Source: a virus. Taken from it: a stretch of 28,436 bases of DNA. The translations under genes were made by a program, and so were the position numbers. Positions within the stretch are counted from its first letter, which is position 1. Every line of letters begins with the position of its first letter. The stretch is taken from positions 1 through 28,436 of IMG/VR virus record IMGVR_UViG_3300009159_000237. The stretch is one strand, 5' to 3'. A model generated the notes under the pieces. It did not search any database, was not told where the DNA came from, and was given only the letters and a program-made list of their open reading frames with translations. This document shows, piece after piece, positions 1 to 28,436 of this stretch.

Positions 1-549
1 AATTGTTCCATCTGCAATCATTGTGCTTGTAACAGTTCCAGTATCTCCAATAGTTACAAAGTTAGAGTCTGAAAGTGCAGCATTAAATTCTGCAGTAGTT
101 CCAGTTACTGTGTTTGTTGCTAGCGATATTGACTTGTTTGAAAATGTGTTTGTTGAAGATGCACTAACTGTAATATCTGAAGTAAGTGCTACTGTACCAG
201 TTGCATCTGGAAGTGTAATTGTACGATCTGCTGTAGGGTCTACGACTGTAATCGTAGTTTCAAAAGCATCCGCAGTTGCACCCTCAAAAGTAATTTCTGT
301 TTGGAAAACACCGACGGCTGCTGGATCTGCCCACTGAACTCCATATGTAGCACCTGATGCTGCTGTAAGAACTTGACCATTTGTGCCAACGCCTAAACGA
401 GCTACTGCATCATCTGCACTACCTACAATTAAGTCACCCTTGGCGTCAACGACGCCTGCCGTTACTACATTTTTTCCGTTTACGGTAGCTGTTGATCCTT
501 CAACAACTAATCCATTTTTAACTCTAAAATTCTTATCCACTGTTGCCAT
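1..549 (-). CDS. Phage fibre-like structural protein (C-terminus outside window)
   Basis: Open from an ATG at 547-549 (preceded on the minus strand by AAAGGAGC) to the window edge with no stop, so 183 N-terminal residues are visible. The protein is rich in Thr, Val, Ala, Gly and Asn, with repeat-like patches such as TLPDATGTVALTSD, which are common in phage tail-fibre and baseplate-appendage proteins. It is the most downstream visible member of a minus-strand structural operon. Fibre assignment rests on composition and context; no receptor-binding or chaperone domain is visible. Confidence 0.8.
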   Translation of the reverse strand, partial: MATVDKNFRVKNGLVVEGSTATVNGKNVVTAGVVDAKGDLIVGSADDAVARLGVGTNGQVLTAASGATYGVQWADPAAVGVFQTEITFEGATADAFETTITVVDPTADRTITLPDATGTVALTSDITVSASSTNTFSNKSISLATNTVTGTTAEFNAALSDSNFVTIGDTGTVTSTMIADGTI

Positions 550-567
550 TTGTTGCTCCTTTTACTG

Positions 568-1119
568 CTATATTTTTAATGCCGTTCTGTAATACCTTGC
601 TGTTACTGCAGTAGAAACTGGAGTTACACATAAACCTATTATACCGCTATTCTTTTCAAATGTAACTGTAGCCAAAGAATCATTTGTGTTTGATATGATA
701 TTGGATTCTGAAATGTTTATGTCGGAACCTGCTTGCAATACTGAGATGTCTGAAGAATAGTAATATGGTCCTCTTGAAATCTGTAGAACATATTTAACTG
801 TTCTGTAAACTGTAGAATCAAATGAGTCTACCGTTGTTTTGTTTTCAATTCCTGCTATAGTTAGATTGTTATTGCCTTCTAGTCCAAATATGGTTTCCGT
901 AGCAGTAGTCAAATCTCCTATGTTGGAAACTTGTCCTTCTAGAGTTGATATTTTGTAATCTAAAGAGTTAATGTTGGCAGAGCCGTTAACTCCTATCTTT
1001 ACTTGCAGAGCTTCTATAGCATCATTAGCATTAGAATGCTGTTGAGCATGACCAGTTAACTCATCCGTAGAATTAGGATTAGTTAAGTTATCAAGGCTTG
1101 TTGGAAAATTTGTTGTCAT
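568..1119 (-). CDS. Phage structural protein, fibre/appendage-like
   Basis: 183 aa. The N-terminal stretch about residues 5-45 (FPTSLDNL, then ELTGHAQQHSNANDAIEALQ) is a pattern I associate with phage tail and head appendage proteins, where it precedes a trimerising coiled coil; here a short heptad-like segment follows at about 47-65. The C-terminal half is polar and beta-like. The start follows a weak AGAGGT site. It lies 18 bp upstream of the next fibre gene and is probably co-transcribed. Exact virion role unknown. Confidence 0.8.
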   Translation of the reverse strand: MTTNFPTSLDNLTNPNSTDELTGHAQQHSNANDAIEALQVKIGVNGSANINSLDYKISTLEGQVSNIGDLTTATETIFGLEGNNNLTIAGIENKTTVDSFDSTVYRTVKYVLQISRGPYYYSSDISVLQAGSDINISESNIISNTNDSLATVTFEKNSGIIGLCVTPVSTAVTARYYRTALKI

Positions 1120-1171
1120 TTTTACCTCTAAGGTACTGCTTGCTTACATCTCTAATTATACTGTATTATTT

Positions 1172-1537
1172 TTATAATGTTCCGCCATCAAACAAATCTA
1201 AGTCTTGCGATAAAGGATTTGTTAGGGTATCTGATGGAACTCCTCCATCCATTCCTATGATAATTGGAAGTGGAGTAGATGGTGTATTATTTGTTGAATT
1301 AATGTCTTGGAATGTTACTGGATTTTCTATATCAATACTATGGACATTCCCATCATAAGTATGAGTGTGCATATAAAATGGAGTTGGATCTGTATTAGAT
1401 GATATTGTTACCCAGGTAGTTCCGTTATGAATTTTTAAGGCTTTATCTGTTGTATTAAAAAACACATCGCCTAACAACCCCGAAGGGTCGGTAGCAAGTG
1501 TAGTTAAGTTAAGTAAAGACTTAAATTTTCTTGACAT
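1172..1537 (-). CDS. Small phage structural protein, fibre family
   Basis: 121 aa. The N-terminus (SRKFKSLLNLTTLATDPSG, then GDVFFNTTDKALKIHNGTTW) matches the opening of the 427-aa protein just upstream (GQLYYNNVSNVLFFYNGTEW), so the two share the G-x-x-x-(Y/F)-(Y/F)-N-T/N plus (F/H)-NGT-x-W module typical of phage tail fibre N-termini. It probably binds the baseplate or neighbouring fibre subunits (inference). Its start lies immediately after the upstream gene stop, implying translational coupling. Confidence 0.8.
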   Translation of the reverse strand: MSRKFKSLLNLTTLATDPSGLLGDVFFNTTDKALKIHNGTTWVTISSNTDPTPFYMHTHTYDGNVHSIDIENPVTFQDINSTNNTPSTPLPIIIGMDGGVPSDTLTNPLSQDLDLFDGGTL

Positions 1538-1538
1538 T

Positions 1539-2822
1539 TTATCCTACAATAACAACTCTATATTCACCAGAAGACGGAGCTACGGCAAATTTAATTGTAA
1601 CTACTGAATCTGATGTGTGTTGAACATCTGCTTCTATTTGATTGTAGTCTGCGTTAGTTTCAAACACCTGTACTGTAACATCTTTGGTTGCTAGATTGTG
1701 GGTTACTGTATAAGTTGTAGCTGTTCCGTCACCAATTGTTGTTGCGTATTTTCTAGCAATATTATGGTAACTTCCACCAACTTGACCAATCTGCCAAACA
1801 TCAGATGTCTCATTCCAAAGAATTTCAGCATCAGCTGAAGTGCCACGCTCTACAAGAATGCCAGCATCAGCTGTTGGAGCTCCTGTTGCATTGCTATTTA
1901 GCTTAACCTTATTGTCTTCAATATTAATTTGTGTTGTATTTACAGAGTTTACTGTTCCTATTACATTAAGGTTTCCACCTACCTGTAAATTACCAGTAAT
2001 TTCAACATTGTCTGGGAGGCCAATTGTAACTGCTGAATTTTCTGAGCCAGAACCTGAAACTTCAATTTCATTTGCTGTGCCAGCAATTGTTGCAACATAA
2101 TTACCAGTTGTATCTGTACCAAGAGCTACTGAGTTTGGCTGAATTGTAGTTGATATTGTTACATCGCCTAAATTGGTCATTGTTGCAGATCCGCTTACAT
2201 CTCCTGAAAGTGTAATTACTGGATCTTTATTAAGAGATACGGCTCCTGCTGTAACTGTAAAATCTGTTGCGTTAAATGAGGCAACACCCTTATTGCTAGA
2301 TGTTGCATCTTCTGCAGATACAGTAATTGTATTATTTGTTACTGCTACATCAATTCCTTCTCCGCCAGATACTGTAAGTGTATCTGTAAGTAGATCAACT
2401 GTGTCTGTTCCTGTATCTCCAGCAATTGAAAGATTTGTTGCTACGCTTACGGTTCCTGCAGCAGTTAAACGACCTTGAGCGTCTACTGTAAATGTAGGAA
2501 TTGCTGTTGTTGAACCATACGAGCCTGCTGTTACGGCAGTATCGTTTAATCTTATAGTGTGACTTCCAGATGGATCATTATATGTTGCTGTTAATCCAGT
2601 TCCTGCTACTACTGTTGAACCAATAACGTCTTGAATAACTTCTGTAGATCCAGATGCTGGAGTCCACTCTGTTCCGTTATAGAAAAACAGAACATTTGAA
2701 ACATTGTTATAGTAAAGTTGACCAGTGACTGGACTTGATGGTGCTGAAGCTAAATTTTGAATTCTTGCATTTAGCAACTCATTTTTATTAAGGTCTAAAC
2801 TGACCGCATACTTTCTTGCCAT
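1539..2822 (-). CDS. Phage tail fibre-like protein
   Basis: 427 aa. The N-terminal attachment-like module (about residues 30-58) contains TGQLYYNNVSNVLFFYNGTEW. A long Thr/Val/Ser/Gly-rich region follows with repeated beta-rich units (IAGDTGTD, LTVSGGEGI, NLQVGGNLNVIGTV), including the left-handed-helix-like NLQVGGNLNV type seen in trimeric fibres. The C-terminal approx 70 residues (YTVTHNLATKDVTVQVFE) look like the small beta domain found at the tips of phage minor tail proteins. Start has GGAGAA in the leader. A receptor-binding role is inferred. Confidence 0.85.
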   Translation of the reverse strand: MARKYAVSLDLNKNELLNARIQNLASAPSSPVTGQLYYNNVSNVLFFYNGTEWTPASGSTEVIQDVIGSTVVAGTGLTATYNDPSGSHTIRLNDTAVTAGSYGSTTAIPTFTVDAQGRLTAAGTVSVATNLSIAGDTGTDTVDLLTDTLTVSGGEGIDVAVTNNTITVSAEDATSSNKGVASFNATDFTVTAGAVSLNKDPVITLSGDVSGSATMTNLGDVTISTTIQPNSVALGTDTTGNYVATIAGTANEIEVSGSGSENSAVTIGLPDNVEITGNLQVGGNLNVIGTVNSVNTTQINIEDNKVKLNSNATGAPTADAGILVERGTSADAEILWNETSDVWQIGQVGGSYHNIARKYATTIGDGTATTYTVTHNLATKDVTVQVFETNADYNQIEADVQHTSDSVVTIKFAVAPSSGEYRVVIVG

Positions 2823-2837
2823 TTTTTCTTCTCCTTT

Positions 2838-3296
2838 TTAAGACAGATGTGCTGTCCCTGAAAATGGTTGAGCCATTGTCAGTGTAATTTGATTTGTGTT
2901 ATTATAATCTATACCAGTTTCTAGTATATCTCCTGCGCTTGTTTTTACTGTTACGTTAGGGTAAAAACCAAGGTTATGCAATATTACAACACTATATACA
3001 ATTGGTGCAATATCTGTCTTAGTTATTTGTGCTAGTTCCCAAGAATACCTAAATGCGTAATCTGCTCCTGCTGCCGATAATCCTATAATTGTAGCGCCTG
3101 TCCAATTTAAATCATTAAGTTTTGGACCGTAGAATTCATGAGTTGTGTTATTAACATAAAAATCTCCAGTAAGGCCAAGGTTACTTGACGGAACACCAGA
3201 TCCGTTTAAAATGGTTTTACCTCTTGGTCCTTGTGGACCAGGAGATGAAACTGTTACTTCATTTAATGTTTGTCTAACTACTACGGATTCAGCCAT
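2838..3296 (-). CDS. Collagen-motif phage structural protein
   Basis: 152 aa. Residues about 18-27 carry a short collagen-like GPQGPRG tract, followed by GDFYVNNTTHEFYGPK, the same G-x-F/Y-Y-x-N module as the adjacent fibre genes. The C-terminus (VVILHNLGFYPNVTVKTSAGD) resembles the HNLG-x-x-P-x-V-x-V tip domain also present in the 427-aa neighbour. Its ATG overlaps the previous stop by one base (TAATG), indicating coupled translation. Confidence 0.8.
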   Translation of the reverse strand: MAESVVVRQTLNEVTVSSPGPQGPRGKTILNGSGVPSSNLGLTGDFYVNNTTHEFYGPKLNDLNWTGATIIGLSAAGADYAFRYSWELAQITKTDIAPIVYSVVILHNLGFYPNVTVKTSAGDILETGIDYNNTNQITLTMAQPFSGTAHLS

Positions 3297-3643
3297 TATA
3301 TAGTTACCGATCTACTGAGAGTCATAAAACCCTCTAGGAGTTTTATTTTGTTCCCGTTAGAATCGATAACCATAATGTCATATGAAGATTTTGGATAAAA
3401 GAGTTTGTTTGTTTGAGTTGGAGTAAGAGTTACAGTTAATTTTCCAAGTGGTCCATTTATTACAATACCCCCGCTTGGAGATGTTAAAGTTACTGCTAAC
3501 TTACTTCCACCTTTTGTATCACGTATCTGCATTTTTGCGGATGCGCCAGTAAGATCAATTGCGTTGTTACTTGAATCTTTATATTCTGCTATAAAGGTAA
3601 AAGTTGCGTTTTGATCTACTTCAAAGTTCTTTTGTCCTGCCAT
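3296..3643 (-). CDS. Baseplate/tail structural protein, Ig-like beta sandwich
   Basis: 115 aa. The pattern (QNATFTFIAEYKDSSNNAIDLTGASAKMQIRDTKGG, then SYDIMVIDSNGNKIKLLEGFMTLSRSVT) is typical of small phage proteins related to the N-terminal domain of baseplate upper proteins: an Ig-like fold with conserved DLTG and a terminal LLEG-x-x-x-L-x-x-x-VT strand. First gene of the fibre operon after a hairpin at 3666-3699; AGGAGA lies upstream. Family recognised by pattern only. Confidence 0.8.
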   Translation of the reverse strand: MAGQKNFEVDQNATFTFIAEYKDSSNNAIDLTGASAKMQIRDTKGGSKLAVTLTSPSGGIVINGPLGKLTVTLTPTQTNKLFYPKSSYDIMVIDSNGNKIKLLEGFMTLSRSVTI

Positions 3644-3665
3644 TTGCCATAGTCTCCTAAATAGG

Positions 3666-3699
3666 AATACTCCTGTACTAATTTTAGCACAGGAGTATT
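3666..3699 (-). terminator. Hairpin between holin candidate and structural operon
   Basis: Perfect 11-bp inverted repeat AATACTCCTGT (3666-3676) and ACAGGAGTATT (3689-3699) with a 12-nt loop. It sits in the 74-bp gap between two minus-strand genes. The downstream flank is only weakly T-rich, so it could be a terminator, an attenuator or an mRNA-stabilising stem. Confidence 0.6.
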
Positions 3700-3717
3700 T
3701 CTAATCTAAGACAGGAT

Positions 3718-3954
3718 TTATTTCTTCTTAAAACCAAATTCTTGGTTTGAAGGGCTAAGAGCTTTTAAGATAACTGGAGCAACAGCTGCTACTCCACCCA
3801 GTAAAAGGTCTCTTGGATTCGTATTCCCAGTCATGTATAGAGCAATTGCTGCAGAAAGAAATGCACGAGCATAAGTTCCTAGAGCTGCTAAGATTTGTTC
3901 TGTCATTGTTACCTTACCATCCTTGTTTAAATCGGCTTTTTCAAATTTAGCCAT
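3718..3954 (-). CDS. Small membrane protein with EF-hand-like loop, holin candidate
   Basis: 78 aa if started at the ATG at 3952-3954, which has AGAGGAG 9 nt upstream; a longer 95-aa reading from 4005 lacks such a site. Residues about 7-17 form an EF-hand/dockerin-like loop (DLNKDGKVT: D-x-N-x-D-G-x-x-T). Two hydrophobic segments follow (AFLSAAIALYMTG and LLLGGVAAVAPVIL), ending in a basic tail FKKK. Size, two membrane spans and the basic tail fit a holin, but the neighbour is ribonucleotide reductase rather than the endolysin, so the function is inferred. Confidence 0.7.
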   Translation of the reverse strand: MAKFEKADLNKDGKVTMTEQILAALGTYARAFLSAAIALYMTGNTNPRDLLLGGVAAVAPVILKALSPSNQEFGFKKK

Positions 3955-4020
3955 TTTAATCATCTCCTCTTGGGCGGGTGCCCAGGAATTTTGGGAATCT
4001 CCCAATACTATATTCTACCA

Positions 4021-5955
4021 CTAACCAGATATATCTACAATCTCACAATTGCCATCTGAGCTACACGCTAAAGTTTGAGTTCCAGAAGTTCCATCCTCTG
4101 TTTCGTAAAAAGACAAATCTTCCCAACGAATAGTCTTTGGCATACGAGATAACAAATCGTTATACTCCTGTTCTGTAGTTTCTTGATATGGCGCTTGTTT
4201 ATATGTGTGATCTGAATGAGGTAAGAACGAAATTCCTGATACCTCATCAAAATGCTTATATACCCAAGCTCCCACTTCCATCCACTCATCTTCTTTTACA
4301 GAAACTGTAATTGATGGCTTATGTTCACACCAAGCACGTTGATAAACCAACCAAGTATTAAGATGTTCAATAGCGGTTAAATCATTTCTAAGAATTGCAC
4401 CTTCTGGAGCTTTTACTGGAAATGAAAATACATAAGTATCGTTTGGTTTCATTACATCATCTTCTACAGGAATTCCAACTTCTTTTAAGAAAGTTGAAAT
4501 TGGATCTTTTTTATCTCCACGTACCGTGCGAGTATAATATTGTGAATGCCATGGATGCATTCCTGAGCTAACCCCGACCAATTGAGATACTGTGCCTGAT
4601 GGCTTAACGCATGTTACTGCGGCTGAAGCGGGAATCCCAATTTTCCCTGCTTCTGCAATATTTGTATTTACTGCTTTTTCTCTTAAATCAGATAAAACTT
4701 TTTCTAGTTTATCAAGACCTTCTTTTCCAGAAAAAAACTTGTGTCCAAATTGTCCTGTTAAAGAAACTCCTAGCAGACGTTCTTCTTCTGTATTATCTTT
4801 CCAAATTTTACGAAGATATTTAAAATCAGTTAATGTTGCTTGCCATGTTCCAAGAATAGTTGCAAGTCTGACCTTATCTTCAACATCTTTAATTGTATCT
4901 TTTTCACGTAATACGACTTCTGAAAGATTACAAAACTGATAGGGACGTAAAATAATTTCTGAGCACGGATTTGTTCCATAATGTATTTCTGAGCTTCTGC
5001 GACCATACTTTGCAGCTTGTGCTTGCGCTGCTGCCACATTATAGATTCCACGCTCACCCGATTTTGAGTCATAAAGAGATTTCCATTCTGCAATAAATTG
5101 CTCCATGTCTGGCTTACGAGAATAAGCAACAGAATTATTAGAAAGTGCACGTTGAGCATTATGTTCCCACCAATTACCTGATTTGGCTTGAGCCATTTCA
5201 ATATCGTTAATATTTGAAAGAGAAATCATAGCTGATCTACGAACTCCGCCAACAACTACAATTTCTCCAATCTTGCACATGATATCATGAGCTTCAATTG
5301 GTTTTAATTGACGACCAACCGCAGATTTAAACTTTGCAATTGTAAAATCAAAAAGATTTACTAATGGCTGTGGACCAGATGAACGACCACCCATTGTTTT
5401 GAGACGAGCACCTGATGGGCGTAATTTACTTACATCAATTGCTGGAATTTGTCCTGACCAGAGAAGAGCCAAAAGTTCACGATAAGCTTTTGCCCAACCG
5501 TTCTTTGAATCTTCCACCATAATAACTGTATTAGATTTTTCTAGTGTATCTGGGACGGCAGGAAGCTTATTAACATATTTATATTCAACAGAAAATCCAA
5601 CTCCTGTCCCGCACATAAGAATATACATTGTTTCATCAAATGATCTTGGAGAATCTACTGGAACAAAAGAGCAATTATACCCTGCCACATGATCTCTATC
5701 TAATGCTGCTCCAGCAGTCATGACTGATCTCATTGATGGCATAACATTACGATTAAAGACTGCAGATTTAATTTCTTCAACAATTTTTTTATCAGGGATA
5801 TAAGAATGTTCTTTTTCTAGATGACCAAGCATAAAAGTAAAGTATCTATCTACTGTTTCTCCCCAGGTTTCACGACGATTTTCTTCTGGCATCCATCTTG
5901 CATATCTAGACAACGCAATAAAATTTTCATAAGGGTTTTCAATAGTTCTTGACAT
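4021..5955 (-). CDS. nrdJ: Adenosylcobalamin-dependent ribonucleotide reductase (class II, monomeric)
   Basis: 644 aa. Reduces ribonucleotides to deoxyribonucleotides for phage DNA synthesis using coenzyme B12. GTGVGFSVEY (about 116-125) and the active site NPCSEIILRPYQFCNLSEV are characteristic of the monomeric Lactobacillus leichmannii-type enzyme. Expected residues are visible: thiyl-radical Cys331, Glu333 and Asn329, the redox pair Cys95 (AGYNCSF) and Cys342, and a C-terminal reducing pair Cys631/Cys637 (ACSSDGNCEI). It is shorter than the approx 739-aa lactobacillar enzyme. Being class II it needs no oxygen and no NrdB partner but depends on host cobalamin. The start follows a weak AGGT site. 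No cobalamin riboswitch was seen in its leader. Confidence 0.93.
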   Translation of the reverse strand: MSRTIENPYENFIALSRYARWMPEENRRETWGETVDRYFTFMLGHLEKEHSYIPDKKIVEEIKSAVFNRNVMPSMRSVMTAGAALDRDHVAGYNCSFVPVDSPRSFDETMYILMCGTGVGFSVEYKYVNKLPAVPDTLEKSNTVIMVEDSKNGWAKAYRELLALLWSGQIPAIDVSKLRPSGARLKTMGGRSSGPQPLVNLFDFTIAKFKSAVGRQLKPIEAHDIMCKIGEIVVVGGVRRSAMISLSNINDIEMAQAKSGNWWEHNAQRALSNNSVAYSRKPDMEQFIAEWKSLYDSKSGERGIYNVAAAQAQAAKYGRRSSEIHYGTNPCSEIILRPYQFCNLSEVVLREKDTIKDVEDKVRLATILGTWQATLTDFKYLRKIWKDNTEEERLLGVSLTGQFGHKFFSGKEGLDKLEKVLSDLREKAVNTNIAEAGKIGIPASAAVTCVKPSGTVSQLVGVSSGMHPWHSQYYTRTVRGDKKDPISTFLKEVGIPVEDDVMKPNDTYVFSFPVKAPEGAILRNDLTAIEHLNTWLVYQRAWCEHKPSITVSVKEDEWMEVGAWVYKHFDEVSGISFLPHSDHTYKQAPYQETTEQEYNDLLSRMPKTIRWEDLSFYETEDGTSGTQTLACSSDGNCEIVDISG

Positions 5956-6036
5956 AATATACCTGTTTCTCCGCCTTGCGGTTGTTTAATTTTTGAGTGA
6001 AATCCTAGTGTATCAAACTTTATTTAAATGGGGAAG

Positions 6037-7029
6037 TCACTTTGAGAATTTTTTAAAAATATGACTAAAAGATTTATTAGTCAACTGATCCCAATTGTAA
6101 TCGTTGTGTATTTTAGTTGACTGGGCGTAATAATAACCAGAATATGCTTTAAAATTATTTGCAACCTCAACCATTTGTTTAGACAAATCAAAAATGTCTG
6201 GCTCAAAAATTTTTCCTTCATGTGGGAAAGGCCAAGGTGAATCTACAAGTGTTGATTTAATTTTTAGTGGACCAAGATAATTCTCGTAATGTGCCCAACC
6301 ACTAGTACAAATTGTTGGCATGCCAGTTGCTAAAGCTTGAAGCGGAATAAAACCAAATCCTTCTCCGTAGCTTGGATAAACTAAAACATCGTGATCATGA
6401 TAAAGTTTAACTAATTGATTTTCATCAATATCATCTGTTATCATCTTAATATTGCTATACATATGATGGGGTAAACCAATAATGTTTCTATCTATATAGT
6501 TATCATATATTCTAGTAGTATTACTGTTATGTGCTTTAATAGTTAAAGAATAACGAGGATCATTTCCAAATAAAGATACAAATGCATCTACTACCATCTG
6601 TCCCGCTTTTCTTGGGGCGGGTTCTCCAATATGTAAAAATTTTATAATATCAGATTCTTGACGTTTCTTAGGTTTCCACACAGGATCTATGCCATGAGGA
6701 TAAACTTTAACATCTTTAAATCCATTATCTTCAAATACATTTGCACACCAATCTGAAGTTGTCCATATTTCATCACAAGCATCTAAATATGGAGTCCAAG
6801 TCTTTGGTATAGATGTAGACTCCCATGGAGTATAAGCAATTTGATATTGATTTCTATGTAATTTATAAAATAAGGGTTGAGAAAAATTTAATTGAACTGA
6901 AGCTTTAGACATCTGAAAAGGAACAACATGTCCTAAATTAGTTAGTGATTTAACTATTTTTTCCGCAGCGTGACCGTATCCATTGTTGGATCTAAGGTTC
7001 ACCATAGGTGTAGAAAATGATATTTCCAT
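6037..7029 (-). CDS. GT-B glycosyltransferase, group 1 (GT4-like)
   Basis: 330 aa. The C-terminal half has the GT4 signature YPSYGEGFGFIPLQALATGMPTI (EGFG near residue 223; Glu normally contacts the nucleotide-sugar donor), a GxxxxRKG-like stretch (HIGEPAPRKAGQ) and the HDHDVLVYPS strand. The N-terminal acceptor domain has GYGHAAEKIVKSL, the glycine-rich loop of the family. Likely transfers a sugar to phage DNA, a virion protein or host envelope (substrate unknown). GGAAAG lies 6 nt before the ATG. Transcribed divergently from the lysozyme-like gene. Confidence 0.9.
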   Translation of the reverse strand: MEISFSTPMVNLRSNNGYGHAAEKIVKSLTNLGHVVPFQMSKASVQLNFSQPLFYKLHRNQYQIAYTPWESTSIPKTWTPYLDACDEIWTTSDWCANVFEDNGFKDVKVYPHGIDPVWKPKKRQESDIIKFLHIGEPAPRKAGQMVVDAFVSLFGNDPRYSLTIKAHNSNTTRIYDNYIDRNIIGLPHHMYSNIKMITDDIDENQLVKLYHDHDVLVYPSYGEGFGFIPLQALATGMPTICTSGWAHYENYLGPLKIKSTLVDSPWPFPHEGKIFEPDIFDLSKQMVEVANNFKAYSGYYYAQSTKIHNDYNWDQLTNKSFSHIFKKFSK

Positions 7030-7051
7030 GATTTCTTTCCAGTTGACTGAC

Positions 7052-7081
7052 TTGACAGTAACTTACGGCCAATGTTATGAT
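7052..7081 (+). promoter_or_regulatory. Promoter of lysozyme-like gene
   Basis: TTGACA (7052-7057), 18-bp spacer, TATGAT (7076-7081), followed by AAAGGAGG at 7099-7106. A TATAAT on the opposite strand (7080-7085) may serve the divergent glycosyltransferase. Confidence 0.6.
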
Positions 7082-7114
7082 TATAGTTCGTTATCTCTAA
7101 AGGAGGAAATGCCA

Positions 7115-7657
7115 ATGGAGAATATAAAACAAAGTCTTAGTGACTTGGTACATAGTGCCACTGCAATAGTAATGATAACATTATTTCTATTTTCAGTAAA
7201 CCCCACTACGGCTGAAAAAGCAAAGGCTTCGATGAAAACTGAAGTCCAATTAAAGCAAGAAAAGTTGCACAAACTAAGTACAAAGAAGTACACGGAATGG
7301 CAACAACTTGCAGACAAAGATTTGATATTCATTTTAGAGTCTGTAGGTTTTCAAGGTCTGAGTCTTAAGAAAGCTTGGGCTATAGCAAAAAGGGAGTCTA
7401 ATGGACGACCACTTGCATATAACGGAGATAGGAAGACTGGAGATAGTTCCTACGGAATTTTTCAGATCAATATGTTAGGGCAACTTGGCATAGATAGAAA
7501 AGAAAAATTTGATCTAGTATCGAACAAACAACTGTTCAACCCAGTAACAAACGCAGAGATAACGTACTATATGACCAAAGGCGGAACTAATTGGTCAGCT
7601 TGGAAGGGTATAACCCCAAGAGCACAGAAATGGTTAGAGCAATTCCCTAATGAGTAA
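7115..7657 (+). CDS. Lysozyme-like / lytic transglycosylase with N-terminal membrane anchor
   Basis: 180 aa from the ATG at 7115, chosen because AAAGGAGG ends 8 nt before it; an ATG at 7109 is too close. Residues about 13-30 are hydrophobic (signal anchor or signal peptide). The C-terminal domain (about 80-180) is SLT/lysozyme-like: AWAIAKRESNGRPLAYN gives catalytic Glu94, then SSYGIFQIN (112-119), YMTKGG and WSAW. It would cleave peptidoglycan glycan strands, either as a SAR-type endolysin or during exit. First gene of a short plus-strand unit. Confidence 0.85.
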   Translation: MENIKQSLSDLVHSATAIVMITLFLFSVNPTTAEKAKASMKTEVQLKQEKLHKLSTKKYTEWQQLADKDLIFILESVGFQGLSLKKAWAIAKRESNGRPLAYNGDRKTGDSSYGIFQINMLGQLGIDRKEKFDLVSNKQLFNPVTNAEITYYMTKGGTNWSAWKGITPRAQKWLEQFPNE

Positions 7658-7666
7658 AGAGGAATA

Positions 7667-7888
7667 ATGCAAAAGATACAATACGTATCAAAATATGTAG
7701 CCCTTTCAGAAGAGGGTCTTGTTCCAAGGTTAGAATGCCCCATGGATCAAGGCTCTCTTCTACCCAACCAGGATGTGGAAGATAATATATTTTTGTATTG
7801 CCTATCGTGTGATTTTAATAAAACGGTAGGATTTAAGTATTATGATCAATTAGTTAAACATGTAAAAGAGGTAGAAAATGGATCATGA
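7667..7888 (+). CDS. Small zinc-ribbon-like protein
   Basis: 73 aa, function unknown. Has a Cys at CPMDQG and a CLSC pair about 25 residues later (LECPMD ... LYCLSCDFNK), suggesting a partial zinc ribbon. Start follows AAAGAGGAATA; 9 bp after the lysozyme-like gene, so probably co-transcribed. Confidence 0.8.
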   Translation: MQKIQYVSKYVALSEEGLVPRLECPMDQGSLLPNQDVEDNIFLYCLSCDFNKTVGFKYYDQLVKHVKEVENGS

Positions 7889-8021
7889 GTGTGCTTGTGG
7901 TAATTGCAACTGTAAATCATTTGTAGACACCCAAATGAATGAATCAGTATTGATTAATGTAACAGATAACATGGGTCGAGTAATTTTTTGGGAAGATATA
8001 GGTAGACCAATTGGAGAATGA
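7878..8021 (+). CDS. Cys-rich micro-protein
   Basis: 47 aa, unrecognised. Cysteines cluster at the N-terminus (MDHECACGNCNCKSF), a plausible metal-binding knot, followed by a short beta-like tail (VLINVTDNMGRVIFWEDIGRP). The start overlaps the previous gene by 11 bp, with AAAGAGGTAG 4-6 nt upstream, supporting coupled translation. Confidence 0.7.
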   Translation: MDHECACGNCNCKSFVDTQMNESVLINVTDNMGRVIFWEDIGRPIGE

Positions 8022-8211
8022 AACAACTAATCTAGAAGATAACCTACCAATGGTCAACTATATTATGCTTCACAGAATATATGATATGTTAGCATTAATA
8101 GCAAATCATTTGGCAGATCCAGAAGAAGTGGCTAAAATGGTTAGCTATCATGAACAAGGGTTCCTTCTTGGTCCAGTCCCGTCTTATTCTCCTTCAGAAG
8201 AAAATGCTTGA
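8011..8211 (+). CDS. Small acidic protein, TTG start likely
   Basis: 66 aa from TTG at 8011, overlapping the preceding gene by 11 bp; the first ATG in frame (8050) would give 53 aa with no better ribosome site. Contains an amphipathic helix (MLHRIYDMLALIANHLADPEEVAKMV). Start uncertain, function unknown. Ends beside the promoter of the putative small RNA. Confidence 0.65.
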   Translation: MENETTNLEDNLPMVNYIMLHRIYDMLALIANHLADPEEVAKMVSYHEQGFLLGPVPSYSPSEENA

Positions 8212-8236
8212 CATTGAATAACAGATAATCTACAAT
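8208..8236 (+). promoter_or_regulatory. Strong sigma70-type promoter for small RNA
   Basis: TTGACA (8208-8213), 17-bp spacer, TACAAT (8231-8236). Start of transcription is expected near 8242-8243, exactly where the first stem of the downstream RNA begins. No ORF follows before the terminator. Confidence 0.75.
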
Positions 8237-8241
8237 AAATT

Positions 8242-8331
8242 TGTATGGGTCGTAGCATCCCACATGTTCCCCATACATTGCATCGTAAGGTGCCAGAGCC
8301 CAATTGGATCCGCCTCCGATTGGGTTTTCTG
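8242..8331 (+). ncRNA. Putative structured small RNA, about 90 nt
   Basis: Bounded by a near-consensus promoter and an intrinsic terminator, with no credible ORF inside. It folds by eye into three stems: TGTATGGG (8242-8249) with CCCATACA (8270-8277), an 8-bp outer stem; GCATC/GGTGC (8279-8292) closed by a GTAA (GNRA-type) tetraloop; and the terminator stem at 8299-8324. It matches no RNA family I recognise. Role unknown; a regulatory or host-interfering RNA is possible. Confidence 0.65.
8299..8330 (+). terminator. Rho-independent terminator
   Basis: 10-bp stem CCCAATTGGA/TCCGATTGGG (one G-U pair), 6-nt loop, followed by TTTTCTGTTT. A textbook intrinsic terminator ending the small RNA unit. 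Confidence 0.85.
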
Positions 8332-8406
8332 TTTGTATAAATAAATTTAAGCATACAGTGCGAAATTGAAAGTGCGAAAATAGTGCCTCGGCGGTAGAAG
8401 ACCCCC

Positions 8407-8436
8407 TTGACAATTTTGAGCATAAAATGCTAATAT
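8407..8436 (+). promoter_or_regulatory. Leaderless-type promoter
   Basis: TTGACA (8407-8412), 18-bp spacer, TAATAT (8431-8436), then exactly 6 nt to the ATG at 8443. The transcript would start at or next to the start codon. Confidence 0.75.
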
Positions 8437-8442
8437 AGTCTT

Positions 8443-8628
8443 ATGACTAAAGAAGATGCAATTGGAATTATGATGGAATCTATCAATGCTGACAATAAAC
8501 AACTATGCTTAGATATGGGCATGTCTGAAGAAGATGCAATTAAAAATATTGAAAATAGTCAAAAATCATTATTTTTTATAATGGGGAATATTTACGATAA
8601 GTTAGTTGACGCTAAAATAATTGCTTAA
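8443..8628 (+). CDS. Small acidic helical protein, leaderless
   Basis: 61 aa, unrecognised. Methionine-rich and mostly helical (EDAIGIMMESINADNKQ, SEEDAIKNIENSQKS), with two copies of an E-DAI motif. There is no ribosome-binding site; the -10 box ends 6 nt before the ATG, so the mRNA is probably leaderless. Confidence 0.8.
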   Translation: MTKEDAIGIMMESINADNKQLCLDMGMSEEDAIKNIENSQKSLFFIMGNIYDKLVDAKIIA

Positions 8629-8637
8629 TGCTATAAT
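8629..8637 (+). promoter_or_regulatory. Extended -10, leaderless-type promoter
   Basis: TGC-TATAAT (8629-8637) is an extended -10, with 6 nt to the ATG at 8644. A TTGACG at 8606 is too distant (20 bp) to be a confident -35. Confidence 0.65.
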
Positions 8638-8643
8638 TGTTTA

Positions 8644-8814
8644 ATGGGCAGAAATCATTTCTCTAAAGTATTTCACTCACCTTATTTTCAATCTCAATAC
8701 TATAAGGAAGAAACCCCTGGCGGAAAATTAGAAACTAAAGTAGAAAACTTTTTAAAAAAGATAATAGCTCCCATTAAGAAACTTACCCCTAAGAAGCCTT
8801 CTGAAGGCAATTAG
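8644..8814 (+). CDS. Small basic protein, leaderless
   Basis: 56 aa, unrecognised. N-terminus aromatic (HSPYFQSQYYKEE), C-terminus lysine/proline-rich (LKKIIAPIKKLTPKKPSEGN). The ATG is 6 nt after an extended -10 and has no Shine-Dalgarno sequence. A nucleic-acid-binding role is possible but not shown. Confidence 0.7.
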   Translation: MGRNHFSKVFHSPYFQSQYYKEETPGGKLETKVENFLKKIIAPIKKLTPKKPSEGN

Positions 8815-8882
8815 AGCCAACTTTAGCTAGATATGGTACCCCAAGGTACAACATAGCTTCAAAAGGGCGGGAAATCCAAATA

Positions 8883-8891
8883 TGATACAAT
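8883..8891 (+). promoter_or_regulatory. Extended -10, leaderless-type promoter
   Basis: TGA-TACAAT (8883-8891) followed by 6 nt and the ATG at 8898; no clear -35. Confidence 0.65.
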
Positions 8892-8897
8892 GATATT

Positions 8898-9032
8898 ATG
8901 GATACACTTACAGACAAATGCTACTTCTGCGATAATACAGCAGAATATAACGATATAGCCAAGGTAGAAGGAAATGGTTATGTTATTTCTAGTGTATGTA
9001 AGAAACATTTAATAATGGGACTATCTTCTTAA
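8898..9032 (+). CDS. Zinc-finger micro-protein, leaderless
   Basis: 44 aa with a C-x2-C ... C-x3-H arrangement (KCYFCDN at 8-11; SVCKKHL at 34-37) that fits a small treble-clef or zinc-ribbon knuckle. Ends 1 bp before the tRNA-Asn gene on the other strand. Function unknown. Confidence 0.7.
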   Translation: MDTLTDKCYFCDNTAEYNDIAKVEGNGYVISSVCKKHLIMGLSS

Positions 9033-9033
9033 G

Positions 9034-9106
9034 CTGGTCCACCAGGTCTCGATCCTGGGACATTCGCATTAACAGTGCGACGCTCTACCAACTGAGCTAT
9101 GGACCA
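9034..9106 (-). tRNA. tRNA-Asn (anticodon GUU)
   Basis: Minus-strand cloverleaf, 73 nt: 7-bp acceptor TGGTCCA/TGGACCA, D arm GCTC/GAGC, anticodon stem TCGCA/TGCGA with loop CTGTTAA, 5-nt variable loop, T stem CCAGG/CCTGG with loop ATCGAGA (A where U54 is usual), discriminator G as expected for Asn. CCA is not encoded and must be added by the host. Confidence 0.93.
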
Positions 9107-9132
9107 ATATTTTTTATATTCCCGCGAAATTG

Positions 9133-9205
9133 TAGGGATAGTGAGATTTGAACTCACAGTCGTTTGTATATAAGACAAATGCTTTAACCATTAAGCTACA
9201 TCCCC
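9133..9205 (-). tRNA. tRNA-Ile (anticodon UAU)
   Basis: Minus-strand cloverleaf, 73 nt: acceptor GGGGATG/TATCCCT (two G-U pairs), D arm GCTT/AAGC, anticodon stem TTTGT/ACAAA with loop CTTATAT (anticodon TAT), T stem GTGAG/CTCAC with loop TTCAAAT, discriminator A. CCA not encoded. UAU reads AUA directly, unlike the usual bacterial CAU tRNA that needs lysidine. Confidence 0.9.
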
Positions 9206-9211
9206 TTGGGA

Positions 9212-9289
9212 TTAGCCTATTATATATGCTATAGTGCCCATTAAAAAAACTATAATAGTTACTATGGCTATTGCAATTATCGTATTCAT
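9212..9289 (-). CDS. 25-residue membrane micro-peptide, leaderless
   Basis: Reads M-N-T then an almost uninterrupted hydrophobic run of Ile, Val, Ala, Leu ending YIIG: one transmembrane helix and little else. A strong promoter (TTGACT, 17 bp, TACAAT at 9296-9301) stands 6 nt before the ATG, which is better support than length alone. Could be a holin-like, antiholin-like or membrane-modulating peptide; function unknown. Confidence 0.6.
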   Translation of the reverse strand: MNTIIAIAIVTIIVFLMGTIAYIIG

Positions 9290-9295
9290 ATATTT

Positions 9296-9324
9296 ATTGT
9301 ACTCTCTAATAATATTCTAGTCAA
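9296..9324 (-). promoter_or_regulatory. Leaderless-type promoter for membrane peptide
   Basis: On the minus strand TTGACT (9319-9324), 17-bp spacer, TACAAT (9296-9301), 6 nt to the ATG at 9289. The -35 overlaps the last codons (Val-Asp-stop) of the oxygenase gene. Confidence 0.7.
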
Positions 9325-9874
9325 CTAAGATATCATAGTCTCTGAAGAATATAACCATATTAATTCTTTCTCCAGATGTTACTTCTCTAACTCCGTGTAA
9401 ATTTTCTTCGTTTCCTCTAAAATAAATTAATGATCCTGGAGGAGTTTTTAACTCTATGTCTTTGTGCTTAAAATATAATTCTCCACCACCATAATTATCG
9501 TTTAGCATTAGTAATGCACTATAGTGTTTTTCATTTTTAAATTTACCGTCATAATTTACATCATCATCATCGTTGTGAGCATGAGTAAATGCTCCTGGCT
9601 TTAGTGTTTGAGCAAATATTCTTTTGAAGCCAAGTGTTCCTTCAATTTTGTAGTTACTTCTAAATTCCGCCTCAACTTTATCTAAAATATATTTAACTAT
9701 TTTTTTAATATCTGGATATTCATTTAAAGATTCTAGTTCTAAATCTCCTGAGCCCCAGTGAAAATTGTTATTAGAATCTATGGCAGATATATGCCCATCA
9801 TAAGTTTTAAAATGAGTAATTAATTTTTCAACTTCTTCTTTAGAAATTAGATTGTAAATAGTAGCTATTGTCAT
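9317..9874 (-). CDS. 2-oxoglutarate/Fe(II)-dependent oxygenase (prolyl hydroxylase-like)
   Basis: 185 aa. Iron ligands and cosubstrate residue are in order: His100-x-Asp102 (HAHNDD), distal His160 (ENLHGVREV) and Arg170 (SGERINMVIFFRD), the H-x-D...H...R triad of the double-stranded beta-helix family; YGGGELYF and PPGSLIYFRG are typical strands. It would hydroxylate a protein side chain or nucleobase at the cost of 2-oxoglutarate and oxygen; the substrate is unknown. Such genes are common in aquatic phages. mRNA predicted leaderless. Confidence 0.88.
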   Translation of the reverse strand: MTIATIYNLISKEEVEKLITHFKTYDGHISAIDSNNNFHWGSGDLELESLNEYPDIKKIVKYILDKVEAEFRSNYKIEGTLGFKRIFAQTLKPGAFTHAHNDDDDVNYDGKFKNEKHYSALLMLNDNYGGGELYFKHKDIELKTPPGSLIYFRGNEENLHGVREVTSGERINMVIFFRDYDILVD

Positions 9875-9880
9875 ATATAA

Positions 9881-9908
9881 ATTATATCAGTATATATATT
9901 CTAGTCAA
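9881..9908 (-). promoter_or_regulatory. Leaderless-type promoter for oxygenase
   Basis: Minus strand TTGACT (9903-9908), 16-bp spacer, TATAAT (9881-9886), 6 nt to the ATG at 9874. The -35 lies in a 22-bp sequence (9894-9915) repeated exactly at 10301-10322. Confidence 0.75.
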
Positions 9909-9984
9909 CTGCTTTATATATTATAAATATTTATTTTCTTTATAATGATAACTTCCAGAATTTTTGCATACAACCCCTATACCC

Positions 9985-10089
9985 CTAAATGATTTCTTTA
10001 AGGTTCCCCGAAATTGTCCATTTATAAGATAGCAATTCATCGGTTAGAGCTGTAGCTTTTATCTGAAAGAATTTAACTTCCGTCATCAT
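9985..10089 (-). pseudogene. Possible gene remnant or 34-aa ORF
   Basis: A 34-aa reading frame (starts MMTEVKFFQIKATAL; ends YKWTISGNLKEII) with no ribosome site or clear promoter. A different frame just upstream on the same strand (about 10087-10142) reads WTVFGDNIKGLNSKCDDDG, whose W-T-V/I-x-G start echoes WTISGN. This suggests one longer, frameshifted gene, now decayed. The 9875-10169 gap holds nothing else except an A+T-rich stretch and the promoter noted separately. Confidence 0.3.
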
Positions 10090-10169
10090 CGCACTTGGAG
10101 TTTAACCCCTTGATATTATCTCCGAAAACTGTCCAAGGTAATTATTATAACATTCCAAAAATTGATTGG

Positions 10170-10280
10170 TCAAGCTTTGCAAGATTTTTTATGATTTGAT
10201 AGCGTCATATGGGCAAAGGTAGATCTTACTTCTAGTTCCCGCCCACATATATCACATTTAACAGTTCTAATTGAGGCCAT
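10170..10280 (-). CDS. Zinc-finger micro-protein, leaderless
   Basis: 36 aa: C9-x2-C12 (VKCDICGREL), then His24, His30 and Cys34 (SNHKKSC), resembling a single C2HC finger. Promoter TTGACT-17-TATACT ends 6 nt before the ATG. Possibly a DNA- or protein-binding regulator; no homologue recognised. Confidence 0.65.
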   Translation of the reverse strand: MASIRTVKCDICGRELEVRSTFAHMTLSNHKKSCKA

Positions 10281-10286
10281 ACCTGA

Positions 10287-10315
10287 AGTATATATGATCC
10301 ATATATTCTAGTCAA
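10287..10315 (-). promoter_or_regulatory. Leaderless-type promoter
   Basis: Minus strand TTGACT (10310-10315), 17-bp spacer, TATACT (10287-10292), 6 nt to the ATG at 10280. Confidence 0.7.
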
Positions 10316-10373
10316 CTGCTTTTTTAGAATATCACAAAATGTTAATATATATTTTTCTTGTATGATACAGTAT

Positions 10374-10486
10374 AAAATCAAATTCGGACATTTCGGATAG
10401 ACCGCACATATTGACCATGAATGTGGTGCTTATCACACAATTATTTTGGTCAATGTCCGATTTGTATGCTTTTTGAATTTGATTTT
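10374..10486. other. Large multi-stem inverted-repeat element
   Basis: Outer 12-bp perfect repeat AAAATCAAATTC (10374-10385) / GAATTTGATTTT (10475-10486). Inside, GGTCAATGTCCG (10448-10459) can pair with CGGACA (10385-10390) plus TTGACC (10411-10416), leaving a 20-nt side arm (10391-10410, small CGG/CCG stem) and a central hairpin TGTG-TG/CACACA (10422-10439). It is non-coding and abuts the first TGTCAG-type promoter. Could be a structured RNA leader, an origin/replication element or a protein-binding cruciform. Confidence 0.6.
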
Positions 10487-10507
10487 GTCAGACCCTTAGA
10501 ATATTAT
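10486..10507 (+). promoter_or_regulatory. TGTCAG-class promoter P1
   Basis: TGTCAG (10486-10491), 10-bp spacer, TATTAT (10502-10507), then AACGAAAGG before the ATG at 10538. First of 16 promoters of the same plan: W-rich triplet, TGTCAG, exactly 10 bp, TATAAT-like box. The TGTCAG box shares its first T with the large inverted repeat. Confidence 0.75.
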
Positions 10508-10537
10508 TTAATTATTAGATAAACGAAAGGTTAAAAA

Positions 10538-10666
10538 ATGACTATCAGAATGACAGAGGATAGAGGAATCACTATTCATGCTAACGAATACAAGACATGC
10601 GCTAAGTGTGGCTACCATGTCTACTACACACATGACTCAGAAAATTGTGATTGGAAACACATCTAG
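10538..10666 (+). CDS. Zinc-ribbon micro-protein
   Basis: 42 aa with C21-x2-C24 (KTCAKCGYHV) and, further on, His32 and Cys37 (THDSENC), likely a zinc knuckle. Ribosome site AACGAAAGG 7 nt upstream. Function unknown; opens the plus-strand block of small genes. Confidence 0.75.
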   Translation: MTIRMTEDRGITIHANEYKTCAKCGYHVYYTHDSENCDWKHI

Positions 10667-10672
10667 TCTTAG

Positions 10673-10711
10673 GGCGTGTCGCTCTAAAATGTCAGCCCAC
10701 TAGGCTACAAT
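10673..10711 (+). promoter_or_regulatory. TGTCAG-class promoter P2
   Basis: GGCGTGTCG motif (10673-10681), then TGTCAG (10690-10695), 10 bp, TACAAT (10706-10711); ACGAAAG lies before the ATG at 10745. Confidence 0.8.
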
Positions 10712-10744
10712 TCCTACTATAACTACTAACGAAAGAATAAAAAA

Positions 10745-10885
10745 ATGATTACAGAAAATACAATTTACTCAACAGATGAAATCTGCTGGGCTGTAAAAAA
10801 TGATGACAGTTGCGACGGGTTTGGTTGCGCTCCATGCTCAATCGAATTTGACGGATACTTTACACCAATCTTCCGCATAATCTAA
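10745..10885 (+). CDS. Cys-rich micro-protein
   Basis: 46 aa, unrecognised. Four cysteines (EICWAV; DSCDGFGCAPCSIEF), the last three spaced C-x4-C-x2-C, could bind zinc or form a small Cys knot. First gene of a four-gene unit driven by P2. Confidence 0.75.
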   Translation: MITENTIYSTDEICWAVKNDDSCDGFGCAPCSIEFDGYFTPIFRII

Positions 10886-10901
10886 CTAAGGAGAATAACT
10901 A

Positions 10902-11081
10902 ATGTCATATGTTTACTCATACGCTACTAATAGCGTTAATAAGTACGAGTCTATTCAGACCGCCGTCGCAGACCAATACATTTACCTAGATGAGTCAGAC
11001 ACTATCGAATTGTTTGACCCGCTAGGCGATCAAGAATTAACAGATGAGCAAGTATCCCTACTAATGAGCGAGGCAATCTAA
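10902..11081 (+). CDS. Small acidic hypothetical phage protein
   Basis: 59 aa, unrecognised. Tyr-rich N-terminus, acidic middle (LDESDTIELFDPLGDQELTDEQ). AAGGAGAA precedes the start. The stop shares a base with the next ATG (TAATG). Confidence 0.8.
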   Translation: MSYVYSYATNSVNKYESIQTAVADQYIYLDESDTIELFDPLGDQELTDEQVSLLMSEAI

Positions 11082-11233
11082 TGACTATCACATACTCACT
11101 TTGGCAAGGTAGCCAATTACTAAGCGTTGGCAATAAGGCAAGCAACGCACAAGATATCTTAGCGGTTATTACCGAATTAAATAAATTAGGTGAAGGCTTT
11201 CACTACGTAATCAGAGAGGTAGATACTAAATGA
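11081..11233 (+). CDS. Small hypothetical protein
   Basis: 50 aa, unrecognised. Predicted beta-alpha-beta pattern (TYSLWQGSQLLS; AQDILAVITELNKLG; FHYVIREVDT). Coupled at both ends: TAATG upstream and AAATGA downstream. Confidence 0.75.
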   Translation: MTITYSLWQGSQLLSVGNKASNAQDILAVITELNKLGEGFHYVIREVDTK

Positions 11234-11388
11234 AAATAGAATTAGATGGCTATGGATTTATGTTTGATTCAGAGTGGTGCTATATCTCGCTATCATGGCA
11301 GATGCTTGCGCTAGTGTTCACATCTATAGTCGCGTATAAGTCTTATAAGGCTTATAACAAACGTGAGAAATTGTGGCGTAAATCATAG
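11230..11388 (+). CDS. Small single-span membrane protein
   Basis: 52 aa. One hydrophobic segment about residues 18-36 (YISLSWQMLALVFTSIVAY) followed by a strongly basic tail (KSYKAYNKREKLWRKS), so the C-terminus is probably cytoplasmic. Overlaps the previous stop by 4 bp. Function unknown. Confidence 0.75.
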   Translation: MKIELDGYGFMFDSEWCYISLSWQMLALVFTSIVAYKSYKAYNKREKLWRKS

Positions 11389-11397
11389 TAGCCTAAC

Positions 11398-11528
11398 GGC
11401 GTGTCGAGTTGACATCTGTCAGCTTGACCCCCCACAGACGTGGGGGTTATCCACAGGGTGATTAAGGGGCTGTGGATAAACACCCTGGATTTTGCGACAC
11501 GCCCGAGATCCATGTGATATTAAACACA
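11398..11528 (+). repeat. Composite intergenic module 1
   Basis: In order: GGCGTGTCG (11398-11406); palindrome TGACATCTGTCA (11410-11421); hairpin CCCCCAC-AGAC-GTGGGGG (11429-11446); opposed DnaA boxes TTATCCACA (11447-11455) and TGTGGATAA (11471-11479), arms of a 10-bp inverted repeat; CGACACGCC (11495-11503), the exact reverse complement of the opening motif; and TGTG-ATATTAAA-CACA (11513-11528). P3 follows. Part may act as terminator for the preceding unit. Confidence 0.8.
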
Positions 11529-11567
11529 AAAAGAATATTTAGCCACGCCGAGCCATATCCCACAAAT

Positions 11568-11589
11568 TGTCAGTAGCCAATGGTATTAT
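11568..11589 (+). promoter_or_regulatory. TGTCAG-class promoter P3
   Basis: TGTCAG (11568-11573), 10 bp, TATTAT (11584-11589), then TCGAAAGG; drives the gene starting at 11618. Confidence 0.8.
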
Positions 11590-11617
11590 TCCATTATCTC
11601 AATCGAAAGGTGTCACC

Positions 11618-11848
11618 ATGACTCTATCTCTACTTAATGGCGTTTTTATCGGTAAGTTTTTTAACGGCGATTCTGCTTATGTCAATCATAAGATCGTCAA
11701 TGTAATCGCAATAGATGATGATCGCCGTATGGCTCATGTCGTACTACAACGCTACACAATAGGCGCAGGTGCTAATGTATATACCAATGGCAAGAGCCTG
11801 CTTAATGTAGAACTTCCATACTCCGAATTCGAAAAGGTGTTTAAATGA
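11618..11848 (+). CDS. Small hypothetical phage protein
   Basis: 76 aa from the ATG at 11618, which is downstream of P3 and a TCGAAAGG site; the ORF opens further upstream but those codons lie inside the promoter. Beta-rich (GVFIGKFFNGDSAYVNHKIVNVIAID; MAHVVLQRYTIG), perhaps a small barrel. Function unknown. Confidence 0.8.
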   Translation: MTLSLLNGVFIGKFFNGDSAYVNHKIVNVIAIDDDRRMAHVVLQRYTIGAGANVYTNGKSLLNVELPYSEFEKVFK

Positions 11849-11961
11849 ATCTAGATGAATATAAGGCGCATGTCCTTGCTACACGCAAGGCTAGCGCAGA
11901 TCAAGCAATGTCAGTCCTATCTGCTACAATCTCCAATATAACAACAACGAAAGAAGGCTAA
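11845..11961 (+). CDS. Small helical protein containing an internal promoter
   Basis: 38 aa (NLDEYKAHVLATRKASADQ ...), unrecognised. Overlaps the upstream stop (AAATGA). Its 3' half encodes both protein and a full TGTCAG-class promoter with CGAAAG site for the next gene, so codon choice here is constrained by regulation. Confidence 0.7.
   Translation: MNLDEYKAHVLATRKASADQAMSVLSATISNITTTKEG
11909..11930 (+). promoter_or_regulatory. TGTCAG-class promoter P4, inside a gene
   Basis: TGTCAG (11909-11914), 10 bp, TACAAT (11925-11930), ACGAAAGAAGG, ATG at 11963. Lies within the coding sequence 11845-11961. Confidence 0.75.
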
Positions 11962-11962
11962 T

Positions 11963-12094
11963 ATGGATACTTATTCATACGCACCAACACAAGCCCTAAA
12001 GGGCTTAGCCATAGTCTATGGCGTACCTGTAACACCTGCCCTAATCGAACTACTAGAAAAAGCCTATGAATTAGGTGTAGAGGATACTTACTAA
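11963..12094 (+). CDS. Small hypothetical protein
   Basis: 43 aa, unrecognised. Compact helical: LKGLAIVYGVPVTPALIELL then EKAYELGVED. TAATG overlap with the next gene. Confidence 0.75.
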   Translation: MDTYSYAPTQALKGLAIVYGVPVTPALIELLEKAYELGVEDTY

Positions 12095-12243
12095 TGACTA
12101 AAGATGAAAAAATCGAAAAGATTACTAACATGGCTAAAAAAGAATATGGCGATAATTGGTTAGCCGTATTATGGGGATCATCTCGCGTTTTATTATCAGA
12201 CAAAGATTTAAATATTATTATTAGCGTATTGGAGAAAAAATAA
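12094..12243 (+). CDS. Small hypothetical protein, paralogue A
   Basis: 49 aa. Closely related to the 49-aa product of 12761-12910: both have AK(K/E)xYG, AVLWG(S/A), VLLSDxDLxIIxxV and a Lys-rich end. Function unknown; the pair shows that a gene-plus-promoter module was duplicated here. Sits in the operon of P4. Confidence 0.8.
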   Translation: MTKDEKIEKITNMAKKEYGDNWLAVLWGSSRVLLSDKDLNIIISVLEKK

Positions 12244-12438
12244 ATGTTAGATTTTGATGTTGCCTTCGAAATTAAAACTTGGTTTGATGACATGCTAAAC
12301 GAATCGTATCCAGTTTTTGAAATTGGAAATTTAACTTTTACCGCCTCGCAAATTTTGCGAGAGTGTGACCCGATTGCTTATCGCCAATCGCTTTTGGATT
12401 TCGAGGACACAATTATTGAAAACGAAAGGGCGGAATAA
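12244..12438 (+). CDS. Hypothetical phage protein
   Basis: 64 aa, acidic. Pattern FEIKTWFDDMLNES, then FEIGNLTFTASQILRECDPIAYR, then an acidic helix. It resembles small unknown proteins I recall from actinobacteriophage early regions, but I cannot name a family. Starts directly after the preceding TAA. Confidence 0.8.
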   Translation: MLDFDVAFEIKTWFDDMLNESYPVFEIGNLTFTASQILRECDPIAYRQSLLDFEDTIIENERAE

Positions 12439-12439
12439 A

Positions 12440-12556
12440 ATGAATAAAAATAATTTAAATTATGATATTTTTGGTTTTGCTAATGTAATTAATATTGATC
12501 ATTTAACAGATGAACAAATTTTAGAATTAGAAAAAATATTTGATGACTATGAATAA
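12440..12556 (+). CDS. Small acidic Asn-rich protein
   Basis: 38 aa (begins MNKNNLNYDIFGFANVINID, ends with an acidic helix LTDEQILELEKIFDDYE). Preceded by GAAAGGGCGGAAT. More A+T-rich than neighbours. Function unknown. Confidence 0.7.
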   Translation: MNKNNLNYDIFGFANVINIDHLTDEQILELEKIFDDYE

Positions 12557-12564
12557 ATAACGGA

Positions 12565-12692
12565 GGGTCAAGTTGACAATTGTCATCTTGACCCCCCACA
12601 GAGCTGCGGGGGCTGTGGATAACTTAAGAACACTTGTGGAAAACCCCTGAAATTTTGTGAGATTACTCACAAAAAGAATTTTCCGACACGCC
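12565..12692 (+). repeat. Composite intergenic module 2
   Basis: GGGTCAAG (12565-12572) and CTTGACCC (12587-12594) enclose palindrome TGACAATTGTCA (12574-12585); a C-rich/G-rich hairpin follows (12592-12611); DnaA-type boxes TGTGGATAA (12614-12622) and TGTGGAAAA (12635-12643); CCCTGAAA; palindrome TGTGAGATTACTCACA (12656-12671); CGACACGCC (12684-12692). Confidence 0.8.
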
Positions 12693-12710
12693 CAAGCAAA
12701 TGAGCCAAAA

Positions 12711-12732
12711 TGTCAGCCAGCCGTGGTATTAT
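12711..12732 (+). promoter_or_regulatory. TGTCAG-class promoter P5
   Basis: TGTCAG (12711-12716), 10 bp, TATTAT (12727-12732), AACGAAAGG, ATG at 12761. Confidence 0.8.
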
Positions 12733-12760
12733 TCCATTATCAATTAACGAAAGGCTCAAA

Positions 12761-12910
12761 ATGACCAAATATGAACTTAGAGAATTAGCGGTTACTCTCG
12801 CTAAAGAAAATTATGGAACTGATAAGTATGCCGTGCTTTGGGGCGCTGCTTCTGTTCTACTTTCAGATTCAGATTTAGAAATTATTGTAAAAGTAGTGGG
12901 GGAAAAATAA
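12761..12910 (+). CDS. Small hypothetical protein, paralogue B
   Basis: 49 aa from the ATG at 12761 (AACGAAAGG upstream). Same length and aligned core as paralogue A: AKENYGTDKYAVLWGAASV, then LLSDSDLEIIVKVV. Function unknown. The two copies are 0.7 kb apart, each in a different transcription unit. Confidence 0.8.
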   Translation: MTKYELRELAVTLAKENYGTDKYAVLWGAASVLLSDSDLEIIVKVVGEK

Positions 12911-13072
12911 ATGATGATTTTAACTTACAAGTCTGAGCGTATTGATCGCTTTGGTTCATTAGAGCGTCAGACTATGCTTGCGTATCCAATTAAAAATGAA
13001 TTAGAGGCAAATGATCATCTTGATCGTGCTGTTAATAATGGTTGGACTATTCTAGAAATGGAGATCAAATAA
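12911..13072 (+). CDS. Small hypothetical protein
   Basis: 53 aa, unrecognised. Charged N-terminus (LTYKSERIDRFGSLERQ) and a helix plus strand (HLDRAVNNGWTILEMEI), which resembles small phage proteins with an ANDHLDxAVxxGW pattern. Starts right after the preceding TAA; TAATG with the next gene. Confidence 0.75.
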   Translation: MMILTYKSERIDRFGSLERQTMLAYPIKNELEANDHLDRAVNNGWTILEMEIK

Positions 13073-13218
13073 TGTGTAATGTCTGCTACTCTCAAGCAAG
13101 TGGTATTGCTTCTTATTCCGCCGTTCCTTCTACTATGTGCGACTCTCATTTTTTTGAGTGGCAAGAGGAAAAGATTTATAACGATTTAGATCGCTCCCGC
13201 GAGGATATTTATTTATAA
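13072..13218 (+). CDS. Cys-containing micro-protein
   Basis: 48 aa. Begins MCNVCYSQAS and later has MCDSHFF, a C-x2-C ... C-x2-H pattern suggesting one zinc site, then an acidic helix. Function unknown. Confidence 0.7.
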   Translation: MCNVCYSQASGIASYSAVPSTMCDSHFFEWQEEKIYNDLDRSREDIYL

Positions 13219-13223
13219 ATAGT

Positions 13224-13342
13224 GGCGTGTCGGCTTGACAAATGTCAGGCCGACCCCCCACAGACGTGGCGGCTTATCCACAGCTTTAAGGCAGCCTGTG
13301 GAAAACCCCCGAAAAAATGTGAGATTACTCACACGACACGCC
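13224..13342 (+). repeat. Composite intergenic module 3
   Basis: GGCGTGTCG (13224-13232) and CGACACGCC (13334-13342) bracket the module. Inside: GTCGGC (13229-13234)/GCCGAC (13249-13254) around palindrome TGACAAATGTCA (13236-13247); C-rich hairpin variant (13254-13272); DnaA boxes TTATCCACA (13274-13282) and TGTGGAAAA (13297-13305); palindrome TGTGAGATTACTCACA (13318-13333). Confidence 0.8.
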
Positions 13343-13381
13343 GTCTTACTATTTGAGAAAAAACAATTCTAATTTGAAAAA

Positions 13382-13403
13382 TGTCAGTGCGATAGACTAT
13401 AAT
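13382..13403 (+). promoter_or_regulatory. TGTCAG-class promoter P6
   Basis: TGTCAG (13382-13387), 10 bp, TATAAT (13398-13403), AACGAAAGG, ATG at 13437. Confidence 0.8.
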
Positions 13404-13436
13404 TGCCACTATCAACAACAACGAAAGGCAGACACC

Positions 13437-13631
13437 ATGTCAGCAAATATATACACTATCGAAAACCTACTAGTAGGAACACAATACTACTCTCGCACAC
13501 TAACGGGCGAAATTATCTCAGCGGAGAAGCACCCTGCTTGTTTACACTATGACGGAGCAGAGGCTTACCTTGTAGAGGTTAGCAAGCCTTATGGTGGTTA
13601 TGCTTATCGCACAGTAGCAGTGGCAAATTAA
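13437..13631 (+). CDS. Small hypothetical protein
   Basis: 64 aa from the ATG at 13437 below P6. Beta-rich (IYTIENLLVGTQYYSRTLTG; EAYLVEVSKPYGGYAYRTVAV). Forms a single-gene unit, since another promoter follows at once. Function unknown. Confidence 0.8.
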   Translation: MSANIYTIENLLVGTQYYSRTLTGEIISAEKHPACLHYDGAEAYLVEVSKPYGGYAYRTVAVAN

Positions 13632-13633
13632 AT

Positions 13634-13655
13634 TGTCAGTGCTAACCGATATAAT
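13634..13655 (+). promoter_or_regulatory. TGTCAG-class promoter P7
   Basis: TGTCAG (13634-13639) begins 2 bp after the upstream stop; 10 bp, TATAAT (13650-13655), GCGAAAGG, ATG at 13686. Confidence 0.8.
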
Positions 13656-13685
13656 GTCTAAATAAATAAGCGAAAGGAAATAAAA

Positions 13686-13811
13686 ATGGTTAATTCAGTT
13701 CAGGTTTTTGAGTGTGATGAGTGTGGTGGTGAAGGCTTAATTTTTTGGGGAAATGGTGATGACTATGATGTCGAAACTTGCGAGTGTCCTATTGGAAAGG
13801 AAATAAAATAA
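13686..13811 (+). CDS. Zinc-ribbon micro-protein
   Basis: 41 aa: C10-x2-C13 (FECDECGGEG) and C32-x-C34 (ETCECPIG), a four-Cys ribbon. TAATG link to the next gene. Function unknown. Confidence 0.8.
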   Translation: MVNSVQVFECDECGGEGLIFWGNGDDYDVETCECPIGKEIK

Positions 13812-14023
13812 TGGAGCGTTACACTTTAACCTGTACCTATGACGGGCAGACTCACCAAACTAATACTTGGTTATATGCCGACGCTTTAGAAGCGTTTGAT
13901 AACTATCTTAAATTTGTAGATCATGGTTTTGCTATGGACTACTCAACAGTTAATTTGTCACTGCCTAATGGTAAGATGTACACTAAAGTAATCTACCGAG
14001 ATGGAAGGATCATAAAAAAATGA
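13811..14023 (+). CDS. Small hypothetical phage protein
   Basis: 70 aa from ATG 13811 (TAATG). Pattern YTLTCTYDGQTHQTNTWLYADALEAFDNYLK resembles small phage proteins with a beta-hairpin followed by a helix and a C-terminal strand (GKMYTKVIYRDGR). I cannot assign a family. Overlaps the next gene by 4 bp. Confidence 0.8.
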   Translation: MERYTLTCTYDGQTHQTNTWLYADALEAFDNYLKFVDHGFAMDYSTVNLSLPNGKMYTKVIYRDGRIIKK

Positions 14024-14211
14024 CACGCAAAGACTATGAGGCAACCGCCGAAATTCTAAAGTTTATGTCAGACAAGGTTCACCCCGCCGTATTTTCTAAA
14101 GTAGTAAATGACTTCGCACTTATTTATGCTAAAGATAATGCTAGGTTTGATATAACTAAATTCCACGAAGCAAGCAACTACAAGGTAAAGGTGATCAGCA
14201 ATGGGAAATAA
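14020..14211 (+). CDS. Small hypothetical protein
   Basis: 63 aa, helical (YEATAEILKFMSDKVHPAVFSKVVNDFALIYAKDN ... FDITKFHEA). The arrangement echoes the paralogue pair A/B (a helix, A-x-D-N, a final acidic/basic helix) but without convincing identity. Function unknown. Confidence 0.8.
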   Translation: MTRKDYEATAEILKFMSDKVHPAVFSKVVNDFALIYAKDNARFDITKFHEASNYKVKVISNGK

Positions 14212-14515
14212 TTTCGCAACCGACTTAGCAGAATCAGATGTAAGTTTAGAAAACTCAATTACAATTCAGTTAAGAAATAATCATTATCCGCCAGTACCAT
14301 ATGAGATGGTGCCAGTATGTATGGAAGCAATTATCGAATGTAACGAAGGCAACAGTTACCAACTAATTGACATGCCAGTTATCGATGGCTTTCAGGTTCT
14401 ATGGCGTGGACAAGCCAGCGCACCTGCTTGGGCTATTGTTGAAGGGCACCACCTTCACCCTTGGATTGATGACGATGGGAATTTCTATCATGGCGACACC
14501 GATCATGACTATTAA
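14201..14515 (+). CDS. Hypothetical phage protein
   Basis: 104 aa, acidic, unrecognised. Contains YPPVPYEMVPVCMEAI, then FQVLWRGQASAPAWAIVEGHHLHPW and an acidic, His-rich end (DDDGNFYHGDTDHDY), which could coordinate metal. Overlaps the previous gene by 11 bp; AGGTGAT upstream. Confidence 0.8.
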   Translation: MGNNFATDLAESDVSLENSITIQLRNNHYPPVPYEMVPVCMEAIIECNEGNSYQLIDMPVIDGFQVLWRGQASAPAWAIVEGHHLHPWIDDDGNFYHGDTDHDY

Positions 14516-14636
14516 AACTAAAGTTCAACGCATACAGGAATTGCGCCGTAGCAATGCGGCGCAACCTGTACGCAATAAGAAAAAATATTTTAGAAAAATA
14601 AAACACAAGCGGCGTGTTGACTTGACAAGCGACTAA
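14505..14636 (+). CDS. Small very basic protein
   Basis: 43 aa with about one third Lys/Arg (VQRIQELRRSNA, NKKKYFRKIKHKRRVD), a likely nucleic-acid binder. Overlaps the previous gene by 11 bp, and its last codons run into module 4. A strong hairpin lies within the gene (14530-14573). The short length leaves some doubt. Confidence 0.55.
   Translation: MTIKTKVQRIQELRRSNAAQPVRNKKKYFRKIKHKRRVDLTSD
14534..14569. other. Strong hairpin inside a small ORF
   Basis: ACAGG (14534-14538) plus TTGCGCCG (14541-14548) pair with CGGCGCAA (14557-14564) plus CCTGT (14565-14569); only two bases bulge and the loop is 8 nt. No T tract follows on the plus strand, so a processing site, attenuator or protein-binding element is as likely as a terminator. 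Confidence 0.6.
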
Positions 14637-14696
14637 AATCCCCCCCACAGACGTGCGGGGTCGGGCGTGTCCTTAAGGGTGTGATATTAAACACCC
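14610..14696 (+). repeat. Composite intergenic module 4
   Basis: GGCGTGTTG variant, TTGACAAG, hairpin segment CCCCCCACAGACGTGCGGGG (14641-14660), GGCGTGTCC, then AGGGTGT-GATATTAA-ACACCCT (about 14676-14696), a longer form of the TGTG/CACA palindrome. No DnaA boxes in this copy. Confidence 0.7.
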
Positions 14697-14722
14697 TGAA
14701 AGCTGGGGCGTGTTGCAGAAAT

Positions 14723-14744
14723 TGTCAGTGGCTTGTGTTATTAT
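14723..14744 (+). promoter_or_regulatory. TGTCAG-class promoter P8
   Basis: TGTCAG (14723-14728), 10 bp, TATTAT (14739-14744), AACGAAAGG, ATG at 14772. Confidence 0.8.
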
Positions 14745-14771
14745 TCTCTTATTCCTAACGAAAGGCGTTCC

Positions 14772-14981
14772 ATGTCAACTTTTACCGTCGCTTGCTTGAA
14801 CTATGAAATTTGTGGTGCTCAAGAAACTTTTTATGATGAGTCAGAATATGAAATCTATGGCGATGATTATATTTGCGCTGAGTGTTATGCGTCTGATGAA
14901 ATGTCATTCTTTGAAACTATTGGCTGGGCCGATTCCGACGCATTGGCGTCTGCTGGCCATGGAATGGATGAGGATTACTAA
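14772..14981 (+). CDS. Small acidic zinc-ribbon protein
   Basis: 69 aa from ATG 14772 (AACGAAAGG upstream). Cysteines at VACLNYEICGAQ and YICAECYASDE form a likely four-Cys zinc site; the C-terminal half is acidic. It directly precedes the GP88 gene, with no gap, suggesting joint function. Function unknown. Confidence 0.8.
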   Translation: MSTFTVACLNYEICGAQETFYDESEYEIYGDDYICAECYASDEMSFFETIGWADSDALASAGHGMDEDY

Positions 14982-15731
14982 ATGTCAGATGTCATTGATA
15001 TAATCTTACCTATGAAATTAAAACGATCTAACGACCGTAAAGTCGCAAACCTTGTAACTAAAAATGGTAAGCAGGCTGCCATTGCTAATACTTTTGGCCT
15101 GCCTGCTGGCAAGGCGTACTCATGCCCTGGGGCTACTAGCATATGCGAAAGCGTGTGCTATGCGGGTAAGTTAGAGAAAGTCTTTCCTAGCGTTAAAGTT
15201 AATCTATTACACAATTGGGAATTACTAAAGAATGCCGATATTCAAACTATGTACACTTTACTTTCTGAGATGATCTCAGAATTTAAAACTGATTGTGTTA
15301 AAAAATCTGCGCCTATGCTATTTCGCATTCATTGGGACGGCGACTTTTTTAACGATGATTATACTAACGCATGGCGCATGGTAATTGAAGAGCAGCCAGA
15401 TATCCAATTCTGGGTTTACACTCGTGTTAAAGCCGCCGCATTAATTCTTAAGGATGTATCTAATCTATCATTGTATTATTCAACCGATGATGAGAATTTA
15501 CCCATTGCTACAGATCTAAAACAGAATGACGGCGTTCGCCTTGCTTATCTCGGCAAGACTTTTGCGTTAACTGAAAGCAAGATGAAAGAAATTACTGGTA
15601 AGGTAGGCGCTAAGTGTCCTGAGAATAATAGATCTATTCCACTAATATCTTCCGCTGGTTCCGCATGCGTATCATGTGGGTTATGTGTTTATGGCAAGGC
15701 CGACATTCGGTTTAGCGCAACTAAAAAATAA
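14982..15731 (+). CDS. GP88-family phage protein (Cys-rich, possible Fe-S)
   Basis: 249 aa. The N-terminal part (GKAYSCPGATSICESVCYAGK) and FRIHWDGDFF, WVYTRV and the C-terminal CVSCGLCVYGK match the gene product 88 family of mycobacteriophages, whose biochemical role is unknown to me. Visible cysteines: C48, C55, C59 near the N-terminus and C229-x2-C232-x2-C235 at the end, an arrangement consistent with an Fe-S cluster or zinc site (inference). The largest protein but one in the plus block. The sequence encoding its first codons doubles as a TGTCAG-N10-TATAAT match. Confidence 0.88.
   Translation: MSDVIDIILPMKLKRSNDRKVANLVTKNGKQAAIANTFGLPAGKAYSCPGATSICESVCYAGKLEKVFPSVKVNLLHNWELLKNADIQTMYTLLSEMISEFKTDCVKKSAPMLFRIHWDGDFFNDDYTNAWRMVIEEQPDIQFWVYTRVKAAALILKDVSNLSLYYSTDDENLPIATDLKQNDGVRLAYLGKTFALTESKMKEITGKVGAKCPENNRSIPLISSAGSACVSCGLCVYGKADIRFSATKK
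14983..15004 (+). promoter_or_regulatory. Possible TGTCAG-class promoter inside GP88 gene start
   Basis: TGTCAG (14983-14988), exactly 10 bp, TATAAT (14999-15004). No CGAAAGG follows; the next in-frame ATG is 15012. Could be fortuitous, or could yield a shorter or leaderless GP88 form. Confidence 0.4.
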
Positions 15732-15741
15732 GGAGAATAAA

Positions 15742-15864
15742 ATGGTTAAAGAAGAATCGTCATGGTCCTGCCTTGATTGCGGAGCAACAACAACGGATCC
15801 TAATCATATGCTAATAATTTATTTTCATGAGGACTGTCCTAAAAGAAATAAAAGAAATAAATAA
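15742..15864 (+). CDS. Zinc-ribbon micro-protein
   Basis: 40 aa from ATG 15742 (AAGGAGAATAAA upstream): C10-x2-C13 (WSCLDCGAT) and a later HEDC, giving a C2HC-like site, then a basic tail. Co-transcribed with GP88. Confidence 0.78.
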   Translation: MVKEESSWSCLDCGATTTDPNHMLIIYFHEDCPKRNKRNK

Positions 15865-15995
15865 TGGTGGCCACGTTAGGTAATATTATCGGAGCATTCT
15901 TAATGTTAGTTCTATTGTCTCCGTTAGCGCTAGCAATATATATGTTAAACGCTAATAAAATAGATGTTGATGGCGATGGAAAATCTGATATATGA
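15864..15995 (+). CDS. Small membrane protein with EF-hand-like tail
   Basis: 43 aa. A transmembrane segment (IIGAFLMLVLLSPLALAIYML) is followed by DVDGDGKSD, an EF-hand/dockerin-like calcium-loop sequence at the very C-terminus. The same pairing of a membrane helix and a D-x-D/N-x-D-G loop occurs in the holin candidate (3718-3954). TAATG start. Function unknown. Confidence 0.75.
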   Translation: MVATLGNIIGAFLMLVLLSPLALAIYMLNANKIDVDGDGKSDI

Positions 15996-16060
15996 CTTGA
16001 CAAATCCTTCAGCTTCCCCCCAGTTATATGGGGGCAAAACTTGCCTTACGTCAAGTTTTA
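15995..16060 (+). terminator. Nested-hairpin terminator, module 5
   Basis: Outer stem ACTTGAC (15995-16001)/GTCAAGT (16050-16056) followed by TTTTAAT; inner stem of C and G runs around CAGTTATAT (16016-16034). Ends the GP88 unit. Confidence 0.7.
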
Positions 16061-16075
16061 ATAAGCGCCTGAAAA

Positions 16076-16091
16076 TGTGAGATTAAACACA
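16076..16091 (+). promoter_or_regulatory. TGTGAG-type operator, module 5
   Basis: TGTGAGATTAAACACA (16076-16091), preceded by CCTGAAAA, a variant of the palindrome in modules 2, 3 and 6. Confidence 0.6.
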
Positions 16092-16128
16092 CAAACAAAT
16101 TAAATAAAGCTTGGCAGATTTAGATAAA

Positions 16129-16150
16129 TGTCAGACCCCCCTGCTATAAT
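16129..16150 (+). promoter_or_regulatory. TGTCAG-class promoter P9
   Basis: TGTCAG (16129-16134), 10 bp, TATAAT (16145-16150), AACGAAAGG, ATG at 16180. Confidence 0.85.
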
Positions 16151-16179
16151 TCTACTACTCAACTAACGAAAGGTAACAA

Positions 16180-16389
16180 ATGACAATCTCAATCAAGCAT
16201 AATCTAGAGTTCGTTACAGAACTAGATGAAACCAATAAATACTCACAACAACTTCTCGCCTTGCCTGAGTTCTTACAGCGTGAGATGTTAGAAACAATGC
16301 TAAAAAATCTATTAGCACCACGACTACAACCAATCTTAGATGAACTAAATGAAAATAATTCTTACGCAATTCTAAAGGTGGCTAACTAA
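16180..16389 (+). CDS. Small helical hypothetical protein
   Basis: 69 aa, leucine-rich and helical (QQLLALPEFLQREMLETMLKN; LAPRLQPILDELNENN). AACGAAAGG upstream. Coupled with the next gene (2-bp gap). Function unknown. Confidence 0.82.
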   Translation: MTISIKHNLEFVTELDETNKYSQQLLALPEFLQREMLETMLKNLLAPRLQPILDELNENNSYAILKVAN

Positions 16390-16391
16390 AA

Positions 16392-16670
16392 ATGATTATT
16401 ACTGCTATGGAAATCCTAGAGGCAACTAAAGAGAGCATGTTTGACCCTGAAATTATGGGGCTTGCTGGCGAACTTCATGAACGCCGACATGAATTAGATG
16501 ATGATACTTATGCTAAGTTCTTATTTATGTATAGTTCTCACCTTGCGAGTAAAGTAGCAGATCAAGTTACCCATATTCTACTATCAGAGTCAGATCTAAA
16601 AGACATGCTGGCAGAGTTAGCAGAGTTTGATGAAATGGCTGAATCCGTCTATGATGAACTAGGCGAATAA
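16392..16670 (+). CDS. Acidic helical hypothetical protein
   Basis: 92 aa, very acidic at the C-terminus (LKDMLAELAEFDEMAESVYDELGE). Middle HERRHELDDDTYAKFLFMYSSHLA helical. The charge profile would suit a DNA mimic or a protein-binding inhibitor, but no family is recognised. Confidence 0.82.
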   Translation: MIITAMEILEATKESMFDPEIMGLAGELHERRHELDDDTYAKFLFMYSSHLASKVADQVTHILLSESDLKDMLAELAEFDEMAESVYDELGE

Positions 16671-16686
16671 AATTACCTGCTGAAAA

Positions 16687-16708
16687 TGTCAGTAGGGAGT
16701 GGTACAAT
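16687..16708 (+). promoter_or_regulatory. TGTCAG-class promoter P10
   Basis: TGTCAG (16687-16692), 10 bp, TACAAT (16703-16708), AGAAAGG, ATG at 16736. Confidence 0.8.
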
Positions 16709-16735
16709 AATCCACTAACAAGAAAGGAAGCAAAA

Positions 16736-16903
16736 ATGACAGTAAAAAATAAGACTTATCAAGTGGGGGATTTATTCACCACACTAAAGTCAAATGTCAC
16801 AGGAGTAATCAAAGAGATTAACCCTAACTCATCTGGCTCGGTGAGAGTTCTATTGGAAACCGATAGCGGTGACCGCTGGACAACAGTAGTTCTCGATAAG
16901 TAA
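16736..16903 (+). CDS. Small SH3/KOW-like beta protein
   Basis: 55 aa. The pattern YQVGDLFTTLKSNVTGVIKEI, then SVRVLLETDSGDRWTTVVLD is typical of a small five-strand barrel (SH3/KOW-like). Many phages encode such proteins; partner unknown. Single-gene unit between P10 and P11. Confidence 0.78.
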   Translation: MTVKNKTYQVGDLFTTLKSNVTGVIKEINPNSSGSVRVLLETDSGDRWTTVVLDK

Positions 16904-16931
16904 AGAGCAGAGGGCAGGGGCTACCGATAAA

Positions 16932-16953
16932 TGTCAGTAGCCCCTGCTATACT
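16932..16953 (+). promoter_or_regulatory. TGTCAG-class promoter P11
   Basis: TGTCAG (16932-16937), 10 bp, TATACT (16948-16953), AACGAAAGAGG, ATG at 16988. Confidence 0.8.
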
Positions 16954-16987
16954 AACTAACCAACCAACCTAACGAAAGAGGAAATAA

Positions 16988-17410
16988 ATGGCTAGAGGAA
17001 AAGCAATAAATGTAAAGATCGCAACAGTTAAGATCGTTAAAGCACTAGAGGCAAGTCTTGCTAAGTTAGAAAAAGAATACTCGGCACAAGAAGCCAACGA
17101 AGCAAAGTATAAAAAGGCTTACAAGGCTTGGCAGAAAGAAATTGGCAAGTGGGCTATCGAAAACTTCTCAAAGGCTGGAGAAGTTTCTACTAACTATCGC
17201 TCTTGGAATAAAACTCTCAATGTTGATTTCGACATCACCTGTGAGGAAAGTTCTTTCCCAGCAGAACCCGTAAAAGACTACGAGTTTATTCATGCCAGCA
17301 CTTATCGTGAGTCAAAGAAGGAATTGGAAAACGCTATCCGTATTCTTAAAATGACAGATGAGGAAACAGTAAATACCAGTACCTACAATGCGGTTGCTGA
17401 ATACCTATAA
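16988..17410 (+). CDS. Lysine-rich coiled-coil hypothetical protein
   Basis: 140 aa. Basic N-terminus (ARGKAINVKIATVKIVKALE) followed by a long helix rich in Ala, Lys, Glu (about 20-60) likely to form a coiled coil. The second half has mixed structure and ends with another helix. No recognised family; a DNA- or RNA-associated role is possible. Confidence 0.82.
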   Translation: MARGKAINVKIATVKIVKALEASLAKLEKEYSAQEANEAKYKKAYKAWQKEIGKWAIENFSKAGEVSTNYRSWNKTLNVDFDITCEESSFPAEPVKDYEFIHASTYRESKKELENAIRILKMTDEETVNTSTYNAVAEYL

Positions 17411-17423
17411 ATAATTAAATAAT

Positions 17424-17452
17424 GTCCTGAGCATGACAGGCTAAACTGCTCA
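17424..17452 (+). repeat. GTCCTGAGCATGAC element, copy 1
   Basis: GTCCTGAGCATGAC (17424-17437); TGAGCA (17428-17433) pairs with TGCTCA (17447-17452). The same sequence follows the DUF932 gene at 18944-18970. Possibly a 3'-end hairpin. Confidence 0.65.
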
Positions 17453-17477
17453 CACCCCTACTAACAAAGGAAATAAA

Positions 17478-17738
17478 ATGTTCGGTAAATATCGAATAGA
17501 AATATATGATGATGTTAAGTCACACGATTTAACAATTTATTCGGAAACAAATGTTGATCGTGAGGATTTATCTTATATGGTTTATTCTAACATCAAACAA
17601 TTCTCTGGCAAAGTTCGTGCCTATGCCGTAGATGTTAAAACAAAAAAGAAAGTAGCCGCAATGTTTCTCAATGAGGAAATTGTAAGTTATGCGAAATCTA
17701 AAACTAATGGAATAAAGAAAATGGAGTTGGGGCTATAA
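17478..17738 (+). CDS. Small hypothetical phage protein
   Basis: 86 aa, beta-rich (YRIEIYDDVKSHDLTIYSET; VRAYAVDVKTKKKVAAMF) with a basic C-terminal part. AACAAAGG precedes the ATG, but no good TGTCAG promoter is visible, so it is probably read through from the upstream gene. The stop lies within a terminator stem. Confidence 0.8.
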   Translation: MFGKYRIEIYDDVKSHDLTIYSETNVDREDLSYMVYSNIKQFSGKVRAYAVDVKTKKKVAAMFLNEEIVSYAKSKTNGIKKMELGL

Positions 17739-17758
17739 GCCCCAGCTTTATTTTCTTT
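17729..17758 (+). terminator. Rho-independent terminator overlapping a stop codon
   Basis: GGGGCT (17729-17734)/AGCCCC (17738-17743), 3-nt loop, then TTTATTTTCTTT. The TAA stop at 17736-17738 is part of the hairpin. Confidence 0.8.
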
Positions 17759-17763
17759 AGAAT

Positions 17764-17841
17764 CCCCCACAGACGTGGGGGGTTATCCACAGCCTTACGG
17801 CTGCCTGTGGAAAAGCCCTGGAAAATGTGAGATTACTCACA
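17764..17841 (+). repeat. Composite intergenic module 6
   Basis: CCCCCAC-AGAC-GTGGGGG hairpin (17764-17781), TTATCCACA (17783-17791), an inner CAGCC/GGCTG stem, TGTGGAAAA (17806-17814), CCCTGGAAAA, and palindrome TGTGAGATTACTCACA (17826-17841). Follows a separate terminator, so here the hairpin is not needed simply to end transcription. Confidence 0.8.
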
Positions 17842-17878
17842 GCTCAATCATAAATAAATGATTCCCCAGTCTAGTAAA

Positions 17879-17900
17879 TGTCAGTGGCATATGTTAGAAT
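17879..17900 (+). promoter_or_regulatory. TGTCAG-class promoter P12
   Basis: TGTCAG (17879-17884), 10 bp, TAGAAT (17895-17900), TCGAAAGG, ATG at 17931. Confidence 0.75.
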
Positions 17901-17930
17901 GATCCTACTTAACCAATCGAAAGGAAAAAA

Positions 17931-18935
17931 ATGGCTCATAATCTCGAAACCGAAAACGGCGAAGTTGCTTTCGCCTTGCGTGGCGCACCTGCTTGGCATA
18001 ACCTTGCTAATCGTGTCTTTGCTAAAGATGAGGTTGTAACTACTCAAACAATGCTTGATGAAGCAAAACTATCTAATTGGAATGTTCGACTATCTCCAAT
18101 CACAGAACACATTCCAGAATCTTGGAATGATGTTTCTACCGCCTCTCTTGTTATTCGTGACAATCCATTCAATGGTGGAACTGATGTTCTTGCTACTGTT
18201 GGAAAGCGTTATGTTCCTGTACAAAATGAGGAACTGTTTCAATTCGCCGACGCTATTCACGACGCCGACCCTAATTGCCGTTGGGAGTCTGCTGGCTCAT
18301 TAAAGAAAGGCAAAGTTGTATTTGGTTCTGTTGATATTCCACGCACCATGGTTCTTGATCCACAAGGTGCTAATGATGAAACAAAACTATATTTAATTGT
18401 TTGGACATCTCATGACGGATCAGTTGCTGTTCAAGCAGCCGTTACCCCTGTTCGTGTAGTTTGCCAAAATACTCTTAATCTTGCTATGCGTGAAGCAAAG
18501 CAATCTTTCAAAATCCGTCATACTCAAACTGTTGAAGGTCGAATTGCTGTTGCTCGTGAAACTCTTGGGCTTGCTCTTGGTTACTTTGATGAGTTTGAAG
18601 CGGAAGCCAAAGCCATGTTCGAGCAGGAAATTACTAACGCAGAGTTTGCTAAACTAATTCAAGCAATCTACCCTAAGCCTGTTAAAGATTCAAAGGGTGC
18701 GCTAAAGAAGTGGGAGAATAAGGTTGTCATGCTTGACGATCTATATTTTAACTCACCTACAAATACAAATATCCATGGCACTAAGTGGGGCGCATTCAAC
18801 GCAATCACAGAACGCCTAGATTATTACCGCACAGGTCGTGGAAATTCTGAAACGCTAATGGCTGGCGCAAGTGGTTTTGACCCAGTTCTTACCGCAGAAA
18901 AAAATCGAATCAAGAAATTGGTTCAAGCCTTCTAA
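17931..18935 (+). CDS. DUF932-family phage/plasmid protein
   Basis: 334 aa. The order is that of DUF932 (LGT_TIGR03299-like) proteins: N-terminal GAPAWHNLANRV, central YVPVQNEELFQFADAI and VWTSHDGSVAVQAAVTPVRVVCQNTLNLAM, and C-terminal GTKWGAFNAITERLDYYR. Family members are common on phages and plasmids; their role is not established to my knowledge. Largest gene of the plus block, in its own unit with P12. Confidence 0.92.
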   Translation: MAHNLETENGEVAFALRGAPAWHNLANRVFAKDEVVTTQTMLDEAKLSNWNVRLSPITEHIPESWNDVSTASLVIRDNPFNGGTDVLATVGKRYVPVQNEELFQFADAIHDADPNCRWESAGSLKKGKVVFGSVDIPRTMVLDPQGANDETKLYLIVWTSHDGSVAVQAAVTPVRVVCQNTLNLAMREAKQSFKIRHTQTVEGRIAVARETLGLALGYFDEFEAEAKAMFEQEITNAEFAKLIQAIYPKPVKDSKGALKKWENKVVMLDDLYFNSPTNTNIHGTKWGAFNAITERLDYYRTGRGNSETLMAGASGFDPVLTAEKNRIKKLVQAF

Positions 18936-18943
18936 AAATAAAA

Positions 18944-18970
18944 GTCCTGAGCATGACTATAAACTGCTCA
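18944..18970 (+). repeat. GTCCTGAGCATGAC element, copy 2
   Basis: GTCCTGAGCATGAC (18944-18957); TGAGCA (18948-18953) pairs with TGCTCA (18965-18970). Next to it CACGC/GCGTG (18970-18983) forms another short stem. Located 9 bp after the DUF932 stop. Confidence 0.65.
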
Positions 18971-18976
18971 CGCTAA

Positions 18977-19070
18977 GGCGTGTTGATTTGACAATTGCTG
19001 CAGCTTACCCCCAATATTGAGGGTGTGATTAACATCATACGGAGCAGATAAAAAATTCCCAGGAATTATG
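18977..19070 (+). repeat. Degenerate composite module 7
   Basis: GGCGTGTTG, TTTGACAATTG, ACCC/GGGT hairpin around CCAATATTGA and TGTGATTAACATCA: all weaker versions of the modules elsewhere; no DnaA boxes. Confidence 0.55.
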
Positions 19071-19075
19071 GATAA

Positions 19076-19097
19076 TGTCAGTGGACCCTGCTATAAT
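19076..19097 (+). promoter_or_regulatory. TGTCAG-class promoter P13
   Basis: TGTCAG (19076-19081), 10 bp, TATAAT (19092-19097), TGAAAGG, ATG at 19125. Confidence 0.85.
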
Positions 19098-19124
19098 TCT
19101 CACATATCAATGAAAGGATATCAA

Positions 19125-19835
19125 ATGCCAAATTGGGTACATAACAATCTACAGATAACAGGTCCTAAAGAAGACATTGCTGCCATTAAAGCGCAATTAA
19201 ATAAACCATTCCAAATGTTACATGACAATTGGAATCCAGAGACACACCAGCATGAAGATGTACTTACTACATATAGCGAACCTATATTTTCATTCTGGAA
19301 TATCATTGCTCCCACCGATCTTGTAACGTATCACCTTCAACGTGATCCAAATGCTGACGGTCTATTTGGTGGGGATGATTGGTATTCTTGGAATGTACGC
19401 AATTGGGGAACTAAGTGGGACGTTGCTGTTCATGACGGTGAGGAGTATTCTGATACTGAATTACAAGACGAGGATGAGTATTCTTTGTGCTACCGTTTTA
19501 ATACTGCTTGGGGAATTCCCGAAGAGGCTATCATGACGTTAACAGAACAGTATCCTAGATTAATGTTAGATTTAGAATTTGAGGAAGAAACTGGTTGGGG
19601 CGGACATACTACTTACCAAATGAACGACTTTGGTGTGCTACGTACAATTGAATCAGAATGGAATTGGAAATGTATGGAGTGTGATTACTGTGAACTAAAT
19701 GACCCTTTAGATAATTTCTGTGAAGACTGTGAAGAAATAGTCTGCCCTGAATGTAATAGTAATAACCACCTAAATGATAGATGTCAGACCCATGGTGTAC
19801 AATCAGAACCTACAACAACAACGGAAGAGGTATAA
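19125..19835 (+). CDS. YubB/DUF1281-like protein with C-terminal zinc ribbons
   Basis: 236 aa from ATG 19125 (TGAAAGG 9 nt upstream; the ORF opens earlier, inside the promoter). The opening MPNWVHNNLQITGPKEDI plus FSFWNIIAP, WGTKWDV and YRFNTAWGIPEEAI match the ferredoxin-like YubB/DUF1281 family found on plasmids and phages (function unknown). A Cys-rich tail (CMECDYCELNDPLDNFCEDCEEIVCPEC ... C, about residues 183-227) adds two zinc ribbons. The last codons contain the promoter of the next gene. Confidence 0.85.
   Translation: MPNWVHNNLQITGPKEDIAAIKAQLNKPFQMLHDNWNPETHQHEDVLTTYSEPIFSFWNIIAPTDLVTYHLQRDPNADGLFGGDDWYSWNVRNWGTKWDVAVHDGEEYSDTELQDEDEYSLCYRFNTAWGIPEEAIMTLTEQYPRLMLDLEFEEETGWGGHTTYQMNDFGVLRTIESEWNWKCMECDYCELNDPLDNFCEDCEEIVCPECNSNNHLNDRCQTHGVQSEPTTTTEEV
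19782..19803 (+). promoter_or_regulatory. TGTCAG-class promoter P14, inside a gene
   Basis: TGTCAG (19782-19787), 10 bp, TACAAT (19798-19803), ACGGAAGAGG, ATG at 19838; embedded in the 3' end of the YubB-like gene. Confidence 0.75.
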
Positions 19836-19837
19836 AA

Positions 19838-20299
19838 ATGGAACTAGCAGCAACAGTAGAAACGTATAACCCTAATCAATTAGTTACATATAAGAAAGTG
19901 CCAGGAACATATGCTGCTCCAGAAGCGCCTGAATATATTATGACTGATGTGGCGGACCTTGAGTGGGAATTACATAATGGACGAGAATATCGTCGTACAT
20001 TCTTTGCTCTTAATTCTAAGATTGAAGAAGTTCAAGAAATGATGGGCGACTGGTACGATTCTAATTATGATAAGGAAGAAGTTCTTGAGGCAATTGCCAA
20101 CATCCTAGATATTGAGCCAACCAAGACTTTGCGAGTCACAGGTAATTTATCTTACATTGTAGAGATCGAAGTCCCCATTAAAGATATTAAAGACTTTGAC
20201 GCCCGTTACATGCTAAATGATGAATTAGTTATTACATCTAATAGTCATGAAATTGAAATTGAGTCATGGAATGTTGATGACGCAGATGTGGAGTGGTAA
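19838..20299 (+). CDS. Acidic hypothetical phage protein
   Basis: 153 aa from ATG 19838 (GGAAGAGG upstream). Acidic, mixed alpha/beta (VQEMMGDWYDSNYDKEEVLEAIANIL; LRVTGNLSYIVEIEVPIKDI), ending SWNVDDADVEW. The last part resembles proteins with a VTGxLxYxVEIEVP strand found in small actinobacteriophage proteins; no name. TAATG to the next gene. Confidence 0.82.
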   Translation: MELAATVETYNPNQLVTYKKVPGTYAAPEAPEYIMTDVADLEWELHNGREYRRTFFALNSKIEEVQEMMGDWYDSNYDKEEVLEAIANILDIEPTKTLRVTGNLSYIVEIEVPIKDIKDFDARYMLNDELVITSNSHEIEIESWNVDDADVEW

Positions 20300-20514
20300 T
20301 GTATTATAAACTTAAGGCTCCTACTACCGCCAGTTTTAAACTGGCGGTATGGGAAGCAATGACTAGTGGATTAGATCCTGAATACGATATGAAGACGTTG
20401 ACATTCGATTTAGGAACTGGTAGTATTGAGAAAGTATCGAGGCTTAGAGATAAGCACAGACTATCTGTTCTAATTGAATCAGACTATGAACCTACAGGAT
20501 ATATGAGGAGTTAA
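20299..20514 (+). CDS. Small hypothetical protein
   Basis: 71 aa from ATG 20299, which overlaps the previous TAA; the upstream GTG codons are less likely. Pattern YYKLKAPTTASFKLAVWEAM then LTFDLGTG. Its 5' coding region contains a CCGCCAGTTTTAAACTGGCGG inverted repeat (about 20327-20347), a 10-bp-arm stem near the start. Function unknown. Confidence 0.8.
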   Translation: MYYKLKAPTTASFKLAVWEAMTSGLDPEYDMKTLTFDLGTGSIEKVSRLRDKHRLSVLIESDYEPTGYMRS

Positions 20515-20515
20515 A

Positions 20516-20662
20516 TTGTCAGACTATAAGGAAGGATTTCAAGACGGTTATAAGTTTGGCCGCGAAGAAATCATCGAAAAGCTAAGAGAGATTGATATTA
20601 ATGATATCGATACTTGGCTCCTTGATCGCTTGGCAGATATGATAGAAGGTGGGAAACTATGA
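20516..20662 (+). CDS. Small phage protein, TTG start
   Basis: 48 aa from TTG at 20516, chosen because GAGGAG ends 5 nt upstream. Contains YKEGFQDGYKFGREEIIEKL, a motif frequent in small phage proteins of unknown role. Overlaps the next gene (ATGA). Confidence 0.78.
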   Translation: MSDYKEGFQDGYKFGREEIIEKLREIDINDIDTWLLDRLADMIEGGKL

Positions 20663-20868
20663 CAGAAGATCTAGATCGTTGGATTGCTTGTGACAAATGT
20701 GGAGACTCAGCACAAGCACGTTGGTTAATTAAAATGGTGGACGGGGAATTATATTTCTGTGGCCACCATAAGAATAAATTTCAAGGGGCCCTGGAGAAAG
20801 TCTCATATGAAATGATAGAACTCAATAAGGTCGAAGAGCCAGTCTTAGTCGATCAAGATATGGTATAA
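20659..20868 (+). CDS. DUF7455-type zinc-ribbon protein
   Basis: 69 aa. CDKCGDSAQARWLIKMVDGELYFCGHH gives C-x2-C and C-x-H-H ligands in the order of the small actinobacteriophage zinc-ribbon family I know as DUF7455. Role unknown. An extended -10 covers its last codons. Confidence 0.78.
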   Translation: MTEDLDRWIACDKCGDSAQARWLIKMVDGELYFCGHHKNKFQGALEKVSYEMIELNKVEEPVLVDQDMV

Positions 20869-20869
20869 T
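20861..20869 (+). promoter_or_regulatory. Extended -10 (TGG-TATAAT)
   Basis: TGGTATAAT at 20861-20869 overlaps the DUF7455-like stop codon and would start transcription near 20876, into the 20869-21133 gap. Confidence 0.45.
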
Positions 20870-20875
20870 ATTATT

Positions 20876-21030
20876 CTAAGGTGCGGCTAGCAGGCATTCG
20901 CCAAGTCGCTAAGTAAAGCAAGGGTTTTTCCTTTCGTTGGACCCCAGCAGCCTGGAATACAAATTCAGTTCCCACAAAGAGTAAGGGTAGCAAATTTTCC
21001 TTACGACGTCAATATAAAATCCCCTGAAAT
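20876..21030 (+). other. Non-coding gap with possible structured RNA
   Basis: No ORF. Local stems: CAGGC/GCCTG, GGC-ATTC-GCC, AAGG-GTTTTT-CCTT and GTAAGG/CCTTAC; the last part has CCCCTGAAATTTTGTGAG as in the intergenic modules. May be a leader or small RNA from the extended -10; not a tRNA by eye. Confidence 0.4.
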
Positions 21031-21032
21031 TT

Positions 21033-21055
21033 TGTGAGCTTTGCCACAATGTGGC
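21033..21055 (+). promoter_or_regulatory. TGTGAG-type operator variant
   Basis: TGTGAGCTTTGCCACA (21033-21048) overlapping GCCACA-A-TGTGGC (21043-21055). Occupies the module position upstream of P15. Confidence 0.5.
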
Positions 21056-21083
21056 TAGTATCACACATAAAATCTATTCCAAA

Positions 21084-21105
21084 TGTCAGACCCCTAGTAT
21101 ATAAT
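21084..21105 (+). promoter_or_regulatory. TGTCAG-class promoter P15
   Basis: TGTCAG (21084-21089), 10 bp, TATAAT (21100-21105), AACGAAAGG, ATG at 21134. Confidence 0.85.
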
Positions 21106-21133
21106 TATCCTACAACCAAACGAAAGGAATTAT

Positions 21134-21313
21134 ATGACTTGGAAAAAGCATATGTATATATGTACTGAATGTGATACTAGTATGGAGTTTACTTCATACC
21201 TTCCAGAATCCGACCTAAAAGTAATTTGTCCTTGTGAACACCAGGCGATTATGAAAATGAGCACATACTCATTAGATAAATGGGGAGAATATGTAACAGG
21301 GGAGAAACAATAA
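21134..21313 (+). CDS. Zinc-ribbon micro-protein
   Basis: 59 aa with C10-x2-C13 (YICTECDTS) and C32-x-C34 followed by H36 (ICPCEHQ). AACGAAAGG upstream. TAATG to the next gene. Function unknown. Confidence 0.8.
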   Translation: MTWKKHMYICTECDTSMEFTSYLPESDLKVICPCEHQAIMKMSTYSLDKWGEYVTGEKQ

Positions 21314-21492
21314 TGTTAGGTTATTCAGGATATGATATAGATAGAATGACAGATGCTATTCATGATGCTAAATTGTTCTATCTTAGAACCCCGTCCGATT
21401 TAATTGATAAAGAACCTTTGAAGAGAGATTTAGAAGAGGCAATAAGTTTCTTATTGGGTCTAGTAGCAGAAGGGCACTTTGATGAGCAATAA
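21313..21492 (+). CDS. Small helical hypothetical protein
   Basis: 59 aa from ATG 21313 (TAATG). Two helices (DRMTDAIHDAKLFYL; LKRDLEEAISFLLGLVAEG). Function unknown. Confidence 0.8.
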   Translation: MLGYSGYDIDRMTDAIHDAKLFYLRTPSDLIDKEPLKRDLEEAISFLLGLVAEGHFDEQ

Positions 21493-21670
21493 GTCATCTC
21501 GCTTCCTAGAATATATGAAGCTTCATTTACTTAGTCTTGAACAAGACCTAGAGATGAATCCTGAATCTATCAATGTAATTGATATTCCAGGACAAATATA
21601 TGCAACAGAACATTTGTTGTCAGTGGCTACTGATATAATGAATTCCTACAACGAAAGGGAACTAGTATGA
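21482..21670 (+). CDS. Small helical protein with internal promoter
   Basis: 62 aa from ATG 21482, overlapping the previous gene by 11 bp. Helical (FLEYMKLHLLSLEQDLEM; ATEHLLSVATDIMNSY). Its 3' end encodes a complete TGTCAG-class promoter and ribosome site for the next gene. Confidence 0.78.
   Translation: MSNKSSRFLEYMKLHLLSLEQDLEMNPESINVIDIPGQIYATEHLLSVATDIMNSYNERELV
21618..21639 (+). promoter_or_regulatory. TGTCAG-class promoter P16, inside a gene
   Basis: TGTCAG (21618-21623), 10 bp, TATAAT (21634-21639), AACGAAAGG, ATG at 21667. Confidence 0.8.
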
Positions 21671-21921
21671 ATGATTTATCGCTACCGCCGTATTTACAAA
21701 ATTTAGTACATGCTGGCGAATCAGGTCTAAACATAATGCACGGTCATCTTAAAACATTAATGCTCGAAGCAGAGCAAAATTGGGAAGCGGCCAAAAACGG
21801 TGAACCATTAGGAGAAGATGAGTATGATGAATCAGATGATTATCATATGGGTTATTTAGACGCTTTGACAACTGTATATCAATTGACATATGCTTTAGCA
21901 TTTGCGATAGGAGATGAATAA
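21667..21921 (+). CDS. Acidic hypothetical protein
   Basis: 84 aa, acidic (GEPLGEDEYDESDDYHMGYLDAL), helical N-terminal half. ATGA and TAATG junctions on both sides. Function unknown. Confidence 0.82.
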   Translation: MNDLSLPPYLQNLVHAGESGLNIMHGHLKTLMLEAEQNWEAAKNGEPLGEDEYDESDDYHMGYLDALTTVYQLTYALAFAIGDE

Positions 21922-22265
21922 TGGGAGCAAGAATTAACTTTGTATTTAAAGATTCAGAGGACGGACCAAGTGTAGTCTTATATAGTCATTGGGGACAAAC
22001 AGATTGGCAACCTGATATTGCCTATGCTCTAAGACATGCTAGACCACGTTTAAATGATGCTTCATATGCAACTCGTATGATGATTAGTTATTTAATGCAA
22101 CATAATATTTTAGACGAGCACGGCTTTGGAATATATGCTATCAATGGCAATAATTATGATTTAGGTGAACAGACAGTAATTGTCGACTTTACAGATAATA
22201 CAGTTACAGATATACATCCAGTTAAATTTGAAGCGTTTATTAATGCCTATGGAGGAGAAGAATGA
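21921..22265 (+). CDS. Hypothetical phage protein
   Basis: 114 aa. MGARINFVFKDSEDGPSVVLYSHWGQTDW ... IAYALRHARPR resembles a recurrent unknown phage protein that opens with R-I-N-F-x-F and carries Y-S-H-W-G. The acidic C-terminus binds nothing recognisable. Coupled with neighbours by 1-4 bp overlaps. Confidence 0.82.
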   Translation: MGARINFVFKDSEDGPSVVLYSHWGQTDWQPDIAYALRHARPRLNDASYATRMMISYLMQHNILDEHGFGIYAINGNNYDLGEQTVIVDFTDNTVTDIHPVKFEAFINAYGGEE

Positions 22266-22567
22266 AACTAGATGATAAAGACAAACTAAATGAATGCTTA
22301 TCTATTCTTGATTCTACCGACCTTGGCCTGTCTCTGGTATGGCTATGGACATGGAGTACTATTAATAACATCCTAGACGACCCTGACTGGAAGGCTACAG
22401 TGACCCAGGATGACATGTGGCTATACCTCTGCGATGCCGTTAGCAATGGGGCAGGCTTCTCATTAGAGTATGGCGCTGAGCAACACCAAGAAGATGTTTT
22501 AGAATGGATGGCTAATCGGGGATACATTTCAGATCCTTCGGTTGAGGAAGATGAAGAAGAAGAGTAA
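22262..22567 (+). CDS. Acidic hypothetical protein
   Basis: 101 aa, Trp-rich centre (LGLSLVWLWTWSTINNI), ends with an acidic tail (PSVEEDEEEE). ATGA overlap with the preceding gene. Base composition is visibly more GC-rich than nearby genes. Function unknown. Confidence 0.82.
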   Translation: MKLDDKDKLNECLSILDSTDLGLSLVWLWTWSTINNILDDPDWKATVTQDDMWLYLCDAVSNGAGFSLEYGAEQHQEDVLEWMANRGYISDPSVEEDEEEE

Positions 22568-22572
22568 AACCC

Positions 22573-22602
22573 ATTTACAAATTCTTGTAAATGTTATATA
22601 AT
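22573..22602 (+). promoter_or_regulatory. Promoter with operator over the -35
   Basis: TTTACA (22574-22579), 17 bp, TATAAT (22597-22602). The -35 lies in a perfect inverted repeat ATTTACAA (22573-22580)/TTGTAAAT (22585-22592), which could be a repressor operator. GAAAGGGG precedes the ATG at 22629. Confidence 0.7.
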
Positions 22603-22628
22603 AAATAGATCTCTTGAAAGGGGACAAA

Positions 22629-22778
22629 ATGACAACAAAGCGTGAATATCTAAAAGCTCAGGGCATTACAGTTGGTGTACGTGGTCGATTCTCAGGAGCG
22701 GCTAAGGTAGCGTTGCAAGAGGCGGCACAAAAGGGCATTACTTTCACAGCAGAAACGCCTGTTAAAAAGGCCAAGTAA
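22629..22778 (+). CDS. Lsr2-like DNA-binding mini-protein
   Basis: 49 aa. REYLKAQGITVGVRGRFSGAAKVALQEAAQKG matches the layout of the C-terminal DNA-binding domain of actinobacterial Lsr2 (R-x-W/Y-x2-x2-G-x2-V-x2-RGR-I/F-x3-V-x2-A), with the RGR AT-hook-like contact at 18-20. The N-terminal dimerisation domain is missing. Could compete with or silence host or phage A+T-rich DNA (inference). Confidence 0.7.
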   Translation: MTTKREYLKAQGITVGVRGRFSGAAKVALQEAAQKGITFTAETPVKKAK

Positions 22779-22786
22779 ATAAGGTT

Positions 22787-22840
22787 GGGGAGGGTCAAGA
22801 ACTGGGAAGTATTGACTCTCCCCACATATTTTGGTATAAT
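22787..22840 (+). promoter_or_regulatory. Hairpin/promoter overlap
   Basis: TTGACT (22812-22817), 17 bp, TGG-TATAAT (22835-22840). The -35 is also the right arm of a 12-bp inverted repeat GGGGAGGGTCAA (22787-22798)/TTGACTCTCCCC (22812-22823, one G-U), so one sequence may end the Lsr2-like transcript and start the next. Confidence 0.7.
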
Positions 22841-22866
22841 CAACAGTTAAAGAGGCGGAGATAAAA

Positions 22867-23175
22867 ATGGCTAGAAAAGTACCTGAACAAAAAATAGCGG
22901 AACAGTTGGCGGAACTGATGAACAATCATAATTTCAATCCTGCTGTCTTTGCTAATCTAATAGTAAATGAACAATCATTATACACGCAAGACAGATTAGT
23001 TGAGTTAATGACTCACATAATCGAGTATCAAGATACGAGATTCAAAATCGAGTGGGACTTAAATAAAACCTCAGCAGGTTTAATGCTAAGTTCACATTTG
23101 GCGGAAGTAATAGCAGTCCATAAAAACCCTATATCAGATACACAGATGGTTCTCCCATTTGGATTCATATCATGA
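22867..23175 (+). CDS. Hypothetical phage protein
   Basis: 102 aa. Helical N-terminus (EQKIAEQLAELMNNHNFNPAVFANLI) followed by a region with TQDRLVELMTHIIEYQ, unrecognised. Start preceded by GAGGCGGAGAT. Overlaps the next gene by 4 bp. Confidence 0.82.
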   Translation: MARKVPEQKIAEQLAELMNNHNFNPAVFANLIVNEQSLYTQDRLVELMTHIIEYQDTRFKIEWDLNKTSAGLMLSSHLAEVIAVHKNPISDTQMVLPFGFIS

Positions 23176-23390
23176 TAGTTAAATTAAAGGGACCTTTCCC
23201 TTCTACTAAGAAGTTGGCAGCGTTCGAAAGAGCGCTGCCTTCTGATATGCCAAAAGGATTAGGGCATTACAAACATATAAGGGCGGATAAAAGAAAGAGC
23301 GATGTTTCCTTATCTAAACATAGAAGGAGATATGGTATCTCACAAGTATCATCTAATCCCATTGGAGTAAAGGGATACATATATAATTAG
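23172..23390 (+). CDS. Small basic protein
   Basis: 72 aa, strongly basic (HIRADKRKSDVSLSKHRRRYG), a likely nucleic-acid binder. Last plus-strand gene before the convergent junction; ATGA overlap. Function unknown. Confidence 0.78.
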   Translation: MIVKLKGPFPSTKKLAAFERALPSDMPKGLGHYKHIRADKRKSDVSLSKHRRRYGISQVSSNPIGVKGYIYN

Positions 23391-23401
23391 ATTAAACATA
23401 C

Positions 23402-23455
23402 AGCCCAATTTATCCACAGGTTTATCCACAGCCTGTGGATATTTTTGTGTGGGCT
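23402..23455. repeat. Triple DnaA-box hairpin
   Basis: TTATCCACA at 23410-23418 and 23422-23430 and the reverse box TGTGGATAT at 23434-23442. ATCCACAGG (23412-23420) pairs with CCTGTGGAT (23432-23440); AGCCCA (23402-23407) with TGGGCT (23450-23455). ATTTTTT follows at 23464, so it could also end the plus-strand operon. Confidence 0.75.
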
Positions 23456-23822
23456 TAAGGGCCATTTTTTCTATTTACGACCAAGCTAAAAAAATCCCTG
23501 AAATTTCCATATAAATGTCGACAAATCTATATGTTTCTATATAGAATGTATATTAAATCTAGCATAATATAGCCAAAATTTGTCAGAATATATAACGAAT
23601 TGTTATACAAAATCTATTGACAATATGGGCCAAATATGCCATTTACGACAGCTATTGACAAATCCCTGAAATTATAGTAGATAGGCCATATGGATTATAA
23701 CATTACGTTACATTCTGGGATACGCTCAATTACTCATATATGTATTTGTCGATATATCTATAGTAATTGGACCAATATCGATAGTAATATTCTTTTATGA
23801 TTCTCTGCAGAATAGGTCAAAT

Positions 23823-23841
23823 AAGGCCTTCTAAAGGCCTT
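23823..23841. terminator. AAGGCCTT inverted repeat
   Basis: AAGGCCTT (23823-23830) and AAGGCCTT (23834-23841), self-complementary with a 3-nt loop. Symmetrical position between convergent gene sets suits a bidirectional terminator, though T tracts are poor. Confidence 0.45.
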
Positions 23842-23888
23842 CTGAGACGTGTTAAATATGGGGGGGATATAGGAGTTAGGACCAAATT

Positions 23889-23905
23889 GCTGTAAATTCT
23901 ACAGC
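23889..23905 (-). terminator. Short hairpin at 3' end of minus operon
   Basis: GCTGTA (23889-23894)/TACAGC (23900-23905), 5-nt loop; its arm overlaps the stop codon of the zinc-ribbon gene. Confidence 0.45.
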
Positions 23906-24039
23906 TATCTTGCTGAGCATTCCAGACAGACAAATGGGTCATCATTAGCCTTATAAAATAGGATCTTGCATTCGCTACATGCTACCTTATATGGCTCAGT
24001 TTTAGCAAACTTCTTATATGATGATTCAAACTTATCCAT
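23905..24039 (-). CDS. Zinc-ribbon micro-protein
   Basis: 44 aa with C-x2-C (ACSECKILF) and C-x2-C (FVCLECSAR), a complete ribbon. The ribbon aligns with the one in the gene just upstream (TCSKCAQ ... FYCLGCK), so the two may be tandem relatives. 3-bp gap between them. Confidence 0.75.
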   Translation of the reverse strand: MDKFESSYKKFAKTEPYKVACSECKILFYKANDDPFVCLECSAR

Positions 24040-24042
24040 GGC

Positions 24043-24243
24043 TTATCTCAGTGTTTTACAGCCTAGGCAATAAAATGGGTTACGCATATCATCCATATGG
24101 ATCACAAGAGTCTGAGCACATTTGCTACAGGTAGCCTGCATTAGGTTATGCTCTTCTAGATCATATATTGAGATCCTTAGAGTCTTTGTATAATATACCT
24201 TAGTTGCATACCATGTGATTAGTATGGCTAGTATTGTTATCAT
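24043..24243 (-). CDS. Membrane-anchored zinc ribbon
   Basis: 66 aa: N-terminal transmembrane segment (ITILAILITWYATKVYY) followed by a C-x2-C ... C-x2-C ribbon (TCSKCAQ, FYCLGCKT). Probably exposes the ribbon to the cytoplasm. Weak ribosome site GGAATA. Function unknown. Confidence 0.72.
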   Translation of the reverse strand: MITILAILITWYATKVYYTKTLRISIYDLEEHNLMQATCSKCAQTLVIHMDDMRNPFYCLGCKTLR

Positions 24244-24278
24244 TATTCCATTACGTCCGTTTCTTTATTCCCCGCCAA

Positions 24279-24413
24279 TTACTCAAAGTCTATTTGGCTC
24301 TCAAAAGCTAAATTGTCGACATTTGTTGGGTTAGGCATATCATCATCCATAGCACCACAATTAGAGCATGTTACTTGACCATCAAGGTCTAATTCAAAAT
24401 TATGATCATGCAT
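24279..24413 (-). CDS. Acidic C-x2-C micro-protein, leaderless
   Basis: 44 aa: MHDHNFELDLDGQVTCSNCGAMDDDMP, then an acidic tail. One C-x2-C pair plus N-terminal histidines might hold zinc. Promoter TTGACT-18-TATACT ends 6 nt before ATG. Confidence 0.68.
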   Translation of the reverse strand: MHDHNFELDLDGQVTCSNCGAMDDDMPNPTNVDNLAFESQIDFE

Positions 24414-24419
24414 ATAGTA

Positions 24420-24449
24420 AGTATACTATATTGATATAGTTTTAGTCAA
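24420..24449 (-). promoter_or_regulatory. Leaderless-type promoter
   Basis: Minus strand TTGACT (24444-24449), 18-bp spacer, TATACT (24420-24425), 6 nt to the ATG at 24413. Confidence 0.7.
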
Positions 24450-24455
24450 CTAAAA

Positions 24456-24545
24456 TTATAGATCTTCTTTATCTATATCTTCTTTTAGATCTATATTGTC
24501 TAGCTCTAGTGATAGATAGGCTTCAAGGTTATCTAGGATGCCCAT
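24456..24545 (-). CDS. 29-aa acidic peptide
   Basis: Begins MGILDNLEAYLSLELD; acidic and helical. Starts one base after the stop of the 256-aa gene, so translational coupling is plausible, but the coding evidence is otherwise slim. Confidence 0.45.
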   Translation of the reverse strand: MGILDNLEAYLSLELDNIDLKEDIDKEDL

Positions 24546-24546
24546 A

Positions 24547-25317
24547 TTACTTATTTCCGCTGAAAAATCCCCATGATGGCTTTGGTTCTTCTGGTTCACC
24601 AGTTGATTTATTTACAGGTACACAATTAGGTACTTGTCTGCCATTCTTATCTTTCATGCCTACCTGCTTATATCCGCTCCAGCAAGCCTTTTCCATATTG
24701 TTCCACTTATCTAAGTGCTCATCATCTGAGATATAGTTCTTAGAAACATCTTCATCTGAAAGTTCTTCAGATTTAGCCATCCCCTTATGTCCTTTACACA
24801 TTTCCATATCGCATCCGCCTGATGCTTTACATTCCATACAACCTTCGCAGTCGCATCCTTTAGTGTCTTCCATAGGCTCAGCTTTTTCTACATCGTCTTC
24901 AATTTCAATTGACTTAGTGATAGGGTTGACTACATCGTCTAACATATCTTTAATCTCTTCTACGATCTCATTTAATTCTAGTGACTTTTTCATATTTTTC
25001 TCCCTATTAACTATTTTACGAGACCAAGAAAATCCTGCATCCCCGCCCCAAGCAAGCCACATGATCTTGCCATTTGAAGGACTTTCTGCATTATCCCAAT
25101 CTTTACCTTGTTTATCTACTTCATGACGAGAAAAATAAGAATACATTCTTTTAACAGTAGATAAACTTAAGGTTTCGCCTCTAGCCAATTGTCCAGCTCT
25201 AGTCCAGCCTACAGCAGTTCCTGCACCCTTAGCTTTACCCTGTTCTTTTAGCTTAATTGCTCTACGTGCAGCAGACTGCATTCCTGAAGTCGGCTTATAT
25301 CCTGTTTTTTCGCTCAC
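24547..25317 (-). CDS. Phage head-associated-type protein with Cys-rich insert
   Basis: 256 aa. The N-terminal about 110 residues (SAARRAIKLKEQGKAKGAGTAVGWTRAGQLARGETLSLSTVKRMYSYFSRHEVDK, then IMWLAWGGDAGFSWSRKI) form a domain I have seen fused to phage prohead-protease or portal-type proteins. Then an acidic helix, a Cys-rich segment (GCDCEGCMECKASGGCDMEMCKGH, about 151-175) and a C-terminal CWSGYKQVGMKDKNGRQVPNCVP motif that recurs at the end of phage head proteins. Combination suggests a virion or head-assembly role, not proven. Confidence 0.75.
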   Translation of the reverse strand: MSEKTGYKPTSGMQSAARRAIKLKEQGKAKGAGTAVGWTRAGQLARGETLSLSTVKRMYSYFSRHEVDKQGKDWDNAESPSNGKIMWLAWGGDAGFSWSRKIVNREKNMKKSLELNEIVEEIKDMLDDVVNPITKSIEIEDDVEKAEPMEDTKGCDCEGCMECKASGGCDMEMCKGHKGMAKSEELSDEDVSKNYISDDEHLDKWNNMEKACWSGYKQVGMKDKNGRQVPNCVPVNKSTGEPEEPKPSWGFFSGNK

Positions 25318-25333
25318 AAAATTATTATACCAT

Positions 25334-25927
25334 TTATCTTTCTAGAACTTCTTCAATCTTTTTACAAATCTTTTCAAATTCTTCTTCTGAAGTTCCTGTT
25401 TCTTCTCCCGATTCATGGGCATAATCTAAGAGTGTGCCATTAGTATATCTCTGTACAAATTGTCCATCTCGATCAATGAGAAACTTTTCAAAATTACCCT
25501 GCAGATAATATCCTGTATCTTTGCCTGGTTTGTGACGACTAGTTAATCTATCATAAAGCTCATGAGGAGGCTTATCGTTAGGCTTATATGTACCATCATG
25601 TCTAGATACTACTAATTCTGAGAAATCATAGGTTACGCCATATTCTTCAATTGCATAATCTCTGGCATCATCAGCACATTCAATTCCTTCTAAATGCTTA
25701 CCATAAGTAATTCCTGGGCCACAAAAATCATTAGTAGGAATAGCTATAATCTCAAATCCCTGATCCTTATATTTATCGTATAACTTTTCGATAACTCCAT
25801 ATTGAGGGGCATTTCCGCAGTCTCCTGTAACGTTAACAATTAGAGAAACCTTACCCTTATACTTACTTAGAAAATTTTCTTTTCCATCCCAAGACTTTAG
25901 CGGAATGTCATAAATTGATGTGCTCAT
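25334..25927 (-). CDS. Glutathione peroxidase-family protein, altered active site
   Basis: 197 aa, thioredoxin fold. NVTGDCGNAPQYGVIEKLYDKYKDQGFEI carries the peroxidatic Cys37, and FLIDRDGQFVQRY is the last family motif. In typical members a Gln in FPCNQFG and a Trp in WNFEKF complete the tetrad; here these sites read IPTNDFCG (Asp67) and QGNFEKF (Gly144). So it may not be a standard peroxidase. An extra Cys69 is present. AGGAGG ribosome site, TATAAT at 25952-25957 upstream. Confidence 0.85.
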   Translation of the reverse strand: MSTSIYDIPLKSWDGKENFLSKYKGKVSLIVNVTGDCGNAPQYGVIEKLYDKYKDQGFEIIAIPTNDFCGPGITYGKHLEGIECADDARDYAIEEYGVTYDFSELVVSRHDGTYKPNDKPPHELYDRLTSRHKPGKDTGYYLQGNFEKFLIDRDGQFVQRYTNGTLLDYAHESGEETGTSEEEFEKICKKIEEVLER

Positions 25928-25990
25928 AGTTATCCTCCTAGATATAGGACAATTATATCATTATCTTAATTCTGATGTTTATGCATCTCA

Positions 25991-26215
25991 TTATGTAAGA
26001 TCCAACATAGTATCTCTGGGAACATCATTAAATATGTATCTATTTAGATCTTCATCATATTCCCAGGAACGCCATCCATCTAAATCCCGCCAAACATTAT
26101 ATACTGCGTCTTCTTTTAATCTTTCAGCAATTAAATCATACATATGCACTTCATCAAATAAAGCTACTCTTAAAGTTCCCCATCCAAGAAGAAATCTAAC
26201 CAATCTATCTATCAT
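25991..26215 (-). CDS. Small hypothetical protein
   Basis: 74 aa, Trp/Arg/Asp-rich (MIDRLVRFLLGWGTLRVALFDEVHMYDLIAERL; NVWRDLDGWRSWEYDED). Starts in the 4-bp ATGA overlap with the gene upstream; GGTGGGG site. Function unknown. Confidence 0.75.
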   Translation of the reverse strand: MIDRLVRFLLGWGTLRVALFDEVHMYDLIAERLKEDAVYNVWRDLDGWRSWEYDEDLNRYIFNDVPRDTMLDLT

Positions 26216-26358
26216 ACTTCCCCACCTTCATTAAATTCCCAATATGGGATGCCGTTTTCATCGTAATCCGATCCTAATCTGCTAAGTAGTTCCTGAGTTT
26301 TAGGATCTATCTTCCATGCTTCTAGCATAGGTTCTAGATCAAATTCATCAGAGCTCAT
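26212..26358 (-). CDS. Small acidic protein
   Basis: 48 aa, acidic (SSDEFDLEPMLEAWKIDPKTQELLSRLG). Overlaps genes at both ends (11 bp and 4 bp). Function unknown. Confidence 0.72.
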   Translation of the reverse strand: MSSDEFDLEPMLEAWKIDPKTQELLSRLGSDYDENGIPYWEFNEGGEV

Positions 26359-26614
26359 GATTCTTCTCTCCCGCCGCACTTTTCGCTTCACTAATTGGGG
26401 TCAATATGTCTTTCTTCCAGTGTATGTATGATTTAACATATACAATGCCATAAGCAATTGCGGCAACAATAAAGCCATACTGTTTAGTGGCAAGGGCGTA
26501 GGCAATCCATAGACATTCATTAAGACATAGTATAAGCCAGCCCCAGATAGTCTTTCTACCGACCAGGAATATACCTGTAACGCCTATTGCTGCTAGTATC
26601 CATGACCATGCCAT
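26348..26614 (-). CDS. Three- to four-span small membrane protein
   Basis: 88 aa from ATG 26614 (TAATG with the upstream gene; longer readings lie in another gene). Helices: WSWILAAIGVTGIFLVG, IWGWLILCLNECLWIAYALAT, GFIVAAIAYGIVYVKSYIHW. The IWGW...NxxLWIxYAxxTxQYGFI pattern resembles small PnuC/SWEET-like phage membrane proteins, so nicotinamide riboside transport is possible but unproven. Confidence 0.75.
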   Translation of the reverse strand: MAWSWILAAIGVTGIFLVGRKTIWGWLILCLNECLWIAYALATKQYGFIVAAIAYGIVYVKSYIHWKKDILTPISEAKSAAGEKNHEL

Positions 26615-26790
26615 TACCAGCCTCCCAAGCATTCGTCTGAATGAGTGTGCATTTGTCGCTGTACGGTGTATGCACCCTTTGTAGGGGCATAGAAGTCCTT
26701 GTAGCAGGCACCACAGTTGCCACTCCACTCTTCAGCAAAGAAGTCAAACGAAGCCAACTTAATCTTTTTATTAGCAACATGCGTAGTCAT
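26614..26790 (-). CDS. Zinc-finger-like small protein
   Basis: 58 aa with C26-x2-C29 (GNCGACYKD) and H48-x-H50 ... C54 (MHTHSDEC), a plausible zinc site. AAAGGA ribosome site. Overlaps the membrane gene by one base. Function unknown. Confidence 0.75.
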   Translation of the reverse strand: MTTHVANKKIKLASFDFFAEEWSGNCGACYKDFYAPTKGAYTVQRQMHTHSDECLGGW

Positions 26791-26795
26791 TTATA

Positions 26796-27092
26796 TTATT
26801 CCTTTAAAGCTAGTATGTTTTTGCAGTTAATTAGAAGGTATTTGTTTCCTTCTTCATCTTCCATATCTGTTCCACTATGTTCTGGATAATAGACTGTATC
26901 GCCAACATTTATATTATTGATAGGGATAATTTCACCTTTATAATTAGATTCACCTTCACCCTTAAAAACCACTATCCCTGTCTTTGGACCAGTATCAGAA
27001 ATAACCGAAGATATAACTAAACCAGTTTTAGTAGTCTTTTCTCCAGAATCAATTTTAGTAATTAAAATCATATTGCCTAATGGCTTTATCAT
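26796..27092 (-). CDS. groES: GroES-like co-chaperonin
   Basis: 98 aa. IKPLGNMILITKID at the N-terminus, mobile-loop position EKTTKTGLVI (about 18-27) that would grip GroEL, a long roof-like insertion (GEGESNYKGEIIP) and VGDTVYYPEHSGTDM ... KYLLINCKNILAL at the end give the complete GroES layout. The phage probably uses it with host GroEL for folding of virion proteins, as T4 gp31 does. No GroEL gene in the window. Confidence 0.88.
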   Translation of the reverse strand: MIKPLGNMILITKIDSGEKTTKTGLVISSVISDTGPKTGIVVFKGEGESNYKGEIIPINNINVGDTVYYPEHSGTDMEDEEGNKYLLINCKNILALKE

Positions 27093-27093
27093 A

Positions 27094-27297
27094 TTAATCC
27101 TCTACTTTAAATAGTTCCCAGTGTGGGATATGAGTAATAGACTTTCTTATGTCATAAGAGCCGTCTTCATTAAGTGCTTCTACAATAAGCACTGCATTTA
27201 ATTCAAATTCACCGTCTGGAAAAAGTGAAATGCCAGCGTTTTCTTGGTAACTATCTGCCACCATGTCTTTAATTGGTTTGTAATAATATTTAGTCAA
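27094..27297 (-). CDS. Small hypothetical protein, TTG start
   Basis: 67 aa from TTG at 27295-27297, supported by AGGAG about 8 nt upstream. Ends about 1 bp before groES begins. Acidic, mixed structure (GISLFPDGEFELNAVLIVEAL; SITHIPHWELFKVED). Function unknown. Confidence 0.72.
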   Translation of the reverse strand: MTKYYYKPIKDMVADSYQENAGISLFPDGEFELNAVLIVEALNEDGSYDIRKSITHIPHWELFKVED

Positions 27298-27424
27298 CTA
27301 TTGATCTCCTGCCTGATTTTTCAGCTTGCTTACGAGTTAAGCACCACCAAGATACTGAAATGGATCCATTAGTAACTTTTACTGTCCACCCAATAATATT
27401 TTTTTTGTATTCAATCTTATTCAT
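27290..27424 (-). CDS. Small basic protein, leaderless
   Basis: 44 aa (MNKIEYKKNIIGWTVKVTNGSISVSWWCLTRKQAEKSGRR), basic. Strong promoter TTGACA-17-TACAAT ends 6 nt before the ATG. Overlaps the next gene by 8 bp. Function unknown. Confidence 0.7.
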   Translation of the reverse strand: MNKIEYKKNIIGWTVKVTNGSISVSWWCLTRKQAEKSGRRSIVD

Positions 27425-27430
27425 ATACAT

Positions 27431-27459
27431 ATTGTATTATTTATATTTATTTTTGTCAA
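27431..27459 (-). promoter_or_regulatory. Leaderless-type promoter
   Basis: Minus strand TTGACA (27454-27459), 17-bp spacer, TACAAT (27431-27436), 6 nt to the ATG at 27424; consensus in both hexamers but one base. Drives the unit containing groES. It lies within the 3' end of the HTH gene. Confidence 0.8.
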
Positions 27460-27619
27460 TAGGTCTTTTCCAGTTACGATATATTTCAAACTTATCTAAT
27501 GAGAATATAACAGATTCTCTAGTTACCTTACAATGTTCCGCTATCTCTGTAACCGATTTTTCTTTAATTACATACTGATCGTATAGCCATTCTTTATTTG
27601 TATGATTAGATAAAGGCAT
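27437..27619 (-). CDS. Small helix-turn-helix protein
   Basis: 60 aa. KEWLYDQYVIKEKSVTEIAEHCKVTRESVIFSLDKF is a clear HTH pattern (first helix VTEIAEHC, turn KVT, recognition helix RESVIFSLDKF), like the accessory HTH of phage endonucleases or small regulators. It overlaps the preceding gene by 14 bp. A regulator of the repeated promoters is a tempting but untested idea. Confidence 0.78.
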   Translation of the reverse strand: MPLSNHTNKEWLYDQYVIKEKSVTEIAEHCKVTRESVIFSLDKFEIYRNWKRPIDKNKYK

Positions 27620-27704
27620 CTAATTCCAGTATTTTATCTACAGCATCATCTATATCTTTATGAATGTCTGTTCTGAATACATCATCTATTATTCTTTTAC
27701 ACAT
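27606..27704 (-). CDS. 32-aa acidic peptide
   Basis: MCKRIIDDVFRTDIHKDIDD ... helical, acidic. AGGGG upstream and a 14-bp overlap with the HTH gene support translation. Function unknown. Confidence 0.55.
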   Translation of the reverse strand: MCKRIIDDVFRTDIHKDIDDAVDKILELDAFI

Positions 27705-27726
27705 CAATGCCCCTAAAATGAAATGC

Positions 27727-27747
27727 CCCGCCAAAAATATTAGCGGG
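27727..27747 (-). terminator. Terminator-like hairpin
   Basis: CCCGC (27727-27731)/GCGGG (27743-27747), 11-nt loop; on the minus strand followed by GCATTTCATTTT. Separates the three-gene set upstream from the HTH/GroES set. Confidence 0.6.
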
Positions 27748-27766
27748 ACAATTCATCATTATTTAA

Positions 27767-27958
27767 TTATACTTTCTTGCGTCCAGTTTTCTTTGGTGGT
27801 TTTGGCGTTAGGCTGGTTTCTCTACGAATACCATGTCTATTACGATCTACCACTAAGCCTTGACGTGGATGTTTCTTAGTTGCTTCACGACTTGTTACAG
27901 CTCCAGATGCAGATCCTGCTGCTGGAGGTGGAGTCATGCCTGTACCGTCTTCGGACAT
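27767..27958 (-). CDS. Small Pro/Ala-rich basic protein
   Basis: 63 aa. Low-complexity N-terminus (GMTPPPAAGSASGAV) and a basic end (KHPRQGLVVDRNRHGIRR, KPPKKTGRKKV). TAATG overlap with the gene upstream. Composition resembles virion-associated or DNA-packaging accessory proteins; no family recognised. Confidence 0.75.
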   Translation of the reverse strand: MSEDGTGMTPPPAAGSASGAVTSREATKKHPRQGLVVDRNRHGIRRETSLTPKPPKKTGRKKV

Positions 27959-28143
27959 TAATCCATCCTTACTTGAGGTGCACTTGTAAGTGGAAGTTCT
28001 GTTGCAGTTCCAAGGGTGTCTTGAGAATCTGTTTCGAACATGTCTGGTGAGTTTAATTGTCCTGGCCCTACATCATAAACATTTTGGTTAGGCATTTCTG
28101 CACCCATGAATGCTTGCGAACCGCAACCACACATTTCGCACAT
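27958..28143 (-). CDS. Small protein with Cys-rich N-terminus
   Basis: 61 aa: MCEMCGCGSQAFMG, then a polar Asn/Pro/Thr-rich tail. A C-x2-C-x-C motif at the very start could bind metal. One-base overlap with the next gene. Function unknown. Confidence 0.75.
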   Translation of the reverse strand: MCEMCGCGSQAFMGAEMPNQNVYDVGPGQLNSPDMFETDSQDTLGTATELPLTSAPQVRMD

Positions 28144-28144
28144 G

Positions 28145-28342
28145 TTAGTTACCTGTACCGAATGCTGATGTTTCTGCTGCAGTGTGAACCATTTTATTAG
28201 TGGTTCCTGCTGGACCTTGTGAAGACTTGTCTGCTGCAGGAAATGCTGCTGCTGGTGCTTCTGTATAAGATTCTGTACCCCAAGGTGAGGTTGGAGTAAT
28301 CTTTGGATCTGTAAATCCTGTGGTGTTGATACCGTCTGTCAT
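28145..28342 (-). CDS. Small Pro/Ala/Thr-rich protein
   Basis: 65 aa of low complexity (TEAPAAAFPAADKSSQGPAGTTN). TAGGAGAAATAAA before the ATG. First gene of the unit; such composition is frequent in phage head decoration or scaffold-like proteins, but the assignment is weak. Confidence 0.75.
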   Translation of the reverse strand: MTDGINTTGFTDPKITPTSPWGTESYTEAPAAAFPAADKSSQGPAGTTNKMVHTAAETSAFGTGN

Positions 28343-28399
28343 TTTATTTCTCCTATAGGTTGTTAATTTAGATGGGTCTAGAATGTCATCTATCCCTCT

Positions 28400-28408
28400 A
28401 TTATAGCA
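28400..28408 (-). promoter_or_regulatory. Extended -10 promoter
   Basis: Minus strand TGC-TATAAT (28400-28408), about 57 nt upstream of the ATG at 28342, giving a normal leader with a ribosome site, unlike the leaderless class. Confidence 0.55.
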
Positions 28409-28436
28409 TTTAGTTGATTAAGATCTATACTTTTTA

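Follow-up and report, generated by a model that had tools for sequence, protein, structure and literature searches.

In phage T4, the RegA protein and the ribosome compete for the initiation regions of ~30 mRNAs, and the RegA sites are largely A+U-rich and either overlap the AUG or lie just 5' to it (PMC3014915). In the sections of a review of phage small RNAs that we draw on (PMC12197685), sar and OOP base-pair with phage mRNAs, each as the antisense of one gene; host dnaN is the target of PreS, and VpdS has both host and phage RNAs as targets, these two working with Hfq. As presented in these sections, the known phage small RNAs either control a single gene of the phage in cis or act together with Hfq on RNAs of host and phage (PMC12197685). 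Phage small RNAs known to control more than one gene of their own phage are few. Among those covered in the same sections, none does so through one conserved operator (PMC12197685).

Here we analysed a stretch of viral DNA of 28,436 nucleotides (the window), which corresponds to positions 1 to 28,436 of the IMG/VR virus record IMGVR_UViG_3300009159_000237. The window contains a structured RNA of ~90 nt that is probably a trans-acting phage small RNA (we put the probability at about 0.68), which would pair with phage leaders and thereby repress mainly replication genes. The features of its locus are as follows:

8011..8211, plus strand: last gene of the lysozyme operon, 5' of the small RNA; its 3' end overlaps the -35 box
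8208..8236, plus strand: small-RNA promoter TTGACA-17-TACAAT, with 11/12 consensus matches
8242..8331, plus strand: small RNA, ~90 nt, delimited by folding, covariance model and covariation
8242..8277, plus strand: hairpin 1, made of an outer stem, a 2-nt bulge, an inner stem and an apical loop; the bulge motif is of the type GG-UC-G(U)AG / CUCC
8280..8293, plus strand: hairpin 2, a GUAA tetraloop closed by C-G
8294..8331, plus strand: intrinsic terminator hairpin and U tract, with the tail UUUUCUGUUU
8309..8314, plus strand: invariant hexaloop UCCGCC, the predicted seed, inside the invariant AUCCGCCU (8308-8315)

A sequence-only reading of this stretch had proposed a discrete structured RNA with its own promoter and without a reading frame, in which three stems, one of them with a GTAA tetraloop, are followed by a terminator. 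All of these points hold. The TTGACA box at 8208 is separated by a 17-nt spacer from the TACAAT box, which ends at 8236, and this spacing is kept in the homologues. The predicted start (8242) is, as proposed, the first paired base of the small RNA. The minimum free energy of 8242-8331 is -37.5 kcal/mol, versus -21.5 +/- 3.2 kcal/mol for dinucleotide shuffles (z = -5.04), and none of 200 shuffles folds as low. No plausible reading frame was found in the small RNA, which is overlapped by mechanical minus-strand ORFs only. At the level of sequence, it thus has the own promoter, the intrinsic terminator and the lack of a reading frame that characterize trans-acting small RNAs. The terminator hairpin can also end transcripts of the upstream lysozyme operon. 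Shortly 3' of the small RNA, the window has genes for tRNA-Asn(GTT) and tRNA-Ile(TAT) at 9033-9205 on the minus strand; tRNA-like sequence also closely follows several of the homologous copies.

None of the 4227 families of Rfam 15 reaches its gathering score at the small RNA in the window, in agreement with the earlier statement that it matches no recognised RNA family. Only two tRNAs pass the Rfam 15 thresholds in the window, and six divergent homologue loci searched against the same release likewise gave tRNAs only. A literature search limited to open-licence PMC papers found no prior description of the small RNA.

In IMG/VR, scanning for exact matches to the terminator core and to the hairpin-1 motif gave, after filtering, copies at ~225 loci in freshwater viral contigs. 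A covariance model (R1) recovers the window copy with 96.1 bits (E = 1.4e-21) and finds one true sense copy per genome in 20/20 large phage records; the weaker antisense matches at the same places are due to the near-palindromic terminator. The model found no copy in three Streptomyces phage relatives. Among the scanned genomes of 84,980 species of bacteria and archaea, two matches came up, both without a terminator and apparently due to chance; these (L177 and L178) lie in coding sequence and were rejected as homologues. A search of phage DNA using the element alone returned chance promoter-like matches only.

The phages that carry the small RNA have relatives among the Streptomyces phages of the Stanwilliamsviridae, with a class II ribonucleotide reductase (RNR) that is 66% identical and with homologues of capsid, terminase, DnaE, DnaB and WhiB. 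WhiB and these relatives point to an actinobacterial host. Two cultured phages of Nanopelagicales, E7 and F5, belong to a different family and are 39 kb in size. For one of the relatives without the small RNA, Streptomyces phage Angela (L253/L342-L344), the annotation lists a tmRNA as well as an RNA-binding protein of the Ro-like kind. A Ro-type RNA-binding partner of the small RNA was considered and rejected, as the Ro protein of Angela is without a homologue in the 15 genomes with the small RNA.

The sequence-only reading had named compensatory changes in homologues as a check, and all three stems do covary. In a MAFFT alignment of 43 non-redundant copies, double changes are seen in 20/28 pairs, and the covariation score is 0.324 versus 0.184 for shuffled alignments. 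With 95 distinct copies aligned by the model, an alignment that leans towards the covariance model, double changes are seen in 23/28 pairs, 95.6% of the cells are paired, and the score is 0.490, compared with 0.182 +/- 0.006 for shuffles and at most 0.129 for slid partners; none of 500 shuffles reaches the observed score. Hairpin 1 has 10/12 pairs changed on both sides (95.6% of cells paired) and a conserved bulge motif, GGUYG. Hairpin 2 has double changes in 5/5 pairs and is variable between lineages, being missing in the shortest homologues (L026, L053 and L235). In the terminator, 8/11 pairs have double changes and 99.1% of cells are paired. All 110 copies matched by the promoter pattern have a spacing of exactly 17 nt, and in 13 of 15 genomes the promoter reaches a score of 11/12 or more, which just 4-14 sites per genome do. 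This covariation and the fixed promoter spacing support the proposal of a discrete RNA, and the earlier observation was both right and understated. One contig, L209, carries a second copy consisting of the terminator hairpin only (1367-1393 and 2384-2410, minus strand), about 1 kb away; the extra hairpin sits directly after a stop codon.

In the terminator, the hexaloop UCCGCC within AUCCGCCU is 100% conserved in alignment A3. Because the terminator-based scans required this loop, copies found by hairpin 1 alone were checked, and the hexaloop is present in 126/126 true copies; four other hairpin-1 pattern matches are unrelated sequences without the remaining structure. Each of the six loop bases has a predicted unpaired probability of 1.0, and the stem that closes the loop retains a G-U wobble in several different ways. 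Since the loop is invariant in the main family, no compensatory change between RNA and target is visible. In a more distant lineage, a divergent homologue with the loop ACCGCA is present at the same locus (L379, ~3090-2960, minus strand), and homologues of this type are also found in L424, L429, L431, L432, L435 and L436. The L379 lineage has a canonical RNR leader, and CTGCGG occurs in the leaders of 0 of 191 genes on its partial contigs. Mimicry of the 16S rRNA 3' end (GGAUCACCUCC versus GGAUCCGCCUCC) is probably due to chance, because the commoner variant CGGAUCCGCCUCUG, L072 and L102 break the likeness and retain AUCCGCCU. The hairpin-1 apical loop was also tried as a seed and dropped, since leaders show no enrichment of its complement, GTGGGA.

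The complement of the hexaloop is AGGCGGA(U). Genome-wide enrichment of GGCGGA was discarded, as it comes mostly from Gly-Gly codons; since these inflate the genome-wide counts, leader-specific tests were used, in which the leaders of 15 near-complete phage genomes (L256-L341) were set against the beginning of the coding regions. Upstream of starts, AGGCGG was observed 53 times versus 11.2 expected and GGCGGA 45 times versus 14 expected, whereas GGTGGA was observed 8 times versus 13.8 expected. None of the ortholog families in the 15 genomes conserves GGTGGA or GGGGGA. Among all hexamers, GGCGGA ranks 11th for ortholog families that conserve its occurrence at the ribosome-binding site, and those that outrank it belong for the most part to Shine-Dalgarno variants, TATAAT or the AACGAAAG motif. 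With refined starts, AGGCGGA is found in the leaders of RNR (14/15 genomes), DnaE (12/15), DnaB (8/15) and families 76 (13/13), 74 (9/10) and 53 (7/15), counts to be read with the fact that these families were picked after the motif was seen and that orthologs are not independent. Control leaders (primase, SSB, RecA, Cas4, TerL, WhiB and MCP) have the motif in 0/103 cases. The predicted targets in the window are the following:

4021..5955, minus strand: class II (NrdJ-like) RNR, predicted target gene (PHROG 367, E = 5.7e-185)
5970..5976, minus strand: predicted target site AGGCGGA in the RNR leader, complementary to the loop over 7 nt without a mismatch (duplex -13.3 kcal/mol)
12429..12434, plus strand: weaker candidate site GGCGGA, just 5' of the ATG at 12440
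22853..22859, plus strand: predicted target site AGGCGGA in the family 76 leader, with an 8-bp loop duplex (-15.7 kcal/mol), 7 nt 5' of the ATG of the gene below
22867..23175, plus strand: small protein of family 76 (MARKVPEQKIAEQLAELMNNHNFNP...), predicted target gene

The site lies at the Shine-Dalgarno position in most target leaders and further upstream in the RNR leaders. Family 76 leaders, which in several genomes carry sites in tandem, are otherwise divergent and without AGGAGG. The family 74 site overlaps the 3' end of the preceding gene, where Ala is apparently encoded as GCG, a codon that makes up 5% of Ala codons. GGCGGA is present in 117 of 121 distinct RNR leaders. In the window (5985-5968, minus strand) and in homologues, this leader holds a small hairpin, CCGC-NNG-GCGG. 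The exceptions to GGCGGA (L107, with CCATAAGGTGG, L108 and L195) retain the hairpin and look compensatory; the RNR leader thus conserves a structure in its own right, and GGCGGA may be kept there for a reason other than the small RNA. Overall, these comparisons suggest that the best-supported targets of the small RNA are the phage's own mRNAs. The hexaloop would then be the seed of a trans-acting base-pairing RNA, being conserved, accessible by prediction and complementary to conserved sites at unlinked mRNAs.

The motif largely occurs together with the small RNA. A scan anchored on RNR, and blind to the small RNA, gave 80 loci. The closest relatives have GGCGG in their RNR leaders, and most of those in which the RNA site is covered have the small RNA (clearly so in 17 cases; in an additional one, L352, the contig breaks off within the promoter of the RNA). 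In contrast, relatives without the small RNA (RNR 71-82% identical) have other leaders, often canonical AGGAG. There are exceptions on both sides: L366, L367 and L377 have the small RNA and an RNR leader without GGCGG, and the partial contigs L346, L348, L360 and L376 have GGCGG at RNR and no RNA at the usual place. In relatives without the small RNA, the motif is absent at the predicted target genes. GGCGGA occurs in 50 of 2280 leaders in 15 genomes with the RNA versus 0 of 569 in six relatives without it, and it is the hexamer that best separates the two sets (rank 1 of 362, Fisher p = 1.3e-5, a value that ignores shared ancestry); AGGCGG ranks 4th of 362 in the same comparison. In phage Angela, GGCGGA is found in 0 of 218 leaders. 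A second clade-specific leader motif, AACGAAAG(G), is conserved at the ribosome-binding-site position in families 70, 71, 73 and 113 of the 15 genomes. It is scarce in relatives without the small RNA and has no complement in the small RNA; clade-specific leader motifs can therefore arise for other reasons.

The RNA is structured and conserved, its loop is predicted to be accessible and is complementary to leaders in which the complement is conserved in a gene-specific manner, and the motif and the RNA co-occur. From this we infer transcription of the small RNA, its actual pairing, repression rather than activation, and the timing of the effect. In the proposed mechanism, the small RNA would be driven by a strong promoter of its own and ended by its own terminator, and the invariant C-rich terminator hexaloop (AUCCGCCU) would be the seed. 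This seed would pair with AGGCGGA in the leaders of RNR, DNA polymerase III alpha, DnaB helicase and two small proteins, and the pairing would block 30S binding, leading to joint repression of mainly replication genes. Given that the site is at the Shine-Dalgarno position in most targets, competition with the 30S subunit would be the simplest mode; at RNR, where the site lies further upstream inside the small hairpin, the effect could differ. The wider claim is that one small RNA, via one invariant loop, coordinately shuts down (or times) the translation of replication genes in a large and conserved set of uncultured actinobacterial phages from fresh water, with AGGCGGA as a shared RNA operator; on the present sequence comparisons, the odds for it seem to us about even.

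It is possible that the conserved hairpin 1 has a protein partner. In a stronger form of this idea, the small RNA would bind a host or phage protein, as a decoy or scaffold, through the hairpin-1 bulge GGUYG(U)AG/CUCC and the hexaloop, and AGGCGGA would be an unrelated clade-specific ribosome-binding-site variant or a protein operator. This would account for the strongly conserved unpaired bases of hairpin 1, which target pairing does not explain, and it is consistent with the apical loop, whose complement shows no enrichment in leaders, and with the precedent of the AACGAAAG motif. However, it gives no reason why the complement of the loop, of all hexamers, best separates genomes with the RNA from those without it, and why the middle base of the motif is a C, which weakens pairing with 16S rRNA. 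We therefore consider it unlikely as a replacement for pairing with phage leaders. The two are not exclusive, since the same RNA may bind a protein with hairpin 1 and pair through its loop.

The small RNA might also act mainly on host mRNAs, for example in a takeover of translation, the matches in phage leaders being secondary. C-rich loops of Gram-positive small RNAs often target G-rich ribosome-binding sites, which fits the loop described here. There is also a precedent in lambda PreS, which acts on a host mRNA according to the sections of the review cited above (PMC12197685). Nevertheless, the phage's own leaders already explain the loop, and a role confined largely to the host appears quite improbable.

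The gene order around the small RNA bears on whether it could be a leader. Upstream of it lie a lysozyme-like gene in 214/225 loci and the next small gene in 209/225, and RNR and a glycosyltransferase gene are divergent and further upstream. The downstream genes vary, and in the window they have a promoter of their own (8407-8436). Because its place is fixed and the downstream genes are not conserved, the small RNA is not the leader of a particular gene, which agrees with the sequence-only reading that its position is unlike a leader's; the fixed downstream gene in the same transcript that marks a cis-acting leader or riboswitch is lacking. That the small RNA does no more than terminate or attenuate the lysozyme operon, or serves the following gene as a cis-acting leader, is very improbable: it does stand at the 3' end of that operon and does end in a terminator, but it has a conserved promoter of its own, its hairpins 1 and 2 covary, the genes that follow it change, and its loop is invariant, which is not required of a terminator.

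Among described RNAs, the 6C RNA of Actinobacteria (Rfam; PMC6582537) is likewise a structured actinobacterial RNA with C-rich loops. It differs in that the small RNA gives no match to its Rfam model at E <= 10, has the loop UCCGCC instead of a six-C run, let alone two loops of six or more C, and is found in phages only. The best sub-threshold Rfam match (E <= 10) is ctRNA_pGA1 (RF00236), a plasmid antisense RNA, with 23.1 bits versus a cut-off of 45. This reflects a weak local similarity of the terminator hairpin only; nothing is shared in hairpin 1, context or seed. With lambda PreS and OOP, VP882 VpdS and P22 sar, as portrayed in the review sections used here, the proposed RNA would have in common that it is a phage-encoded regulatory small RNA. 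The difference is that its single invariant loop is complementary to the leaders of several unlinked phage genes.

The closest parallel is T4 RegA. Because RNR, DnaE and DnaB are replication genes, the proposed circuit resembles that of RegA, in which one phage-encoded repressor acts at the initiation regions of many pre-late phage mRNAs, including those of DNA replication genes. In the manner of a RegA-type shared operator, AGGCGGA stands at RNR, DnaE, DnaB and two small families, and would serve as their operator. If this is true, freshwater actinobacterial phages have an RNA-based control of replication genes comparable to RegA, the non-canonical ribosome-binding-site motif in these genomes is accounted for, and a compact pair of small RNA and operator (7 nt) is at hand that laboratory strains would suffice to test, without culturing the phage. 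The comparison is one of analogy, as there is no homology: RegA is a protein, whereas the repressor proposed here is an RNA, which is predicted to read AGGCGGA by base pairing.
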